Source: Acidovorax sp. sif1233
Lineage (GTDB): Bacteria > Pseudomonadota > Gammaproteobacteria > Burkholderiales > Burkholderiaceae_C
Length of the DNA stretch: 64,000 bases
Reading direction: 5' to 3'
Assembly: GCF_019218755.1 (NCBI RefSeq)
Contig: NZ_JAHUWZ010000001.1
Location: forward strand, 992,001 to 1,056,000
Shown: one piece after another, positions 1 through 64,000 of the stretch
Numbering within the stretch: the first letter of the stretch is position 1
Layout: every line of letters begins with the position of its first letter
Notes under the pieces: model-generated
What the model saw: only the letters and a program-made list of their open reading frames with translations
The model's database searches: none
Told to the model about the DNA's origin: nothing
Program-made: the position numbers and the translations under genes

Positions 1-742
1 AGCGCGGGTCCTCGGCCAGCTCCACGCGGCGGCGGGGGCGGGGCAGGTCGACGGCCAGCACCTCGCCAATGGTGGCGGCGGGGCCGTTGGTCATCATCAC
101 GATCTTGTCGGACAGCTGCACGGCCTCGTCCACGTCGTGGGTGACCATGACCACGGTGCTCTGTGTGCGCGCCACGATCTCCAGCAGCTCGTCCTGCAGC
201 TTGGCGCGGGTCAGGGCATCGAGCGCGCCGAAGGGCTCGTCCATCAACAGCACCTGGGGTTCCATGCCCAGCGCACGGGCGATGCCTACGCGCTGCTTCA
301 TGCCGCCCGAGATCTCGCCGGGGCGCTTTTGCCCGGCGTGCGTGAGGCCCACCAGCGCCAGCGCCGCATCGGTGCGGGCCCTGAGCTGGGCCTTCGTTTC
401 CTTGCCGCCAAACACGCGTTCCACGGCGAGGTAGATGTTGTCAAAGCAGGTGAGCCAGGGCAGCAGCGAGTGGTTCTGGAACACCACGGCGCGCTCCGGC
501 CCCGGGCCCCTGATCTCCTTGTTGGCGCACAGCAGTGCGCCGTTGGTGGGCGTGGTCAGCCCCGCGATCAGGTTCAGCAGCGTGGACTTGCCGCAGCCCG
601 AGTGGCCGATCAGCGCGACGAACTCGCCCTTGGCGATGGTGAGGTTGATGTCGCGCAGCGCCGGGAACAGGCCCTTGGCGGTCTTGAAGGTCTGCTCCAC
701 GCCATGGACTTCGATGAACTTGGTGGTGAGAGAGGTGTGCAT
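1..742 (-). CDS. nrtD: Nitrate/nitrite ABC transporter ATP-binding protein, 3' end outside window
   Basis: Cytoplasmic ATPase that would drive nitrate/nitrite uptake with the adjacent NrtB permease and NrtA binding protein. About 247 codons are visible from ATG at 742. The N-terminus reads MHTSLTTKFIEV, followed by Walker A GHSGCGKST, the signature ISGGMKQR and Walker B VLLMDEP, which are typical of the NrtD/SsuB/TauB subfamily. The gene continues past the left edge, so it cannot be decided whether it is a plain ATPase (NrtD) or the longer NrtC form with a fused binding-protein-like domain. It lies about 100 bases after nrtB, separated by a GC-rich 3'-end repeat, and is probably co-transcribed. 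Confidence 0.88.
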   Translation of the reverse strand, partial: MHTSLTTKFIEVHGVEQTFKTAKGLFPALRDINLTIAKGEFVALIGHSGCGKSTLLNLIAGLTTPTNGALLCANKEIRGPGPERAVVFQNHSLLPWLTCFDNIYLAVERVFGGKETKAQLRARTDAALALVGLTHAGQKRPGEISGGMKQRVGIARALGMEPQVLLMDEPFGALDALTRAKLQDELLEIVARTQSTVVMVTHDVDEAVQLSDKIVMMTNGPAATIGEVLAVDLPRPRRRVELAEDPR

Positions 743-764
743 GAGGAACTCCGGGTTGTTTCGA

Positions 765-846
765 GGACCGCCGCGGCACCGGCTTGGCCGGGCCACTGGG
801 GGGCACCTGAGGGGATGACGCGCCGCAGGCGCGGCTCAGGGGTGGG
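765..846 (-). repeat. GC-rich 3'-end repeat downstream of nrtB
   Basis: Immediately after the nrtB stop (read on the minus strand) comes CCCCTGAGCCGC, then an inverted GCGCCTGCGGCGC and CCCCTCAG. It is a divergent member of the repeat family found in the same position after nasT, livH, tgpA and other genes in this window. It can fold into GC-rich hairpins but has no T-tract. Confidence 0.55.
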
Positions 847-1815
847 TCAGGTTTTGACCTCTTCGAAGGTGAACGCAGTGGCCAGCTTGATGAGCGCGAA
901 CTCCAGCACCAGCCCGACGATGCCGATCACGAAGATCGCGATGATGATGTTCTTGACGTTGAGGTTGTTCCACTCGTCCCACACCCAGAAGCCGATGCCC
1001 ACGCCGCCGGTCAGCATCTCGGCGGCCACGATCACGAGCCACGCGGTGCCCACGGCCAGGCGCACGCCGGTCAGCATGTAGGGCAGCACGGCGGGGAACA
1101 GGATCTTGGTGGCGATCTTCCACTCCGACAGGTTGAGCACGCGGGCCACGTTCATGTAGTCCTGCGGCACACGCTGCACGCCCACGGCGGTGTTGATGAT
1201 CATGGGCCAGATGGAGCAGATGAAGATCGTCCAGATGGCGGCCGGGTTGGCACCCTTGAACACCAGGAGGCCGATCGGCAGCCAGGCCAATGGAGACACC
1301 GGGCGCAGCAGGCTGATGAGCGGGTTGAACATGCGCGACAGGAAGTTGAAGCGCCCGATCACGAAGCCCGCCGGAATGCCCACCAGCGCCGCCATGCCAA
1401 AGCCCACGGCCACGCGTTCGAGCGACATCAGCACGTTCCAGCCCACGCCCTGGTCGTTGGGACCGTTGCGGTAGAACGGGTTGCTGAAGATTTCCTGCGC
1501 CTGCTTCCAGGTTTCCACCGGGCCGGGAATGCTGTTGCCCGTGGTGGCTGACACCACGGCCCACAGACCCACCAGCAAGCCCAGGCCACACAGCGGCGGA
1601 AGCACCGCCATCCAGAAGCCGCGCGACAGCGCCGCCCAGTCGCGACCGGCGGGGGCTGCAGGTGCCGTGGGCGCAGGGCTTGCCGCCATAGCCGTTTTTG
1701 ACTGTTTTTGGCTTCTAGCGCTTGCGGACGAAGCGCTGCTAGCTACATTATTCATAGCGTTCTGTGCAACCACGGGGGCTGCATCCAGCGGGGAGTGAAA
1801 GACGGCACTGACCAT
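847..1815 (-). CDS. nrtB: Nitrate ABC transporter permease NrtB
   Basis: Inner-membrane permease of 322 residues for the nitrate importer. The first 70 or so residues are an Ala/Ser/Pro-rich cytoplasmic tail; five to six hydrophobic segments follow (for example LPPLCGLGLLVGLWAVVSA). A binding-protein-dependent transport EAA-type loop lies near residue 210 (VPQDYMNVARVLNLSEW). ATG at 1815 has a good ribosome site (AGGAGA, 5 bases upstream). Unusually, bases 1694-1759 inside the N-terminal tail are a copy of the dispersed AGCGCTTG repeat, here translated as NNVASSASSASARSQKQS. The family does not need this tail, so the repeat was probably captured as coding sequence. Confidence 0.9.
   Translation of the reverse strand: MVSAVFHSPLDAAPVVAQNAMNNVASSASSASARSQKQSKTAMAASPAPTAPAAPAGRDWAALSRGFWMAVLPPLCGLGLLVGLWAVVSATTGNSIPGPVETWKQAQEIFSNPFYRNGPNDQGVGWNVLMSLERVAVGFGMAALVGIPAGFVIGRFNFLSRMFNPLISLLRPVSPLAWLPIGLLVFKGANPAAIWTIFICSIWPMIINTAVGVQRVPQDYMNVARVLNLSEWKIATKILFPAVLPYMLTGVRLAVGTAWLVIVAAEMLTGGVGIGFWVWDEWNNLNVKNIIIAIFVIGIVGLVLEFALIKLATAFTFEEVKT
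1694..1759 (-). repeat. Dispersed AGCGCTTG-type repeat inside nrtB
   Basis: On the minus strand it reads GTAGCTAGCAGCGCTTCG, then CGCAAGCGCTAGAAGCC and a T/A-rich end. The core is an inverted repeat AGCGCTT...AAGCGCT flanked by AATA/ATAGC. Related copies lie between genes at 3342, 43063 and 58604. This copy is fully inside the nrtB reading frame and keeps it open. Confidence 0.75.
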
Positions 1816-1851
1816 GGTGTTCTCCTGTGCAGGGTGGACGGGGCAGGGCGC

Positions 1852-3096
1852 TTACGCCTTGATCTTGAAGCTGTCGGCGTACTTGGCGGGGTCCTTGCCG
1901 TCCCACACCACGCCGTCCATGAACTTGCTCGTACGCATTTCGCTCTTGGGCAGCGGTGTCTTGGAAGCGGTGGCCGCCTGCTTGTAGACGTCGATGCGGT
2001 TCACGGCCTTGGCCACGTTCAGGTAGTCGGGGTGGTCCTTGACCAGGCCCCAGCGCTTGTGCTGCGTGAGGAACCACATGCCGTCCGTGAGGTAGGGGAA
2101 GTTCACCGTGCCCTCGTTGAAGAACTTCATGTGGTTGGGGTCGTCCCAGGTCTTGCCCATGCCGTCCTGGTAGCGGCCCAGGATGCGCTGGTTGATGGCA
2201 TCGACGCCCGTGTTCACGTAGGCCTTGCCGGCAATGGTCTCGGCCATCTTGTTCTTGTTGGCCAGGCCTTCGTCGATCCACTTGCTGGCCTCCAGGATGG
2301 CGGCCGTCACGGCACGGGCCGTGTTGGGGTACTTCTGCACGAATTCGGACGTGGTGCCCAGCACCTTCTCGGGGTGGTCCTTCCAGATGTCCTGCGTGGT
2401 CGTGGCCGTCACGCCGATGCCGTCCATGATGGCGCGGTGGTTCCAGGGCTCGCCCACGCAGAAGCCGTCCATGTTGCCCACGCGCATGTTGGCCACCATC
2501 TGTGGCGGGGGCACGGTGATGACCTTGGCATCCTTCATCGGGTTGATGCCGTTGGCCGCCAGCCAGTAGTACAGCCACATGGCGTGCGTGCCGGTGGGGA
2601 AGGTCTGCGCGAAGGTGTACTCGCGCTTCTCGCTGGCCATCAGCTTGGCCAGGCCCGCGCCATTGACGGCGCCCTTGTCGGCGAGCTTCTTGGACAGCGT
2701 GATGGCCTGCCCGTTGTGGTTCAGGTTCATCAGCACGGCCATGTCCTTCTTGGGCCCGGCCAGGCCCAGGTGCACGCCGTAGACCAGGCCGTACAGCACG
2801 TGGGCGAAGTCGAGTTCGCCGTTGACCAGCTTGTCGCGCACACCGGCCCAGGAGGCTTCCTTGGTGGGGATGATGGTCACGCCGTACTTCTTGTCGATGC
2901 CGAGCACCGAGGCCATCACCACGCTGGCGCAGTCGGTCAGCGGGATGAAGCCGATCTTGACTTCCTTCTTCTCCGGCGCGTCCGAGCCCTGGGCGTGCAC
3001 CAGCGCACGCAGCGCGGGGCTGACGCCGACGGCGCCCACGGTGGCGGCCTGCAGCACGGTGCGGCGGTTGAGGCTGGTTTTGAGCAGATCGGTCAT
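1852..3096 (-). CDS. nrtA: Nitrate/nitrite ABC transporter substrate-binding protein NrtA
   Basis: Periplasmic nitrate-binding protein, 414 residues. It starts with a twin-arginine-like signal (SLNRRTVLQAATVGAVG, cleavage near HAQG). Family landmarks are IGFIPLTDCA, GTHAMWLYYWLAANG, VGNMDGFCVGEPW and NFPYLTDGMWFLTQ. ATG at 3096 is chosen because AGGAAG lies 6 bases before it; an in-frame ATG at 3111 is possible. It is the first gene of the nrtA-nrtB-ATPase operon; the gap to nrtB is 36 bases. Expression is predicted to need sigma54 and NasT-mediated antitermination, from the leader at 3124-3300. Because a signal peptide is present, this is the transport protein rather than the cytoplasmic sensor NasS. 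Confidence 0.92.
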   Translation of the reverse strand: MTDLLKTSLNRRTVLQAATVGAVGVSPALRALVHAQGSDAPEKKEVKIGFIPLTDCASVVMASVLGIDKKYGVTIIPTKEASWAGVRDKLVNGELDFAHVLYGLVYGVHLGLAGPKKDMAVLMNLNHNGQAITLSKKLADKGAVNGAGLAKLMASEKREYTFAQTFPTGTHAMWLYYWLAANGINPMKDAKVITVPPPQMVANMRVGNMDGFCVGEPWNHRAIMDGIGVTATTTQDIWKDHPEKVLGTTSEFVQKYPNTARAVTAAILEASKWIDEGLANKNKMAETIAGKAYVNTGVDAINQRILGRYQDGMGKTWDDPNHMKFFNEGTVNFPYLTDGMWFLTQHKRWGLVKDHPDYLNVAKAVNRIDVYKQAATASKTPLPKSEMRTSKFMDGVVWDGKDPAKYADSFKIKA

Positions 3097-3123
3097 GGGG
3101 CACTTCCTCATAGCGTTGAAAAC

Positions 3124-3182
3124 AAAAAAGGCGTCCTCCCGAGCAGCCTGCATACATGCAGCACCGGTCGGTGAGGGACGCC
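3124..3182 (-). terminator. Leader (attenuator) terminator upstream of nrtA
   Basis: On the minus strand GGCGTCC pairs with GGACGCC, followed directly by TTTTTTG. The long intervening stretch contains a second small dyad, CTGCATGTATGCAG. The T-run ends 27 bases before the nrtA ATG, so this is an intrinsic terminator inside the 5' leader, as expected of an antitermination-controlled nas/nrt operon. Confidence 0.82.
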
Positions 3183-3216
3183 TCTGTCCATGGCGATACC
3201 CGATGAAGGGCTCGCC

Positions 3217-3273
3217 CAGCACCGGCCCGCCTTTGGGCCCGTGCTGTGTGGGGGTGAGACCGCCATTGGTCTC
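3217..3273 (-). promoter_or_regulatory. Two-hairpin ANTAR target in the nrtA leader RNA
   Basis: In the RNA, hairpin P1 (3273-3256) is GAGACC-[AATGGC]-GGTCTC, a perfect 6-bp stem with a six-base loop. After 9 bases, hairpin P2 (3246-3217) has CAGCAC...GGCCC pairing with GGGCC...GTGCTG around the loop AAAGGC. Both hexaloops have A at position 1 and G at position 4, the known requirement for ANTAR-domain antiterminators. The attenuator terminator follows, and nasT is the next gene upstream. NasT would bind P1/P2 in the presence of nitrate/nitrite and allow read-through into nrtA. Confidence 0.87.
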
Positions 3274-3284
3274 GCAGGGGTTAA

Positions 3285-3300
3285 TGCAAGTGGCGTGCCA
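3285..3300 (-). promoter_or_regulatory. Sigma54 (RpoN) promoter of nrtA
   Basis: On the minus strand TGGCACG-N4-TTGCA matches the -24/-12 consensus with the required GG-N10-GC spacing. The predicted start, about 12 bases past the GC element, falls near 3274, one base before ANTAR hairpin P1. The transcript would therefore begin at the antitermination element. No convincing NtrC site was recognised upstream. Confidence 0.85.
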
Positions 3301-3341
3301 GGCCTTGCCGCACGGGCTCCGCATCAGTTCGGCGCATGGTT

Positions 3342-3406
3342 TGCTATTGAATTAATAGCTGCTTGCGCAAATGGATCAAGCGCTGGGGGCCTTTTTGACC
3401 TGCAAA
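3342..3406. repeat. Dispersed AGCGCTTG-type repeat
   Basis: Reads GCTATTGAATTAATAGCTGC, then TTGCGCAA, ATCAAGCGCTGGGGGCC and TTTTTGACC. It is the same family as the copies at 1694, 43063 and 58604. It lies about 40 bases upstream of the nrtA sigma54 promoter, where activator sites would be expected. Confidence 0.7.
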
Positions 3407-3513
3407 CGCGCGGAGGTTGTGCGCGCGGTGAATGCCGCACTGCCTTTGTGCGGCGCACCATCCGGGAGAAGCCGGTGGACCTGGGCGTGGCCCAGGCCGG
3501 GGATGCCGGGCAG

Positions 3514-3640
3514 CGATTCGAGAGGAGGGGCCAAGGGCCGCGGCTCCAAGACTGCCTGCGCAGTCTGGACGGTCCCCGAGAGCGGGCGGCCTCTGGCGGC
3601 TGCACCGATGCGCGCAGCGCCTCAGGAGGATGTCACCTGC
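3514..3640 (-). repeat. GC-rich 3'-end repeat downstream of nasT
   Basis: Begins a few bases after the nasT stop with CCTCCTGAGGCGC and contains GACTGCGCAGGCAGTC and GGAGCCGCGGCCC. Nearly the same blocks, in the same order, follow the transglutaminase gene at 31735-31853. No coding potential is evident. Confidence 0.6.
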
Positions 3641-4267
3641 TTACCCGAGCAGGTCCATCACGTCGAGCATGCGCTGGGCCACATCCACGAGCTTGAGGCC
3701 CTTGTCCATGGCGGTCTTGCGCAGTTTCTCGTACGCGGCCTGCTCGGTCAGGCCCTGGCGCTGCATGAGCAGGCCCTTGGCGCGGTCGATGGTCTTGCGG
3801 TCCTTGAGCTCGGTCTTGGCATCGGCGAGCTCGGCGCGCAGCGCCTGCTCGTGCTGGAAGCGCGCCATCGCCACGTCCAGGATGGGGCGGATGCGCTGGG
3901 GCGCGAGGCCGGCCACGATGTAGGCCGACACGCCCGCGGCCACCGCGTCCTTGACGTGCGAGGTGTCCTCGTCGTTGGTGAACATCACGATGGGGCGGCG
4001 TTCGTCGCGCGTGGCCACCACCACGTGTTCCAGCGCGTCGCGGGCCTCGCTCTCGGCGTCCACGATGATCAGGTCGGGCTGCAGCTGGGCGATCCGCTCG
4101 CTCAGGAACACATCCGCGGGCAGCGTGGCGATCAGGTTGAAATTGTTCTCCAGCAGCCCGATGCGCAGCGCCCGCGAACGCTCCGCCTGCAGCACGGCGT
4201 GTTCGTCGTCGGGGTCGGCAATGGCCAGGTCCGGGGCCACCACCACGATGCGCAGAGACTCGTTCAT
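3641..4267 (-). CDS. nasT: ANTAR-domain response regulator/antiterminator NasT
   Basis: RNA-binding antiterminator for nitrate assimilation, 208 residues from ATG at 4267; an in-frame ATG at 4279 is also possible. The N-terminal two thirds is a receiver-like domain (LRIVVVAP, LIIVDAE with the phospho-acceptor-position Asp, PIVMFTND). The C-terminal region from RKTIDRAKGLLMQRQG to VAQRMLD is a typical ANTAR three-helix domain. It stands next to the nrtA leader carrying the matching two-hairpin target, which supports the assignment. The usual partner NasS (cytoplasmic NrtA-like nitrate sensor) is not in the window. Confidence 0.9.
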   Translation of the reverse strand: MNESLRIVVVAPDLAIADPDDEHAVLQAERSRALRIGLLENNFNLIATLPADVFLSERIAQLQPDLIIVDAESEARDALEHVVVATRDERRPIVMFTNDEDTSHVKDAVAAGVSAYIVAGLAPQRIRPILDVAMARFQHEQALRAELADAKTELKDRKTIDRAKGLLMQRQGLTEQAAYEKLRKTAMDKGLKLVDVAQRMLDVMDLLG

Positions 4268-4474
4268 ACCCCGGAGCATAAGCAATTTTTACGCCACAAA
4301 TTGGTGCGCCGAAGCGGTGCGCCCCGGGCGGGCGCCCGGTCCCGGCAAGGGCCTTGTCTTGCAGGGTCTGAAACTTGCTAATAGTTTGCCGATTGGCAGG
4401 GCATACCCGATAGCGCCTTTCCTCCGTCGTCGCATATACATCTGGTCACATTGACATATTGATGAGGATTCCGC

Positions 4475-5641
4475 ATGAACAAGCATATTGACCGGCGCCG
4501 TTTCGCCGCCGGGCTGGCCTTGACCACCGCCGCGTCCATGGCGCTGCTGCTCCTGTCCGGGTGCGGCAAGGTGCCCGACACCATCAAGATCGGCGTGGCG
4601 CAGCCCTTGAGCGGCCCCCTGGGCGCCCTCGGGCAGGACTTGCTCAATGGCGTGAACCTGGCCGTGGCCGAACTGAACAAGGGCGGCTACACCGTGGACG
4701 GCAAGCGGGTAACGCTGGAGGTGGTGGCGGTGGACGACAAGGCCGACGCGGCCACCGGCAAGACGGTGGCCCAGCAGCTGGTGGATGCCGGCGTGGTGGC
4801 CGTCATCGGGCACCTGAACTCGGGCGTGAGCATCGAGACCGCGCCCATCTACGCGGCCAAGGACATCGCGCAGATCGCCATCTCCACCAACCCCAAGTTC
4901 ACGCAGCTGGGTTTTTCCACCACCTTCCGCATGGTGGGCAACGACACGCTGCAGGCGCGCGCCATCGGCTCGTTTGCCGCCACCCAGCTGGGCGCCGCGC
5001 GCTATGCCGCGCTGGACGATGGCACGCCCTACGGCAAGGGCCTGGCCGACGGGGCCGCCGCGCAGCTCAAGGCCGAGAAGAAAGAGGTGGTGGTGCGCAA
5101 GTCGTTCGACGACAAGACCACGGCATTCGACGAACTGGCCGGCGAACTCAAGGCCGCGAAGGTGGAGGTGATCGTCTCCACCCTCAATGACTTCCAGGCG
5201 CTGGCGCTGCTGGAAGCACTGCGCAAGGTGGGGCACACCAAGGTGAGCCTGCTGGGCGGCGACACCATCAAGACCACCGACATGACCAAGGGGGCCGGCA
5301 TCGTCGAGGGCGTCTATGCCACCTCGCCCGTGCTGGAAGCCAAGGAGTTTTCCACGGGCAAGCCCTTCCTGGAAAAGTACATCGATGCCTACAAGAAGCC
5401 GCCCGCGTACGGCGGGCACTACAGCTACGACAGCATGTACGTGCTCTCGGCGGCCATCCAGAAGGCCAAGTCCGCGGACCCCAAGGACATCACCAAGGCC
5501 ATGCACGGCATCAACGGCTACGCGCCCGTGATCGGCACGATGACCTGGGATGACAAGGGCGAGCAGCGCTACGGCGCGGTGGGCGTGTACGAACTGCGCA
5601 GCGGCAGCTGGGAGCTGCGCATGCGCTCGGACCGCTGGTAG
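4475..5641 (+). CDS. Branched-chain amino acid-type ABC substrate-binding lipoprotein (orphan)
   Basis: Predicted periplasmic lipoprotein of 388 residues, type I (LivJ/LivK-like) ligand-binding fold. The signal contains RRRF and ends in the lipobox LLSGC with the acylated Cys at residue 30. The mature part has [19 protein letters not shown], a Leu/Ile/Val-binding hallmark, and [19 protein letters not shown]. No permease or ATPase is adjacent, so the substrate and partner are unknown; it could be amino acids, urea-like or aromatic ligands. ATG at 4475 follows TGAGGA. A strong terminator follows the gene. Confidence 0.85.
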
Positions 5642-5670
5642 GCGCGGCCTGCGACCCTGGGGATGCACGA

Positions 5671-5701
5671 CCCCTGCCGGCCACCGCCGGCAGGGGTTTT
5701 T
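5671..5701 (+). terminator. Intrinsic terminator after the binding-lipoprotein gene
   Basis: CCCCTGCCGGC-cacc-GCCGGCAGGGG followed by TTTTT: an 11-bp perfect stem 30 bases after the stop codon. Confidence 0.9.
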
Positions 5702-5741
5702 GCATCAGGCCCCCCGCGAGCCCGGGTTTTACACTCGGGGC

Positions 5742-6788
5742 ATGAGTCTGTTGATCCTCGGAATTGAATCCTCGTGCGACGAGACCGGCGTGGCGCTGGT
5801 GCGCTCCACGGGCGATGCCGTTCCCACCCTGCTGTCCCACGCCCTGCACAGCCAGATCGAGATGCACCAGGCCTATGGTGGCGTGGTGCCCGAGCTGGCC
5901 AGCCGCGACCACATCCGCCGCGTGCTGCCGCTGACCACGCAAGTGTTGACGGAGTCCGGCCAGACGCTGGCGGACGTGGACGTGGTTGCTTACACGCGCG
6001 GCCCGGGCCTGGCGGGTGCCCTGCTGGTGGGGGCCGGCGTGGCCTGCGCGCTGGGCGCGGCGCTGGACAAGCCGGTGCTGGGCGTGCACCACCTGGAGGG
6101 GCACCTGCTCTCGCCCTTCCTGAGCGCGGACCCGCCCGAGTTCCCCTTCGTGGCCCTGCTGGTCTCCGGCGGCCACACCCAGCTCATGCGGGTGGACGGC
6201 GTGGGCCGCTACGAGATCCTGGGCGAGACCATCGACGACGCGGCGGGCGAGGCCTTCGACAAGTCGGCCAAGCTCATGGGCCTGGGCTACCCGGGAGGGC
6301 CGGCGCTGTCACGCCTGGCCGAGCAGGGCGATCCGGCGGCCTTCAAGCTGCCGCGCCCGCTGCTGCACAGCGGCAATCTCGACTTCTCCTTTGCCGGGCT
6401 CAAGACCGCCGTGCTGACCCAGGCCAAGAAACTGGGCGACGGGCTCGAAGCGCGCAAGGCCGACCTGGCGGCCAGCACCGAGGCCGCCATCGTCGAGGTG
6501 CTGGTGAAAAAGACGCTGGCGGCGCTCAAGCAGACCGGACTCAAGCGCGTGGTGGTGGCCGGTGGTGTGGGCGCCAACCGGCATCTGCGGGCGCAGCTCA
6601 ATGCCGCCTGCGCGGCGGCCAGGGTGCGGGTGCACTACCCCGAATTGCACCTGTGCACCGACAACGGGGCCATGATCGCCATGGCGGCGGCAATGCGGCT
6701 GCAGGCGGGGCAGCAGGAGGCGAACACCGACTATGCGTTTGATGTGAAGCCGCGGTGGCCGCTGGATTCCATCGTGCCAGTCGGCTGA
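5742..6788 (+). CDS. tsaD: tRNA N6-threonylcarbamoyladenosine transferase TsaD
   Basis: Transfers threonylcarbamoyl to A37 of ANN-decoding tRNAs with TsaB, TsaE and TsaC. 348 residues, close to the family length. Seen: [18 protein letters not shown] at the start, the iron-binding HxxxH (VHHLEGHL), [35 protein letters not shown] and [12 protein letters not shown] at 5742 is chosen to match the family N-terminus. It is a single gene between the terminator at 5671 and the convergent gene ending at 6822. Confidence 0.97.
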
Positions 6789-6821
6789 AATGGGCTGGTC
6801 ATTCCAGCCCCGTCGACAAAA

Positions 6822-8534
6822 CTATCCTGCAGAACCGCGCTGTTGCCTGCGCAGTCCCATCCAACCCAGGATGGCAGCCAGTGCAGCCAGTGCCCACGGG
6901 TTGTTGACCGGGATGCTGGTGGGATCAGAGCCCAGTGCCGGAGCCAGCGGATCGCGGATACGCCCTGCGGCAATGTCTGAATCACCTATGCCGTTGTCAG
7001 TGATGCTGTACGTCACTGTGCGGCGGTCCGGGCTGAGCACTGCCTCGGTCCATAAGAACCAGGTGGAGGTCTGTGCTCCTGCCGCAGCCGGTCCGAACTT
7101 CCAGAACTGCACGCCTTCAGGCAACGGAGTCGGGTACGTGATGGAGATGGTGACGCTGCCGGTGCAGCCGGTGGCGAGGAACTCGAACGCGCCATGAGGC
7201 AAGGTGCGGTTGGCGGGGGCCGTAGAAGGCACCGTGAATGCGGAGCTGGAATCCAGCGTACAGCTTGCGCCTCCGCCAGCGAGGGTGACTGAGCCGGTGC
7301 CTGACATGCCAGGTACCGTGCCGGTCACCGTCGAAAGTGTTGGTGTGACCACATTGCTGATGCCTGCGGCGGAAGGCCCCTTGTTGTTGGTAGCCACGAC
7401 GCGGAAGCTGTACGCCGATCCGTTGGTGAGGCCAGAGACCGTGCAGCCGAGCGCACCCGAGGTCGTACACGTTTTGCTGCCGTCTTGCACCGCTGTGACC
7501 GTGTAGCCGGAGATGGCGCTGCCGCCATCGTGGGATGGTACTTGCCAGTTCACGGTCGCTTGCCCGTTGCCAGCCGTGACGCTGACGTTCTGGGGCGCAC
7601 CAGGCACGTTGGCCTCGACCTGGATGGAGTAGGACTGCGAACCCGAACAGCCGCTGGCGTCCGCGACTGTCACTGTGAAGTTGAAGGTTCCAGTGGCCGT
7701 TGGCGTGCCGGAGATGGTGCCACTACCACCCAGCGTCAACCCGGGGGGCAAAGCACCAGCAGTCACCGCATAGCTTGGCGCTCCCAGTGCACCCGTCTGT
7801 GAAAGGGGGGTGCTATAGGCCTGACCCCAGACAGCCGGGGCCAGCGCGCCCCCCGGTGTCATCGTGAATGCCGGGCACACATAGGGTGTGTACACCGTGT
7901 TGTCGATACCGATGTAGTCGGAATTCGTTCCGAGAGCACCGGCCGAGGTGACGAAATAGCGAAACGCCATGCGTCCAGAGGTGGGGGCTGGAAGTCCCGA
8001 GATAGTGATGGTGTATTGCGTCCAAGTCTGGGGATAGCCGCCGGCCACCAGCGTTGGGTTGACGCTGAGCAGCAGCGCCGTGAAGTCCCCCACGGCGGTG
8101 GCGCCTGATCCCACATTTGTGCTTGCGCCATTGGTGCTCAGCCGGACTTCCAGCCGATCGGGATAGTCGGTCCCCGTGGGTTTTCTTGTGAAGAAGGTCA
8201 GCACATCCCCATTGCGCAGCGTCCGGTTTGGCATCGCGAGCCAGTTGCTGATGGTGCCGGTGCTGCCGGTGTTGTTGTAGTTGGCGCCAATGTATGCATT
8301 GGCTGCGCCGCTATACGCGTTGAAGGGGCCGGGGGTTGGCGTCGCTGTGGTTGCTGTCCCCTGGAACCAGCTGGTTGAGCCGGCCGGGGTGCTGTTGTTC
8401 TGCATGAACCATCCATTGCCCGTGAGCAACGTGATGTTGTCAAAATCCTCTGTGAATGCCTGGGCCCAGGCCTGGCTGGAAAAACCAACCACAAAGAGAA
8501 TCATTGTGGCAATACGAAAACAAATCCTGCTCAT
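6822..8534 (-). CDS. Secreted IPTL-CTERM protein with choice-of-anchor J-like, Ig-like and fibronectin III domains
   Basis: Surface/secreted protein of 570 residues of unknown specific function. A signal peptide (MILFVVGFSSQAWA) is followed by a choice-of-anchor J-type beta-sandwich (FTEDFDNITLLTGNGWF...YIGIDN, about residues 25-215). Next come a putative Ig/cadherin-like repeat (GALPPGLTLGGSGTISGTP) and a fibronectin III domain (APQNVSVTAGNGQATVNW). The C-terminus has the IPTL-CTERM pattern: IPVNNPW, a hydrophobic helix and LRRQQR. IPTL-CTERM proteins are known to be processed by exosortase H-type enzymes; none is seen here. Codon use is less GC-biased than its neighbours, so transfer is possible. 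Start at 8534 is chosen because it begins the signal peptide. Confidence 0.78.
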   Translation of the reverse strand: MSRICFRIATMILFVVGFSSQAWAQAFTEDFDNITLLTGNGWFMQNNSTPAGSTSWFQGTATTATPTPGPFNAYSGAANAYIGANYNNTGSTGTISNWLAMPNRTLRNGDVLTFFTRKPTGTDYPDRLEVRLSTNGASTNVGSGATAVGDFTALLLSVNPTLVAGGYPQTWTQYTITISGLPAPTSGRMAFRYFVTSAGALGTNSDYIGIDNTVYTPYVCPAFTMTPGGALAPAVWGQAYSTPLSQTGALGAPSYAVTAGALPPGLTLGGSGTISGTPTATGTFNFTVTVADASGCSGSQSYSIQVEANVPGAPQNVSVTAGNGQATVNWQVPSHDGGSAISGYTVTAVQDGSKTCTTSGALGCTVSGLTNGSAYSFRVVATNNKGPSAAGISNVVTPTLSTVTGTVPGMSGTGSVTLAGGGASCTLDSSSAFTVPSTAPANRTLPHGAFEFLATGCTGSVTISITYPTPLPEGVQFWKFGPAAAGAQTSTWFLWTEAVLSPDRRTVTYSITDNGIGDSDIAAGRIRDPLAPALGSDPTSIPVNNPWALAALAAILGWMGLRRQQRGSAG

Positions 8535-9085
8535 GTCTGGCTGTCCGCTGTAGTGATTGACAACGCTGATGCGTGTCCGCTCCCGTGGGAGGCACATTTG
8601 CGGCGGTTCGTTTGTCGCGCCATTCATGCTGGACAGCACATTGCGCGAATCTAGTGTGCTGTCACCGCTCAAGCCACATGTTCACGAAATCGGATTTTCA
8701 CACTCGGTACCGCACTGCAAGTCCTCGATACCGCTGCGGTGGTCACTGAGGGGGGCGCCTGCTTTTTTGAGAATGAAGCCATCGACTTCGTTGCATGCAG
8801 CTATTTCCGGGCCGGCGCACTAGCCGATGAATGCTGAAACAATCGCTAACAACCTTATGGGGTGGGCTACCAGCTGTCAAGAAAAAAAGCGCAGGCATCG
8901 GCGATGCCCGCGGGGTTGTGCGACGGGCGCTGATTTCTGTGCACCTTTCCCAGAAACCTTTGAATACGCCTCTCAAGCTCGGACGCAGGGGGGTGAATGG
9001 CGGCTTGACCGACATTGACCAGGCGCGCGGCATTCAGGTGGACGCTCATGCCCGTCCACCGTACATGGGAGCCGTTTCAACGCCC
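8535..9085. other. 550-base gene-free stretch
   Basis: Lies upstream of the IPTL-CTERM gene and downstream of the aldehyde dehydrogenase gene. The only recognisable element is the minus-strand terminator at 8881-8909. Short open frames here lack ribosome sites or family features. The promoter of the IPTL-CTERM gene must lie in 8535-8750, which is A/T richer than its surroundings. Confidence 0.6.
8881..8909 (-). terminator. Intrinsic terminator, minus strand
   Basis: On the minus strand GGGCATC-gcc-GATGCCTGCGC is followed by TTTTTTT. It lies about 175 bases after the aldehyde dehydrogenase stop and probably ends that operon. Confidence 0.75.
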
Positions 9086-10537
9086 TCAAAATGGATAGTG
9101 CCTCGGGGTTGTCTGCACCGTGATCCAGCGCAGCTCCGTGAACTCCCGCACCCCCGCCATCCCCCCAAACCGCCCGTACCCCGAACTCTTCACCCCACCG
9201 AACGGCATCTGCCCCTCGTCATGCACCGTCGGCCCGTTGATGTGACAGATCCCCGACTCGATGCGCGCCGCGACGTTCCACGCCTTGGCCACATCGCGGC
9301 TGAACACGGCGGATGACAGGCCGAACTCGTTGTCGTTGGCGCAGGCAATGGCTTCTTCCACACCATTCACGCGCACCACGGGCTTGACGGGACCGAACGA
9401 CTCCTCGCGGTAGATGTCCATCTCGGCCGTCACGTGGTCGAGCACGGTGGCCTGCATCAGCGTGCTATCGCTCTTGCCGCCGCACACCAGCGTGGCGCCC
9501 TTGGCCAGCGCGTCGTCGATGAGCGCGTTGCAGCGGTGCACCGTGGCCATGTCCACCACCGAGCCGAGCACCACCGGGCCCTTGCGCGGGTCGCCCAGGG
9601 GCAGGGCCTTGGCGCGCGCGCCGAGCTTGGCCACGAACTCGTCGGCCACGGCGTTGTCCACGATGATGCGCTCGGTGGACATGCAGATCTGGCCCGAGTT
9701 GGCGAACGAGCCGAACACGGTGCCGGCCACGGCGGCATCGACGTCCGCATCGTCCAGCACCAGCAAGGGTGCCTTGCCACCCAGCTCCAGCACCACGGGC
9801 TTGAGGTACTTGGCACACGTCTGCGCGATGATGCGGCCGACCTTGGTCGAGCCCGTGAAGTTCACGCGGCGCACGGCCGGGTGGGCCACGATGGCCTCGA
9901 CCACGGCACCGGCGTCTGCGGGTGCATTGGTCACGAAGTTCACCACGCCTGGCGGCAGGCCGGCCTCCTGAAGCGCCTCGATGATCAGGCCGTGCGTGGC
10001 CGGGCTCAGCTCCGAGCCCTTCAAGATGACCGTGTTGCCGCAGGCCAGCGGCGTGGCAATGGCGCGCACCCCCAGGATGATGGGCGCGTTCCACGGCGCG
10101 ATGCCCAGCACCACGCCCGCGGCCTGGCGCACGCCCATGGCCAGGCTGCCGGGCACGTCCGACGGAATCACCTCGCCGGCGATCTGCGTGGTGAGGGCCG
10201 CAGCCTCCTGCAGCAGTCCTGCCGCTAGGTGCACGTTGAAGCCGGCCCACAGACCCGATGCGCCGGTTTCTGCGGCCATGGCGGCAGCAAAGGCATCGCC
10301 CTTGGCTTCGAGTGCGTGCGCCGCCTTGAGCAGCAGCGCGCGGCGCGCGTTGGGCCCCAGGGCCGACCAGGCCGGGAAGGCCTGGGCGGCGGCGTCGGCG
10401 GCGGCCTTGGCATCGGCCACGGTGGCCGCTGGGGCCGTGGTGGCCGCGGAGCCGCCCAGCGGGTTGCGGCGCTCGAAAGTCGCGCCGCCGGTGGCTTGCA
10501 CGCGCTCGCCGTTGATCAGCATGGAAATGGCAATCAT
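9086..10537 (-). CDS. NAD(P)-dependent aldehyde dehydrogenase, aromatic (vanillin/salicylaldehyde) type
   Basis: Oxidises an aldehyde to its acid; 483 residues. Catalytic Glu251 lies in VLELGGKAP and nucleophile Cys285 in SGQICMS; NFTGST (near residue 226) is the cofactor-binding signature. The N-terminal style and MPFGGVKSSGYGRFGG resemble vanillin and salicylaldehyde dehydrogenases; the substrate is inferred. ATG at 10537 has AGGAGA 6 bases upstream. It lies 58 bases after livF on the same strand, so it is probably the last gene of the transporter operon, suggesting that the imported compound is an aromatic aldehyde or is converted to one. Confidence 0.88.
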   Translation of the reverse strand: MIAISMLINGERVQATGGATFERRNPLGGSAATTAPAATVADAKAAADAAAQAFPAWSALGPNARRALLLKAAHALEAKGDAFAAAMAAETGASGLWAGFNVHLAAGLLQEAAALTTQIAGEVIPSDVPGSLAMGVRQAAGVVLGIAPWNAPIILGVRAIATPLACGNTVILKGSELSPATHGLIIEALQEAGLPPGVVNFVTNAPADAGAVVEAIVAHPAVRRVNFTGSTKVGRIIAQTCAKYLKPVVLELGGKAPLLVLDDADVDAAVAGTVFGSFANSGQICMSTERIIVDNAVADEFVAKLGARAKALPLGDPRKGPVVLGSVVDMATVHRCNALIDDALAKGATLVCGGKSDSTLMQATVLDHVTAEMDIYREESFGPVKPVVRVNGVEEAIACANDNEFGLSSAVFSRDVAKAWNVAARIESGICHINGPTVHDEGQMPFGGVKSSGYGRFGGMAGVREFTELRWITVQTTPRHYPF

Positions 10538-10595
10538 GGAATGTCTCCTGGATGAATAGGAAGGAAAAGTCGGATGGGGATGGGGTGCGGGACGT

Positions 10596-11306
10596 TCAGG
10601 CAACGCCCAGGTAGGCTTGGCGCACGGCGTCGGACTGCAGCAGCGTGGCGGCATCGCCCGAGGCCACGATGCGCCCGCGCTCCAGCACATAGCCGCGCTG
10701 GGCCACCTGCAGCGCCTTGCGCACGTTCTGCTCCACCATGAGCACGGTGACGCCCTGTGCCGCGATGCGCTGCACGATGGCCAGCAGTTCGTCCACCATG
10801 CGCGGTGCCAGCCCCAGCGAGGGCTCGTCCAGCATCAACAGGCGCGGGCCGCTCATCATGGCGCGGGCCACGGCCACCATCTGCTGCTCGCCACCGCTCA
10901 TGGTGCCGGCCAGTTGCTGGGCACGCTCCTTGAGGCGCGGAAAGTCCTCGAAGGCCTGGGCCAGGCGCTCGGCGCGCACGCGCGAGGGCACCAGCCAGCC
11001 GCCGAGTTCCAGGTTCTCGGTCACCGTCATCTGCGGGAACAGCTGGCGGCCCTCGGCCACCAGGGCCAGACCGCGCTGCACGCAGGCGGTCGCATTGAGG
11101 GCCGGCACGGCCTGGCCGTCGAGCTGCACCGTGCCCTGGCGCGGCAGCAGGCCGGCCAGGGCCTTGAGCAACGTGGTCTTGCCGGCACCGTTCGGGCCGA
11201 CGATCACCGTGATGCCGGGCTGGGCCTCAAGCGACAGGTCCGGCAGCACCTGGAAGCCGTTGTAGCCCGTGACCAGCCCTTGTACCGTGAGGTGTGCGCC
11301 GCTCAT
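10596..11306 (-). CDS. livF: Branched-chain amino acid-type ABC transporter ATP-binding protein LivF
   Basis: Second ATPase of a LivFGHM-type importer; 236 residues. Walker [10 protein letters not shown], signature MSGGEQQMVA, Walker B LLMLDEPSLGLAP, switch region with MVEQNV. The LivF subfamily is indicated by ENLELGGWL and the short length. Its start overlaps the livG stop by 4 bases (ATGA), indicating translational coupling. Confidence 0.93.
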   Translation of the reverse strand: MSGAHLTVQGLVTGYNGFQVLPDLSLEAQPGITVIVGPNGAGKTTLLKALAGLLPRQGTVQLDGQAVPALNATACVQRGLALVAEGRQLFPQMTVTENLELGGWLVPSRVRAERLAQAFEDFPRLKERAQQLAGTMSGGEQQMVAVARAMMSGPRLLMLDEPSLGLAPRMVDELLAIVQRIAAQGVTVLMVEQNVRKALQVAQRGYVLERGRIVASGDAATLLQSDAVRQAYLGVA

Positions 11307-12067
11307 GCCGTGGCTCCTTCGGGCGTTGCCTGTGTGCCCATCTCATCGCCCAGGTAGGCCTCGATCACCTCCGGGTTGCGCACCACCTCGGCGGGCGTGC
11401 CATCGGCGATCTTGCGGCCCTGGTGCAGCACCAGCACGCGCTCCACGTACTTGAGCAGCGTGGTCACCGCATGCTCGATCCACACCACCGTGAGGCCCCA
11501 GTCGTCGCGCAGGCGGCGGATGCGCTGGGCCATGGCGTCGACCTCGGCCTCGGTCAGGCCGGCGGCCACCTCGTCGAGCAGCAAGAGGCGCGGGCGCGTG
11601 CCCAGGGCCATGCCGATCTCCAGCAGGCGCTGCTGCGAGGGCGTCACGTCGGCAGCGGGCCGGTCGGCCAGGGCTGACAGGCCCAACATGGCCAGGATCT
11701 CGTCCTCATTGCGCAGGCCCACAGGCCCCTGGCGGTGGCGGCCCGCGAACTGCATGCCGAAGCGCACGTTGTCGCGCACCGTCATGTCCGGGAACACGCG
11801 CGGCGTCTGGAAGGTGCGCGCGATGCCGTGGGCCGCATAGTGGTGGGGGCCCTTGCCCGTGAGGTTGTCGGCCCCGCAGTGCAGCGTGCCCGAGGTCGGT
11901 GGCTGCACGCCCGAGATGGCGTTGAAGAACGTGGTCTTGCCCGCGCCGTTGGGGCCGATGATGCCGATGAGCTCGCCGGCATGCAGCGTGGCACTCACGC
12001 CGTCCACGGCGGTCAGCCCGCCAAAGCGCACGGTCACGCTGTCGATGGTCAGCAGGGCTTCAGACAT
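11303..12067 (-). CDS. livG: Branched-chain amino acid-type ABC transporter ATP-binding protein LivG
   Basis: First ATPase of the importer; 254 residues. Walker [12 protein letters not shown], the LivG-specific GIARTFQTPRVFPDMTV, signature-region TPSQQRLLEIG (a relaxed form of LSGGQ), Walker B LLLLDEVAAGLT, and the C-terminal BCA_ABC_TP-like tail EVIEAYLGDE. It overlaps livM by 8 bases and livF by 4. The degenerate signature motif and the Val in DEV (usually DEP) are common variants in this subfamily. Confidence 0.93.
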   Translation of the reverse strand: MSEALLTIDSVTVRFGGLTAVDGVSATLHAGELIGIIGPNGAGKTTFFNAISGVQPPTSGTLHCGADNLTGKGPHHYAAHGIARTFQTPRVFPDMTVRDNVRFGMQFAGRHRQGPVGLRNEDEILAMLGLSALADRPAADVTPSQQRLLEIGMALGTRPRLLLLDEVAAGLTEAEVDAMAQRIRRLRDDWGLTVVWIEHAVTTLLKYVERVLVLHQGRKIADGTPAEVVRNPEVIEAYLGDEMGTQATPEGATA

Positions 12068-13028
12068 GGCCGGCCTCCGTGGCAGGCGTGGCCGCCCGCT
12101 TGCGCTGCCACAGCGTGGCCAGCCCGTTGGGCAGGTACATCACGCACAGGATCAGCAGCAGCCCCAGCACCATCATGTAACCGTAGGGCAGCTGCAGGCG
12201 CAGCGTCTCGGCCAGCAGGCTGAACACGATGGCCGCGAGCACCGGGCCGCCGATGCTGGCCGCGCCACCGATCAGCGCGATCAGCACCGTCTGGAAGCCG
12301 ATGAAGGGGCTGAATACTGCCGCCGGCTCGATGTAGGTCCAGCGCACGGCCATGGCCGCGCCCACAGCGCCTGCGAAGGCCGCGGTGATGCCGAAGCCCG
12401 CGATCTTGGCCAGGCGCGTGTCCACGCCCAGCGTCTGCGCGCGCTGCTCGTCGGCGCCGATGCCCGAGAGCGCCAGGCCGAAGCGGCTGCGCTGGATGGC
12501 GATGGCCGTGGCAATGGCCGCCGCCGCGATCAGCAGCACCGTGAGGTACACCGTCTCGTTGCTGGGCACCACCGTGAGCACACGGCCCACCGTGCCCGAG
12601 ACCTGCTTTTCGACAAAGGTCACCGCATGGCGGATCAGCTCCGTCATGCCGAAGGTCAGCACCGCAAAGTAGGTGCCGCGCAGGTGCAGCACCGCCGCAC
12701 CCATGACCACGGCCACCACGGCGGCGATCAGCGCGCCGGCCACGATCACCAACGGCCAGGGCAGCACTTCCAGCAATGTGGCGCTGGCATAGGCCCCGAT
12801 GCCGAAGAAGGCCGATGTGGCCAGCGAGAGGTAGCGCGTGGCGCCGCAGAACAGCGACCAGCTGGTGGCCAGCGCGATGTACATCAGGCAGCTGAGCAGC
12901 ACCGAGGCCACGAACTCGGACACCAGCCAGGGCAGGGTGCCGACCACGGCCGTGCCCGCGGCCAGCGCGAGCCAGGGCCTTGAGGATGAATTATTCATGG
13001 AGTTGTTGGTTGTGCTTTGTTTCGCCAT
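12060..13028 (-). CDS. livM: Branched-chain amino acid-type ABC transporter permease LivM
   Basis: Inner-membrane permease of 322 residues with 8-10 hydrophobic segments. LivM markers: ATRYLSLATSAFFGIGAY, LRGTYFAVLTFGMTEL and IGGAASIGGPVLAA. ATG at 13028 begins a 20-residue Asn/Ser-rich hydrophilic lead before the first membrane segment. It is separated from livH by about 118 bases holding a GC-rich repeat, the only break in an otherwise tight operon. Confidence 0.92.
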   Translation of the reverse strand: MAKQSTTNNSMNNSSSRPWLALAAGTAVVGTLPWLVSEFVASVLLSCLMYIALATSWSLFCGATRYLSLATSAFFGIGAYASATLLEVLPWPLVIVAGALIAAVVAVVMGAAVLHLRGTYFAVLTFGMTELIRHAVTFVEKQVSGTVGRVLTVVPSNETVYLTVLLIAAAAIATAIAIQRSRFGLALSGIGADEQRAQTLGVDTRLAKIAGFGITAAFAGAVGAAMAVRWTYIEPAAVFSPFIGFQTVLIALIGGAASIGGPVLAAIVFSLLAETLRLQLPYGYMMVLGLLLILCVMYLPNGLATLWQRKRAATPATEAGHV

Positions 13029-13051
13029 GGGCGATGGGATACGGCGCGATC

Positions 13052-13146
13052 AAGGCCAGTGCCACCGTGGAACTGGCTTTGCCAGGCCAGGGGTGGCGTC
13101 CCCCTCCCGAAGGAGAGGGGGAAGACGCGAAGCGGCTCAGGGGGTG
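13052..13146 (-). repeat. GC-rich 3'-end repeat downstream of livH
   Basis: On the minus strand, starting right after the livH stop: CACCCCCTGAGCCGCTTCG, then a CCCCCTCTCC...GGAGGGGG dyad, GACGCCACCCCTGGCC, and the hairpin CTGGC-aaa-GCCAG followed by CCACGGTGG. It is a full-length member of the family also seen at 18440, 26946 and 36977. Confidence 0.8.
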
Positions 13147-14022
13147 TCATTTCTTGAACAGTCCGTTGGGGCGCCAGATCAGCACGCCGATGAACACCGC
13201 ATAGCTCAGCAGCATCTTGAGAGACGGGCTGCTGAAGTGCATGCCCAGGGCCTCGACCACACCCAGCAGCAGGCCGCCGGCCAGGCTGCCCGCCAGGCTG
13301 CCGAAGCCGCCCAGCGTGATCACGATCAGCGCCGTCACGGTATAGGGCTCGCCCATCGAGGGAGAGATCTCGTAGGTCATCGACAGCAGGGCCCCCGCCA
13401 CGCCCGACAGGCCCAGGCCAATGCCGAACATCATGGGGTGCAGGCGCCGGGTGTTGATGCCCACCAGCTGCGCCCCCGTGGGCGACTGCATCAGCGCCCG
13501 CACGGCCTTGCCCAGCAAGGTGAGCTTGAGCAGCGCGATCAGCGCGGCCGACAGCGCCAGCGCCACGCCGAACAGCACCAGCTTGTTTTCGGTGAAGCGC
13601 ATGCCCGCCACTTGCACCGGGTCGGCCAGGTACTCGTAGCCACGCAGGTCGCCACCCCAGATCAAGAGGGCGGTGTTCTGCACCAGGAACATCAGGCCGA
13701 AGCCCACCATCAGGCTGCGCGCCTCGAACACGTCCACGTTCGGCGCGCGCGCCGCCAGGCGCTTGAAGCACAGCGCATGCACCGCCACCCCCAGCACGAA
13801 CAGCGCGATGAAGGCGATGGGCATCAGCAGCAACGGCGACCAGCCCCAGGCGGTGTGCGCCCACCAGGTGATGAAGGCACCGAGCATCAGGAACTCGCCA
13901 TGCGAGATGTTCATGATGCGCATCAGCCCGTATTGCAGGTTCAGGCCCATGGCCACCAGCGCATAGATGCCGCCGGTAATGAGGCCACTGGCGACCAGTT
14001 CGGCCCAGGAGGTCAGGGACAT
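13147..14022 (-). CDS. livH: Branched-chain amino acid-type ABC transporter permease LivH
   Basis: Inner-membrane permease, 291 residues. LivH markers: GLITGGIYALVAMGLNLQYG at the N-terminus, ISHGEFLMLGAF, and VIVTLGG-like VIVITLGGFGSLAGSLAGG near the C-terminus. The stop of the binding-protein gene lies 6 bases before its ATG, so the operon order is livK-livH-livM-livG-livF-aldehyde dehydrogenase. Confidence 0.93.
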   Translation of the reverse strand: MSLTSWAELVASGLITGGIYALVAMGLNLQYGLMRIMNISHGEFLMLGAFITWWAHTAWGWSPLLLMPIAFIALFVLGVAVHALCFKRLAARAPNVDVFEARSLMVGFGLMFLVQNTALLIWGGDLRGYEYLADPVQVAGMRFTENKLVLFGVALALSAALIALLKLTLLGKAVRALMQSPTGAQLVGINTRRLHPMMFGIGLGLSGVAGALLSMTYEISPSMGEPYTVTALIVITLGGFGSLAGSLAGGLLLGVVEALGMHFSSPSLKMLLSYAVFIGVLIWRPNGLFKK

Positions 14023-14028
14023 TCCGTG

Positions 14029-15246
14029 TTACTTCCAGGCAGGCTTGTTGGTGTTCAATTGCGCCGTGGCGCGGTCCTTGGGCCAGACCACCTCGAAGTC
14101 GCTGCCCTGCCATTGGCTCACGGTGCCGGGGATGGAGGCGTTCTCGCTGCCCGCAAAGCGGATGCCGCCCAGAATGGTCTTGAACTCGTTCTTGGCGATG
14201 TGCTCGCGCAGCGCCTTGCGGTCCAGGCCCACCTTCTCCACGGCCTGCTGCAGGATTTCGAGGCCTGCCCAGGCATGGCCGCTGGCCCAGCGGTCGGGCT
14301 CCTTGTTGAACTTCTTCACATGCGCGTCGAAATACGCCTTGGCCTCGGGGCTGGTCTTCACGCTCCACGATCCCATGCCGATCACGCCTTCGGTGTTGGC
14401 CTGCATCACGTTCTTGTACAGCTGGAAGGCGGTGCCCACCGAGGCGTAGAAGAACTTGGGGTTCAGCCCCACCTCGCGCGCCTGGCGGCTGGCCAAGATG
14501 GTGTCGGGCGGGTAGGTGATGCCGATGAAGGCATCGGGGTTCAGGTCCTTGATGCCGCGCAGCACGGGCGCCAGGTCCTTCACGCCCAGCGGGTAGCTCT
14601 TGCGTTCCACCACCTGGATGCTGGTCTTCTTGAGCGCGTTGTTCAGCGCCGCGAAGTTCTCCAGGCCAAACAGGTCGTCCATGTAGACGATGGCCACCGA
14701 CTTGACGCCGTTGGCCACCAGCATGTCCACCAGCGCGCCCATCATCTTGTCGGGCTGCTGCAGCAGGGAGAAGAAGTAGGGCAGATTCATGTCGATCAGC
14801 TTGCGCGACAGCGCCGTGGGCGCCAGCAGCGGGTAGCCGAAGCGGTTGGCCAGCGGTGCGATGGCGAAGTTGGCGCCCGATCCCCAGGGCGGCAGGATCA
14901 GGTCCACCTTGTCGCTGCCCATGAGCTTCTCGAAGGTGCGCACGCAGGTCTCGGTCTCGCTGCGGTCGTCGTAGCCGATGAGCTCGATGGGGCGCTTGGC
15001 GCCCTTGATGCTCAGGCCGCCCGCCGCATTGACCTGCTCGGCCCACAGCAGGTAGTTGGGCTCCTGGCTGACCTGGGCGCCTGCGGCCCAGGGGCCCGTG
15101 CGGGCAATCGCGTAGCCGATGCGCACGGGGGCGCTGCCACTGCCTTGGGCCAGCAGCTGCGGCGCCACGGCCAGCGCGCCCACGGTGGCGGCGGCCCCCT
15201 TGATCCATTGGCGCTTGGAGGGTTGGGATGGTGAATGCGTTGTCAT
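14029..15246 (-). CDS. Liv-type ABC transporter substrate-binding protein
   Basis: Periplasmic binding protein of the livHMGF system; 405 residues. A signal region with RQWIKGAAATVGALAVAP ends at LLAQG. The mature domain starts VRIGYAIARTGPWAAGAQ, with ETCVRTFEKLMGSDKVDLIL and IVYMDDLFGLENF. ATG at 15246 has GAGGAGA 6 bases upstream; a longer frame to 15360 lacks such support. The ligand is unknown; the aldehyde dehydrogenase and FeaR-like regulator suggest an aromatic compound rather than leucine. Confidence 0.87.
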   Translation of the reverse strand: MTTHSPSQPSKRQWIKGAAATVGALAVAPQLLAQGSGSAPVRIGYAIARTGPWAAGAQVSQEPNYLLWAEQVNAAGGLSIKGAKRPIELIGYDDRSETETCVRTFEKLMGSDKVDLILPPWGSGANFAIAPLANRFGYPLLAPTALSRKLIDMNLPYFFSLLQQPDKMMGALVDMLVANGVKSVAIVYMDDLFGLENFAALNNALKKTSIQVVERKSYPLGVKDLAPVLRGIKDLNPDAFIGITYPPDTILASRQAREVGLNPKFFYASVGTAFQLYKNVMQANTEGVIGMGSWSVKTSPEAKAYFDAHVKKFNKEPDRWASGHAWAGLEILQQAVEKVGLDRKALREHIAKNEFKTILGGIRFAGSENASIPGTVSQWQGSDFEVVWPKDRATAQLNTNKPAWK

Positions 15247-15328
15247 TGTGTGTCTCCTCGGATGGGAGGCCCGCGCAGTGCAGGCCGTACCCGGATCGTA
15301 GGAAGACGCCGCCCGGTACGCTGGGCTG

Positions 15329-15360
15329 AGCGTGCACAAAAGCTTTGTCCCAGCGTGCAC
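15329..15360. promoter_or_regulatory. Direct repeat, candidate AraC-family operator
   Basis: AGCGTGCAC occurs at 15329-15337 and again at 15352-15360, a 23-base offset of about two helical turns. It sits between the divergent binding-protein gene (ATG at 15246) and the AraC regulator gene (ATG at 15468). AraC proteins typically bind two such half-sites on one DNA face. Confidence 0.55.
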
Positions 15361-15467
15361 GGCGCAGGGGGTTTACCCGGATTTCCGTGCCCGCCGCAGG
15401 AATAGCGGCGCGGCCGATAATCCCGCTGAGACAGGCGGCACCGTCTGCATGACGACTGGAGACACCC

Positions 15468-16439
15468 ATGGCCCACCCTCTGACCGAGGTATCGACCGAC
15501 ACCGTGCCACCGCGCGACCGCCTGCACCTCTGGGGCGATGCGGTGTGGCGCCTCATTGGCGGGCTGGAGTCCGATGCCTTCGGCGACGAGGCCTTCGCGG
15601 GCCACATCACGTCGGGCCACGCGGGCTACGTCAACCTGTGCCAGCTCGACGTGAGCCGCCACCGCGTGGTGCGCACCCCCAGCCTCATCCGCAGCAGCGA
15701 CCGGGCCTACATCAAGGTGGTGGCGCAGCTCGAAGGGCGCGCCTGCTTCGAGCAGAACGGCCGCCAGGTGTGGCTGTCGCCCGGCGAGTGGAGCGTGTAC
15801 GACACCACGCGCGCCTACGCCGTGAGCAATCCCGAGGCCGTGCGCCAGATGGTGCTGATGATCCCGAAGGAACAACTGCCCGAGCGCAAGCTCAAGCTCG
15901 ACGACCTGATGGTGCAGCGGTTTTCAGGCACCACGGGCGTGTCGCGCCTGGCGTGGGACACCATGCGCGCGGCGTTCACCGAGCTGCCCAGCATGTCCGA
16001 CGCCGCTGCCGACGGCGTGGCCGACGTGATCACGCACCTGGTGCAGCTGTCGCTGCTGGAGCGCAACGGCCAGCACAGCGCCGTGTCGCAGCGCGAGGCC
16101 CTGCGGGACCGTATCGGCCAGTACATCGACCGCCACCTCGCAGACCCGGACCTCACCATCGACCGTATTGCGCAGGCGCTCAACTGCAGCAAGCGGCACC
16201 TGTACAACGCGGTGGCGGACGAGGAGAACACGCTGGCCACCATGATCCAGCACCGGCGGCTGGAGGCGTGCCTGCAAGACCTGCGCAGCAGCGCGCAGGC
16301 GCAGCGGTCGGTGACTGACATTGCGCTGTCCTGGGGTTTCTCCAACAGCGCCCATTTCAGCCGTGTGTTCCGCGCACATGTGGGCTGCAGCCCCAGCGAA
16401 TACCGCACGCGGGCCCGGGTTCCGGCATTGCCACACTGA
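15468..16439 (+). CDS. AraC-family regulator, FeaR/NphR-like
   Basis: DNA-binding activator, 323 residues. The N-terminal half resembles the AraC-binding-like domain found in FeaR and NphR (VKVVAQLEGRACFEQNGRQ-like core, WLSPGEWSVYDTT). The C-terminal AraC double helix-turn-helix covers about residues 210-315 (LTIDRIAQALNCSKRHLYN; ALSWGFSNSAHFSRVFRAH). ATG at 15468 has GGAGA 7 bases upstream. It is divergent from the liv-type operon with a 221-base gap containing direct repeats, and is the likely regulator of that operon. FeaR relatives control aromatic aldehyde oxidation, matching the aldehyde dehydrogenase. Confidence 0.88.
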   Translation: MAHPLTEVSTDTVPPRDRLHLWGDAVWRLIGGLESDAFGDEAFAGHITSGHAGYVNLCQLDVSRHRVVRTPSLIRSSDRAYIKVVAQLEGRACFEQNGRQVWLSPGEWSVYDTTRAYAVSNPEAVRQMVLMIPKEQLPERKLKLDDLMVQRFSGTTGVSRLAWDTMRAAFTELPSMSDAAADGVADVITHLVQLSLLERNGQHSAVSQREALRDRIGQYIDRHLADPDLTIDRIAQALNCSKRHLYNAVADEENTLATMIQHRRLEACLQDLRSSAQAQRSVTDIALSWGFSNSAHFSRVFRAHVGCSPSEYRTRARVPALPH

Positions 16440-16490
16440 GCGCGCTCTCCGGCCGCTGCGCAGGCCTGTCGGCAGGTCGCTTCATAAGAA

Positions 16491-16524
16491 AAAGCGCCCC
16501 TGCCGCTTGCGGCAGGGGCGCTTT
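16491..16524. terminator. Bidirectional intrinsic terminator
   Basis: AAAGCGCCCCTGCCGC-tt-GCGGCAGGGGCGCTTT is a 16-bp perfect inverted repeat with A/T ends on both sides. It lies between the AraC gene (+) and the hsp20 gene (-) and should end both transcripts. Confidence 0.88.
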
Positions 16525-16608
16525 CAGCTACTGAATCAATAGCATTCGTGCTGGCAACAGGCGGCCCGCCCTGTGCGGGCGGGCGGGTAACTGTGCAGGC
16601 GCTGCCGT

Positions 16609-16998
16609 TTACTGAATGCTCAGCGATGTGGCCCGGCTCACGGGCTCCAGGCGGGCCAGCGTCAGCGTCAGCACGCCGTTTTCCAGCTTGGCGGAGCTGT
16701 TGGCCACGTCGATATCAGTGGCCAGCTCCCAGGCGCGCTGCACCTGACGGGGCGCGCCCTCCACGCTTTGCAGGCGCACCTGGTTGCCTTCGATGCTGAT
16801 GGACAGCTGCTCGCGGGCCAGGCCCGGTACATCCAGCTGCAAGGTGGTGGTCTTTTCGTCCTGCGTCACGGCGCAGCCGGCAGAGGCCGGGGCTGCGGGT
16901 GCGGCCAGTGCGCCCATCAGGAAACGCTGCAGCGCCAGGTCGGCGGAACGGGGGGACTGGGCATAAGCGGCACGGCGGATCACGGGGGCGAAGATCAT
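16609..16998 (-). CDS. Small heat-shock protein, Hsp20 family
   Basis: Putative holdase chaperone, 129 residues. The alpha-crystallin core is visible as TTTLQLDVPGLAREQLSISI, EGNQVRLQS and ENGVLTLTL. The usual C-terminal I-x-I anchor appears as LSIQ only, so oligomerisation may differ. ATG at 16998 has TAGGAG upstream. A CTTGAAA element, identical to the sigma32 -35 consensus, lies upstream at 17073-17079, but no good -10 was recognised. Confidence 0.85.
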   Translation of the reverse strand: MIFAPVIRRAAYAQSPRSADLALQRFLMGALAAPAAPASAGCAVTQDEKTTTLQLDVPGLAREQLSISIEGNQVRLQSVEGAPRQVQRAWELATDIDVANSSAKLENGVLTLTLARLEPVSRATSLSIQ

Positions 16999-17090
16999 GG
17001 GTAACTCCTATAAACTGCGCGGCTCTCGACGTGGTCGCCGCATGCCAAGGAGTTGTGTACGGCCGGGTTGCTTTTCAAGGGAAAAATGGC

Positions 17091-18437
17091 ATGAATAAAT
17101 TGCGCTCCGTGGGCTTGAAAACAGGCGCAGCGGCATTACGTCAACCGGTTTTGGCGCTGGCCGCGGCGCTGGTCTGCGCTGTGGCCCCCCTTTCCGCCAG
17201 CCATGCCCAGACCGCGCCCGGCACCACGGCCGCGGCCCCGGCCAAACCGGTGAAGGTGGCGCTCATCGAAAGCCTCTCGGGCGCGTTCGCCAACACCGGC
17301 GAGGCCGTGTACCGCAACGTCTACTGGGCCATGGAGCGCGTCAACGCACGCGGCGGCGTGCAGCTGCCCGCCAGCAGCGGCGGCCCCCGCCCGCTGGCGC
17401 TGGAGCGCTACGACAGCAAGGGCCAGAACGAGGAGGCCTTGTCGGCACTGCGCGCGGCCATCGACGACGGCGCGCAGGTCATCCTGCAGGGCAATTCGTC
17501 GGCCACGGCGGCGGTGCTGATCGAAGCCATCAACAAGCACAACGAGCGCGAGCCGAACAAGCGCGTGATCTTCCTGAACTACTCGGCGGTGGACCCCATC
17601 CTCACCAACGAGAAATGCAGCTTCTGGCACTTTCGCTTCGACGCCCATGCCGACATGCGCATGGCCGCGCTCATGGAAGTGATGCGCGAAGACAAGGGCA
17701 TCAAGAGCGTGTACCTCATCGGCCAGGACTACAGCTTCGGCCAGGCCGTGCTGCGCGAGGCGAAAAAGCAGCTGGCCGCCCAGCGCCCCGATGTGACGGT
17801 GGTGGGCGACGAGCTGCACCCCATCGGCCGCGTGAAGGACTTCGCGCCCTATGCCGTGAAGATCAAGACCAGCGGCGCGCAGGCCGTGGTCACCGGCAAC
17901 TGGGGCAACGACCTCACGCTGCTGGTGAAGGCCGCGCGCGAAGTGGGCTACGAAGGCAGCTTCTACACCTTCTACGGCAATGCGCTGGGTGCGCCCGCCG
18001 CCATCGGCGACGCGGGCATCGGCAAGGTGGTGGCCGTGGCCGACTGGCTGCCCAACGTGCCGGGCGCGCAGAGCGAGGCGTTCTACCAGTCGTTCCGCAC
18101 GCGCTTTCCCAAGCCGCAGGACGACTACGTGCACATGCGCATGCAGCTCATGGTCGAGGCGCTGGCCCAGTCCATCGAACGCGCGGGCAGCACCGACGCC
18201 GTGGCCGTGGCGCGGCAGATGGAGAGCGCCAACGTGCAGCTGTCGGGCCAGGGCGGCAGCATGCGCGCGGCGGACCACCAGTTCCAGCAGGCGCTGGTGG
18301 TGGGCGTGATGGACAAGAAGGGCGCACCGGGCGTGAAGTTCGATGTGGAAGGCTCGGGCTACGGCTTTCGCGTGGTGCGGCAGATCCCTGCCGCCAAGGC
18401 GCAGCAGCCCCACAGCTGCACCATGACAAGGTTCTAA
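17091..18437 (+). CDS. Liv-type ABC substrate-binding protein (orphan)
   Basis: Periplasmic type I binding protein, 448 residues, with a signal peptide ending SASHAQ. The mature part begins VKVALIESLSGAFANTGEAV; the core has VILQGNSSATAAVLIEAI, YLIGQDYSFGQAVLREAKK and VVTGNWGNDLTLLVKAA. No transporter genes are adjacent. ATG at 17091 is preceded by AAGGGA. It is divergent from hsp20 and is followed at once by a GC-rich 3'-end repeat. It may serve a remote permease; the ligand is unknown. Confidence 0.85.
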   Translation: MNKLRSVGLKTGAAALRQPVLALAAALVCAVAPLSASHAQTAPGTTAAAPAKPVKVALIESLSGAFANTGEAVYRNVYWAMERVNARGGVQLPASSGGPRPLALERYDSKGQNEEALSALRAAIDDGAQVILQGNSSATAAVLIEAINKHNEREPNKRVIFLNYSAVDPILTNEKCSFWHFRFDAHADMRMAALMEVMREDKGIKSVYLIGQDYSFGQAVLREAKKQLAAQRPDVTVVGDELHPIGRVKDFAPYAVKIKTSGAQAVVTGNWGNDLTLLVKAAREVGYEGSFYTFYGNALGAPAAIGDAGIGKVVAVADWLPNVPGAQSEAFYQSFRTRFPKPQDDYVHMRMQLMVEALAQSIERAGSTDAVAVARQMESANVQLSGQGGSMRAADHQFQQALVVGVMDKKGAPGVKFDVEGSGYGFRVVRQIPAAKAQQPHSCTMTRF

Positions 18438-18439
18438 AC

Positions 18440-18532
18440 CCCCCTGAGTCGCCTTCGGCGCCTTCCCCCGCAGGGGGACGCCACCCGTGGCCTGGCAAAG
18501 CCAGTTCCACGGTGGCTCTGACGGGGCGCATG
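18440..18532 (+). repeat. GC-rich 3'-end repeat
   Basis: Starts three bases after the stop of the preceding gene: CCCCCTGAGTCGCC, GGGGGACGCCACCCGTGGCC, then TGGCAAAGCCA and TTCCACGGTGG. Nearly identical to 36977-37066 and to the minus-strand copy at 13052-13146. Confidence 0.8.
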
Positions 18533-18704
18533 CTCATGCACGGAGCGCGCGCCAGAGGGGAGCGCAGAGCCTCGCGAGCGTGTGCAGTGCTGCCTGCGCA
18601 GCGCGCGCCGCATATCGATATGAAAAGTTAGCGCAACCGGTGCAGGCCGTCGGGCCACAGAATTTGTCGCATTGATCACCCATGCGCGAATCGCTGCCTC
18701 CACC

Positions 18705-19706
18705 GTGTCCTACGCCCTTTCCCTCCTCGACAAAAGTCCCATCCCCGACGGGGCCACGGCGGCCGAGGCGCTGCAGCGCACCGTAGCGCTGGCTCAGCGC
18801 GCCGAGCAGCTGGGCTACCGCCGCTTTTGGGTGGCCGAGCACCATGGCAACCCGGGCCTGGCCGGCTCGGCGCCCGAAGTGCTGGTGGCCCACCTGCTGG
18901 CGCGCACCTCGCGCATTCGCATCGGCTCTGGCGGTGTGATGCTGCAGCACTACAGCCCCTTCAAGGTGGCCGAGGCGTTCAAGGTGCTCGCATCCCTGGC
19001 GCCCGGCCGCGTGGACCTGGGTGTGGGCAAGGCGCCCGGCGGCCTGCCGTTGTCCACCCGGGCGCTGCAGGCGCTGCACGATAAATCCCGGCCTGCGGAC
19101 TTTGGCGCGCGCTTTGCGGAGCTGGACGCCTTTCTGCACGGCACGCTGGACCCGGACCACGCGCTGGCGGGTGCCGTTGCCTACCCCGCGCCGCCCAGCC
19201 TGCCCGAGCGCCACCTGCTCGGCGGCAGCCCCGACAGCGCGGCGTTGGCGGCGCGCCATGGCTGGCACTTCACGTACGCGGGCCATTTCAATGGCGACCC
19301 CGTCAACATCGAGCGCACGGTGCGCGTGTACCGCGAAGCCGCTGGCCGCGCCCCCTCGCTGGCGCTCTATGCGCTCGTGGCCCCTACCCAGGCGCAGGCC
19401 GACAGCCTGGTGGGCGCATTGCGTGTCTTCAAGCTGCATTTGTCCACCGGACAGAGCGTGAACCTGCCCAGCGCCCAGGCCGCCGCCGAGTTTGCGCGCC
19501 AGGCCGGCGTGGCGGACTACCGGCTCGAAGAAACCCGGCCCCACGTGATTGCCGGCTCGCCCGAGCATGTGCGCGAGCAGCTCGATGCGCTCAGTGAGCG
19601 CTACGGCATCGAAGAGTTCGTGGTCGACACGCCGGTCACGGGCTTTGCCGAGCGCCTGGCCTCGGTGGAGCTGCTGGCGGGCGCCTACGCCACCGCCGAG
19701 GCCTGA
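18705..19706 (+). CDS. Luciferase-like flavin monooxygenase, MsnO8/CmoO-like
   Basis: Flavin-dependent oxidoreductase of the bacterial luciferase superfamily, 333 residues from GTG at 18705; a TTG at 18672 in the same frame is an alternative, and neither has a clear ribosome site. The N-terminus [14 protein letters not shown] is typical of the MsnO8 subfamily. Also seen: [39 protein letters not shown], and [11 protein letters not shown]. It is the first gene of a same-strand run with a SnaA-type monooxygenase, amidohydrolase, acetyltransferase and ABC importer. In Bacillus, CmoO (YtmO), a luciferase-like enzyme, has the same neighbours. Confidence 0.85.
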
Positions 19707-19743
19707 CCCGCTGGCCGCCCCCTTTTTCCCAGGAACAGACACC

Positions 19744-21102
19744 ATGAGCAACACCCCACAACCCATCCGCTTCGGCGTCATGCTGCATGGCGCAGGCGGC
19801 CACATGAATTCGTGGAAGCACCCCGCAGGCCCCGCGGACGCGAGCGTCAACCTCGACTTCTACATCGAGACCACGCGGAAGGCCGAGGCCAACGGCATCG
19901 CCTTCGCCTTCGTGGCCGACGGGCTGTTCATCAATGCGAAGTCCATCCCGCACTTTCTGAACCGTTTCGAGCCCATCTCCATCCTGTCGGCGTTGGCCGT
20001 GGCGACGTCGAAGATCGGGTTGGCGGGCACCATCTCCACCTCGTACAGCGAGCCATTCACGGTGGCGCGGCAGTTCGCGTCGCTGGACCTCATCAGCAAG
20101 GGCCGCGCCGGCTGGAACGTGGTGACCACACCGCTGGAGGGCACGGCCAGCAACTACAGCCGCAACCATCCCGACCATGCGCTGCGCTACGAGATCGCCG
20201 ACGAATACCTGCAGGTGACGCAAGGCCTGTGGGACAGCTGGGACGAAGACGCCGTGGTGCGCAACCGCGCCACGGGCCAGTTCTTCGACCCCGCCAAGCT
20301 GCACACGCTGAACCACAAGGGCCGCTTCTTCCAGGTGGCGGGGCCGCTCAACATCGGCCGGTCGCCGCAGGGGCAGCCGGTGATCTTCCAGGCGGGTTCC
20401 TCCGACGCCGGCATCGGCCTGGCGGGCAGGTACGCCGATGCGGTGTTCACGCATTCGCCCTCGGTGGAGGAGACGCGCAGCTTTCTGCGCAAGGTCAAGG
20501 CCAGCGCCGTGGTGCATGGCCGCCAGGCCGACGATGTGAAGATCTTCCCCGGCATCGGGCCCGTGGTGGGCGCCACGCAGGAAGAGGCGGACGCCAAGTA
20601 CCAGGCCATCCGCGAGCTGCTCACGGTCGATGAAGCGTTGGCCTACCTGGGCCGCTACTTCGACCACCACGACTTCAGCCAGTACCCGCTGGACGCGCCC
20701 TTCCCGGAGCTGGGCGAGATAGGCCGCAACAGTTTTCGCTCCACCACCGACCGCATCAAGGCCGACGCCAAGGCGCGCGGCCTGACACTGCGCCAGGTGG
20801 CGCTGGAGGCCGCCACGCCGCGCTCGCAGTTCGTGGGCACCGGCGAGCGCGTGGCCGACGAGATCATCCGCTGGGTGGATGAGGGCGCGGCCGATGGCTT
20901 CATCCTGGGCTTCCCCGTGCTGTCGCAGGGGCTTGATGATTTCATCACCCACGTGATCCCCGTGCTGGAGGCGCGCGGCCGCTACCAGCGCACGCTGCCG
21001 GGCCACACCCTGCGCGACCACCTGGGCCTGCCGCGCAAGGCCAGCCGGTATGCGCAGGCCGATGCGGACGCAGCCACGGCGCCAGAGAAGAAGGTGGCGT
21101 GA
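19744..21102 (+). CDS. FMN-dependent monooxygenase, NtaA/SnaA/DszA family (CmoJ/YxeK-like)
   Basis: Two-component flavin monooxygenase, 452 residues, usual for the family. Markers: [91 protein letters not shown] and QAGSSDAG. The family oxidises small sulfur or nitrogen compounds using FMNH2 from a separate reductase, which is not seen here. Bacillus YxeK and CmoJ belong to this family and cleave N-acetyl-S-substituted cysteines. ATG at 19744 has AGGA upstream; its stop overlaps the next start by one base. Confidence 0.9.
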
Positions 21103-22307
21103 TGGGCGCAGCATTGCCTGCAGCGGCTTCGGCGCACGACGTGCAGCGGGTGAAAAGTGTGGAAGAGGGCATTGCGGCCTTCATCGGCGAGTTCCAGGCA
21201 TTGCGCCGGGACCTGCACCAGCACCCCGAGCTGTCGTTCCAGGAGCACCGCACCTCGGCCATTGTGGCCGAGCGCCTCGCGTCCTGGGGCTACGAGGTGA
21301 CCACCGGCATCGCGGGCACGGGGGTGGTGGGCACGCTGCGCAAAGGGCAGGGCACCAAGACCCTGAGTATCCGTGCCGACATGGACGCACTGCCCATCAC
21401 CGAGGCCACGGGCCTGCCCTATGCCAGCCAGAACGCCGGTGTGATGCACGCCTGCGGACACGACGGGCACACCACGGTGCTGCTCGCGGCCGCGCGTTTC
21501 CTGGCCGAGTCGGGCCGCTTCGACGGCACGCTGAACCTCATCTTTCAGCCCGCCGAGGAAAACGGCGGCGGCGCCAATCGCATGATCGGCGAGGGACTGT
21601 TCGAGCGCTTTCCGTGCGACGCGGTGTTTGGCCTGCACAACTGGCCCTGCGTGGGCGCGGGGCACTTCGGCTGCGTGACGGGGCCGGCCATGGCCTCGGT
21701 GGACCAGATCACCATCACCGTGCGCGGCAAGGGTGGCCACGGCGCCGCACCGCACGAGACGGTGGACCCGGTGGTGGCCAGCGCGCACATCATCACCGCG
21801 CTGCAGACGGTGGTCTCGCGCAACGTGGATCCACTCGACATGGGCGTGGTCACGGTGGGCTCGATCCACGGAGGCAACGCACCCAACGTGGTGCCCGAGA
21901 GCGTGGAGCTCAAGCTCACGGCCCGCGCCTTCAAGCCCGAGGTGCGCGAGGTGCTCAAGGAGCGCATTCCGGCCATCGCCCGCGCGCAGGCCGAGAGCTT
22001 TGGCGCCACGGCCGATGTGTTGTACCGGCCCGGCTACCCGGCGGTGCTCAACCATGAAGCCGAGACGGAGCTGGCACGCAGTGTGGCCATCGACACCTTC
22101 GGCGCAGCCCGCGTGGACGCAGGCTTTCGCCCGCGCACGGCCAGCGAGGATTTCGCCTTCATGCTGCTCAAGCGCCCGGGTAGCTACGTGTTCGTGGGCA
22201 ATGGCGATGGCGCATCGCTGCACAGCCCGTACTACGACTTCAACGACGCCATCCTGGCGCCCTCGGCCACGTACTGGGTGCGGCTGGCCGAGCGGTTTCT
22301 GGCCTGA
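21102..22307 (+). CDS. M20-family amidohydrolase (N-acyl amino acid deacylase, SndA/YxeP-like)
   Basis: Zinc or other metal-dependent amidohydrolase, 401 residues. Metal-site motifs: RADMDALPI, HACGHDGHTT, QPAEENGGGANRMI, with the C-terminal DFAFM and LHSPYYDFND. The M20D family includes hippurate and N-acetylcysteine-conjugate deacylases. ATG at 21102 overlaps the preceding TGA by one base; a GTG at 21099 is also possible. With the GNAT and monooxygenase genes it fits an acetylate-oxidise-deacetylate scheme; the substrate is inferred. Confidence 0.9.
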   Translation: MGAALPAAASAHDVQRVKSVEEGIAAFIGEFQALRRDLHQHPELSFQEHRTSAIVAERLASWGYEVTTGIAGTGVVGTLRKGQGTKTLSIRADMDALPITEATGLPYASQNAGVMHACGHDGHTTVLLAAARFLAESGRFDGTLNLIFQPAEENGGGANRMIGEGLFERFPCDAVFGLHNWPCVGAGHFGCVTGPAMASVDQITITVRGKGGHGAAPHETVDPVVASAHIITALQTVVSRNVDPLDMGVVTVGSIHGGNAPNVVPESVELKLTARAFKPEVREVLKERIPAIARAQAESFGATADVLYRPGYPAVLNHEAETELARSVAIDTFGAARVDAGFRPRTASEDFAFMLLKRPGSYVFVGNGDGASLHSPYYDFNDAILAPSATYWVRLAERFLA

Positions 22308-22333
22308 GACCCTTTCACGAGAAAGCCCTCCCC

Positions 22334-22918
22334 ATGAATGACAGCTTCATCTACACCTCGCCCGCCGATCCCCTGGCCCGCCCGCTCATCGACGAGCTGT
22401 CGCACGAGTACGAGTCGCGCTACGGCGAGTTCTACGACCGCGAAGGCGGGCAGCGTGAGATGGAGAAGTACCCGCCCGAGCTGTTCACGCCGGAGCATGG
22501 CGGCAACTTTGTACTGCTGCTGCGCAGCGGACAGGCGATTGGCGGCGGTGCCTTCAAGCGCCACAGCGACGCGCACACGGCGGAGCTCAAACGCGTGTGG
22601 ACGCACTCGGCCCACCGCCGCCAGGGGGTCGCCGCCAAGGTATTGCTGGAGCTCGAAGCGCAGGCGCTGCGTCAGGGCTATGCCCGGCTGTACCTCACCA
22701 CCGGCTTTCGCCAGCCCGAGGCCGTCGGGCTGTATCTGGGCCATGGGTACACGGCACTGTTCGACACATCGCTGCCGCACGCGACGTACCGCCACCTGCC
22801 GTTCGAGAAGACTCTGCGCGCCGTGGACGGCCTGGAGTCCACCCCCACGTTGACGGCACACGCCACACCGCACGCCCTGGGCGTGGGACCCGCTGCAGTC
22901 GTGGCGCAAGCGGCCTGA
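22334..22918 (+). CDS. GNAT-family N-acetyltransferase (SnaA/SnaB-like role inferred)
   Basis: Acetyl-CoA-dependent N-acetyltransferase, 194 residues. The GNAT core is seen as AELKRVWTHSAHRRQGVAAK (motif A, acetyl-CoA loop RRQGVAAK) and YLTTGFRQPEAVGLYLGHGY (motif B). A C-terminal extension of about 40 residues has no recognised feature. It lies 26 bases after the amidohydrolase gene and 75 before the fused ABC gene. In the proposed pathway it would N-acetylate an S-substituted cysteine before oxidation. Confidence 0.85.
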   Translation: MNDSFIYTSPADPLARPLIDELSHEYESRYGEFYDREGGQREMEKYPPELFTPEHGGNFVLLLRSGQAIGGGAFKRHSDAHTAELKRVWTHSAHRRQGVAAKVLLELEAQALRQGYARLYLTTGFRQPEAVGLYLGHGYTALFDTSLPHATYRHLPFEKTLRAVDGLESTPTLTAHATPHALGVGPAAVVAQAA

Positions 22919-22993
22919 AGCCCGCCACAGACACCTGCCCAGCCCACCCCGCTCTTTTCCACGAACCTCGACAGACCGCGAGACCTCACCACC

Positions 22994-24880
22994 ATGTCCA
23001 CCTCCACCACCCTGGACGCCGCTGCCGGTCTGCCGCTGGGCCCCGGCCATGCCGCGCCCCCTGGTGTCCACAGCCATGCGCTCAGCACGCCTGCCCCGAC
23101 ACCCTCGTCCTCCCCCGCACCTGCCCCGGTGAAGGGTGACTATTCGCACTACAAAGTCGTGCCCGCGCGCTACCGGGCACGGGCGGCCGGCACGGTGTTT
23201 GCCGCCGTGGTCATTGGGCTGGTGCTGTATTCGGTGTTCACCAACCCGCGCTGGGGCTGGAGCATCTTCGGCGAGTATTTCTTCTCGGAGCCCGTGCTGG
23301 TGGGCCTGGGCCGCACCCTGCTGCTCACCGCGCTGGGGGCGCTGTTCGGCTTCACGCTGGGCACGGCGCTGGCGCTGGCCCGCGTGTCGCGCTCGCCGCT
23401 GCTGGCGGGGCTGTCGTGGACCTTCATCTGGATCTTCCGGTCCATCCCGGTCATCGTGCTGCTGCTCATCATCAACAACCTGGGCTACCTGTACGAGACC
23501 GTGAGCCTGGGCGTGCCTTTCACCGGCTGGGCGTTCTTCTCGTACCCCACCACGCAGCTCATCAGCCCCTTCGTGGCGGCGCTGATCGGCCTCACGCTGA
23601 ACCAGGCAGCGTTTGCATCGGAGATCGTGCGCGGCGGCATCCTGTCGGTGGACCAGGGGCAGCTTGAAGCGGCGGCCGCACTGGGCCTGCCGCGCCGCCG
23701 CCAGGCGTTTCGCATCGTGCTGCCGCAGGCCATGCGGTCCATTTTGCCCGCGGGCTTCAACGACATCATCGGGCTGGCCAAGGGCACGTCCAATGTGTAC
23801 ATCCTGGCCCTGCCCGAGCTGTTCTACACCATCCAGATCATCTACCGCCGCAACCTGGAGGTGATTCCGCTGCTGATGGTGGCGACCGTGTGGTACCTGG
23901 TGATCCTCACGGTGCTGTCGCTGCTGCAGTACTACATCGAGCGCCATTTTTCCAAGGGCGCGCTGCGCAGCCTGCCGCCGTCGATCTTCAGCGGCATGGC
24001 GCAGCGCCTGTGGCCTGCGCGGCGCGTGGCCGTCCAGGGAGATGCAGTAGCTGAACGCACCGTGGCGGCGCCCGCGCCCGCCGTCGCCACCGTGCCGCGC
24101 TGGACGGGCGAGCGCAACCGCGGTGGTGAAGTCACCATCCACGGCGTGTCCAAGAGCTACGGCGCCTTGCGCGTACTGAAGGACGTGACTCTGACGGTGC
24201 CGCCCGGCAGCGTCACGGTGATCCTGGGGCAGTCCGGCTCGGGCAAGTCGACCTTGCTGCGCACCATCAACCACCTGGAGCGGGTGGACGATGGTTTCAT
24301 TGCCATCGATGGCGAGCTGATCGGCTACCGCCAGGACGCGGACACCCTGTACGAGCTGGGCGAGAAGGACATCCTCCAACGCCGGGTGGACGTGGGCATG
24401 GTGTTCCAGAACTTCAACCTGTTCCCGCACCTCACGGTGCTGGAGAACATCGTCGAAGCACCGGTCACCGTGCGCAAGTTGCCGCGTGCCGAGGCCGAAG
24501 CCCTGGCGCTGGAGCTGCTGGCGCGCGTGGGCTTGTCCGACAAGGCGCACAGCTACCCGCGGCAGCTCTCCGGCGGGCAGCAGCAGCGCGTGGCGATCGC
24601 ACGCGCCCTGGCGCTCAAGCCCAAGGTGCTGCTGTTCGACGAGCCCACGTCTGCGCTGGACCCGGAGCTGGTGGGTGAGGTGCTCGATGTGATCAAGGAA
24701 CTGGCACGCACCGGCACCACGCTCATCATCGTGACGCACGAGATCGGCTTTGCCCGCGAGGTGGCCGACACGGTCGTCTTCATGGAGCAGGGCCGCGTGC
24801 TGGAGACCGGCACCCCCGCCAAGGTATTCAGCCAGCCCGACCACCCCCGCACGGCGGAGTTCCTGGCCAAGGTGCTCTGA
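22994..24880 (+). CDS. Polar amino acid ABC transporter, fused permease and ATP-binding protein
   Basis: One 628-residue polypeptide. Residues 1-50 are a Pro/Ala-rich cytoplasmic tail. About 60-325 form a HisM/GlnP-type permease with the EAA loop (QLEAAAALGLPRRRQAFRIV). A linker (about 330-370) leads to a GlnQ-type ATPase with Walker A GQSGSGKST (about 412), LSGGQQQRVAIARAL (about 525) and LLFDEPTSALDPE. The family is normally encoded by separate permease and ATPase genes; this fusion implies a homodimeric transporter with both functions per chain. Two binding-protein genes follow. It is equivalent to TcyLMN/YxeNO in the Bacillus clusters, and likely imports cysteine derivatives. Confidence 0.92.
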   Translation: MSTSTTLDAAAGLPLGPGHAAPPGVHSHALSTPAPTPSSSPAPAPVKGDYSHYKVVPARYRARAAGTVFAAVVIGLVLYSVFTNPRWGWSIFGEYFFSEPVLVGLGRTLLLTALGALFGFTLGTALALARVSRSPLLAGLSWTFIWIFRSIPVIVLLLIINNLGYLYETVSLGVPFTGWAFFSYPTTQLISPFVAALIGLTLNQAAFASEIVRGGILSVDQGQLEAAAALGLPRRRQAFRIVLPQAMRSILPAGFNDIIGLAKGTSNVYILALPELFYTIQIIYRRNLEVIPLLMVATVWYLVILTVLSLLQYYIERHFSKGALRSLPPSIFSGMAQRLWPARRVAVQGDAVAERTVAAPAPAVATVPRWTGERNRGGEVTIHGVSKSYGALRVLKDVTLTVPPGSVTVILGQSGSGKSTLLRTINHLERVDDGFIAIDGELIGYRQDADTLYELGEKDILQRRVDVGMVFQNFNLFPHLTVLENIVEAPVTVRKLPRAEAEALALELLARVGLSDKAHSYPRQLSGGQQQRVAIARALALKPKVLLFDEPTSALDPELVGEVLDVIKELARTGTTLIIVTHEIGFAREVADTVVFMEQGRVLETGTPAKVFSQPDHPRTAEFLAKVL

Positions 24881-25041
24881 GCCGCCGGCCGCCTCACCCT
24901 CATCGTCCCCCACCCGCAGCGGCCCTCTGGGTTGGCCCAGGCCGGGCTGCGGCATGGGCGCCGCTGTGATCTGCCCGATTTTTTTGCTTCCTTCCTTTGC
25001 CTGTTTTCCTGACCTATCCATTTCATCCCCGGAGCCGATCC

Positions 25042-25977
25042 ATGACCCTTGTGAACCGAACCCTCGCAGCCCTTGCACTGGCCGCTGCGTCCATCGCCGC
25101 ACTGGCACCCATCCACGCGGCTGCGCAGGCCATCGACCTGAGTCCCGAGCAGCCCACGCGCCCCCGCTCGCAGAAGGTGGACGAGGCGATCAAGCTCGTC
25201 GGCAAGGATTTCAAGTTTGCGAAGGAGGGTGTGCTCACCGTGGGCACCACCACGGGCCGGCTGCCGTTCGGCGCCTATGCCACCGACAACAAGACGCCCG
25301 TGGGCAACGCGCCGGACATCGCGCAGCTGGTGGCCGATAGCCTGGGGCGCAAGCTGGAGCTGGTGTCCGTGGCCTGGGCCGACTGGCCGCTGGGCCTGCA
25401 ATCCGGCAAGTTCGACGTGGTGATCTCCAACGTCACCGTGACCGAGGAGCGCAAGGAGAAGTTCGACTTCTCGACCTACCGCAATGACCAGCTGGGCGTG
25501 TACGTGAAGGCCGACAGCAAGATCACGTCCGTCAAGGAGCCCAAGGATGTGGCGGGCTTGAAGGTGGTGGTCGGCGCGAGCACCAACCAGGAGCAGATCC
25601 TGCTGCGCTGGAACCAGCAGAACATCGCCGCGGGCCTCAAGCCGGTGGACATCCAGTACTACGACGACGATGTGGTGCTGTACCTGGCGCTGGCCTCGGG
25701 CCGCGCCGACGCGTACCTGGCCCCCAACGGCATCGCCGCGCACAACGCGCGCGATGGCAAGACGAAACTGGTGGGAACCTTCTCGGGCGGCTGGCCGCAG
25801 GCGGCCGAGATTGCCGTGACCTCGCGCAAGGGCTCGGGCATTGCCGACGCGATCACCACGGCATTGAACGCGCAGATCAAGAACGGCAACTACGCCAAGG
25901 CGCTGGAGCGCTGGAACCTGCAGTCCGAGGCCATCCAGGTCTCGCGCACCAACCCTCCTGGCTTGCCGAAGAAGTAA
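25042..25977 (+). CDS. Amino acid ABC transporter substrate-binding protein, paralogue 1
   Basis: Periplasmic type II binding protein (SBP_bac_3), 311 residues; signal peptide ends IHAAAQ. Core: GVLTVGTTTGRLPFGAY, WADWPLGLQSGKFDVVISNV, VTEERKEKFDFSTYR, GASTNQEQILLRWN. A Tyr-Asp-rich stretch (IQYYDDDVVLYLALASGRAD) and C-terminal TNPPGLPKK follow. About 60 percent identical by eye to the next gene, from a tandem duplication. Serves the fused transporter upstream; ATG at 25042 chosen for the signal peptide. Confidence 0.9.
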   Translation: MTLVNRTLAALALAAASIAALAPIHAAAQAIDLSPEQPTRPRSQKVDEAIKLVGKDFKFAKEGVLTVGTTTGRLPFGAYATDNKTPVGNAPDIAQLVADSLGRKLELVSVAWADWPLGLQSGKFDVVISNVTVTEERKEKFDFSTYRNDQLGVYVKADSKITSVKEPKDVAGLKVVVGASTNQEQILLRWNQQNIAAGLKPVDIQYYDDDVVLYLALASGRADAYLAPNGIAAHNARDGKTKLVGTFSGGWPQAAEIAVTSRKGSGIADAITTALNAQIKNGNYAKALERWNLQSEAIQVSRTNPPGLPKK

Positions 25978-26001
25978 GCCTGCAGCCTTCAAGGACCATC
26001 C

Positions 26002-26946
26002 ATGACTCTCCATTCCCTGTCGCGCCGCAGCTTGGTGGCCCTTGCCTCTGTGTGTGCGCTGTCCTGCGCGTGGACCGTGGCCGGTGCGGCCACCGCGTTT
26101 GACTTCAGCCCCGGGCAAAAGGGCCGCATCCGCGCCGAGAAAGACGCAGCGGCCGTCCAGTCCATTCCGAAGAATTTCAAGTTCGTGAAGGAAGGCGTCT
26201 TCACCGTGGCGATCGCGCCGTTTGCGCCGCCCATCGCCACGTATGCCAGCGACGCCAAGACCGTGGTGGGGTTCGATCCGGACTATGCGCAGCTGATTGC
26301 CGACGCGCTGGGGCTCAAGCTCGAACTGCTGCCGATTGCCTGGGCCGACTGGCCGCTCGGGCTCACCTCGGGCAAGTACGACGCGGTGATCTCCAACGTG
26401 GGCGTGACGGAGCAGCGCAAGGAGAAGTACGACTTCTCCACCTACCGCCTGGGGCTGCACGGCTTCTATGTGCGCGCCGACAGCAAGATCACCTCCATCA
26501 AGGAGCCCAAGGACATTGCGGGGCTCAAGGTCATCACCGGATCGGGCACCAACCAGGAGCGCGTCCTGCTGGAGTGGAACAAGCAGAACGTCGCCGCAGG
26601 CCTCAAGCCCGTGGAGCCCGTGTACTTCGACGACGACGCCGCGCGGCTGCTGGGCGTGGTGTCGGGCCGGGCCGACGCCAACTTCAACCCCAACGCGCCG
26701 CAGGCCTACCACGCGGCCAAGGACGGCAAGATCAAGCTCGTGGGCACGGTGAACGCGGGCTGGCCGCTCAAGTCCGACGTGGCCATCACCACGCGCAAGG
26801 GCTCGGGCCTGGCCGATGCGCTGACGCTGGCCACCAATGGGCTCATCAAGAACGGCAAGTACACGCAGGCGCTGCAGCGCTGGAGTCTGCTGGAGGAAGC
26901 GTTGCCCAAATCGGAAACCAATCCCCCGGGCTTGCCCAAGTTCTGA
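26002..26946 (+). CDS. Amino acid ABC transporter substrate-binding protein, paralogue 2
   Basis: Periplasmic binding protein of 314 residues, tandem paralogue of the preceding gene (24-base gap). It shares WADWPLGLTSGKYDAVISNV, VTEQRKEKYDFSTYR, and ends TNPPGLPKF. The signal begins RRSLVALASVCALSCAWTV. Ligand-pocket positions differ between the two (TTTGRLPFGAY versus IAPFAPPIATY), so they probably bind related but different ligands, as TcyJ and TcyK do in Bacillus. A GC-rich 3'-end repeat follows the stop. Confidence 0.9.
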   Translation: MTLHSLSRRSLVALASVCALSCAWTVAGAATAFDFSPGQKGRIRAEKDAAAVQSIPKNFKFVKEGVFTVAIAPFAPPIATYASDAKTVVGFDPDYAQLIADALGLKLELLPIAWADWPLGLTSGKYDAVISNVGVTEQRKEKYDFSTYRLGLHGFYVRADSKITSIKEPKDIAGLKVITGSGTNQERVLLEWNKQNVAAGLKPVEPVYFDDDAARLLGVVSGRADANFNPNAPQAYHAAKDGKIKLVGTVNAGWPLKSDVAITTRKGSGLADALTLATNGLIKNGKYTQALQRWSLLEEALPKSETNPPGLPKF

Positions 26947-27031
26947 AGCCCTCTGAGCCGCTGCGCGACTTCCCCCTCCGGGGGACGCACCCGGTGGACT
27001 GGCGGAGCCAGATCCACGGGTGCGCTGGTAT
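26946..27031 (+). repeat. GC-rich 3'-end repeat, diverged
   Basis: Begins right after the stop codon: CCCTCTGAGCCGCTGCGCG, CCCCCTCCGGGGG, then ACGCACCCGGTGG, CTGGCGGAGCCAG and TCCACGGGTGCG. It keeps the hairpin layout of the copies at 18440 and 36977 with compensating differences (CTGGC/GCCAG stem retained). Confidence 0.72.
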
Positions 27032-27100
27032 GGGGGCGCGCCGGTTGCGGGCGCTGTGGGCAGCGTTTTGACCGAGTCTGTTGATCCTCTTCTTTTCATC

Positions 27101-28189
27101 ATGGCCATTTCTCACCTTGCATTTTTGACGCCGGGCAACTATGCCGAGGACAGCCCCCTGCAGGGTTTGGAGGACACCTTGCGCCTGTTCGAGCTGGGGG
27201 AAGCGCTGGGCTACCAGGGCGCCTGGGTGCGCCAGCGGCATCTGGAGCGGGCGGTGTCGTCCGCGGCCACGCTGCTGGCCGCCGCCACGCAGCGCACGGG
27301 GCGCATCGCGCTGGGCACGGCGGTGATCCAGATGGGGTATGAGAACCCTTTCCGGCTGGCCGAGGACCTGGCGACGGTGGACGTGCTGTCGCGCGGGCGC
27401 CTGCAGGTGGGGCTGAGTGCGGGGGCGCCACCCTACGGGCCGCTGCTAGGCGGGCGCTTGTTCGACGGCGATGCGCAGGCCATCGATTTTTCGCACGCGC
27501 GGGTGGAGCGGCTGCGCAGCAACCTGCGCGGTGATTATTTCGGCGACGACGACTTTTTCGTGGAGTCGCCCGCAGGACGCCAGCGCCCGCGGGTGCAGCC
27601 GCATGCGGCGGGGTTGGTGGAGCGGCTGTGGTACGGCGGCGGGTCGCTGAAGTCTGCGCAGTGGGCGGGGGCGCAGGGCTACCACCTGCTGATTGGCAAT
27701 CTCAACCGCGGTGAGCAGACAGACGATTTCTTCGCGGCGCAGCGCAGCCAGCTCGAACTGTTTCATGCCCACTGGTCGGCTCCCCACGCCCCGCGTGTGG
27801 CGCTGGGTCGGGTCGTCGTGCCGCTGGACAGCGCAGATGCTGCGAGCCGGGCGCGCTACCGAGCCTGGGCGGCGCTGCGCGAGGTTCGCACGATGGCACC
27901 CCAGGGCGAGCGCCGTACGCTGTTTGCGCGCGATCTGGTGGGGACGTCCGATGAGATCCTGGAAAGCCTGCGCCAGGACCCGATCGTGCCGCGCGTGCAG
28001 GAGCTGCGGCTGGAGCTGCCATATGACTTCAACGTGCACGAGTACGCGCAGATCCTGAGCGACACCGCGCAGTACATTGCGCCGGAGCTGGGCTGGGTTC
28101 CAGCGGCGGCCGGCCCGACTGTCGACGGCTACTGCGTGGACCGCGCAGCCGCGACTTCGCTGCCCAGCTTGATCACCGACATGGCGTAG
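27101..28189 (+). CDS. Luciferase-like FMN-dependent monooxygenase
   Basis: Luciferase-superfamily enzyme, 362 residues; I believe it is closest to the KPN_01858-type subfamily, from memory. Seen: MAISHLAFLTPGNY, LGEALGYQGAWVRQRHLE, RIALGTAVIQMGYENPFRLAEDL, RGRLQVGLSAGAPPYGP, ERLWYGGGSLKSAQWAG. ATG at 27101 matches the family start. The substrate is unknown; position suggests the upstream sulfur-compound cluster. The last 20 or so codons (from about 28129) are read antisense through the decayed mltB remnant, so the native C-terminus has probably been replaced. Confidence 0.82.
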   Translation: MAISHLAFLTPGNYAEDSPLQGLEDTLRLFELGEALGYQGAWVRQRHLERAVSSAATLLAAATQRTGRIALGTAVIQMGYENPFRLAEDLATVDVLSRGRLQVGLSAGAPPYGPLLGGRLFDGDAQAIDFSHARVERLRSNLRGDYFGDDDFFVESPAGRQRPRVQPHAAGLVERLWYGGGSLKSAQWAGAQGYHLLIGNLNRGEQTDDFFAAQRSQLELFHAHWSAPHAPRVALGRVVVPLDSADAASRARYRAWAALREVRTMAPQGERRTLFARDLVGTSDEILESLRQDPIVPRVQELRLELPYDFNVHEYAQILSDTAQYIAPELGWVPAAAGPTVDGYCVDRAAATSLPSLITDMA

Positions 28190-28410
28190 TAGATCGACCA
28201 GTTGTAGCGGGTGATGGCGTAGCGATTTTCGGTGCCCGGCACGTAGCTCGGCGTATCGCCGCCGTTGTGTAGTTCGACGAGGCCAGGGGCCCCAGATGCT
28301 GCGCGGCGGTGCCATCCAGCACGCCGCCCCTTCGCTTGTATGCTGGCGGCGCTGAAGGTGGGCAGGAGTCTTGCGGTAAGAGGTCATCCAGTTGCAGCAG
28401 GCTCAGACCG
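28129..28410 (-). pseudogene. Decayed 3' fragment of a second mltB copy
   Basis: On the minus strand it matches the last 90 or so codons of intact mltB (30544-31620). [49 protein letters not shown] and EVAAAR correspond to [49 protein letters not shown] and EVAAAR. At least two single-base deletions break the frame (after LLPQD and after GPLA). Its TAG is at 28129-28131. It is in the same orientation as mltB, with the ABC-2 exporter genes between, so the two copies form a direct repeat of about 280 bases. Confidence 0.85.
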
Positions 28411-28478
28411 AACGGGTTGTTTCAAGTTCAAAATGCTGACTCTATGAAGCACCGCCCAGCCCAGGTCTTGCGGTGCGT

Positions 28479-29245
28479 TCAGCGCCGGATGCGCCGTCCC
28501 GTCTTGAACACCCACCACACCACGACAAGGCACAGGGCCATGAACACGAACGTCATGCCCGCGCTCACGCCGATGTGGACATCGGCCTGGCCGTAGAACG
28601 CCCAGCGCAACCCGCTGATGAGATAGACCACCGGGTTGAACAGCGAAACGGTCTGCCAGAACGGCGGCAGCATGCTGATGCTGTAGAACGCACCGCCGAG
28701 AAACGTCAGCGGTGTGATGACCAGTAGCGGGATCACCTGCAGCTTTTGAAAGCTGTCAGCCCAGAGGCCGATGATGAATCCGAACAGGCAGAACGTGACG
28801 GCGGTGAGCACCAGAAAGCCCACCATCCACACTGGATGCGCCACTTCGTACGGCACAAACACCCTGGCGGTGGTGAGGATGAGCACCGATACCAGCAGCG
28901 ACTTGGTGGCTGCGGCGCCGACATAGCCCAGCAGCACCTCGACCCAGTTGACCGGCGCGCTGAGCAACTCGTAGATGGTGCCGGACCACTTGGGCATGTA
29001 GATGCCAAAAGCCGAGTTGGAAATGCTTTCGGACAGCAGCGACAGCATGAGCAGGCCGGGGATGATGTAAGCCCCATAGCTCACGCCGCCGATGTCGCCC
29101 ATGCGCGAGCCAATGGCCGAGCCAAAGACGATGAAGTACAGCGCTGTGGACAGCACCGGTGCGATCAGGCTTTGCATCCAGGTGCGAAAGGCCCGGTTCA
29201 TCTCGAAGCGATAGATGGCACGCACGCCATGCAGGTTCAGGCCGG

Positions 29246-29249
<4 letters not shown>
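28479..29249 (-). CDS. ABC-2 type transporter permease (exporter)
   Basis: Inner-membrane permease of 256 residues with six hydrophobic segments. Markers of the NodJ/YadH-like ABC-2 family: [75 protein letters not shown]. Its ATG overlaps the ATPase stop by 4 bases (ATGA), so the pair is translationally coupled. The substrate is unknown (lipid, polysaccharide or drug in relatives). It lies between the mltB remnant and intact mltB. Confidence 0.9.
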
Positions 29250-30244
<995 letters not shown>

Positions 30245-30543
30245 GGGATGGTGGTCAGGAATAGTGCATGCCGCCGCGGCGGTTGCCGGGCAAGCGGGGG
30301 AGCGACGCATTGTGGCTTGAGTTGCGCAACCGCGCTGGCAGGCGCTGGCAAACCCCGCTTTGGCCCTGCGGCCAGGACAGGTCTTTCCCCTTCGCCACCG
30401 GATGCGTGCGGTGCGGGTAGCACAGCTGGCTCCGATCCGCAGCCCCACCAGGCAGTTCGGCTCGCGAAGGGTATTGCGGGCCATCCGGTGCTCGGCCCCT
30501 CGGTCGACCCTGTGCGCCTGCTCCGGCCGCCTCAGCGCCAGGA

Positions 30544-31620
30544 TCAGCGCGTTCGCGCCGCCGCCACCTCGCGGCCCAGCTCGATCACGGCCATCGCGTA
30601 GTAGCTGGACCAGTTGTAGCGCGTGATGGCGTAGAAATTCTCGGTGCCTGCCACATAGCTGGCGGGCTCGCCGCCGTTTTGCAGTTCCACCAGTGCCAGC
30701 GGGCCGGTGTGCTGCGCGCCCTGGGCATCCAGCACCGCGCCTTTGGCTGTCATGCTGGCCACGCTGAAGGTGGGCAGGATGTCGGGTGCCAGCAGGTCGT
30801 CGAGCTGCAGGCGCGCGGCGTCGAACTGCACGCCAAAGTGCGTGGGCATGCCTGGCGTCCAGCCATGGCCGCGGAAGTAGTTGGCCACCGAGCCGATGGC
30901 GTCCGCCGGGCTCTTGAACAGGTCCACGCGGCCGTCGCCATCGAAGTCAATCGCATAGCGCACCCAGCTCGACGGCATGAACTGCCCCAGGCCCATGGCA
31001 CCGGCGTAGCTGCCACGGGGCTCGAACGGGTCGGTGTCGCTGCGGTTGGTGAGGCTCAGGAACTGCTCCAGCTCACCGCGGAAAAATGCGGTGCGCTCCT
31101 TGGCACGCGGGTGGGTTGACGGGAAATCAAACGCCAGCGTGGCCAGCGCGTCCATCACCCGGAACGTGCCCATCTGCTGGCCGTAGATGGTCTCCACGCC
31201 GATGATGCCCACGATGATCTCGGCGGGCACGCCGTACTCGCGCTCGGCCCGCTCCAGCGTGGCCTCGTTCTCCTGCCAGAACCGCTGGCCGGCGCGGATG
31301 CGGATGGGGTCGATGAAGCGGCTGCGGTACACGCGCCAGTTCTTGGCGGTGCCTTTGGCTGGCGGCAGCATGAGGCGGGGGACCTGTGGCAGGAAGTGCG
31401 CCTGCCCGATGGCCTGGCGCACCCATTCGCGGTCCAGGTCGCGGCGTGCGGCCAGGTCGTCGGCAAACTGCAGGGCCTCGGGGCGCGATGCATAGGGCAC
31501 CGCGGGCTTTTGCTTCGTGGCGGTGGGTTTAGAGGGTTTTTGGGGGCTGGCGCTTGCTGCTATTGCGCAAGATGCTATTAAAAATATAGCAATATTGGCC
31601 CATCGGGCTGTCTTCTTCAT
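30544..31620 (-). CDS. mltB: Membrane-bound lytic murein transglycosylase B
   Basis: Cleaves peptidoglycan glycan strands with 1,6-anhydro product; 358 residues, periplasmic. Catalytic Glu143 in [16 protein letters not shown]; also [37 protein letters not shown] and the C-terminal [19 protein letters not shown]. The signal peptide ([16 protein letters not shown]) has a possible lipobox-like Cys at 18, but no clean L-x-x-C. Bases 31533-31593, which encode the signal and the Pro/Lys linker, are a copy of the AGCGCTTG-type repeat, an unusual origin for a signal sequence. A damaged 3' copy lies at 28129. Confidence 0.93.
31533..31593 (-). repeat. Dispersed AGCGCTTG-type repeat forming the mltB signal peptide
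   Basis: On the minus strand: GCTATATTTTTAATAGCATC, TTGCGCAATAGCAGC, AAGCGCCAGCCCCCAAAAAC. It matches the order of blocks (AATAGC, TTGCGCAA, AAGCGC, GGGGGCC-type, poly-T) of the intergenic copy at 3342-3406. It is in frame and encodes most of the MltB signal peptide. Confidence 0.68.
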
Positions 31621-31719
31621 GTCGGTTGTTCGTTACTCTGTTGTGTCCCTGCGCCGCGCAACCGGCGCGGCCCGGGCCAGCGTCATCGCGCAAGGGCCGC
31701 CCCGCCGCGCTGGCGGCGT

Positions 31720-31853
31720 CCCCCTTCCTGGCGGAGCCGAGAGAAGGAGCTGGGGGCCGCGGCTCCAGGCCTGCCTGCGCAGGCTGGGACGGCCCCGAAG
31801 GGCTGCCGTCTCTGGCGGCTGCACGGAGCGGCGAAGCCGCTCAGGGGGATGAT
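31720..31853 (-). repeat. GC-rich 3'-end repeat downstream of the transglutaminase gene
   Basis: Follows the stop codon after six bases: CCCCCTGAGCGGCTTCGCCG, then CAGCCGCCAGAG, GCCTGCGCAGGC and GGAGCCGCGGCCC. It shares block order with the repeat after nasT (3514-3640). No coding potential is evident. Confidence 0.65.
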
Positions 31854-33917
31854 TCATTTCTTGGGCCAGGGCAGGGTGCGGAATTCGCGCCGCAGCGTGC
31901 CCAGTTCGGTGTCGGGGTGGGGGGCGTAGCGCAGTCGCTCCAGCCGCAGCAGCCAGTCTGCCACTGCGTCGGCTGGCGCCCCGAATTGTGCCCGCACCCG
32001 TTCGGCCATCGCGCGCGGTGGCAGGGTTTCCGGCAGCGGCAGGCCCGCGCGCGCCAGGCGCTGGCGCGTGCGGGCCAGCAGCCGCAGCCAGGGGTCGTGC
32101 TGGCTGCGTTCCCACAGGCTCCAGCCCATGCCGCCCAGCGCGGCCGCGATGACCAGGGTGCCCAGCACGGTGGTGAGGTCCTGCCAGCTGGGGGATTCAA
32201 AACCCAGCGCCTTGAGCAGGTCCATCTGGCGGCTCTGCGTGTAGTTGAGCACCCACTGGTTCCAGCTGTTGTTGACGGCTTCCCACACGGCGCGCAGGTT
32301 CTGCACCATGCCCGGGCTGAGCGCGCCCATCGCTGCCGCGAACGCGCCTTGGGGCGCCTGCAGGCGCTGGAACGCCCCCACGCGGCCTGGCGAGACGGCG
32401 CCCGTGGGGTCCACGCGCACCCAGCCGCGGCCTTCCATCCACACCTCGGCCCAGGCGTGGGCATCGGCATTGCGCACGGTCCAGTAGCCATCCACGGGAT
32501 TGCGTTCACCCCCCTGGTAGCCCGTGACGATGCGTGCGGGCACATCCAGGGCGCGCATCAGCACCACGAAGGCCGAGGCAATGTGTTCGCAAAAACCTTC
32601 CTTGCGGTCAAACCAGAACTCGTCGGCGGTGTGTTCGCCATAGACGCCGGGATCGAGGGTGTAGGTGTAGCCGCCCGTGCGCAGGCGCTGCAGGGCCGCA
32701 TTGACCAGCGCGCTTGTTCCGCCGCTGGCCAGCGCGGGGTCTGCGCGCATTTGCGCGGCCAAAGCCAGGGTGCGGGGGTTGAAGCCGGGGGGGAGCTCCG
32801 TGTACACGCGCAGCTGCCGCACGGACTGCTGGGGGCCATGGCGGTACTCGGGGTAGCTCACGGCCTGGTAGCGCATCACCTCGGTGATGGGGCGTGAGGT
32901 CATCCACTGCAGGTCCTGGGTCATGTAGGCCCGCATGTTGTTGGGCAGCTCGGGCGCCTCGGGGGTGGCTTCCAACACCATCAGCCAGGGTTGCCGCTGG
33001 GGCTCAAGCGTCACTTCGTAGCGCACGGCCGGTCCGCTGACCTGCAGGTTGGCTGGCAGGGCCGCGCGTGCGGCCCAGGCGCTGTCTTCCCGAAACGGCT
33101 CGGCCTGCCATTGCCGGCCATCGAACGCCGTCATGACGGGGCCGCGGAAGTACAGCGCCGATTGGGGCGGGACATCGGTGGGCGCCCCCGCGAAGCGCAG
33201 GCGGATGGCCACGCGTTCGTCGAGCGCGATCTCGGCCATCTCGCCGATCTTCATGGTGCCCGACAGGCCGCTGCGCCCCGTGAGGTTCTCCCCGGGCATG
33301 CCCCACAGCGGCGCCATGCGCGGAAACAGCATGAACAGCGCCACCATGATGGGCGCCCCCAGCAGCGCCATGGTGCCCGCCATGCGAAAGGTCTGCGCCA
33401 GGGGCGGGCGCCCCACCGGCATGTGGGCATTGACCAGCGCCATGAGCAGGCCCAGCAGCGCCACCAGCATGGCGGCGGCGGTGAGCAGCGACTGCGAGAA
33501 GAAGAAGTTGCTGAGCATCGTGAAGAAGCCCAGGAAGAACACCACCATCGCGTCGCGGCGCGCGCGCAGCTCCAGCATCTTGAGCGCCAGCAGCATGACG
33601 ACCAGGGTGACGCCCGCATCGCGCCCGAGGATGGTGCGGTGCGTGAACAGCGTGCCCGCCACCGCCACCACCAGCAGGGCGCCCACGGTCCAGCGCCCGG
33701 GCAGGGGCCGGCCTTTCCAGGCGAGCCAGCCGCGCCACAGCAGCAGCCCGCCGGCCAGCAGGCTGGTCCACACCGGCAGGTTGGACACCTGCGGTGCGAT
33801 GACCCAGACGATCACGAACAGCAGAAAGAGCGTGTCGCGGGCGTCGCGCGGCAGGGAAACAAGGGTCTGGCGCAGGTTCATGGCAACGGTCCAGGCCCGG
33901 CTTGGAGTGGTGGACAT
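31854..33917 (-). CDS. tgpA: TgpA-type transmembrane transglutaminase (DUF3488 + transglutaminase-like)
   Basis: Periplasmic-facing transglutaminase-like enzyme anchored in the inner membrane, 687 residues. About six N-terminal membrane helices (DUF3488), a soluble transglutaminase core with triad Cys (EGFCEH), His (ADAHAWAEV) and Asp (VRVDPTGAV), and a C-terminal helix followed by a DUF4129-like tail. It ends a moxR-DUF58-tgpA operon, a widespread trio linked to envelope function; PA2873 (TgpA) is essential in Pseudomonas aeruginosa. Start is uncertain: ATG at 33917 lies at the edge of a dispersed repeat without a ribosome site; ATG at 33881 is the alternative. Confidence 0.88.
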   Translation of the reverse strand: MSTTPSRAWTVAMNLRQTLVSLPRDARDTLFLLFVIVWVIAPQVSNLPVWTSLLAGGLLLWRGWLAWKGRPLPGRWTVGALLVVAVAGTLFTHRTILGRDAGVTLVVMLLALKMLELRARRDAMVVFFLGFFTMLSNFFFSQSLLTAAAMLVALLGLLMALVNAHMPVGRPPLAQTFRMAGTMALLGAPIMVALFMLFPRMAPLWGMPGENLTGRSGLSGTMKIGEMAEIALDERVAIRLRFAGAPTDVPPQSALYFRGPVMTAFDGRQWQAEPFREDSAWAARAALPANLQVSGPAVRYEVTLEPQRQPWLMVLEATPEAPELPNNMRAYMTQDLQWMTSRPITEVMRYQAVSYPEYRHGPQQSVRQLRVYTELPPGFNPRTLALAAQMRADPALASGGTSALVNAALQRLRTGGYTYTLDPGVYGEHTADEFWFDRKEGFCEHIASAFVVLMRALDVPARIVTGYQGGERNPVDGYWTVRNADAHAWAEVWMEGRGWVRVDPTGAVSPGRVGAFQRLQAPQGAFAAAMGALSPGMVQNLRAVWEAVNNSWNQWVLNYTQSRQMDLLKALGFESPSWQDLTTVLGTLVIAAALGGMGWSLWERSQHDPWLRLLARTRQRLARAGLPLPETLPPRAMAERVRAQFGAPADAVADWLLRLERLRYAPHPDTELGTLRREFRTLPWPKK

Positions 33918-33985
33918 GCTATAAAAAATATAGCTCCCTGCGCCTTGCCTGTATGCGACAGGGGCCCACTGGATACGGATTTTGA
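33915..33985. repeat. Dispersed ATAGC-type repeat, partial
   Basis: GCTATAAAAAATATAGCTCC followed by CTGCGCCTTG and a GACAGGGGCCC...TTTTGAA end resembles the AGCGCTTG-type family with a lost core. It covers the gap between the DUF58 and transglutaminase genes and includes the predicted ATG of the latter. Confidence 0.5.
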
Positions 33986-33993
33986 AGCGGGGT

Positions 33994-35040
33994 TCAGCAC
34001 AGCGCCAGTGCCTCCAGGCAATTTCGTCGGTGCGCCGCACCCGTGTCCGGGGCGATCTCGACACCCGGCAGGCGCAGGCCATAGTCCAGCCCCAGCCGGT
34101 CGGCCTGCAGCACCCAGGCGGCCAGGCGTGAGAGGCGGGCTTCGTGGTCGGGCAGCGAGGCGCGGGCCAGGTCCAGCCACAGTTCGTGCCGCTGGGCTTG
34201 CTGGGCGTCGCGGCTGACCAGGTCGTCCGTGCCGGTGCCCAGCGATTTGGCGGCCTTCTTCCAGACCACGAGCTTGAGCGGGTCGCCCCGGCGGTAGGCG
34301 CGCACGCCGTCGAATTCGCCAATGCCCTGCGTGGGCGTGTTGCCGGCGCCGCCCGCGCGCGGTTCGCCGGTCGGCAGCGGCGGTGCCGGGGTCTCGGGCG
34401 CGGGGTAGACCAGCACCTGGGCCGCGGGCCGCCAGTAGGTCCAGACGCGGAAGGTGCCGAGCGGAAAGCGCGTCTCGGCCGTCAGCGTGGGCACGCGGTG
34501 CAGGCCCCGGCGCGGGGGCTTGAAAGCGACCTGCACGCTCGACTGGCCCTGCGCGGGCACGTCGGTCCAGGCCCAGTGGTGTGCCTCCTTGCCCGTGCCG
34601 TGCACCGACAGGGCGATGCCGTAGCGCGGCGTCTTGCGCTCGCTGGACAGCTGGATGTCAAACGCCGTGCTGGTGCCCATGAAGTGTGGCTCGGGCGCCT
34701 TCAGGTGCAGCGTGAGCCCGCGCAGGTTGGCGTGGCAGATGTGCATGCCCACCACGGCGCTGCCCGCCAGCAGAAAGGTCAGCAGGTAGCCCAGGTTGAG
34801 CTGGTAGTTGATGGACGCGATGAGCAGCACGATGAGCGTCAATGCCAGCATCCAGCCCGAGCCGGTGGGCAGGATGTAGACATTGCGCTGCGTGAGCGCG
34901 AGCGTGTCGCTCAGCGGCAGGCGCGCCTGCCACCAGCGCTGGAAGCGGCGGCGCAGTGGCGCAAGCGGGCTCACCCGGGCCAGGATGGCGCGCCAGCCCC
35001 CGGTCGGGCGGAGCGTGGCGGGGGGATGGGCGGCTGTCAT
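33994..35040 (-). CDS. DUF58 domain protein
   Basis: Membrane-anchored protein of 348 residues with two N-terminal hydrophobic helices (LALTLIVLLIASINYQ; LGYLLTFLLAGSAVVG) and a C-terminal DUF58/vWA-like region with the family signature GIGEFDGVRAYRRGDPLKLV and HELWLDLA. Function is unknown; family members always pair with MoxR ATPases. ATG at 35040 lies one base after the moxR TGA, indicating coupling. The C-terminal CLEALALC is short; the family domain is otherwise complete. Confidence 0.88.
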   Translation of the reverse strand: MTAAHPPATLRPTGGWRAILARVSPLAPLRRRFQRWWQARLPLSDTLALTQRNVYILPTGSGWMLALTLIVLLIASINYQLNLGYLLTFLLAGSAVVGMHICHANLRGLTLHLKAPEPHFMGTSTAFDIQLSSERKTPRYGIALSVHGTGKEAHHWAWTDVPAQGQSSVQVAFKPPRRGLHRVPTLTAETRFPLGTFRVWTYWRPAAQVLVYPAPETPAPPLPTGEPRAGGAGNTPTQGIGEFDGVRAYRRGDPLKLVVWKKAAKSLGTGTDDLVSRDAQQAQRHELWLDLARASLPDHEARLSRLAAWVLQADRLGLDYGLRLPGVEIAPDTGAAHRRNCLEALALC

Positions 35041-35041
35041 T

Positions 35042-35968
<927 letters not shown>

Positions 35969-36022
35969 GGCGCGACGTTATCCGAAAACTATCCAAAAAA
36001 ATACGAGACACGGGGATTGACT

Positions 36023-36976
36023 GTGAGCAAGACGGGCTATTTCACCCATCGGGATTGTTGGAAGCACGAGATGGGCCCGGGCCACCCAGAATGCCCCGAA
36101 AGGCTCGATGCCATCGAAGACCGCTTGCTGGTCACCGGGGTGGGCGATGCGCTGGAGCGCTACGAGGCCCCCGAGGCCTCGCTGGCCGACATCGAGCTGG
36201 CGCATGGCCGCATGCACATCGCGGCGCTGCGGGGCCTGTCCGACCGGCTCAACGAAGAGCTGATGGCGGGCGGCCCGAGCTACGCGCAGATCGACACCGA
36301 CACCTCCATCAACGCCCACACCTGGAAGGCGTCGCTGCGCGCCGCGGGTGCCGCGCTGGCCGCCACGGATGCGGTGATGGCCGGCGAGGTCGAGAACGCG
36401 TTTTGCTCCGTGCGTCCGCCCGGGCACCATGCGTGCCGCGACAAGGCCATGGGTTTTTGCTTCTTCAACAACGTGGCGGTGGCCGCCAAATATGCGCTGC
36501 AGCGCTACAACCTGCAGCGCGTGGCGGTGGTGGACTTCGATGTGCACCACGGCAATGGCACCGAGGACATCCTGGCGGGCGACCCGCGCGCGCTGATGGT
36601 CAGCATTTTCCAGCACCCGTTCTACCCGTACAGCGGCGACCAGGACCCGGCCCCCAACATGGTCAACGTGCCCGTGCCAGCGTACACCCGTGGCATGGAC
36701 ATCCGCGAGATCATCGAGATGATGTGGATGCCGCGCCTGGAAGCCTTCAAGCCCGAGATGATCTTCGTCTCCGCCGGCTTCGACGGCCACCGCGAGGACG
36801 ACATGGGCCAGCTGGGCCTGACCGAGCAGGACTACGCCTGGATCACCCACCGGGTCAAGGACGTGGCGCGGCGCTATTCCCAGGGCCGCATCGTGTCGTG
36901 CCTGGAGGGCGGCTATGTGATGGGGCCGCTGGCGCGCAGCGTGGAGGCGCATCTGCGCGTCCTGGCTGATCTTTGA
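36023..36976 (+). CDS. Histone deacetylase-family amidohydrolase (acetoin utilisation/acetylpolyamine type)
   Basis: Zinc-dependent deacetylase, 317 residues. Active-site motifs: VRPPGHHAC (His pair), FNNVAVAA, VVDFDVHHGNGTED (Asp and His zinc ligands), SAGFDGHREDDM (second Asp), and EGGYVMGPLARSV. Natural substrates in bacteria include acetylpolyamines and acetylated small molecules; which applies here is unknown. GTG at 36023 with GGGG 5-8 bases upstream matches the family start; a much longer open frame upstream has no support. A GC-rich repeat follows the stop. Confidence 0.92.
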   Translation: MSKTGYFTHRDCWKHEMGPGHPECPERLDAIEDRLLVTGVGDALERYEAPEASLADIELAHGRMHIAALRGLSDRLNEELMAGGPSYAQIDTDTSINAHTWKASLRAAGAALAATDAVMAGEVENAFCSVRPPGHHACRDKAMGFCFFNNVAVAAKYALQRYNLQRVAVVDFDVHHGNGTEDILAGDPRALMVSIFQHPFYPYSGDQDPAPNMVNVPVPAYTRGMDIREIIEMMWMPRLEAFKPEMIFVSAGFDGHREDDMGQLGLTEQDYAWITHRVKDVARRYSQGRIVSCLEGGYVMGPLARSVEAHLRVLADL

Positions 36977-37066
36977 CTCCCCCTGAGCCGCCTGCGGCGT
37001 CTTCCCCCTGAGGGGGACGCCACCCGTGGCCTGGCGAAGCCAGTTCCACGGTGGCACTGGCCTCAT
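36977..37066 (+). repeat. GC-rich 3'-end repeat
   Basis: CCCCCTGAGCCGCCTGCGGC, CCCCCTGAGGGGG, GACGCCACCCGTGGCC, then TGGCGAAGCCA and TTCCACGGTGGC, starting two bases after the stop codon. Almost identical to the copy at 18440. Confidence 0.82.
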
Positions 37067-37116
37067 GCGCGCCTGTTTCAAACGCCCCTCGCATTGCTGT
37101 GCACAGGAGAAACAAC

Positions 37117-37908
37117 ATGACGATTCCGAATTCTGACGAGCTGCTGCTGATCACCCGTGATACGCGCGGTGTGATCACCCTCACTTTGAACGACCCTGCA
37201 CGCTTCAATGCGTTGGGCTCTGAAATCCTGACAGCCCTGCAACAGGCGCTGGACGAAGCGCACCGCGACGAATCTGTGCGCGTGGTGGTGCTGGCCGCAG
37301 CGGGCAAGGCCTTCTGTGCCGGGCACAACCTCAAGGACATGGCGGCGAACCCGGAGCTGGCGTACTACCAGAAGCTGTTTGCCCAATGCAGCCGCATGAT
37401 GCTCACCATCCACAAGCTGCCCGTGCCCGTGGTCGCCAGGGTGCAGGGCATGGCGACGGCGGCGGGCTGCCAGCTGGTGGCGCAGTGCGATCTGGCGGTG
37501 GCGGCCGACAGCGCGAGTTTTGCCACCAGCGGCATCCACTACGGCCTGTTCTGCGCGACGCCCAGCGTGCCGCTGGTGCGCAATGTGCCCGCCAAGCGGG
37601 CGATGGAAATGTTGCTCACCGGCGATTTCATCGATGCCCCCACCGCGCTGGCACAGGGCCTGGTGAACCGCGTGGTGCCCGCCGATGCGCTGGACGCCGA
37701 GGTGGAGATGCTGGTGCAGTCCATCCTGCAAAAGCCCCGCGTGGCCGTGGCCATGGGCAAGGCGCTGGTGTACCAGCAGCGCGAGCTGGGCATGGATGCC
37801 GCCTACCAGCTGGCGGGCCAGGCCATGGCCACCAACATGATGGACGAGGCCGCGCAGGAGGGCGCGCGCGCCTTTGCGGAAAAACGCCAGCCCCGCTGGA
37901 AGCGCTGA
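37117..37908 (+). CDS. Crotonase-superfamily protein, ECHDC3-like
   Basis: Enoyl-CoA hydratase/isomerase fold, 263 residues. The CoA-binding core is AFCAGHNLKDM; then GMATAAGCQLVAQCDLAVAA and GIHYGLFCATPSVPLVR. The Glu that acts in true hydratases in the motif GGGCEL is Gln here (AGCQL), as in the mitochondrial ECHDC3 family, so hydratase activity is doubtful. ATG at 37117 has CAGGAGA 6 bases upstream; a longer open frame into the repeat is not supported. It lies 11 bases before the MscS gene. Confidence 0.88.
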   Translation: MTIPNSDELLLITRDTRGVITLTLNDPARFNALGSEILTALQQALDEAHRDESVRVVVLAAAGKAFCAGHNLKDMAANPELAYYQKLFAQCSRMMLTIHKLPVPVVARVQGMATAAGCQLVAQCDLAVAADSASFATSGIHYGLFCATPSVPLVRNVPAKRAMEMLLTGDFIDAPTALAQGLVNRVVPADALDAEVEMLVQSILQKPRVAVAMGKALVYQQRELGMDAAYQLAGQAMATNMMDEAAQEGARAFAEKRQPRWKR

Positions 37909-37919
37909 GGATCGCCACG

Positions 37920-39248
37920 ATGGACAAGCCGATGCTCGACGATGTGGGCCTGTGGGTGCAGTCCTTCCTCAGCCCGACGGTGCTGGTGGAGCTGGCGGCC
38001 TTGGCGGGGTGCGTCGCCCTGGCCTGGGGCCTGGTCTCGCTGCTGCAGCGGGGCCTGCACCGGGGCGATCCACGCTCCATTCTGTTTGGCACCCGCATCG
38101 TGGATGGCGCGCTGTTTCCGCTGGTGCTGCTGAGCCTGGCCTATGTGGCGCGCACGCTGCTGCACCACTGGGTGGCGCTGGCCGCCTTCAAGCTGGCGAT
38201 CCCGGTGCTGGTGGCGCTGGTGGTGATCCGCATTGGCGTGAAGGTGCTGCAGGTGGCATACCCGGACGCTGCCTGGGTGCGGCCCATCGAACGCTCCATC
38301 TCCTGGCTGGCCTGGCTGGGCATGGTGCTCTGGGTCACGGGACTGCTGCCGCTGGTGCTGGAGGAGCTGGACCAGATCCACTGGAAGGTAGGGGGCGCGA
38401 CGCTGTCGGTGCGCACCATCATCGAAGGCGCGCTGACCGCCGGTGCGGTGCTGCTCATCGCGCTGTGGATCTCCGCCGCCATCGAGTCGCGCCTTCTGCG
38501 CTCGGCCACGGGGGCGGAACTGTCGCTGCGCAAGGCGGTGAGCAATGCCGTGCGGGCGCTGTTGATCTTCGTCGGGCTCATCATGGCGCTGTCGGCCGTG
38601 GGCATCGACCTGACGGCGCTGTCGGTGCTGGGTGGTGCCGTGGGCGTGGGCATCGGCTTTGGCCTGCAGAAGCTGGCGTCCAACTACGTGAGCGGGTTCG
38701 TCATCCTGGCCGAGCGCAGCATGCGCATCGGCGACAACGTGCGCGTCGACAATTTCGAAGGCCGCATCACCAACATCAATGCGCGCTACACCGTGGTGCG
38801 TTCGTCCACGGGGCGCGAGTCCATCGTGCCCAATGAAATGCTGATCACCCAGCGGGTGGAAAACCTGTCATTGGCCGACCCCCGCGTGTGGCTGTCGACC
38901 GTGGTGAGCGTGGCCTACGAAAGCGATGTGGACCTGGTGACCCGGCTTCTCGCGGACGCCGCGCTGGCCAGCAGCCGGGTGCTGCGCGATCCCGCCCCCA
39001 GCGTGGCCCTCTCGGCGTTTGGGGCCGACGGGCTGGAGTTCACGGTCGGCTTCTGGATCGCCGACCCCGAGAACGGCTCACTGGGCCTGCGCTCGGAGAT
39101 CAACCGCGCCATCCTGAGCGCCTTGCGCGCCCACCAGATCGAGATTCCCTACCCCCAGCGGGTCATGCACGTGCAGGTCGAAGGGGGGCTGGCGGCGGCT
39201 CTGTCACCCGGCGCGCCAGCGGCGCCTGGGGCTGCCACCGCGCGGTGA
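37920..39248 (+). CDS. MscS-family mechanosensitive ion channel
   Basis: Inner-membrane channel opening under hypo-osmotic tension; 442 residues, larger than MscS (286). Several N-terminal membrane helices precede the pore helix (LTALSVLGGAVGVGIGFGLQ) and the beta domain (LAERSMRIGDNVRVDNFEGR, ESIVPNEMLIT). The C-terminal alpha/beta domain ends IPYPQRVMHVQ. An Ala/Pro tail follows. GAGG lies 8 bases before ATG. It probably shares a transcript with the crotonase gene. Confidence 0.92.
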   Translation: MDKPMLDDVGLWVQSFLSPTVLVELAALAGCVALAWGLVSLLQRGLHRGDPRSILFGTRIVDGALFPLVLLSLAYVARTLLHHWVALAAFKLAIPVLVALVVIRIGVKVLQVAYPDAAWVRPIERSISWLAWLGMVLWVTGLLPLVLEELDQIHWKVGGATLSVRTIIEGALTAGAVLLIALWISAAIESRLLRSATGAELSLRKAVSNAVRALLIFVGLIMALSAVGIDLTALSVLGGAVGVGIGFGLQKLASNYVSGFVILAERSMRIGDNVRVDNFEGRITNINARYTVVRSSTGRESIVPNEMLITQRVENLSLADPRVWLSTVVSVAYESDVDLVTRLLADAALASSRVLRDPAPSVALSAFGADGLEFTVGFWIADPENGSLGLRSEINRAILSALRAHQIEIPYPQRVMHVQVEGGLAAALSPGAPAAPGAATAR

Positions 39249-39297
39249 CCGGGCCCCGGGGGCCGCGAACGGGGGTGCCGCATGCGACAGCAGACTC

Positions 39298-39354
39298 TAG
39301 ACAGGCGCCCGGTGCACTCGCCTATAATCGACAAAAAGCACGATCGTTCTTTTT
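39298..39354 (+). promoter_or_regulatory. Candidate promoter with 22-bp palindrome upstream of etfB
   Basis: TAGACA (39298-39303), 19 bases, then TATAAT (39323-39328). Directly after it, at 39333-39354, AAAAAG-C-ACGATCGT-T-CTTTTT is an inverted repeat of 22 bp with one mismatched pair. The palindrome would overlap the transcription start, the position of a repressor site. Such a dyad suggests a TetR-type regulator of fatty-acid or acyl-CoA metabolism; the regulator is not identified. Confidence 0.55.
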
Positions 39355-39396
39355 TTGGAATCGTGAGGTCTGTGTTCCGGCCCCGTAGCGCTTTCG

Positions 39397-39438
39397 TTGC
39401 AGTGCGGCATAGAATGTTCTAGTTTACGTAAACGTCAA
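39397..39438 (+). promoter_or_regulatory. Second candidate etfB promoter with LiuR-like site
   Basis: TTGCAG (39397), 17 bases, TAGTTT (39420). Overlapping the -10 is TTTACGTAAACGTCAA (39423-39438). From memory this resembles the operator described for LiuR, the MerR-type regulator of branched-chain amino acid and fatty-acid degradation in proteobacteria; this match is not verified. It is 30 bases before the etfB start. Confidence 0.5.
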
Positions 39439-39468
39439 TTCAACCAACTCTATCTAGGAGCCGCAGCA

Positions 39469-40218
39469 ATGAAGGTCTTGGTCCCTGTCAAGCGCGTGGT
39501 GGACTACAACGTGAAGGTCCGCGTGAAGTCGGACAACACGGGTGTGGACATCGCCAACGTGAAGATGAGCATGAACCCCTTTGACGAAATCGCCGTCGAA
39601 GAGGCCGTGCGCCTGAAAGAAAAAGGCCTGGTGACCGAAGTCATCGCTGTCTCGTGTGGCGTGGCCCAGTGCCAGGAAACCCTGCGCACCGCCATGGCCA
39701 TCGGCGCCGACCGCGCCATCCTGGTGGAAACCGACGTCGAGTTGCAGCCTCTCGCCGTGGCCAAGATCCTGAAGGCCCTGGTGGACAAGGAGCAGCCCGG
39801 CCTTGTGATCCTGGGCAAGCAAGCCATCGACGACGACGCCAACCAGACCGGCCAGATGCTGGCGGCCCTGGCCGACCTGCCCCAGGCGACCTTCGCCAGC
39901 AAGGTCGAGCTGTCGGCCGACAAGGTCAGCGTGACGCGTGAAGTGGACGGCGGCCTGGAAACCCTGGCCTTGACCCTTCCAGCGGTCATCACGACCGACC
40001 TGCGCCTGAACGAGCCCCGCTACGTCACCTTGCCCAACATCATGAAGGCCAAGAAGAAGCAGCTCGATACCGTCAAGCCCGAAGACCTCGGCGTGGACGT
40101 GGCTCCGCGCCTGAAGACCCTGAAGGTCACCGAGCCCGCCAAGCGTGGCGCGGGCGTGAAGGTGGCCGACGTGGCCGCCCTGGTCGAGAAACTCAAGAAC
40201 GAAGCGAAGGTGATCTAA
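39469..40218 (+). CDS. etfB: Electron transfer flavoprotein subunit beta
   Basis: AMP-binding subunit of ETF, which carries electrons from acyl-CoA dehydrogenases to the quinone pool via ETF:ubiquinone oxidoreductase. 249 residues. [56 protein letters not shown] and the ETF-beta signature [23 protein letters not shown] at 39469 has AGGAG 8 bases upstream. Immediately followed by etfA. Confidence 0.97.
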
Positions 40219-41151
40219 ATGTCGGTACTCGTTATTGCTGAACACGACAACGCGTCCATCAAGGGCGCCACCCTGAACACCGTGACCGCCGCCGTGGCCT
40301 GCGGTGGCGACGTGCACGTGCTGGTCGCCGGCCACAATGCAGGCGCTGCCGCTGCCGCCGCGGGCCAGATCGCTGGCGTCGCCAAGGTCATCCATGCTGA
40401 CGCGCCCGGCCTGGAACACGGCCTGGCAGAAAACGTCGCCGCGCAAGTCCTGGCCATCGCCTCGAACTACAGCCACATCCTGTTCCCCGCCACCGCCAGC
40501 GGCAAGAACGTGGCGCCCCGCGTGGCCGCCAAGCTCGACGTGGCCCAGATCAGCGACATCACCAAGGTGGTCGCCGCCGACACCTTCGAGCGCCCCATCT
40601 ACGCGGGCAACGCCATCGCCACCGTGCAAAGCGCCGACAGCGTGAAGATCATCACCGTGCGCACCACCGGCTTTGACGCCGCAGCCGCCACCGGTGGCTC
40701 GGCCGCCGTCGAAACCGCTGCTGCTACCGCTGATGCAGGCAAGAGCAGCTTCGTGGGCAGCGAGATCGCCAAGAGCGACCGCCCCGAACTGACCGCCGCC
40801 AAGATCATCGTCTCCGGTGGCCGGGCGCTGGGCAGCAAGGAAAAGTTCGACGAAGTGATGACCCCGCTGGCCGACAAGCTGGGTGCCGCCCTGGGCGCCA
40901 GCCGCGCCGCGGTGGACGCCGGCTACGCCCCCAACGACTGGCAAGTGGGCCAGACCGGCAAGATCGTGGCGCCGCAGCTGTACATCGCCGCCGGCATCTC
41001 GGGCGCCATCCAGCATTTGGCGGGCATGAAGGACTCCAAGGTGATCGTGGCGATCAACAAGGACCCCGAGGCACCGATCTTCAGCGTGGCCGACTACGGC
41101 CTGGAAGCCGACCTGTTCACGGCCGTGCCAGAGCTGGTCAAGGCCCTGTAA
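40219..41151 (+). CDS. etfA: Electron transfer flavoprotein subunit alpha
   Basis: FAD-binding subunit of ETF, 310 residues. The N-terminus [20 protein letters not shown] and the C-terminal FAD domain ([58 protein letters not shown]) are complete. Its ATG follows the etfB TAA with no gap. A short terminator follows the gene. Confidence 0.97.
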
Positions 41152-41170
41152 GAACGCCACCGTGCACACA

Positions 41171-41198
41171 AAGGCATCGCTCGCGATGCCTTTTTTTT
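41171..41198 (+). terminator. Intrinsic terminator between etfA and the acyl-CoA dehydrogenase gene
   Basis: AAGGCATCG-ctcg-CGATGCC followed by TTTTTTTT. Because the acyl-CoA dehydrogenase gene begins only 24 bases later, it probably reduces rather than abolishes read-through, or that gene is transcribed by partial read-through. Confidence 0.88.
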
Positions 41199-41221
41199 GA
41201 CGAAATTCCCCGGAGACACCC

Positions 41222-43012
41222 ATGAGCTACACCGCCCCCCTCAAGGACATGCTGTTCGCCATCGAGCACCTGGCCAACATTGAACAGATCGCGCAGATCC
41301 CCGGCTTTGAAGACGCAGGCCTGGACACGGCCGCCGCCGTGTTGGAAGAGTGCGCCAAGTTCAACGAAGGGGTGCTGTCTCCGCTCAATTTCGAAGGCGA
41401 CAAGAACCCGTCGAGCTGGAAAGACGGTGTCGTCACCACCACCCCCGGCTTCAAGGAAGCCTTCCGCCAGTACGGCGAAGGCGGCTGGCAGGGGTTGCAG
41501 CATCCGGCCGACTTTGGCGGCCAGGGCCTGCCCAAGACCATCGGCGCGGCCTGCATCGAGATGACCAATAGCGCCAACATGAGCTTCGCGCTGTGCCCGC
41601 TGCTCACCGACGGCGCCATCGAGGCGCTGCTCACGGCCGGCAGTGACGAGCTCAAGGCCACGTACCTGGAAAAGCTGGTGACGGGCGAATGGACCGGCAC
41701 CATGAACCTGACCGAACCCCAGGCGGGCTCGGACCTGGCCCTGGTGCGCACGCGTGCCGAACCCCAGCCCGACGGCACCTACAAGATCTTCGGCACCAAG
41801 ATCTTCATCACCTATGGTGAACACGACATGGCCGAGAACATCGTGCACCTGGTGCTGGCACGGGTGGCGGGCGCGCCCGATGGCGTGAAGGGCATCAGCC
41901 TGTTCGTGGTGCCCAAATTCATGGTCAACCAGGACGGCAGCCTGGGCGCGCGCAACGACGCCCATTGCGTGAGCATCGAGCACAAGCTGGGCATCAAGGC
42001 ATCGCCCACGGCGGTGCTGCAGTTCGGCGACCACGGCGGCGCCGTGGGCTACCTGGTGGGGCAGGAAAACCGGGGCCTCGAATACATGTTCATCATGATG
42101 AACGCAGCCCGCTACGCCGTGGGCATGCAGGGCATCGCGATCTCCGAGCGCGCCTACCAGAAGGCCGTGCAGTACGCCAAGGACCGCGTGCAAAGCCGCC
42201 CCGTGGACGGCAGCATCAACGCCAGCGCCGCCATCATTCACCATCCCGATGTGAAGCGCATGCTCATGACCATGCGCGCCACCGTGGAGGGCTGCCGCGC
42301 CATGGCCACGGTGGCGGCTGCTGCGTTCGATGCCGCCCACCACCACCCCGATGCCGAGACGCGCAAGCAGAACCAGGCCTTCTACGAATTCATGGTGCCG
42401 CTGGTCAAGGGCTACAGCACCGAGACCAGCCTGGAGGTGACCAGCCTGGGCGTGCAAGTGCATGGCGGCATGGGTTTCATCGAAGAAACCGGCGCGGCGC
42501 AGTACTACCGCGACGCCAAGATCCTGACCATCTACGAAGGCACCACCGCCATCCAGGCGAATGACCTCGTGGGCCGCAAGACGGCACGCGATGGGGGCCA
42601 GGTGGCCAAGGGCATCGCCGCGCAGATCGAGACCACCGAAGGCGAGCTGCTGGCCAGCGGCACCCCGGCCGCACTGGCCGTGGCCAGGCGCCTGACGGCC
42701 GCGCGCAAGGCGCTGCTCGACGTGATCGACTTCGTGGCCGGTGGCACCAAGGCCCAGCCCAACGCCGTGTTCGCGGGCAGCGTGCCCTACCTGATGCTGG
42801 CAGGCAACGTGGTGGCGGGCTGGCAGCTGGCGCGCAGCCTGCTGGTGGCACAGGACCTGTTGCACAAGGGACAGGACGCAGCCTTCATGCGCGCAAAAAT
42901 CACCACGGCCCAGTTCTATGCCGAGCACATCCTGGTGAAGGCACCGGGGCTGCGCGACAGCATCGTGGACGGCGCCGCCAGCGTGACCGAACTGGCGCTG
43001 GACGCCTTTTGA
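41222..43012 (+). CDS. Acyl-CoA dehydrogenase, large (about 600-residue) type
   Basis: FAD-dependent acyl-CoA oxidation; 596 residues. Core: MNLTEPQAGSDLALVRTRAE, KIFITYGEHDMAENIVHLVL, catalytic Glu439 in ILTIYEGTTAIQANDLVGRK, and VTSLGVQVHGGMGFIEETGA. The extra C-terminal domain of about 130 residues (from KGIAAQIETTEGE) is typical of the DmdC/long-chain class. ETF genes directly upstream provide its electron acceptor. Chain-length specificity cannot be read from sequence. CGGAG lies before ATG. Confidence 0.93.
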   Translation: MSYTAPLKDMLFAIEHLANIEQIAQIPGFEDAGLDTAAAVLEECAKFNEGVLSPLNFEGDKNPSSWKDGVVTTTPGFKEAFRQYGEGGWQGLQHPADFGGQGLPKTIGAACIEMTNSANMSFALCPLLTDGAIEALLTAGSDELKATYLEKLVTGEWTGTMNLTEPQAGSDLALVRTRAEPQPDGTYKIFGTKIFITYGEHDMAENIVHLVLARVAGAPDGVKGISLFVVPKFMVNQDGSLGARNDAHCVSIEHKLGIKASPTAVLQFGDHGGAVGYLVGQENRGLEYMFIMMNAARYAVGMQGIAISERAYQKAVQYAKDRVQSRPVDGSINASAAIIHHPDVKRMLMTMRATVEGCRAMATVAAAAFDAAHHHPDAETRKQNQAFYEFMVPLVKGYSTETSLEVTSLGVQVHGGMGFIEETGAAQYYRDAKILTIYEGTTAIQANDLVGRKTARDGGQVAKGIAAQIETTEGELLASGTPAALAVARRLTAARKALLDVIDFVAGGTKAQPNAVFAGSVPYLMLAGNVVAGWQLARSLLVAQDLLHKGQDAAFMRAKITTAQFYAEHILVKAPGLRDSIVDGAASVTELALDAF

Positions 43013-43062
43013 AGGTTGAGCGTGTTGTGAGGAGACTGACTGCCCGCAGAGCGGGCAGCTCA

Positions 43063-43127
43063 TTGATATAAAAATGATAGCTGCTAGCGCTTGATGAATA
43101 AGCGCTAGAGCCCTATTTCATCCAAAA
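43063..43127. repeat. Dispersed AGCGCTTG-type repeat
   Basis: GATATAAAAATGATAGCTGC, TAGCGCTTGATGAATAAGCG, CTAGAGCCCTATTTCATCC: the clearest full copy, with the inverted repeat AGCGCTT-gatgaat-AAGCGCT. Just before it a small hairpin TGCCCGC-aga-GCGGGCA (43041-43057) has no T-tract. It separates the acyl-CoA dehydrogenase and nitronate monooxygenase genes. Confidence 0.78.
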
Positions 43128-43149
43128 ACCTGTTCAGGAAGTTGTTGCC

Positions 43150-44103
43150 ATGTCCAAACTGCCTCCCGTGTTGCAAAACCTGTCGCTCCCCGTCATCGGC
43201 TCGCCGCTGTTCATCATCAGCAACCCCAAGCTCGTGATCGAGCAGTGCAAGGCGGGTGTGGTGGGCTCCATGCCCGCGCTCAATGCCCGCCCCGCCGAAC
43301 TGCTCGATGAATGGCTGGCCGAGATCACCGAGACCCTGGCGGCCTACAACAAGGCCCATCCCGACAAGCCCGCCGCGCCCTTCGCCATCAACCAGATCGT
43401 GCACAAGAGCAATGACCGGCTGGAGCACGACATGCAGGTGTGCGCCAAGTACAAGGTGCCGATCATCATCACCAGCCTGGGAGCGCGCGAGGACGTGAAC
43501 CAGGCCGTGCACGCCTGGGGCGGCGTGGTGCTGCACGACATCATCAACAACAAGTTTGCGCACAAGGCGATTGAAAAGGGCGCCGACGGCCTGATCGCCG
43601 TGGCCGCCGGTGCGGGTGGCCATGCGGGCGTGAAGAGCCCGTTTGCGCTGATCCAGGAGATCCGCCAGTGGTTCGACGGCCCCATCGCGCTCAGCGGCTC
43701 CATCGCCAGCGGCGACGCGGTGCTGGCGGCGCAGGCCATGGGCGCGGACTTCGGCTACATCGGCTCGGCCTTCATCGCCACGCACGAGGCCCGCGCCAGC
43801 GATGACTACAAGATGGCCATCGTGGAAGGCAGCTCGGACGACATCGTCTACAGCAACCTGTTCACCGGCGTGCACGGCAACTACCTGGCGCCGTCGATCC
43901 GCGCGGCGGGCATGGACCCCGACAACCTGCCCGAATCGGACCCGAGCAAGATGAACTTCGGCGGCGACGCGAAGAAGGCCTGGAAGGACATCTGGGGCTG
44001 CGGCCAGGGCATTGGCGCGATCAATGCGGTGACCAGCACCGCCGAGCTGGTGGCCCGGCTGCGCGCGGAGTACGAGGCTGCCCGGGCGCGCCTGAAGCTC
44101 TGA
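43150..44103 (+). CDS. Nitronate monooxygenase (2-nitropropane dioxygenase family)
   Basis: FMN-dependent oxidation of alkyl nitronates; 317 residues. PVIGSPLFIISNPKLVIEQC, VGSMPALNARPAELLDEWLA, AAGAGGHAGVKSPFALIQEI (conserved His-containing loop), ALSGSIASGDAVLAAQAMGA, GYIGSAFIATHEA. Class II-like short form. AGGA lies 9 bases before ATG. Physiological role may be detoxification of propionate 3-nitronate; no partner gene is obvious. Confidence 0.9.
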   Translation: MSKLPPVLQNLSLPVIGSPLFIISNPKLVIEQCKAGVVGSMPALNARPAELLDEWLAEITETLAAYNKAHPDKPAAPFAINQIVHKSNDRLEHDMQVCAKYKVPIIITSLGAREDVNQAVHAWGGVVLHDIINNKFAHKAIEKGADGLIAVAAGAGGHAGVKSPFALIQEIRQWFDGPIALSGSIASGDAVLAAQAMGADFGYIGSAFIATHEARASDDYKMAIVEGSSDDIVYSNLFTGVHGNYLAPSIRAAGMDPDNLPESDPSKMNFGGDAKKAWKDIWGCGQGIGAINAVTSTAELVARLRAEYEAARARLKL

Positions 44104-44313
44104 TCCCCGGCGAGGTCTGCCTTGTGCGCCCGCAGCGTGCCATGCGCTGCGGGCGCCGCCGTTTGTGCGGCCCCGTGGGGCGGGTGTGGGCTGGTCGCGA
44201 CAGGGCAAACCCCCAATGGACGGCAGCGCAGGCCGTGGACAATGATGATGATTAATAACCAGATGGGTGCCACATCGTGTGGCGCCGTCCGTCATCGTCG
44301 CGGGGAAGGTGCC

Positions 44314-45450
44314 ATGCTTCGTTCATGTTTGCTGGGGCTGATGCTGGCCCTCTGTGCCAGCCAGGGGGCGCACGCCCGCAATGAGGGCGTGACCGGCGAC
44401 GAGATCCGCCTGGGCGCGTCCGCCGTGCTCTCCGGGCCGCTCGGCGCTCAGACCGCGCAGTATGGGGAAGGGTCGCGGCTGATGTTCGACGCCGTGAACG
44501 CGCAGGGTGGCGTGCACGGCCGCATGATCCGCTACACCACGCTGGACGACGGCTTCGACACCCAGAAAGCCGTGGAGAACACGCGCCAGCTGCTGGAGAA
44601 CGACAAGGTCTTCATGATCTACAACAGCACGGGCACGGCGCAGACGGCGGCCATCCTGCCCCTGGTCAAGGAACACCGCACGCTGCTGTTCGGGCCGGTC
44701 ACGGGGGCCTCGGCGTTTCGGGAAACCTTGAATCCCTATGTCTTTCACGTGCGGGCCGGCTACGCCAGCGAGGCCGGCAAGATCGTCTCGCAGCTGCGCC
44801 ACCAGGGCATCAGCCGCGTGGCGGTGTTCTACCAGGACGACGGCCTGGGCAAGACGCTGCTGGCCGAGCTCAAGAAAGCCTCCGAGGAGGAAAAGCTCGC
44901 CTTCGTCGCCGAGATCAAGGTCGACCCCAAGCAGCCCGACTTCGCGGCCGCCGCGCAGGCCACCGACAAGGCACAGCCCCAGGCCGTCATCGTGGCGACG
45001 GCGGGCACCACGTTCACCAGCTACATCAAGGCGGTGCAGTCCACGGCGGCGCGGCCCGCGTACTACGGGTTTTCCGTGGCCAGCATGGACGTGATCCACC
45101 GCGAGCTCAAGGACAAGGCGCGCGGCATCATCCTGGCGCAGATCATGCCGTCGCTGCGCAGCACCACGGTGCCCGTGGTGGCCGAGTACCTGGCCCTTCT
45201 GCGCGCCAAGTCACCAAGCGCCCAGCCGTCGGCCTCGCAGTTCGAGGGCTTCGTGCACGCCCGGCTGCTGGTGGAGGGCCTGCGCCGCACCGGGCGCAAC
45301 CTGAGCACGGAGTCCTTCATCAAGACCATGGAGGATGCGGGCGATATCTCGTTCGGGCGCTTCAACGTCAAGTATTCGCCCAGGAGCCACAACGGCTCCA
45401 CCTATGTGGAGCTGGCCATCGTGGATGCCGAGGGCAGCTTGCGGTATTGA
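44314..45450 (+). CDS. Liv-type ABC substrate-binding protein (orphan)
   Basis: Periplasmic type I binding protein, 378 residues; signal MLRSCLLGLMLALCASQGAHA. Mature part: GDEIRLGASAVLSGPLGAQT, GGVHGRMIRYTTLDDGFDTQ, VAVFYQDDGLGKTLLAELKK, FEGFVHARLLVEGLRRTGRN. ATG at 44314 has GGGGAAGG 4 bases upstream. No permease or ATPase nearby; the ligand is unknown. It converges on cioB with a hairpin-rich GC gap. Confidence 0.86.
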   Translation: MLRSCLLGLMLALCASQGAHARNEGVTGDEIRLGASAVLSGPLGAQTAQYGEGSRLMFDAVNAQGGVHGRMIRYTTLDDGFDTQKAVENTRQLLENDKVFMIYNSTGTAQTAAILPLVKEHRTLLFGPVTGASAFRETLNPYVFHVRAGYASEAGKIVSQLRHQGISRVAVFYQDDGLGKTLLAELKKASEEEKLAFVAEIKVDPKQPDFAAAAQATDKAQPQAVIVATAGTTFTSYIKAVQSTAARPAYYGFSVASMDVIHRELKDKARGIILAQIMPSLRSTTVPVVAEYLALLRAKSPSAQPSASQFEGFVHARLLVEGLRRTGRNLSTESFIKTMEDAGDISFGRFNVKYSPRSHNGSTYVELAIVDAEGSLRY

Positions 45451-45456
45451 TCCCAT

Positions 45457-45544
45457 ATCTAGGGCGCAGCGCGCCCGCCTCCAGGGGGAAGCCGCCCGTG
45501 CTGCGGGCGGGCCACGGCGCCCTGGCAGCGGGCCTGGGCGCGTG
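45457..45544. repeat. Hairpin-rich convergent intergenic segment
   Basis: Contains CCGCCCG-tgctg-CGGGCGG and GGCGCAGCGCGCC inverted repeats, and CCTCCAGGGGGAAGCCGCCC, resembling a variant of the GC-rich 3'-end family. It lies between two convergent stop codons. No T-tract. Confidence 0.45.
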
Positions 45545-46552
45545 TCACAGCCCGTAGGTCAGCTCCCGCGCCTTGCCCCAGAACACCCGGTACATGAAGA
45601 CCGTGTAGACGATGATGGCCGGCAGCGTGATGGCCACCCCGATGCCGATCACCGCGAGGGACTCCGGCGCGCTGGCGGCTTGCCACACCGTGAGGCGGTC
45701 GATCACGATGTACGGATAGATGCTGTAGGCCAGCCCGAAAAAGGCCAGCACGAAGATCAGCACCGTGGCCGCGAACACGATCCAGCCATAGCCCGCCTCG
45801 ACCACGCGAGGCGTGGCCAGCACGTGGCGGATGGCGAAGAAGGCGGCCACGCAGGCCAGCGGTATCGGCAGCAGGGCGAACAGTTCGGGCAGCACGAACC
45901 ACTTGGCGAACACCGTGTGGCTGACCAGCGGCGTGGCCAGCGAGATGCCCATGAGCGCAAACCCCATGGGCCACAGGGCCCCCTGGCCCCAGCGGGCAGC
46001 CTTGCGCTGCAATGCGCCGTCGGTTTTCATGAGAAGCCAGCCGGCGCCGAGCATGGCGTAGGCCGCGGGCAGGGTGATGGCGATGCCCGTGGAAAACAGC
46101 AGGCCCCAGGTGTCGTTCTGGAAGCCGGTGACATAGGCGCCCAGCATCCAGCCCTGGGCCAGGGTGGTGACCAGCGAGCCCGCGGCAAACAGGCGGTTCC
46201 AGGCCGTCTTGTGCGAATCGCGGGCCTTCACGCGGAAGTCGAACGCCACCCCCCGCAGGATCAGGCCCACCAGCATCACGGCCACGGGCAGGTACAGGGC
46301 GGACAGCACCACGCCGTGGGCCATCGGAAAGCAGATCAGCAGCACGCCCACCCCCAGCACCAGCCAGGTTTCATTGGCGTCCCAGAACGGGCCGATGCTC
46401 GACACCATGACGTCCTTTTCCGCATCGCTCGCGAAGGGCAGCAGGATGCCCACCCCGAGGTCATAGCCGTCCAGGATCACGTAGGCGAGCAGCGCCAGGC
46501 CCATGATGGCCATGAACGCCAGGGGCAGGGTGTGGGCCAGGGTCATTTCCAT
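45545..46552 (-). CDS. cioB: Cytochrome bd-type quinol oxidase subunit II (CioB/CydB)
   Basis: Membrane subunit of the bd-type oxidase, 335 residues with about eight helices. Markers: AYVILDGYDLGVGILLPF, FWDANETWLVLGVGVLL, FPMAHGVVLSALYLPV, and WGLLFSTGIAITLPAAYAML. Length and sequence are closer to cyanide-insensitive oxidase CioB than to E. coli CydB (379). It lies 10 bases after cioA in the operon. No CydX-like small gene was recognised after it. Confidence 0.92.
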   Translation of the reverse strand: MEMTLAHTLPLAFMAIMGLALLAYVILDGYDLGVGILLPFASDAEKDVMVSSIGPFWDANETWLVLGVGVLLICFPMAHGVVLSALYLPVAVMLVGLILRGVAFDFRVKARDSHKTAWNRLFAAGSLVTTLAQGWMLGAYVTGFQNDTWGLLFSTGIAITLPAAYAMLGAGWLLMKTDGALQRKAARWGQGALWPMGFALMGISLATPLVSHTVFAKWFVLPELFALLPIPLACVAAFFAIRHVLATPRVVEAGYGWIVFAATVLIFVLAFFGLAYSIYPYIVIDRLTVWQAASAPESLAVIGIGVAITLPAIIVYTVFMYRVFWGKARELTYGL

Positions 46553-46562
46553 GGTGTCCTCC

Positions 46563-47930
<1,368 letters not shown>

Positions 47931-47934
47931 GGTT

Positions 47935-48528
47935 TCAGGCTTCCTGGTGGTTGCTCTTGCCCTTGGCGGGGCCGCCCTTGCCGGTCAGCCGGTCCTTGAA
48001 TTCGAGCACGCGGGTGACGGCGGTGCCCATGCCCATGAGCTGCATCGCCGTCTCGGGCGCGAGGCGCTGCACGTCGTCGAACCAGGTCATGAGCCGGTCG
48101 ATCAGTTCGTGCATGTCGCGCATGCGCTCCTGGGCATGGCGCTCTTCGTCCGATCCGGGCTCCTCGAGCAGCGCCATGCGCAGCATCGACAGCGTGGGCT
48201 CGATCTCGCGGCGGCGGCGCTCCTCGGCCAGCACGCGAAAAATCTCCCACACGTCCTTGGGCGCCTCGAAGTACTCGCGCCGGTCGCCGGGCTGGTGGCT
48301 CAGCTTGACCAGGCGCCAGGCCTGCAGCTCCTTGAGGCCCATGCTCACGTTGGAGCGCGAGAACTCCAGCGTCTCGGCGATCTCGTCCGCGTTGAGCGGG
48401 CGCGGCGACAGGAAGATGAGCGCATACATCTGGCCCACGGTGCGGTTGATCCCCCACCGGCTGCCCATCTCGCCAAAGTGGGCGACGAACTGGCGGTTCA
48501 GGGGTGGCAGATGATTGATGTAGGTCAT
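47935..48528 (-). CDS. GbsR/MarR-family transcriptional regulator of the bd oxidase operon
   Basis: Winged-helix regulator, 197 residues from ATG at 48528. GbsR-type features: MGSRWGINRTVGQMYALIFL, ADEIAETLEFSRSNVSMGLK (recognition helix), and WRLVKLSHQPGDRREYFEAP, followed by a helical dimerisation region. The upstream open frame to 48636 passes through the palindromic operator and has no ribosome-site support. It is the first gene of the operon with cioAB and is probably autoregulated through the 38-bp operator 20 bases upstream. The signal is unknown. Confidence 0.88.
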   Translation of the reverse strand: MTYINHLPPLNRQFVAHFGEMGSRWGINRTVGQMYALIFLSPRPLNADEIAETLEFSRSNVSMGLKELQAWRLVKLSHQPGDRREYFEAPKDVWEIFRVLAEERRRREIEPTLSMLRMALLEEPGSDEERHAQERMRDMHELIDRLMTWFDDVQRLAPETAMQLMGMGTAVTRVLEFKDRLTGKGGPAKGKSNHQEA

Positions 48529-48547
48529 GGACACCGATTGTGCCTCA

Positions 48548-48585
48548 TTTCCTGAATTTTCAGTAAATACTGAAAATTCAGGAAA
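48548..48585. promoter_or_regulatory. Perfect 38-bp palindromic operator
   Basis: An 18-bp inverted repeat with no mismatch around a central AA: TTTCCTGAATTTTCAGTA-aa-TACTGAAAATTCAGGAAA. It is composed of two nested 12-bp dyads, CTGAATTTTCAG and CTGAAAATTCAG, with centres 18 bp apart. It lies directly upstream of the GbsR/MarR gene and between it and the divergent acyltransferase gene, a fitting site for two regulator dimers. Confidence 0.85.
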
Positions 48586-48716
48586 TTGTGGACTGCAGGG
48601 CTGGGTTATCCGGCAAGACACCTGGGCGACCAGCATCGAATCCGAAGGACGGCGACAATAGAGAGTTTTGGGCTGTGTTCCTGTAGGCGCACGGCTTGCC
48701 CACTACCTGCCGCAGC

Positions 48717-49835
48717 ATGTCCTCTTCCCTTTCCCGCACGCCCGTCATCGACATGGCCAAAGGCCTGGCATGCATCGCTATCGTCTGGCACCACCTGGCC
48801 TTCTACGGGCCCATGTCGGACATCGCGCAGCCCCTGGCCCCGGGGCTCATCGCCTGGCTGTACGACTACGGCCGCATGGCGGTGCAGGTGTTCCTGGTGA
48901 TCGGCGGCTACCTGGCCGCCGCCAGCCTGGCGCCGCAGGGCGTGCCGCGCTTCGACCACGCAGGCCACGCGATCGCCAAGCGCTTCGTGCGGCTGGTGGT
49001 GCCCTATGCCGTGGCGCTGCTGCTGACGGTGGTGGTGGCCGCGCTGGTGCGGCCGTGGATGGAGCACGCTTCCGTGCCGGACGAGCCCACCCTGGCGCAG
49101 CTGCTGGCCAACGCGCTGCTGCTGCAGGACATCGTCGGCGAGAGCGCGCTTTCCGCAGGCGTCTGGTACGTGGCCATCGACTTTCAGCTGTTCGCGGTGA
49201 GCGTGCTGGCATGGGCCGGAGCGCGCGCGTTGCCTGGCGCCTGGGCCCGGCGGCATGCGGCGTGGCTGGCGCAGGGCGCGATCGTGGCGGGCGTGGCCCT
49301 GTCGCTGTGGGTGTTCAACCGCATGCCCGAGCTGGACATGTGGGCCGTGTATTTCTTCGGCGCGTACGGGCTGGGCATGCTGGCCTACTGGGCCGTGCGG
49401 GCGCGCCAGGCGTGGGGCTGGCTCGCCGCGATGGTGCTGCTCGGGGGCGTTGCGCTGGCCATTGACCACCGTGGCCGCATCCTGGTGGCCCTGGTGACGG
49501 CGCTGTGCCTGGTGGCTGCCCTGCGCTCAAAAGGCGTGCGGTCATGGCGCGGGGTGGGGCCGCTGGTGCAGCTCGGGCAGATGTCGTACTCGGTGTTCCT
49601 GGTGCACTTCGCGGTGTGCCTGCTCGTGAACGCGGTGGTCAGCCACCTGTGGCCCGCATCGCCGGTGCCCAACGCGCTGGGCATGCTGCTGGCGTTCGTG
49701 CTGTCGCTGGCGGCGGGGCGGCAGCTGTATCTGCGCGTGGAGCGCCACGTGCCCTCCTGGACCACGGCCTTGCGCTGGCAGATGGGGCTGGTGGGGGCGG
49801 GCATGCTGGTGGCGGTATCCAGCAACTGGGCATGA
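48717..49835 (+). CDS. Acyltransferase 3 family membrane protein
   Basis: Integral-membrane O-acyltransferase, 372 residues with about ten hydrophobic segments. Family markers: PVIDMAKGLACIAIVWHHLA (active-site His region), AVQVFLVIGGYLAAASL, GVWYVAIDFQLFAVSVLAW and LGQMSYSVFLVHFAVCLLVN. It probably acylates an envelope glycan or lipid, but no glycan genes adjoin it. Start at 48717 or an upstream TTG at 48696. Divergent from the bd-oxidase operon. Confidence 0.87.
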   Translation: MSSSLSRTPVIDMAKGLACIAIVWHHLAFYGPMSDIAQPLAPGLIAWLYDYGRMAVQVFLVIGGYLAAASLAPQGVPRFDHAGHAIAKRFVRLVVPYAVALLLTVVVAALVRPWMEHASVPDEPTLAQLLANALLLQDIVGESALSAGVWYVAIDFQLFAVSVLAWAGARALPGAWARRHAAWLAQGAIVAGVALSLWVFNRMPELDMWAVYFFGAYGLGMLAYWAVRARQAWGWLAAMVLLGGVALAIDHRGRILVALVTALCLVAALRSKGVRSWRGVGPLVQLGQMSYSVFLVHFAVCLLVNAVVSHLWPASPVPNALGMLLAFVLSLAAGRQLYLRVERHVPSWTTALRWQMGLVGAGMLVAVSSNWA

Positions 49836-49900
49836 GGCAGGAACAGGTTCTGAGGGCCGCAGCAAACCCCTGAGGTGCCGCGCGGCGGCACCTGGCGCAA

Positions 49901-50281
49901 TCAGCCTCGCAGCTTGCGCTCCCGGCGCTTGCGCTGGCGGTCGAGGAACCAGGCCATGAAGGGCAGGATCAGCATCGATCCAGGAATCACCCAGATGAAA
50001 AGGTAGGGGCTGACGGAAGACGCCGACCGCATCACATCGCGCAGGTGCGTGCGTTCGTCGGCGGTCCAGTTGCCCTGGCGGCGCTGCTGCACCAGCCACA
50101 CCACCGAGCCCTTCATCGTGGCCATCTCGCGCTTGAGGCGGCTCTTCTCGCGGCTGTTGCCGGCCAGGAACGAGCAGAACCATTCCGGCGCGCGCTCCAT
50201 CCGCCTTTGAAAGGCGACGGTCGAGTCCGGGTCGAACGTTTCGATGAGCGGGTTGTCGGGGGGTGGAGGCGGGCTGGTCAT
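49901..50281 (-). CDS. Small membrane protein with LETM1-like segment
   Basis: 126 residues, function unknown. A Pro-rich start, a charged middle (RMERAPEWFCSFLAGNSREK), then VSPYLFIWVIPGSMLILPFM as the single membrane helix, and a basic tail (DRQRKRRERKLRG). The LRDVMR...IPGSMLILP pattern resembles the start of the LETM1 domain (which in mitochondria has PF-x-E-LLP); this is a weak similarity by eye. ATG at 50281 or 50293. Its neighbour on the same strand is rnk, 73 bases upstream. Confidence 0.6.
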   Translation of the reverse strand: MTSPPPPPDNPLIETFDPDSTVAFQRRMERAPEWFCSFLAGNSREKSRLKREMATMKGSVVWLVQQRRQGNWTADERTHLRDVMRSASSVSPYLFIWVIPGSMLILPFMAWFLDRQRKRRERKLRG

Positions 50282-50354
50282 GGCGGATGCCATTGTCACT
50301 GCATGTGGCGGTGGCACCAAGCGTGGTGCCGCCAGGCGACGTTTCGTCGCGCGG

Positions 50355-50768
50355 TCAGCGGTGGAGTTCGCCCGCGCTTTCGGGCTGGTACAGAAGGTCC
50401 TTCACCCGCACCGTCATCGACTTGCCGCCCGGGCCGGGCCAAGCGAGTTCGTCGCCCACGGACAGGCCCAGCAGGGCGCTGCCCACGGGCGCGAAAATCG
50501 AGATCCGGTCCGCGCTGCCGTCCATGTCGCGGGGGTAGACGAGCGTCAGGCAGAACTCCTTTCCCGTCTCCAGGATCGAGAACTGCACGGTGGAGTTCAT
50601 CGTGACCACGTGCGGCGGGATTTCTTCCGGGGCCACCACGTCGGCGCGGTCCAGCTCCGCCTGCAGTTCGGCCTTGCCCGGAAAGACGCTGGCCGGAATG
50701 GCTGCCAGAAGGGCCTCGATGCGGTCAACGTCCAGGGACGACAGGATGATCTGGGGCTTGCGCGCCAT
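50355..50768 (-). CDS. rnk: Nucleoside diphosphate kinase regulator Rnk
   Basis: GreA/GreB-like protein that binds RNA polymerase secondary channel without the acidic coiled-coil tip; 137 residues. N-terminal short helical hairpin (LDVDRIEALLAAIPASVFPG) and C-terminal GreA_GreB domain (VVTMNSTVQFSILE, ISIFAPVGSALLGLSVGDEL, VRVKDLLYQPESAGE). ATG at 50768; GAGGTACC upstream. Rnk affects nucleotide pools and alginate in Pseudomonas; here its role is inferred from family only. Confidence 0.9.
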   Translation of the reverse strand: MARKPQIILSSLDVDRIEALLAAIPASVFPGKAELQAELDRADVVAPEEIPPHVVTMNSTVQFSILETGKEFCLTLVYPRDMDGSADRISIFAPVGSALLGLSVGDELAWPGPGGKSMTVRVKDLLYQPESAGELHR

Positions 50769-50849
50769 GGCGGTACCTCGGTGGTGTGTTGCAAAGCGCG
50801 GGACTGTAGACCATCGCCAATCTCGCACTGCCGAGCACGGTCATTCGGG

Positions 50850-50909
50850 GCGGCCCCACGGCGGCCCGCCCGCTTCCCCCGGTGGGGACGGCGCTGGGGG
50901 CCCGGAGGG
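50850..50909 (-). repeat. GC-rich 3'-end repeat variant downstream of the Bug-protein gene
   Basis: Right after the stop codon, read on the minus strand: CCCTCCGGGCCCCCAGCGCC, CCCCACCGGGGG, GCGGGCGGGCCGCC. It keeps the C-run/G-run dyad of the family but not the CTGGC/GCCAG hairpin. Confidence 0.45.
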
Positions 50910-51911
50910 TCAATCCCCCTGGATGTTGCGCGCCTTGATCAGCGCTCCAAACCGTGTGCTGTCGATGGATGCACGGGCGTTGAAGTCGGCCGGGGACATC
51001 GGTGCGGGAACGCCTCCGAGTGCCGCGATGCGCTCCTTCACGGCCGGTGTGGCCAGCACCTTGTTGATCTCGCGGTTCAGGCGGCTGACCACCTCGGGCG
51101 GCGTGCCAGCCGGGGCGTAGAAGCCGAACCAGGTGTCGGCATCGAAGCCCTTGAGGCCCACCTCTTCGAGCGTGGGCACGTCCGGGAACAGCGGCGAGCG
51201 CCTGGAGCTGCCCACCGCCAGCAGCTTGAGCTTGCCCGCCTTCACGTGCTGCAGGCCGATGCCGGGGTCGAACATGAAGTCCACCTGCCCGCCCAGCAGG
51301 TCCTGCATGGCGGGGGCTGCGCCGCGATAGGGCACATGCACCGCGAACACGTTGGCCTGGGCCTTGAGCATCTCGGCCGCCAGGTGCGGCGAGCTGCCGT
51401 TGCCCGGCGTGCCGAAGGTCAGCTTGCCGGGGTTGGCCTTGAGGTACTTCAGGAACTCCTGAATGTTGTTGACCGGCAGCGTGGGCCGGACCTCCAGGAA
51501 CACCAGCACCCGCGCCGCGGCGGCCACCGGGACCAGGTCCTTGGCGGGGTCGAACGGCATCTTGGGGTACAGGTGCGGGTTGACCGACACCATGCCGCCC
51601 GAGCTCATGAGCAGGGTGTAGCCGTCCGCCGGCGACTTGGCCACGGCTTCGCCGCCGATGTTGCCGCCGGCGCCGCCCCGGTTCTCCACCACCACGGGCT
51701 GACCGAGCGCGGCCTGCAGCGGCACCGTGACCGCGCGGGCGATCTGGTCCGCAGCGCCGCCCGCCGGGAAATTGACCACCACCTTGATGGGTTTGCCAGG
51801 CCAGGTGTCTGCGCGTGCCGCGGCGGGCAGCAGCAGCAGGCTGGACGCGGCGCCGGCCAGGGCTAGCGCGCCCAGCAGGCGGCGCGTGGTGCGAGGGGGA
51901 AATGAATGCAT
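50910..51911 (-). CDS. Bug/TctC-family periplasmic substrate-binding protein
   Basis: Tripartite tricarboxylate transporter-type receptor, 333 residues; signal ends LPAAARA. Hallmarks: WPGKPIKVVVNFPAGGAADQ, VENRGGAGGNIGGEAVA, LTFGTPGNGSSPHLAAEMLK, HVPYRGAAPAMQDLLGGQVD, and FYAPAGTPPEVVSRLN. As often in Burkholderiales, no TctAB membrane genes adjoin. It follows the benzoylformate decarboxylase gene by 95 bases and may bind an aromatic acid used by it; ligand inferred. Confidence 0.92.
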   Translation of the reverse strand: MHSFPPRTTRRLLGALALAGAASSLLLLPAAARADTWPGKPIKVVVNFPAGGAADQIARAVTVPLQAALGQPVVVENRGGAGGNIGGEAVAKSPADGYTLLMSSGGMVSVNPHLYPKMPFDPAKDLVPVAAAARVLVFLEVRPTLPVNNIQEFLKYLKANPGKLTFGTPGNGSSPHLAAEMLKAQANVFAVHVPYRGAAPAMQDLLGGQVDFMFDPGIGLQHVKAGKLKLLAVGSSRRSPLFPDVPTLEEVGLKGFDADTWFGFYAPAGTPPEVVSRLNREINKVLATPAVKERIAALGGVPAPMSPADFNARASIDSTRFGALIKARNIQGD

Positions 51912-52006
51912 GCTTGTCTCCAGGTGTGGCCCGGGCGTGCCGGGTCTTGTGTGCTTCTTTTGCGGGGTGAAACCAAGGGATGGCGGGGCTCGCCGTGGCG
52001 GTCGTG

Positions 52007-53659
52007 TCAGGCCACGTCCACCTCCACCAGGATGGCGCGCGGATGGGCCAGCGCCGTGCGCAGCACGTCCGGCAGCTCGCTGGCGTCGCTCACGCGCACG
52101 GCATCGCAGCCCTGGCCCCGGGCCAGCGCCAGGAAGTCCAGGTCCGGCAGGTCGGTGCCCTCCAGCTTGTCACTCTCGTGGAAGCCGAAGGTGGGCGCGA
52201 ACTCCTGCAGCGCCGCGTACCGGCGGTTCTTGAGGATGATGAACGTGATGGGTAGCTCGAGCTGCGCGGCGCTCCACAGCGCCTGGATGGAGTACATCGC
52301 CGAACCATCGCCGATGAGGCCGATGACCTTGCGGTCGGGCCTGGCCAGCGCCACGCCCACGGCGGCGGGCAGGCCGTAGCCCAGGCCGCCGCTGCACATG
52401 GTGTAGAAGGTCTCGCTCTGCAGGATGGGCAGGTAGGCGTGCATGGCCGCGCGGGAGCTGGGGGCTTCCTCCACCACGATGGAGGCCGCTTCGCGCACCT
52501 CGGCCAGCGTCTGCATCACATAGGGCACGCTCATCAGGGCGGAGGGCTCCGCGCGCGGCCGTGCGGCGCGCGCGGGGGGAAGGTCGCGCCCGGCGGGCGC
52601 GGGGCGTGCGAGCAGATCCTGCACGCCCAGGCGCACGCTGCCCACGGCCGAGGTGCCCTCGGGCGTCCAGGCGGCCGTGCCGGGGTCGTCGATCAGCTGC
52701 ACCAGATGCGCGCCGGGGGGCACGTGCGGCCCGAAGCCTTCGACGTGGTAGGTGAACGCGGCGGCGCCGAGCGCAAAGACCAGGTCATGGCCGCCGAGCA
52801 GCGACACGATCTTCTCGCGCATGGCCGGCAGCACGCCCGCGAACAGGCGGTGGTCCTGCGGAAAGCCGCAGCGGCCGGACATGGGGGCGATCCATACGGC
52901 GGCGTTGTGCCGCTCGGCCAGGGCCAGCACATCGTCCCAGGCGCGGTCGCGGTCCACTGCGGCGCCGACCACGAAGACCGGGCGCTGCGCGGCGTCGAGT
53001 GCGTCGCCGATGGCCTGCAGCACGCGCGGCTCGGGGCGCGTCTCGCTGCTCACGGTGCGCGCCTGCAGCGGCTCGCAGGGCTTGTCCCAGTCGTCCGCAG
53101 GAATGGACACCAGCACCGGCCCGCGCGGCTGCTGCATCGCGATGTAGTAGGCGCGCGCGATGGCCAGCGGCACGTCCTCGGCACGGGCGGGCTCGATGCT
53201 CCACTTCACATAGGGCTTGGGCAGCTCGGTGGCCTGGCCCGAAAACAGGAACGGGTCGAACGGCAGGATGGACCGCGCCTGCTGCCCGGCCGTGATGACC
53301 ATGGGCGTGCGGTTCTTGTGCGCCGTGAAAATGTTGCCCATCGCATGGCCCACGCCGGCCGCCGAATGCAGGTTCACGAAGGCGGCGTTGTGGCTCGCCT
53401 GCGCATAGCCATCGGCCATGCCCACCACCACGGATTCCTGCAGGCCCAGGATGTAGCGGAAGTCGCTGGGGAAGTCGAGGAACAGCGGCAGCTCCGTGGA
53501 GCCGGGGTTGCCGAAGATGGTGTTGATCTCGAAGCCGCGCAGCAGGTCGAGCACCACCTCGCGCACCGTGGGGCGGCTGGAGGGGGCGGGCGCGGCAGGG
53601 GCCGTGTTCTTGGGGAGAGCCTGGAGCATGGGGCGTGGCGGTGCTGAAGAGGAAGGCAT
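52007..53659 (-). CDS. mdlC: Benzoylformate decarboxylase (ThDP-dependent)
   Basis: Converts benzoylformate to benzaldehyde and CO2; 550 residues. It aligns by eye to Pseudomonas putida MdlC: FGNPGST (Ser54), ILGLQE (Glu55-type activator, residue 75), NLHSAAG (His98) and TYHVEG (second active-site His), plus ThDP/Mg motif GDGSAM...ILKN. These Ser/His residues separate it from acetolactate synthases. ATG at 53659 is chosen as a compromise: starts at 53683 and 53629 are also in frame and none has a strong ribosome site. It forms an operon with the Bug protein and is divergent from a LysR gene. No mandelate racemase/dehydrogenase is in the window. Confidence 0.87.
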   Translation of the reverse strand: MPSSSAPPRPMLQALPKNTAPAAPAPSSRPTVREVVLDLLRGFEINTIFGNPGSTELPLFLDFPSDFRYILGLQESVVVGMADGYAQASHNAAFVNLHSAAGVGHAMGNIFTAHKNRTPMVITAGQQARSILPFDPFLFSGQATELPKPYVKWSIEPARAEDVPLAIARAYYIAMQQPRGPVLVSIPADDWDKPCEPLQARTVSSETRPEPRVLQAIGDALDAAQRPVFVVGAAVDRDRAWDDVLALAERHNAAVWIAPMSGRCGFPQDHRLFAGVLPAMREKIVSLLGGHDLVFALGAAAFTYHVEGFGPHVPPGAHLVQLIDDPGTAAWTPEGTSAVGSVRLGVQDLLARPAPAGRDLPPARAARPRAEPSALMSVPYVMQTLAEVREAASIVVEEAPSSRAAMHAYLPILQSETFYTMCSGGLGYGLPAAVGVALARPDRKVIGLIGDGSAMYSIQALWSAAQLELPITFIILKNRRYAALQEFAPTFGFHESDKLEGTDLPDLDFLALARGQGCDAVRVSDASELPDVLRTALAHPRAILVEVDVA

Positions 53660-53721
53660 TGATCTTCGGCGGGCATGCGTCATCCATCAATACAATGAAA
53701 CGACTAAGCGGTATTCATCCA

Positions 53722-54621
53722 ATGCATATCAAGGACATCGACCTCAATCTGCTGCGGCTGTTCGACGCGGTCTACCGCACGCGCAACGTGAGCCGGGCCG
53801 CCGAGCTGCTGGACCTCACCCAGCCCGCCGCCAGCCAGGCGCTGACGCGGCTGCGCCTGCTGATCAAGGACCCGCTGTTCGTGCGCGCGGGCGGCGGCGT
53901 GGAGCCCACGCCCAAGGCCGACCGGCTGGCCGATGCGGTGCGCGGCGCGCTCGGACTGCTGGAGGAGGCGCTCAACGAGTCCGCGCTGTTCGACCCGGCG
54001 AATTCGCGCAAGGTGTTCCGCATCCACATGAGCGACATCGGCGAAGGCCGCTTTCTGCCGGACCTGATGGTGGCGCTGCGGCGCGAGGCACCCGGCGTGC
54101 GGCTGGAGACGCTGCCCGTGCCGCGCAGCGAGATCGCGCAGCGGCTGGACAGCGGGCGCATCGACTTCGCCTTTGGTTTCCTGCCGACGGTGAAGGACAC
54201 GCAGCGCGTGGAGCTCATCCAGGACCGCTACGTGGTGCTCCTGCGCGCCGGCCACCCCTTTGCCGCGCGAAGGCGCGCCGGGGCCGGCCTGCTCAAGGAC
54301 CTGCGGCAGCTGGAGTTCGTGGCCGTGCGCACGCATTCGGACACGCTGCGGATCCTGGAGATGCTGCAGCTCGAAGACCGCCTGCGCCTGACCACCGAGC
54401 ACTTCATGGTGCTGCCCGCCATCGTGCGGGCCACGGACCTCGCGGTGGTGATGCCGCGCAACATCGCGCGCACCTTCGCGGCCGATGGGGGCTACACCCT
54501 CATCGAGCCGCCCTTGCCGCTGCGGGATTTCACGGTGTCGCTGCACTGGAGCCGCCGGTTCGAGAGCGATCCGGGCAACCAGTGGCTGAGGGGGGTGATC
54601 GAAAGGCTCTTCAGCGAGTAG
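53722..54621 (+). CDS. LysR-family transcriptional regulator (NahR/DntR-like)
   Basis: DNA-binding regulator, 299 residues. N-terminal helix-turn-helix: IDLNLLRLFDAVYRTRNVSR, AAELLDLTQPAASQALTRLR; C-terminal effector domain similar to NahR/NodD-type (RKVFRIHMSDIGEGRFLPDL). ATG at 53722 matches the family start; the longer frame lacks support. It is divergent from mdlC with about 60 bases between; the dyad ATGAA-N14-TTCAT at 53695-53718 is a possible binding site. It likely senses an aromatic acid and controls mdlC. Confidence 0.9.
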   Translation: MHIKDIDLNLLRLFDAVYRTRNVSRAAELLDLTQPAASQALTRLRLLIKDPLFVRAGGGVEPTPKADRLADAVRGALGLLEEALNESALFDPANSRKVFRIHMSDIGEGRFLPDLMVALRREAPGVRLETLPVPRSEIAQRLDSGRIDFAFGFLPTVKDTQRVELIQDRYVVLLRAGHPFAARRRAGAGLLKDLRQLEFVAVRTHSDTLRILEMLQLEDRLRLTTEHFMVLPAIVRATDLAVVMPRNIARTFAADGGYTLIEPPLPLRDFTVSLHWSRRFESDPGNQWLRGVIERLFSE

Positions 54622-54661
54622 GGTGCGGTGGGGGGAGGGCGGTGCGCCTCGCTTCAAATAA

Positions 54662-54677
54662 CTGTATATTTATACAG
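54662..54677 (+). promoter_or_regulatory. LexA (SOS) box
   Basis: CTGT-ATATTTAT-ACAG, with A and T completing ACTG...CAGT on both sides, matches the LexA consensus CTGT-N8-ACAG with an all-A/T core. It ends two bases before the ATG of the radical SAM gene, so repressor bound here would block both promoter and start region. The gene is predicted to be DNA-damage inducible. Confidence 0.85.
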
Positions 54678-54679
54678 TC

Positions 54680-55855
54680 ATGAAGCCAAAACCTGCCGCC
54701 GACCCCGACCTGCCCGACGCACCGGCGGAAGTGCGCGTCCCCCTGCAGGCCATCCGGGGCCGGGGGGCCGCCACGGCCATGCCGCACCGGTTCAGCCGCG
54801 ATGTGCGCGAGGCGGTGGATGATGGCTGGAACCACGGCCCGCAGGGCGCGGGAGGGGCGGATGGGGATGATGATGGCGGCGGGCCCGCCCCCGCCACCAC
54901 GGTGCACCTGGAGACGGCCCGCAGCGCCATCTGCGCCAACGACTCCCCCGACATTTTTTTCGAGCTGTCCGTCAATCCCTACCGGGGGTGCGAGCACGGC
55001 TGCGTGTACTGCTACGCCCGGCCCACGCACAGCTATCTCAATTTTTCGCCCGGGCTCGACTTCGAGACCCAGATCGTGGCCAAGCACAACATCGCCGAGG
55101 TGCTGCGTCGCGAACTGGCGCAGCCGCGTTATGTGCCGCGCCTGCTCAACATCGGTTCGGCCACCGACTGCTACCAGCCCGTGGAGCGCGAACTCAGGCT
55201 CACGCGCGGCCTCATCGAGGTGATGCGCGATGCACGGCACCCGTTCTCGCTCATCACCAAGTCGAGCGGGGTGGAGCGCGATCTCGATCTGCTCGCGCCG
55301 CTGGCAGCGCAGCAACTGACCGCGGTGTACGTGACGATCACCACGCTCGACCCGCTGCTGGCGCGCCGCATGGAGCCGCGCGCCGCCGCCCCCCACCGGC
55401 GCCTTCGCACGCTGCGCACGCTGGCCGAGGCCGGCATTCCGGTGGGCGTGAGCGTGGCCCCGCAGATCCCCTTCATCACCGAAGACATGGAGCAGGTGCT
55501 GGAGGCCGCGCGCGATGCGGGGGCCAGGAGCGCGTTCTATACCGTGCTGCGCCTGCCGTGGGAGCTGGACGCGGTGTTCCGCGAATGGCTGCAGGTGCAC
55601 TACCCGCAGCGCGCGGCGCGCGTGATGGCGCGGGTGCAGGATTTGCACAATCTCGATGCGGCCCAGCGCAGTGCGGGCAAGAGCTACGACAGCAGCTTCG
55701 CCACCCGCATGAAGGGCAGCGGCCTGTGGGCGGACATGCTGCGCCAGCGGTTCGCGGGGGCGTGCCGGCGGCTGGGGCTCAACCGGGAGCGGCTGGAGCT
55801 GGACCTGTCGCAGTTCAGGCCGGGGCTTGCGCGCGGGCAGGGCAGCCTGTTCTGA
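54680..55855 (+). CDS. PA0069/Rv2578c-family radical SAM protein (SplB-like)
   Basis: Radical S-adenosylmethionine enzyme, 391 residues. The [4Fe-4S] ligands are in RGCEHGCVYCYARPTHSY (CxxxCxxC); also NIGSATDCYQPVERELRLTR and GVSVAPQIPFITEDMEQVLE. The family (COG1533) is related to spore photoproduct lyase; its reaction is not established to my knowledge. Residues 45-75 are a Gly/Asp-rich low-complexity insertion. The LexA box directly upstream suggests a DNA-repair role. ATG at 54680 leaves almost no leader; a later start would remove the conserved RVPLQAIRGRGAAT. Confidence 0.9.
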   Translation: MKPKPAADPDLPDAPAEVRVPLQAIRGRGAATAMPHRFSRDVREAVDDGWNHGPQGAGGADGDDDGGGPAPATTVHLETARSAICANDSPDIFFELSVNPYRGCEHGCVYCYARPTHSYLNFSPGLDFETQIVAKHNIAEVLRRELAQPRYVPRLLNIGSATDCYQPVERELRLTRGLIEVMRDARHPFSLITKSSGVERDLDLLAPLAAQQLTAVYVTITTLDPLLARRMEPRAAAPHRRLRTLRTLAEAGIPVGVSVAPQIPFITEDMEQVLEAARDAGARSAFYTVLRLPWELDAVFREWLQVHYPQRAARVMARVQDLHNLDAAQRSAGKSYDSSFATRMKGSGLWADMLRQRFAGACRRLGLNRERLELDLSQFRPGLARGQGSLF

Positions 55856-55927
55856 GCCAGGCCGGGCTGCGAGGGAAGTGGAAGTGGCCGGAGCTGGCCG
55901 GAACGCACAAGTCCGGCTTGCTCGCCG

Positions 55928-57694
55928 TCACAGCCTGCGGCTGCCGCCGGGGGGCGCGGCCATCGCCTGTGCCTGGTGGCGACAGGCGGTGAACATGTCC
56001 AAGTCCGGGTTGTAGGCCCCCGTCGTCACGTCCAGGAGGCCGAGTACGGAGTGAAAGTAGTTGTCGTGCGTGATGCGCCGTTCGGCCAGGTCCTGCTGCA
56101 GGCAGCCCGTGGCCGCACCCGTGCGCGATTGCATGGCGGGCGAGAGCCAGGTGATCCAGGGCACGTGCTTTTGCACGTCGGGCGCGATGGCGTAGGGCAG
56201 GCCGTGCAGGTAGAGGTTGTTCTCGCCCAGTGATTCACCATGGTCTGCTACATAAACCATAGCTGTCTGCGCTTGTTCGGAGCGCGTGGAAAGCCATTTG
56301 AGCACTGAGTCGAGGAAAAAGTCGGTTTCCACGATGCTGTTGTCGTAGGCGTTCACCACCTGCTGGCGTTCGCATTCCTGCAGCGCCGTGGAGGTGCATT
56401 CGGGCAGGAATTTCTTGTGCTCGGGTGACGAGCGCTTGGAGTAGGCGGGCCCATGGCTGCCGATCTGGTGCAGGACCACCACGGTCCCGCGCTGGCGCTG
56501 CTCGGCGGGCAGCGCGGCAATGCGGGCGTCCAGGTCCTTGAGCATGATGCGGTCCAGGCATTCGCCCCGGGTGGGGCACAGCGCGGGGTCCTGCAGTGCC
56601 GACGTGTTGGTGTCGCCCAGGCGGTCGCACACCCCCTTGCAGCCCGACTGGTTGTCCACCCAGAGCACGGCCAGCCCGGCGTGGTGCAGCACATCGACGA
56701 GGCTCTCGAAATTGGCTGCGCGCGCCTCGTAGCCGGTGCGCCCCAGGTGCGAGAACATGCAGGGCACCGACGCGGCGGTGCTGGTGCCGCAGGACCACGC
56801 GTTGCGGGCGCTCACGAGGTCGGTGCGGGCCGAAAGAAGCGGCGTGGTGCCACGGCCATAGCCGTTGAGCCCGAAGTTGCCGCTGCGGCCGGTTTCGCCC
56901 AGCACCAGCACCAGCAGGGGCGGTTGTTTCTGCCCCGCATAGCTTGCGCCCAGCCTGGCATCGCGCCCCAGCGGCAGCAGTTTGCTGGTGTCGATGCGCA
57001 AGGGCCTGGTGGCGATGTTGCCCAGCGCGTACACGCTGTTGAGCGGGTTGATGAGATAGCGCAGCTTGGTGTGGTTGCGCATGGTGGATGCGAAGTCCTG
57101 GAACACCATCAGCAGGCACACCACGATGACCGCGATGGCTCCGAGCAAGAGCGCGCCGTTGTGGGCCGCGTGCCGCAGGCCGCCCAGGCGCTGCACCGGA
57201 GTGCGGTAGAGCCACGCCAGCGGCGGTACCGCCAGCGCCAGCACGGTGCCCGCCATGCGCCAGCCGAGCAGGTCGCCCGCCTCGTGGGCATCGGTCTGCA
57301 GCACGTTCACGAGCATGCTGGCATCGATGGCGATGCCGTAGGCGAGCATGAAGTAGGCCCCGAAGGCTGCCATCACCACCAGCACCACTGCCGCGGGCTT
57401 GAGCGTGCCCCGCCAGGCCAGGAGGCTCAGCAGGGCCGCGTTGCCGGCGGCCACGATGACCACGAACGCCACGGCAAAGGCCCAGCCGCGCGCGCTGCCG
57501 TGGCCGGGCAGCTCGGCCACCTCGCGCCACAGCGGCACGTTGCAGGCCGTGGCCAGCCAGGCGCTGATGAGCACCACCACCCACGCGGGGTGCAGGTGGC
57601 GCGGTGCGGGTGCGGAGGAAGCTGGGGCTGGAGACCGGGGCCCGGCGCCCGTGGCTGCATGGGAAAGCAGCAGGCGCTGCAGGATCAAAGGCAT
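55928..57694 (-). CDS. eptA: Phosphoethanolamine-lipid A transferase EptA
   Basis: Inner-membrane enzyme adding phosphoethanolamine to lipid A, lowering affinity for cationic peptides such as polymyxin; 588 residues. Four to five N-terminal membrane helices (about 40-200), then a periplasmic alkaline phosphatase-like domain. Zinc/nucleophile residues: Glu267 in LVLGETGRSGNF, Thr304 in SCGTSTAASVPCMFSHLG, and the Asp-His of YVADHGESLGENNLYLHG. The family is larger than this at its N-terminus only by a few residues; here a Pro/Ala-rich 35-residue lead is present. No PmrAB-type regulator adjoins. Confidence 0.93.
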   Translation of the reverse strand: MPLILQRLLLSHAATGAGPRSPAPASSAPAPRHLHPAWVVVLISAWLATACNVPLWREVAELPGHGSARGWAFAVAFVVIVAAGNAALLSLLAWRGTLKPAAVVLVVMAAFGAYFMLAYGIAIDASMLVNVLQTDAHEAGDLLGWRMAGTVLALAVPPLAWLYRTPVQRLGGLRHAAHNGALLLGAIAVIVVCLLMVFQDFASTMRNHTKLRYLINPLNSVYALGNIATRPLRIDTSKLLPLGRDARLGASYAGQKQPPLLVLVLGETGRSGNFGLNGYGRGTTPLLSARTDLVSARNAWSCGTSTAASVPCMFSHLGRTGYEARAANFESLVDVLHHAGLAVLWVDNQSGCKGVCDRLGDTNTSALQDPALCPTRGECLDRIMLKDLDARIAALPAEQRQRGTVVVLHQIGSHGPAYSKRSSPEHKKFLPECTSTALQECERQQVVNAYDNSIVETDFFLDSVLKWLSTRSEQAQTAMVYVADHGESLGENNLYLHGLPYAIAPDVQKHVPWITWLSPAMQSRTGAATGCLQQDLAERRITHDNYFHSVLGLLDVTTGAYNPDLDMFTACRHQAQAMAAPPGGSRRL

Positions 57695-57728
57695 GGGCGC
57701 ACTGTGGCGCCCGAGACTTAAGGCCGCA

Positions 57729-58595
57729 TTAACGTCCGGGGGCCTGCAGGGTCCTGGCGTGGTGCCTCAGGTGGTCGGCCATGAAGCTCTGGATGAAGTA
57801 GTAGCCGTGGTCGTAGCCTTCGTGGCGCCGCAGGGTGAGCGGCTGGCCGACGGCCTGGCACGCCTCCTCGAACAGATGCGGGTGCAACTGCGTGGGCAAG
57901 AACTTGTCGGCCAGGCCCTGGTCGATCAATATGCCGGCCGGGTAGGGCGCCACCGGCTGGTGCTGCACCAGCACCGTGGCGTCGTGCTCGATCCAGCCCG
58001 TGCGGTCTGGCCCCAGGTAGCCCGTGAAGGCCTTCTCGCCCCAGGGGCACTGCGTGGGCGCGCAGATCGGCGCAAAGGCCGAAAGGCTCTTGAACCGCCC
58101 CGGGTGGCGCAGCGCCAGCGTGAGCGCGCCATGGCCGCCCATGGAGTGGCCGCAGATGCCCAGGCGCTCGCCATCGATGGGCAGTTGCGCCGCCACCTGC
58201 GGCAGCAGTTCCTTCATCAGGTAGCTTTCCATGCGCCAGTGGCGCGCCCAGGGCGCGGCCGTGGCGTCCAGGTAGAAGCCCGCGCCCACGCCGAAGTCCC
58301 AGCTCTCGGCCTCGCCCGGCACGTTGGCACCGCGTGGGCTGGTGTCGGGCGCGACCAGCGCCAGGCCCAGCTCGGCTGCCAGGCGCTGGGCACCGGCCTT
58401 GACCATGAAGGTTTCTTCCGTGCAGGTCAGCCCCGCCAGGTACAGCATGGCGGGCACAGGGCGCTGCCGCGCCTGCGGCGGCAGGAAGACCGAGAACTTC
58501 ATCGGCAGGCCGATCTCGGCAGAGGCGTGCTGGTAGAAGCGCTGCTCGCCGCCAAAGCAGGCGTGGCTGCCGAGCAGGTCCAGGGAGGTGGTCAT
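57729..58595 (-). CDS. fghA: S-formylglutathione hydrolase
   Basis: Hydrolyses S-formylglutathione to formate and glutathione, second step of glutathione-dependent formaldehyde oxidation; 288 residues, cytoplasmic. Serine hydrolase triad: Ser151 in ICGHSMGGHGALTLAL, Asp in LIDQGLADKF, His in EGYDHGYYF. Also LAGLTCTEETFMVKAGAQR and PRGANVPGEAESWDFG. It follows frmA by 90 bases occupied by a dispersed repeat, on the same strand, so co-transcription is likely. Confidence 0.95.
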   Translation of the reverse strand: MTTSLDLLGSHACFGGEQRFYQHASAEIGLPMKFSVFLPPQARQRPVPAMLYLAGLTCTEETFMVKAGAQRLAAELGLALVAPDTSPRGANVPGEAESWDFGVGAGFYLDATAAPWARHWRMESYLMKELLPQVAAQLPIDGERLGICGHSMGGHGALTLALRHPGRFKSLSAFAPICAPTQCPWGEKAFTGYLGPDRTGWIEHDATVLVQHQPVAPYPAGILIDQGLADKFLPTQLHPHLFEEACQAVGQPLTLRRHEGYDHGYYFIQSFMADHLRHHARTLQAPGR

Positions 58596-58603
58596 GTGGA
58601 TTG

Positions 58604-58668
58604 CTTCAAAATTGATAGCTCGCAGCGCATGAAGGAAAAGCGCTGGGGGCTGTTTTTACCTTGATTGA
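58604..58668. repeat. Dispersed AGCGCTTG-type repeat between frmA and fghA
   Basis: TTCAAAATTGATAGCTCGCA, GCGCATGAAGGAAAAGCGCT, GGGGGCTGTTTTTACC: full-length, diverged copy, with GCGC...GCGC core and the GGGGGC-TTTTT end as at 3342. Confidence 0.75.
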
Positions 58669-58685
58669 TCGCCTGCGGGGCAGGC

Positions 58686-59813
<1,128 letters not shown>

Positions 59814-60023
59814 TCAACGGGTTGGTCGGGGAAGGGCGGCGGCGAGGCTCTTTGGCCGGCAGCGCGCAGGGGGACCGCATGACTGTAGGCCATGTGCAGG
59901 GCCTGGTGGAGCCCGTGGCCGCAGATCCTGGGGTTATGGCCGGATTCGACGGCATGGGCGGCAGCCGGACATTGCCTCCCGTATAGTCGGGCGCCTTTCA
60001 TTTCCGCTCTGCCGACCGACCCC

Positions 60024-61034
60024 ATGGACCACCACCACGCCAACAGCCCGCACCGCGTCGACCTCGTGGTCTACCCCGGCTTCAAGGCGCTGGAGGCCGT
60101 GGGCCCCATGTCCGTGTTCGACTATGCCAACGTGCACCTGCGCCAGCATGGCCGGCCCGACGGCTACGCGGTGCGCGTGGTGGCCGCGCAGGCGGGCGCG
60201 GTGCCATCGGACACCTTGATGGCGCTGAATGCCACCCACACCCTGGCCGAACTGGAGCAGGGCGGCGCGGGTTGCACCGTGATCCTCGTGGGGTCGCGCA
60301 ATATCGAGCAGGTGCTGGCGGCCTCTCCCGAACTCGTGGCCTGGGCGGCAAGCGTGGCCCCGCGCGTGGACCGCATGATCGCCCTGTGCTCGGGCAGCTT
60401 CTTCCTGGCCGCCGCCGGCCTGCTCGACGGCCGGCGCGCCGCGACGCACTGGAGCGTGGCGGCCCTGCTGCGCCAGCGCTATCCGGCCATCGAGGTGGAC
60501 CCGGACGCCATCTACGTGCGCGATGGCCCCCTGTGGACCTCGGCCGGCGTCACCGCGGGCATCGACCTGGCCCTGGCGCTGGTGGAAGAGGATTTTGGCC
60601 ACGCCCTGGCGCTGGAGGTGGCGCGCGACCTCGTCATGTACCTCAAGCGCCCCGGCGGGCAGTCGCAGTTCAGCGTGCAGCTGGCCAGCCAGGGCACGGG
60701 CCACCGCGACATCCAGGCGGTGCAGAACTGGGTGCTGGAGCATCTTGCGGAGCCCATGCCGCTGGCGGCCCTGGCGGCACGCGCGGCGATGAGCGAGCGG
60801 CATTTCCGGCGCGTGTTCACGCAGGAGACGGGGCAGACCCCCTCGGCCTTCGTGGAGTCCGCGCGGCTGGAAGGAGCGCGGCGCCTGCTCGAGTCGCAGG
60901 CTGGGCTGCCGCTCAAGACCGTGGCCGCGCGCATGGGCATGGGTTCGGAGCAGGCCTTGCGGCATCTGTTCGTGCGCCACCTGGGGATCACGCCGCTGGC
61001 GTACCGGGAGCGGTTCAGCAGGGCGGGCGGCTAG
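60024..61034 (+). CDS. GlxA-family transcriptional regulator (DJ-1/PfpI + AraC)
   Basis: 336 residues. N-terminal DJ-1/PfpI-like domain ([20 protein letters not shown]; nucleophile-elbow-like [20 protein letters not shown] with Cys), then AraC-type helix-turn-helix region from about 235 ([36 protein letters not shown]). ATG at 60024; a TATAGT -10-like element lies about 40 bases upstream. Divergent from frmA, it may regulate the formaldehyde genes; direct evidence is lacking. Confidence 0.88.
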
Positions 61035-61090
61035 TGGCCGCCGGACGGGCAGCCCCGCCGTAGCACGCCCGCATCCGGCGTGGCCCACGC

Positions 61091-61507
61091 TCATGCAGCA
61101 GCCTGCGCCGTGCTGCGCGGCGGTGCCGCGAAAACCTCGCGCGCGGCCGCCAGCCCGTTGAGCGCCGCGGGAAAGCCGGCGTACACCGCCATCTGCATGA
61201 TGACCTCGACGATTTCTTCGCGCGTGACGCCCACGTTCAGCGCCGCCTGCAGGTGCACCTTGAGCTGCGGCGCGGCGTTGCCCATGGCGGTGAGCGCCGC
61301 GACGACGGCGATCTCGCGGCTTCTGAGGTCCAGGCCGGGGCGTGAATAGATGTCGCCGAAGGGAAACTCGATCAGGTAGCGGGCAAAGTCCGGTGCGATG
61401 CCGGCGAGGCTGTCGATGACCTGTTCGCCAGCCTCACCGTCGATTTCGCGGAGTTTGGCCAGCCCTTGTTCGTAGCGTGTGCGGTGGTGCATGGAGGGGG
61501 CTTTCAT
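61091..61507 (-). CDS. Carboxymuconolactone decarboxylase-family protein (YraC-like)
   Basis: All-helical AhpD/CMD-fold protein, 138 residues (start 61507, or 61492). Family motif: [58 protein letters not shown]. It has no Cys at all, so it cannot be an AhpD-type peroxidase; a true decarboxylase role is not supported by any pca neighbours. Its start lies inside the 3' end of the merR gene (59-74 base overlap, other frame), so the two are co-expressed. In Bacillus subtilis the CMD protein YraC is under the MerR regulator AdhR. Confidence 0.85.
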
Positions 61508-61895
61508 CAGGGGTGGATGCGGTGTCCAGGGAAACCTCGACCGCCCGGTAGTGCGCGATCTTGGCCTGCAGCACCTGGGCCGACTGCTGCATTGCCGCGA
61601 TGGCGGCCTGCACGTCGTTCAGGTGCGCTTGCAGCATCGCGCGCCGTTGCGGCACCGTGGCATCCCCTTCGCCGCGAAGCCTGGCGAAGGCCTGCATCTG
61701 CCCGATGGGCATGCGGGTCTCGCGCAGGCGCAGCAGGAACCCTATCCACTCCATGTCCGCTGCCGCATAGCGGCGCTGGCCGCCCGCCGCGCGGGCCACT
61801 GGTGCGATCAGCCCCGCGCGCTCGTAGTAGCGCAGGGTGTGCGCCGTCAAACCCGTGCGCCGTACGACATCGTTGATGGTGAGGTGGGATTCCAT
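61434..61895 (-). CDS. MerR-family regulator, AdhR/NmlR-like but without cysteine
   Basis: 153 residues from ATG at 61895. N-terminal MerR helix-turn-helix and wing: [59 protein letters not shown] is typical of the AdhR/NmlR group. It contains no Cys, unlike thiol-sensing members, so its signal must be detected differently. It is preceded by a 19-bp-spacer promoter with the dyad on which MerR activators act, so it is likely autoregulated and drives the CMD gene. A longer open frame upstream has no support. Confidence 0.88.
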
Positions 61896-61902
61896 GAAAG
61901 CG

Positions 61903-61933
61903 ATCCTAAAAGTTCGAGTGCACTCCAAGTCAA
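61903..61933 (-). promoter_or_regulatory. MerR-type promoter with 19-bp spacer
   Basis: On the minus strand: TTGACT (61933-61928), 19 bases, TAGGAT (61908-61903). The spacer holds the dyad TTGGAGTGCACTCGAA (61928-61913). The elongated spacer with central dyad is the classical MerR-activated layout, and the CTTGACTTGGAGT beginning is typical of AdhR/NmlR-group promoters. The merR ATG is 8 bases beyond the -10, so the leader is very short. Confidence 0.85.
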
Positions 61934-62041
61934 GGGGCATCTTGCGCCGAGGTGCGCAGGAGGGGCCCGCGCGCCATGCGGCGGGGCGCAGGGCCTGGGG
62001 CCTGGGCCGCGAGGGGCGGCCCCGGCGTTTGCGCACAGGCA

Positions 62042-62068
62042 AAGAAAAAGCCCGCCAATGGCGGGCTT
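62042..62068 (-). terminator. Intrinsic terminator of gltA
   Basis: On the minus strand AAGCCCGCC-att-GGCGGGCTT followed by TTTCTTT, 85 bases after the gltA stop. Confidence 0.9.
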
Positions 62069-62152
62069 GGGGAGGTTGTCGCAGATTGGCGCCCCAGGGA
62101 GCGCCGCGCCGCCAGCCAGCCAGCCAGCCGTGGACGGCTGGCGCGCGGCCGA

Positions 62153-63463
62153 TCAGCGCTTGGACAGGGGCGGTACGTCGCGGCGTTCGGAGCCGGTGAA
62201 CAGCTGGCGGGGGCGGCCGATCTTGTACTCGGGGTCGCCGATCATTTCGTTGAGCTGGGCGATCCAGCCCACGGTGCGGGCCAGCGCGAAGATGCCGGTG
62301 AACAGGTTCACGGGGATGCCGATCGCGCGCTGCACGATGCCGGAGTAGAAGTCCACGTTCGGGTAGAGCTTGCGCTGCACGAAGTAGTCGTCTTCCAGGG
62401 CGATCTTTTCCAGTTCCTTGGCCAGCTTGAACAGCGGGTCTTTTTCCAGGCCCAGCTCGGCCAGCACTTCATTGCAAGTCTCTTGCATGAGCTTGGCGCG
62501 CGGGTCGTAGTTCTTGTACACGCGGTGGCCAAAACCCATGAGCTTGACGCCGGAGTTCTTGTCCTTGACCTGCTTGATGAACTCGCCGATCTTTTCCACG
62601 CCGCCCTGGGCCTGGATGTCGTACAGCATGTTCAGCGCGGCTTCGTTGGCGCCGCCGTGGGCGGGGCCCCAGAGGCATGCCACGCCGGCGGCGATGGCCG
62701 CGAACGGGTTGGTGCCCGACGAGCCGCACAGGCGCACGGTCGAGGTCGAGGCGTTCTGCTCGTGGTCTGCGTGCAGGATGAAGATGCGGTCCAGCGCGCG
62801 TTCCAGCACGGGGTTGACCTTGTACTCTTCGCAGGGCGTGCCGAACATCATGCGCAGGAAGTTGCCTGCGTAGGAGAGGTTGTTCTGCGGGTACATGTAG
62901 GGCTGGCCCATGCCGTACTTGTAGGCCATGGCCACCAGCGTGGGCATCTTGGCGATCAGGCGGATGGCGGCGATCTCACGGTGCTGCGGATTGTTGATGT
63001 CCGTGCTGTCGTGGTAGAAGGCCGACAGGGCGCCCACCAGGCCGGTCAGCACCGCCATGGGGTGCGCGTCGCGGCGGAAGCCACGCAGGAAGAACTGCAT
63101 CTGCTCGTTGACCATGGTGTGGTTGGTCACGCGGCTGGTGAAGTCGGTCTTCTGCGCTTCGTTGGGCAGGTCACCGTACAGCAGCAGGTGGCAGGTTTCC
63201 AGGAAGTCGCAGTTCTGGGCCAGCTGCTCAATGGGGTAGCCGCGGTACAGCAGTTCGCCCTTGTCGCCATCGATGTACGTGATGGCCGACTGGGTCGCTG
63301 CCGTCGACAGGAAGCCCGGGTCATAGGTGAACATGCCCGTCTGCGCATACAGCTTGCGGATGTCGATGACATCCGGGCCGATGCTGCCCTGGTAGACCGG
63401 CAGGTCCACGCTGGGGCTGCCGTTGCTGAAGGACAGGGTGGCTTTGTTGTCAGCTAGCTTCAT
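62153..63463 (-). CDS. gltA: Citrate synthase
   Basis: Condenses acetyl-CoA and oxaloacetate in the TCA cycle; 436 residues, the Gram-negative type II (hexameric, usually NADH-inhibited) length. Catalytic residues: His in [12 protein letters not shown], His in [15 protein letters not shown], Asp in [12 protein letters not shown]. The N-terminal beta-domain ([20 protein letters not shown]) of type II enzymes is present. ATG at 63463 has AAGGAA 6 bases upstream. It follows sdhE by 63 bases on the same strand, the sdh-gltA order common in Burkholderiales. Confidence 0.98.
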
Positions 63464-63526
63464 TGTTACTTTCCTTGGGTAGGTTGCCGATAATGATCCG
63501 GTCTTGGGGCATGCACCTTGGCCGCG

Positions 63527-63856
63527 TCAGGCGTGGAAAGCCGTCGTCGCGCCACCGCTTTGTCTCAGCATGCCGAGCACTTCGCGCGCTTCTTCTGTGT
63601 CTTGTTCGCCCTGCGGCTCGCGCCGCCGCAGCAGCAGGTCCAGCAGGTCGTTGTCCGCCAGGTCCATGAGCGCGCGCAGGCCCTGCGCATTGCGCTGGGT
63701 GAGCGTGGGCTCGTAGCGGGCAAAGAACTGTTCGATGAACAAGTCGTTTTCAAGCAGGCCGCGCCGGCAGCGCCAGTGCAGCTTGCTCAATTCGCGCTCG
63801 TCCAGCAGCGGCGAGCCCGCTGCTGGCGCGATGGATGGAGTGGACAGGATTTCCAT
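63527..63856 (-). CDS. sdhE: Succinate dehydrogenase FAD assembly factor SdhE
   Basis: Small cytoplasmic protein assisting covalent flavinylation of SdhA; 109 residues. The family motif RGxxE appears as CRRGLLENDLFIEQFF, followed by a helical region (LRALMDLADNDLLDLLLRR). It lies 30 bases after sdhB and before gltA. A 20-residue N-terminal lead (ILSTPSIAPAAGSPLLD) exceeds the E. coli protein (88 residues). Confidence 0.93.
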   Translation of the reverse strand: MEILSTPSIAPAAGSPLLDERELSKLHWRCRRGLLENDLFIEQFFARYEPTLTQRNAQGLRALMDLADNDLLDLLLRRREPQGEQDTEEAREVLGMLRQSGGATTAFHA

Positions 63857-63886
63857 GGACTGGCGTCTGGGAGGGGCGTTGCCAGG

Positions 63887-64000
63887 TCAGATGGCGCGGC
63901 GCACCATCAGTTCCTTGATCTTGCCGATGGCCTTCGTGGGGTTCAGGCCCTTGGGGCACACGTCCACGCAATTCATGATGGTGTGGCAGCGGAACAGGCG
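63887..64000 (-). CDS. sdhB: Succinate dehydrogenase iron-sulfur subunit, C-terminal end only
   Basis: Last 37 codons of SdhB; the rest lies beyond the right edge. Visible: [20 protein letters not shown] with Cys ligands of the [3Fe-4S]/[4Fe-4S] clusters, then [17 protein letters not shown] and stop. Anchors the window end to the sdhCDAB-sdhE-gltA operon. Confidence 0.95.

Follow-up and report, generated by a model that had tools for sequence, protein, structure and literature searches.

The nrtA gene of Acidovorax sp. sif1233 is preceded by a compact leader in which three ANTAR-type hairpins, not two, lie between a predicted sigma54 promoter and an intrinsic terminator. The arrangement as a whole is very probably explained by an nrtABD transcript that is started by sigma54 and NtrC, and on which NasT binds the second and third hairpins (P2 and P3) and holds P3 against the terminator, the first hairpin (P1) being an extra. 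The window, i.e., the whole stretch of 64,000 nucleotides that was analysed, carries on its minus strand, from 3300 to 3124, the sigma54 box, P1, P2, a spacer hairpin, P3 and the terminator, in this order, followed by nrtA, nrtB and a gene for an nrtD-type ATPase. With the predicted start (3274) taken as +1, the loops of P1, P2 and P3 begin at +8, +41 and +90, and the U-run is at +146 to +151. The region 3090-3280 folds with a minimum free energy of -91.3 (z of -4.1). A preliminary description of this DNA had proposed a sigma54 promoter and ANTAR attenuation ahead of nrtA, and this proposal is supported: the box, P1, P2 and the terminator are all present.

The nrtA gene (1852..3096, minus strand, ATG at 3096) encodes a nitrate-binding protein (PF13379, 345 bits) which has, by eye, a twin-arginine-like signal. 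It is followed by the gene of the NrtB permease (847..1815, minus strand; TIGR01183, 252 bits for a cut-off of 209) and by that of the nrtD-type ATPase (1..739, minus strand), which is cut by the window edge (TIGR01184, 338 bits for a cut-off of 292, read in L012:17930-18739). The nasT gene (3641..4276, minus strand) is adjacent, as had been stated, and lies upstream of the leader. NasT is an ANTAR antiterminator (74.3 bits, E 6.6e-21) with a degenerate receiver domain (19.9 bits, below the cut-off of 30.2); the receiver-like and ANTAR domains expected of a NasS-NasT system are both found, and the protein is 99% identical to the NasT of Acidovorax sp. Leaf191. A gene for a branched-chain amino acid-type binding protein (4475-5641, plus strand) is divergent from nasT. 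According to excerpts of a study of Bradyrhizobium, NasT affects transport genes of the branched-chain amino acid type (PMC6759348).

The -24/-12 box TGGCACGCCACTTGCA (TGGCACG-CCAC-TTGCA; 3285..3300, minus strand) has the GG-N10-GC spacing, with GG at 3299-3298 and GC at 3287-3286, and the start predicted from it falls one base ahead of P1, in agreement with the preliminary description. It is the only exact match to TGGCACGNNNNTTGCW in the window. With up to two mismatches, the box pattern has 13 matches in the window for 19 expected, so that the box taken by itself says little. The weight of this putative promoter comes from conservation: a looser pattern, TGGCA[CT]-N5-[TC][TC]GC, occurs within 450 nt upstream of nrtA in all 71 leaders that were compared (the window and 70 of 80 relatives, after 10 loci without an nrtA start had been dropped). 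A C-G closed hexaloop hairpin lies 31-34 nt from the box in 60 of the 71 leaders, only offsets of 31-34 nt being scanned, and in 40 of these the distance is 33 nt, as in the window; this fits the earlier remark that the leader has no spare sequence.

Further upstream, GCAC-N7-GTGC (GCACAAAGGCAGTGC; 3437..3451, minus strand) matches the consensus of the NtrC enhancer dyad. An NtrC-like dyad is present upstream in 65 of the 71 leaders, at -106 to -181 from the box, compared to one expected under a Markov model (largest of 200: 5). The other spacings, from N3 to N13, are seen in 0-2 leaders each, except N12 (19 leaders). The two elements of a candidate sigma54/NtrC promoter, a -24/-12 box and an upstream NtrC-like dyad, are thus found together, and no sigma70 promoter was found in 2900-4500. 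In Acidovorax citrulli, according to part of one report, the deletion of NtrC abolishes nitrate use, lowers a gene called nasS and raises nasT (PMC10052978). Since no NasS was found in the family, this "nasS" may be the nrtA of the equivalent locus. The element AAGCAGCTATTAATTCAATAGC (window 3350-3364), which also lies upstream of the promoter, is present in some relatives and has one more match in the window, with 3 mismatches; it is perhaps a dispersed repeat.

P1 (GAGACC-AATGGC-GGTCTC; 3256..3273, minus strand, loop 3267-3262) is the 5'-terminal hairpin. P2 (CAGCAC-G-GGCCC-AAAGGC-GGGCC-G-GTGCTG; 3217..3246, minus strand) has a long stem and the loop AAAGGC at 3234-3229. Both fold as had been claimed. 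The spacer hairpin between P2 and P3 (3192..3216, minus strand) has the loop TTCATC, which is not ANTAR-like. As drawn for the window, it has 58-71% of its cells paired in 11 close relatives, and its form in other leaders was therefore judged by eye. P3 (GGAC-AGAGGC-GTCC; 3176..3189, minus strand, loop 3185-3180) has bases in common with the terminator AGGCGTCC ... GGACGCCT (3124..3183, minus strand). The arms of this terminator, whose presence before nrtA had been correctly recognised, are 3183-3176 and 3136-3129, and its U-run is 3129-3124. Since the 3' side of P3 is the 5' arm of the terminator, the two are mutually exclusive: the transcript folded up to the 3' arm of the terminator contains P1, P2, the spacer hairpin and P3, and in the full transcript the terminator replaces P3.

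The published rules for ANTAR targets, as given in portions of PMC7496416 and PMC3369931, are A1/G4 loops, a C-G closing pair, and a second hairpin of the pair that overlaps the terminator. Three C-G closed A1/G4 hexaloop hairpins are present in the leader where two are called for, and the overlap with an exclusive terminator is made by P3, not by the pair P1+P2. The preliminary description presented P1+P2 as a complete two-hairpin site; it overlooked P3, which is the terminator-excluding hairpin. Judged from the sequence, P2+P3 is the likelier ANTAR pair.

All three hairpins are A1/G4 hexaloops in 44 of the 71 leaders, which makes the three-hexaloop leader common in Comamonadaceae. This count comes from a fixed-geometry scan in which a P1 had to lie 31-34 nt from the box, a P2 had to be A1/G4, and a P3 had to have G4 and either A or G at position 1. 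P2 is a C-G closed A1/G4 hexaloop in 71/71 leaders (the scan required it, and L043 is doubtful). The P3 pattern is also found in 71/71, with A1 in 66 and G1 in 5 (L087, L088, L090, L091 and L092); the nirB leaders of L018, L079 and L080 have G1 too, so A1 is not absolute in the switch loop. The constancy of A1/G4 that had been expected across homologous leaders thus holds for P2 and mostly for P3, but not for P1, where 22 of the 71 leaders are without it.

The exclusion of the terminator by P3 is also conserved. When the terminator arm is located by the first T-run alone, pairing not being required, the seven bases before this T-run pair 7/7 with bases 4-6 of the P3 loop and the 3' side of the stem in 63 of the 71 leaders (56 of them all Watson-Crick). 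The remaining 8 have no T-run in reach or an earlier one that, by eye, is not that of the terminator. Seven leaders have GAAC/GTTC instead of GGAC/GTCC: a matching GAAC arm is found in two (L079 and L081), and five pair via G-U. Distant leaders show the compensations CGAC/GTCG/CGAC (L134) and GGGC/GCCC/GGGC (L138), or an altered loop with the corresponding change in the arm (L211 and L212); these four illustrate compensation but do not test it, because their scan required pairing. The stem of P3 has only 4 bp and is invariant in both alignments described below, so the case for compensation relies on few variants.

Covarying stems had been anticipated across relatives. In 26 relatives without the spacer, the covariation of the P1-P3 structure is 0.327, compared to 0.143 for shuffled alignments (0/500 as high) and 0.05-0.12 for slid versions. 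The expectation is borne out mainly for P2, which gives nearly all the signal, with little from P1, P3 being invariant. Covariation is weak among the 12 closest leaders, window included (0.096 vs. 0.077, 7/500 as high). A covariance model was built from the 26 relatives, the window being left out, and was used to search the 5.76 Mb assembly (150 of 4820 first-look candidates scored). It found three leaders, ahead of nirB (93.7 bits), nrtA (66.5 bits) and narK (45.6 bits).

The narK leader precedes the gene of a NarK-type transporter (218 bits, below the model cut-off of 312). In the nirB leader, P2 and P3 are proper, and P1 is a tetraloop hairpin (GACCC-TGCG-GGGTC), not an ANTAR loop. Beyond nirB, in the same direction, are genes for a molybdopterin oxidoreductase (472 bits with the NasC model, below its cut-off of 1100) and for a uroporphyrinogen methyltransferase. 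A fused PP2C phosphatase/Ser-Thr kinase-like gene lies between the nirB and narK leaders (L012:2474-4234). Of the 37 loci of relatives in which nirB was matched, 5 have a recognisable nirB leader, and the match in one of them (L142) is at 36% identity. The nine family loci with a more usual NasT (L172-L180) have two hexaloops in 8 cases, and three or more hexaloops are also seen in L127, L138 and L188. The pattern GGAYANNGGCGTCC was rejected as a genome-wide finder: it has 6 matches, as many as its reversed control, of which three are leaders (nrtA, nirB and that of a formate/nitrite transporter) and the other three have, by eye, neither box nor U-run.

The preferred mechanism can be described as follows. 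When nitrogen is limiting, NtrC bound near 3444 would activate the sigma54 promoter, and the nrtABD transcript would begin at about 3274. P1 would form as soon as the RNA emerges, followed by P2, the spacer hairpin and P3. If nothing holds it, P3 would be undone once the 3' arm of the terminator emerges, and transcription would stop at 3129-3124. By analogy with other ANTAR systems, from which the binding is inferred, a dimer of NasT (or of a relative) would grip the A1/G4 hexaloops of P2 and P3, the pair being assigned by comparison of leaders; it would hold P3, the terminator would not form and nrtA would be read. P1 would be an extra hairpin at the 5' end, which has a good ANTAR loop in this leader and might be a reserve site for docking or a relic of an earlier pair. 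NasT would receive its nitrate signal from something other than NasS, or none.

A NasS profile was made from seven NasS of other families of the class; held-out NasS score 548-709 bits with it. In this genome it detects no NasS (E 1e-20), the only match being NrtA itself (310-312 bits). NasS was not found in 150 family genomes either (best match 432 bits, at most 11 first-look candidates being scored in each). NasT is found at 110 bits or more in 72 of these 150 genomes, 48 of the kind seen here and 24 nearer the usual NasT of the class. Three further proteins of the class score 672-694 bits, and one of them (L133) has an apparent export signal; a high score with the NasS profile is therefore no proof of a cytoplasmic sensor. 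Since NasS was not found, NasT would get the nitrate signal elsewhere or not at all, which exposes a gap: a NasT system without its known sensor.

A tentative answer, possible although we would not rely on it, is that NrtA, which its twin-arginine-like signal suggests is probably exported folded, doubles as the cytoplasmic nitrate sensor of NasT before export; this would be an exchange of sensor in the family. NrtA relatives that have no export signal are encoded beside nasT in two loci (L083:10952-12184 and L188:6849-8087). In both, a second protein of the nitrate-binding type, which has a signal, comes next, in L083 together with, by eye, a permease and an ATPase. The two NrtA relatives fall within the clade of exported proteins, with 95/99 for the group that they form with L080; the branches are long and are flagged by the tree. 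The twin-arginine-like signal does not point to a role as sensor, because the NrtA of genomes with NasR keeps the same signal. In one genus, the end of a gene on the minus strand overlaps the start of nasT; this gene encodes a protein that has a NIT domain but no ANTAR domain (PF08376, 136 bits in L211:6302-7315 and 121 bits in L212:6149-7189), and the two may be a split NasR. The L211 protein has no match among 121 other records, window included.

NasT might also have no nitrate input and be always active, in which case the leader would couple nrtA only to the level of NasT or to the nitrogen status. NasS was found neither in this genome nor in the 150 of the family, and the nasS mutant of Paracoccus makes nitrate reductase with and without nitrate, according to the relevant passages of PMC5424462. 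We nevertheless regard this as rather unlikely: many members of the family have retained the attenuator, the stems of which covary, and this suggests that it is used as a switch, and NasR, which has a nitrate-sensing domain, is encoded upstream of this nrtA in other members (15 of 17 chosen NasR regions).

NasR could itself read the nrtA leader, NasT being secondary. This NIT-ANTAR protein (NIT 146 bits, ANTAR 74 bits) is encoded elsewhere in the genome, at G000:C23, next to the gene of a formate/nitrite transporter. Two A1/G4 hexaloops are found in the leader of this transporter gene; they are U-G and not C-G closed, and one of them overlaps the terminator. NasR takes the place of NasT ahead of nrtA in other genomes. 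In the 17 NasR regions, which were chosen because a NIT domain was encoded close to the nitrate-binding gene, NasR is upstream of this gene, 15 times ahead of this NrtA and twice ahead of one that is 34% identical; the gap between the two genes is about 2.9 kb in L196. The P3-type hairpin is found in 17/17 of these regions and an A1/G4 partner in 13/17. However, nrtA is linked to NasT in the present genome, and the nrtA-type model does not report the leader of the NasR locus genome-wide (13.6 bits when scored), so the two leaders differ as sets. A reading of the nrtA leader by NasR is therefore unlikely. A second nirBD set lies with nasR and the formate/nitrite transporter gene in L192:9580-15173 (G000:C23) and in L010; it is the transporter gene that has a weak sigma54-like box, together with the two U-G closed hexaloops, ahead of it.

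It could also be that NasT binds P1+P2 and that this pair alone decides termination, P3 being only the foot of the terminator. The linker between P1 and P2 is of 9 nt only, so this pair fits better on linker length; that between P2 and P3 is of 27 nt with the spacer hairpin inside, beyond the 2-25 nt used in a curation of ANTAR RNAs (described in part of PMC8164766), unless the distance is reduced by the folding of the spacer hairpin. The loops of P1 and P2 are both of the A1/G4 type and C-G closed, and P1 keeps these features in 49 of the 71 leaders and its A1/G4 loop in 23 of the 26 with a long P2-P3 spacing. However, neither P1 nor P2 overlaps the terminator, so that together they give no exclusion, and P1 has another loop or is absent in 22 of the 71 leaders, and has a tetraloop in the nirB leader of the same genome, where P2 and P3 stay. 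We consider this explanation quite improbable. In the leaders other than these 49, the loop of P1 is a tetraloop (GNRA or not), a triloop or a different hexaloop (e.g., L051, L057, L083, L046 and L039), and Polaromonas L068, L069, L075, L079 and L081 have no P1-type hairpin. Minimum-energy calling gave A1/G4 loops for P1 in 46/82 cases and was replaced by the fixed geometry, because it undercounts hexaloops in which A1 can pair with U6. The A1/G4 loop of P1 is absent in 19 of the 45 leaders with a short P2-P3 loop spacing (26-35), compared to 3 of the 26 with a long one (Fisher p 0.008, which ignores kinship). As the loss is concentrated in the former, P1 may have a role when a long distance separates P2 from P3, which is the case in the window.

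That these are ordinary hairpins and a terminator with no ANTAR control is hardly credible. In favour of this view, single A1/G4 hexaloops with stems of at least 5 are fairly frequent, the two strands of the window having 27 and 36 of them. Pairs of such hexaloops, at most 60 nt apart, occur only in the nrtA leader and at one other site in the 64 kb. The position-specific A1/G4, the C-G closing, the covariation and the place of the leader behind nasT or nasR across the family argue against it.

At gathering scores, Rfam gives no match in the window. The leader reaches 21.5 bits with narK RNA (RF03032, gathering 43.2, model positions 1-72 aligned) and 22.5 bits with P11 (RF00625, gathering 70, model positions 1-139 aligned), in both cases over the full length of the model but below its threshold; below-threshold matches to mir-593, CRISPR-DR28, Prion_pknot, sR23, NrsZ and Ms_IGR-7 were taken as chance. 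Among 22 class and family loci, L134 is the only one that passes gathering, with P11 at 126 bits ahead of nirB (10441-10580) and narK RNA at 55 bits (6749-6815), 154 nt behind the nasT match. The consensus lines of both families have a GG-N10-GC sigma54 box (position 14 in P11, 1 in narK RNA), then A1/G4 hexaloops and a CGAC or GGAC switch hairpin, by which we recognise them as putative sigma54-started ANTAR attenuators whose 5' part would be promoter DNA, not RNA. If the box is used, the promoter would make up about 25 of the 72 positions of narK RNA and 38 of the 139 of P11. In the 150 family genomes, the narK RNA model has 53 weak matches, spread over 46 genomes and all below gathering; 45 of the 53 are directly behind nasT or directly ahead of a nitrate-binding gene (coordinates read by eye). 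P11 has 8 matches at E 1e-4 in 276 class genomes, 1 above gathering, and 4 of the 8 are within 5 kb of nasT (coordinates read by eye). The "narK motif" was not found in the literature searched. The discovery of narK RNA and the antitermination of nirBD in P. aeruginosa are reportedly the subject of earlier studies, and the points made here on P11 and narK RNA may already be in print.

The preliminary description called this leader a clean example of the scheme of Klebsiella and Azotobacter, which is too simple, because the third hexaloop was missed and NasS was not found. The three-loop, NasS-less leader is a new form, and the mechanism itself is of a known kind; a literature search on three-hairpin ANTAR leaders returned no publication recognised by its title as being on the subject. 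The comparison also corrects which hairpins probably act in a widespread nitrate switch. As judged from excerpts of PMC3369931 and PMC7496416, the two-hairpin attenuators (Klebsiella nasF/NasR, Enterococcus eut/EutV) have the same A1/G4 hexaloops and C-G closing, and their last hairpin excludes the terminator; the nrtA leader differs from them by its third hexaloop, by the spacer hairpin that lies between P2 and P3, and by the position of P1 at the very 5' end. P11 and narK RNA share with it the GG-N10-GC box followed by C-A..G..-G hexaloops and a switch hairpin, although the leader of the window is far below both gathering scores. The NasS-NasT system of Paracoccus, Azotobacter, Pseudomonas and Bradyrhizobium likewise has NasT beside the leader of a nitrate operon, and nitrogen control by NtrC (PMC3795266, PMC5424462 and PMC6759348, in the parts that deal with it). 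In contrast, no NasS was found here, and this NasT is 29-52% identical to its matches in the 66 other genomes of the class that have one (32-52% in one of the searches). The same two-layer logic is known from Klebsiella nasF, where a start by NtrC and sigma54 is combined with antitermination by NasR (from the account in part of PMC5424462), whereas here NasT, not NasR, is linked to the leader, and the genome has three such leaders, ahead of nrtA, narK and nirB.
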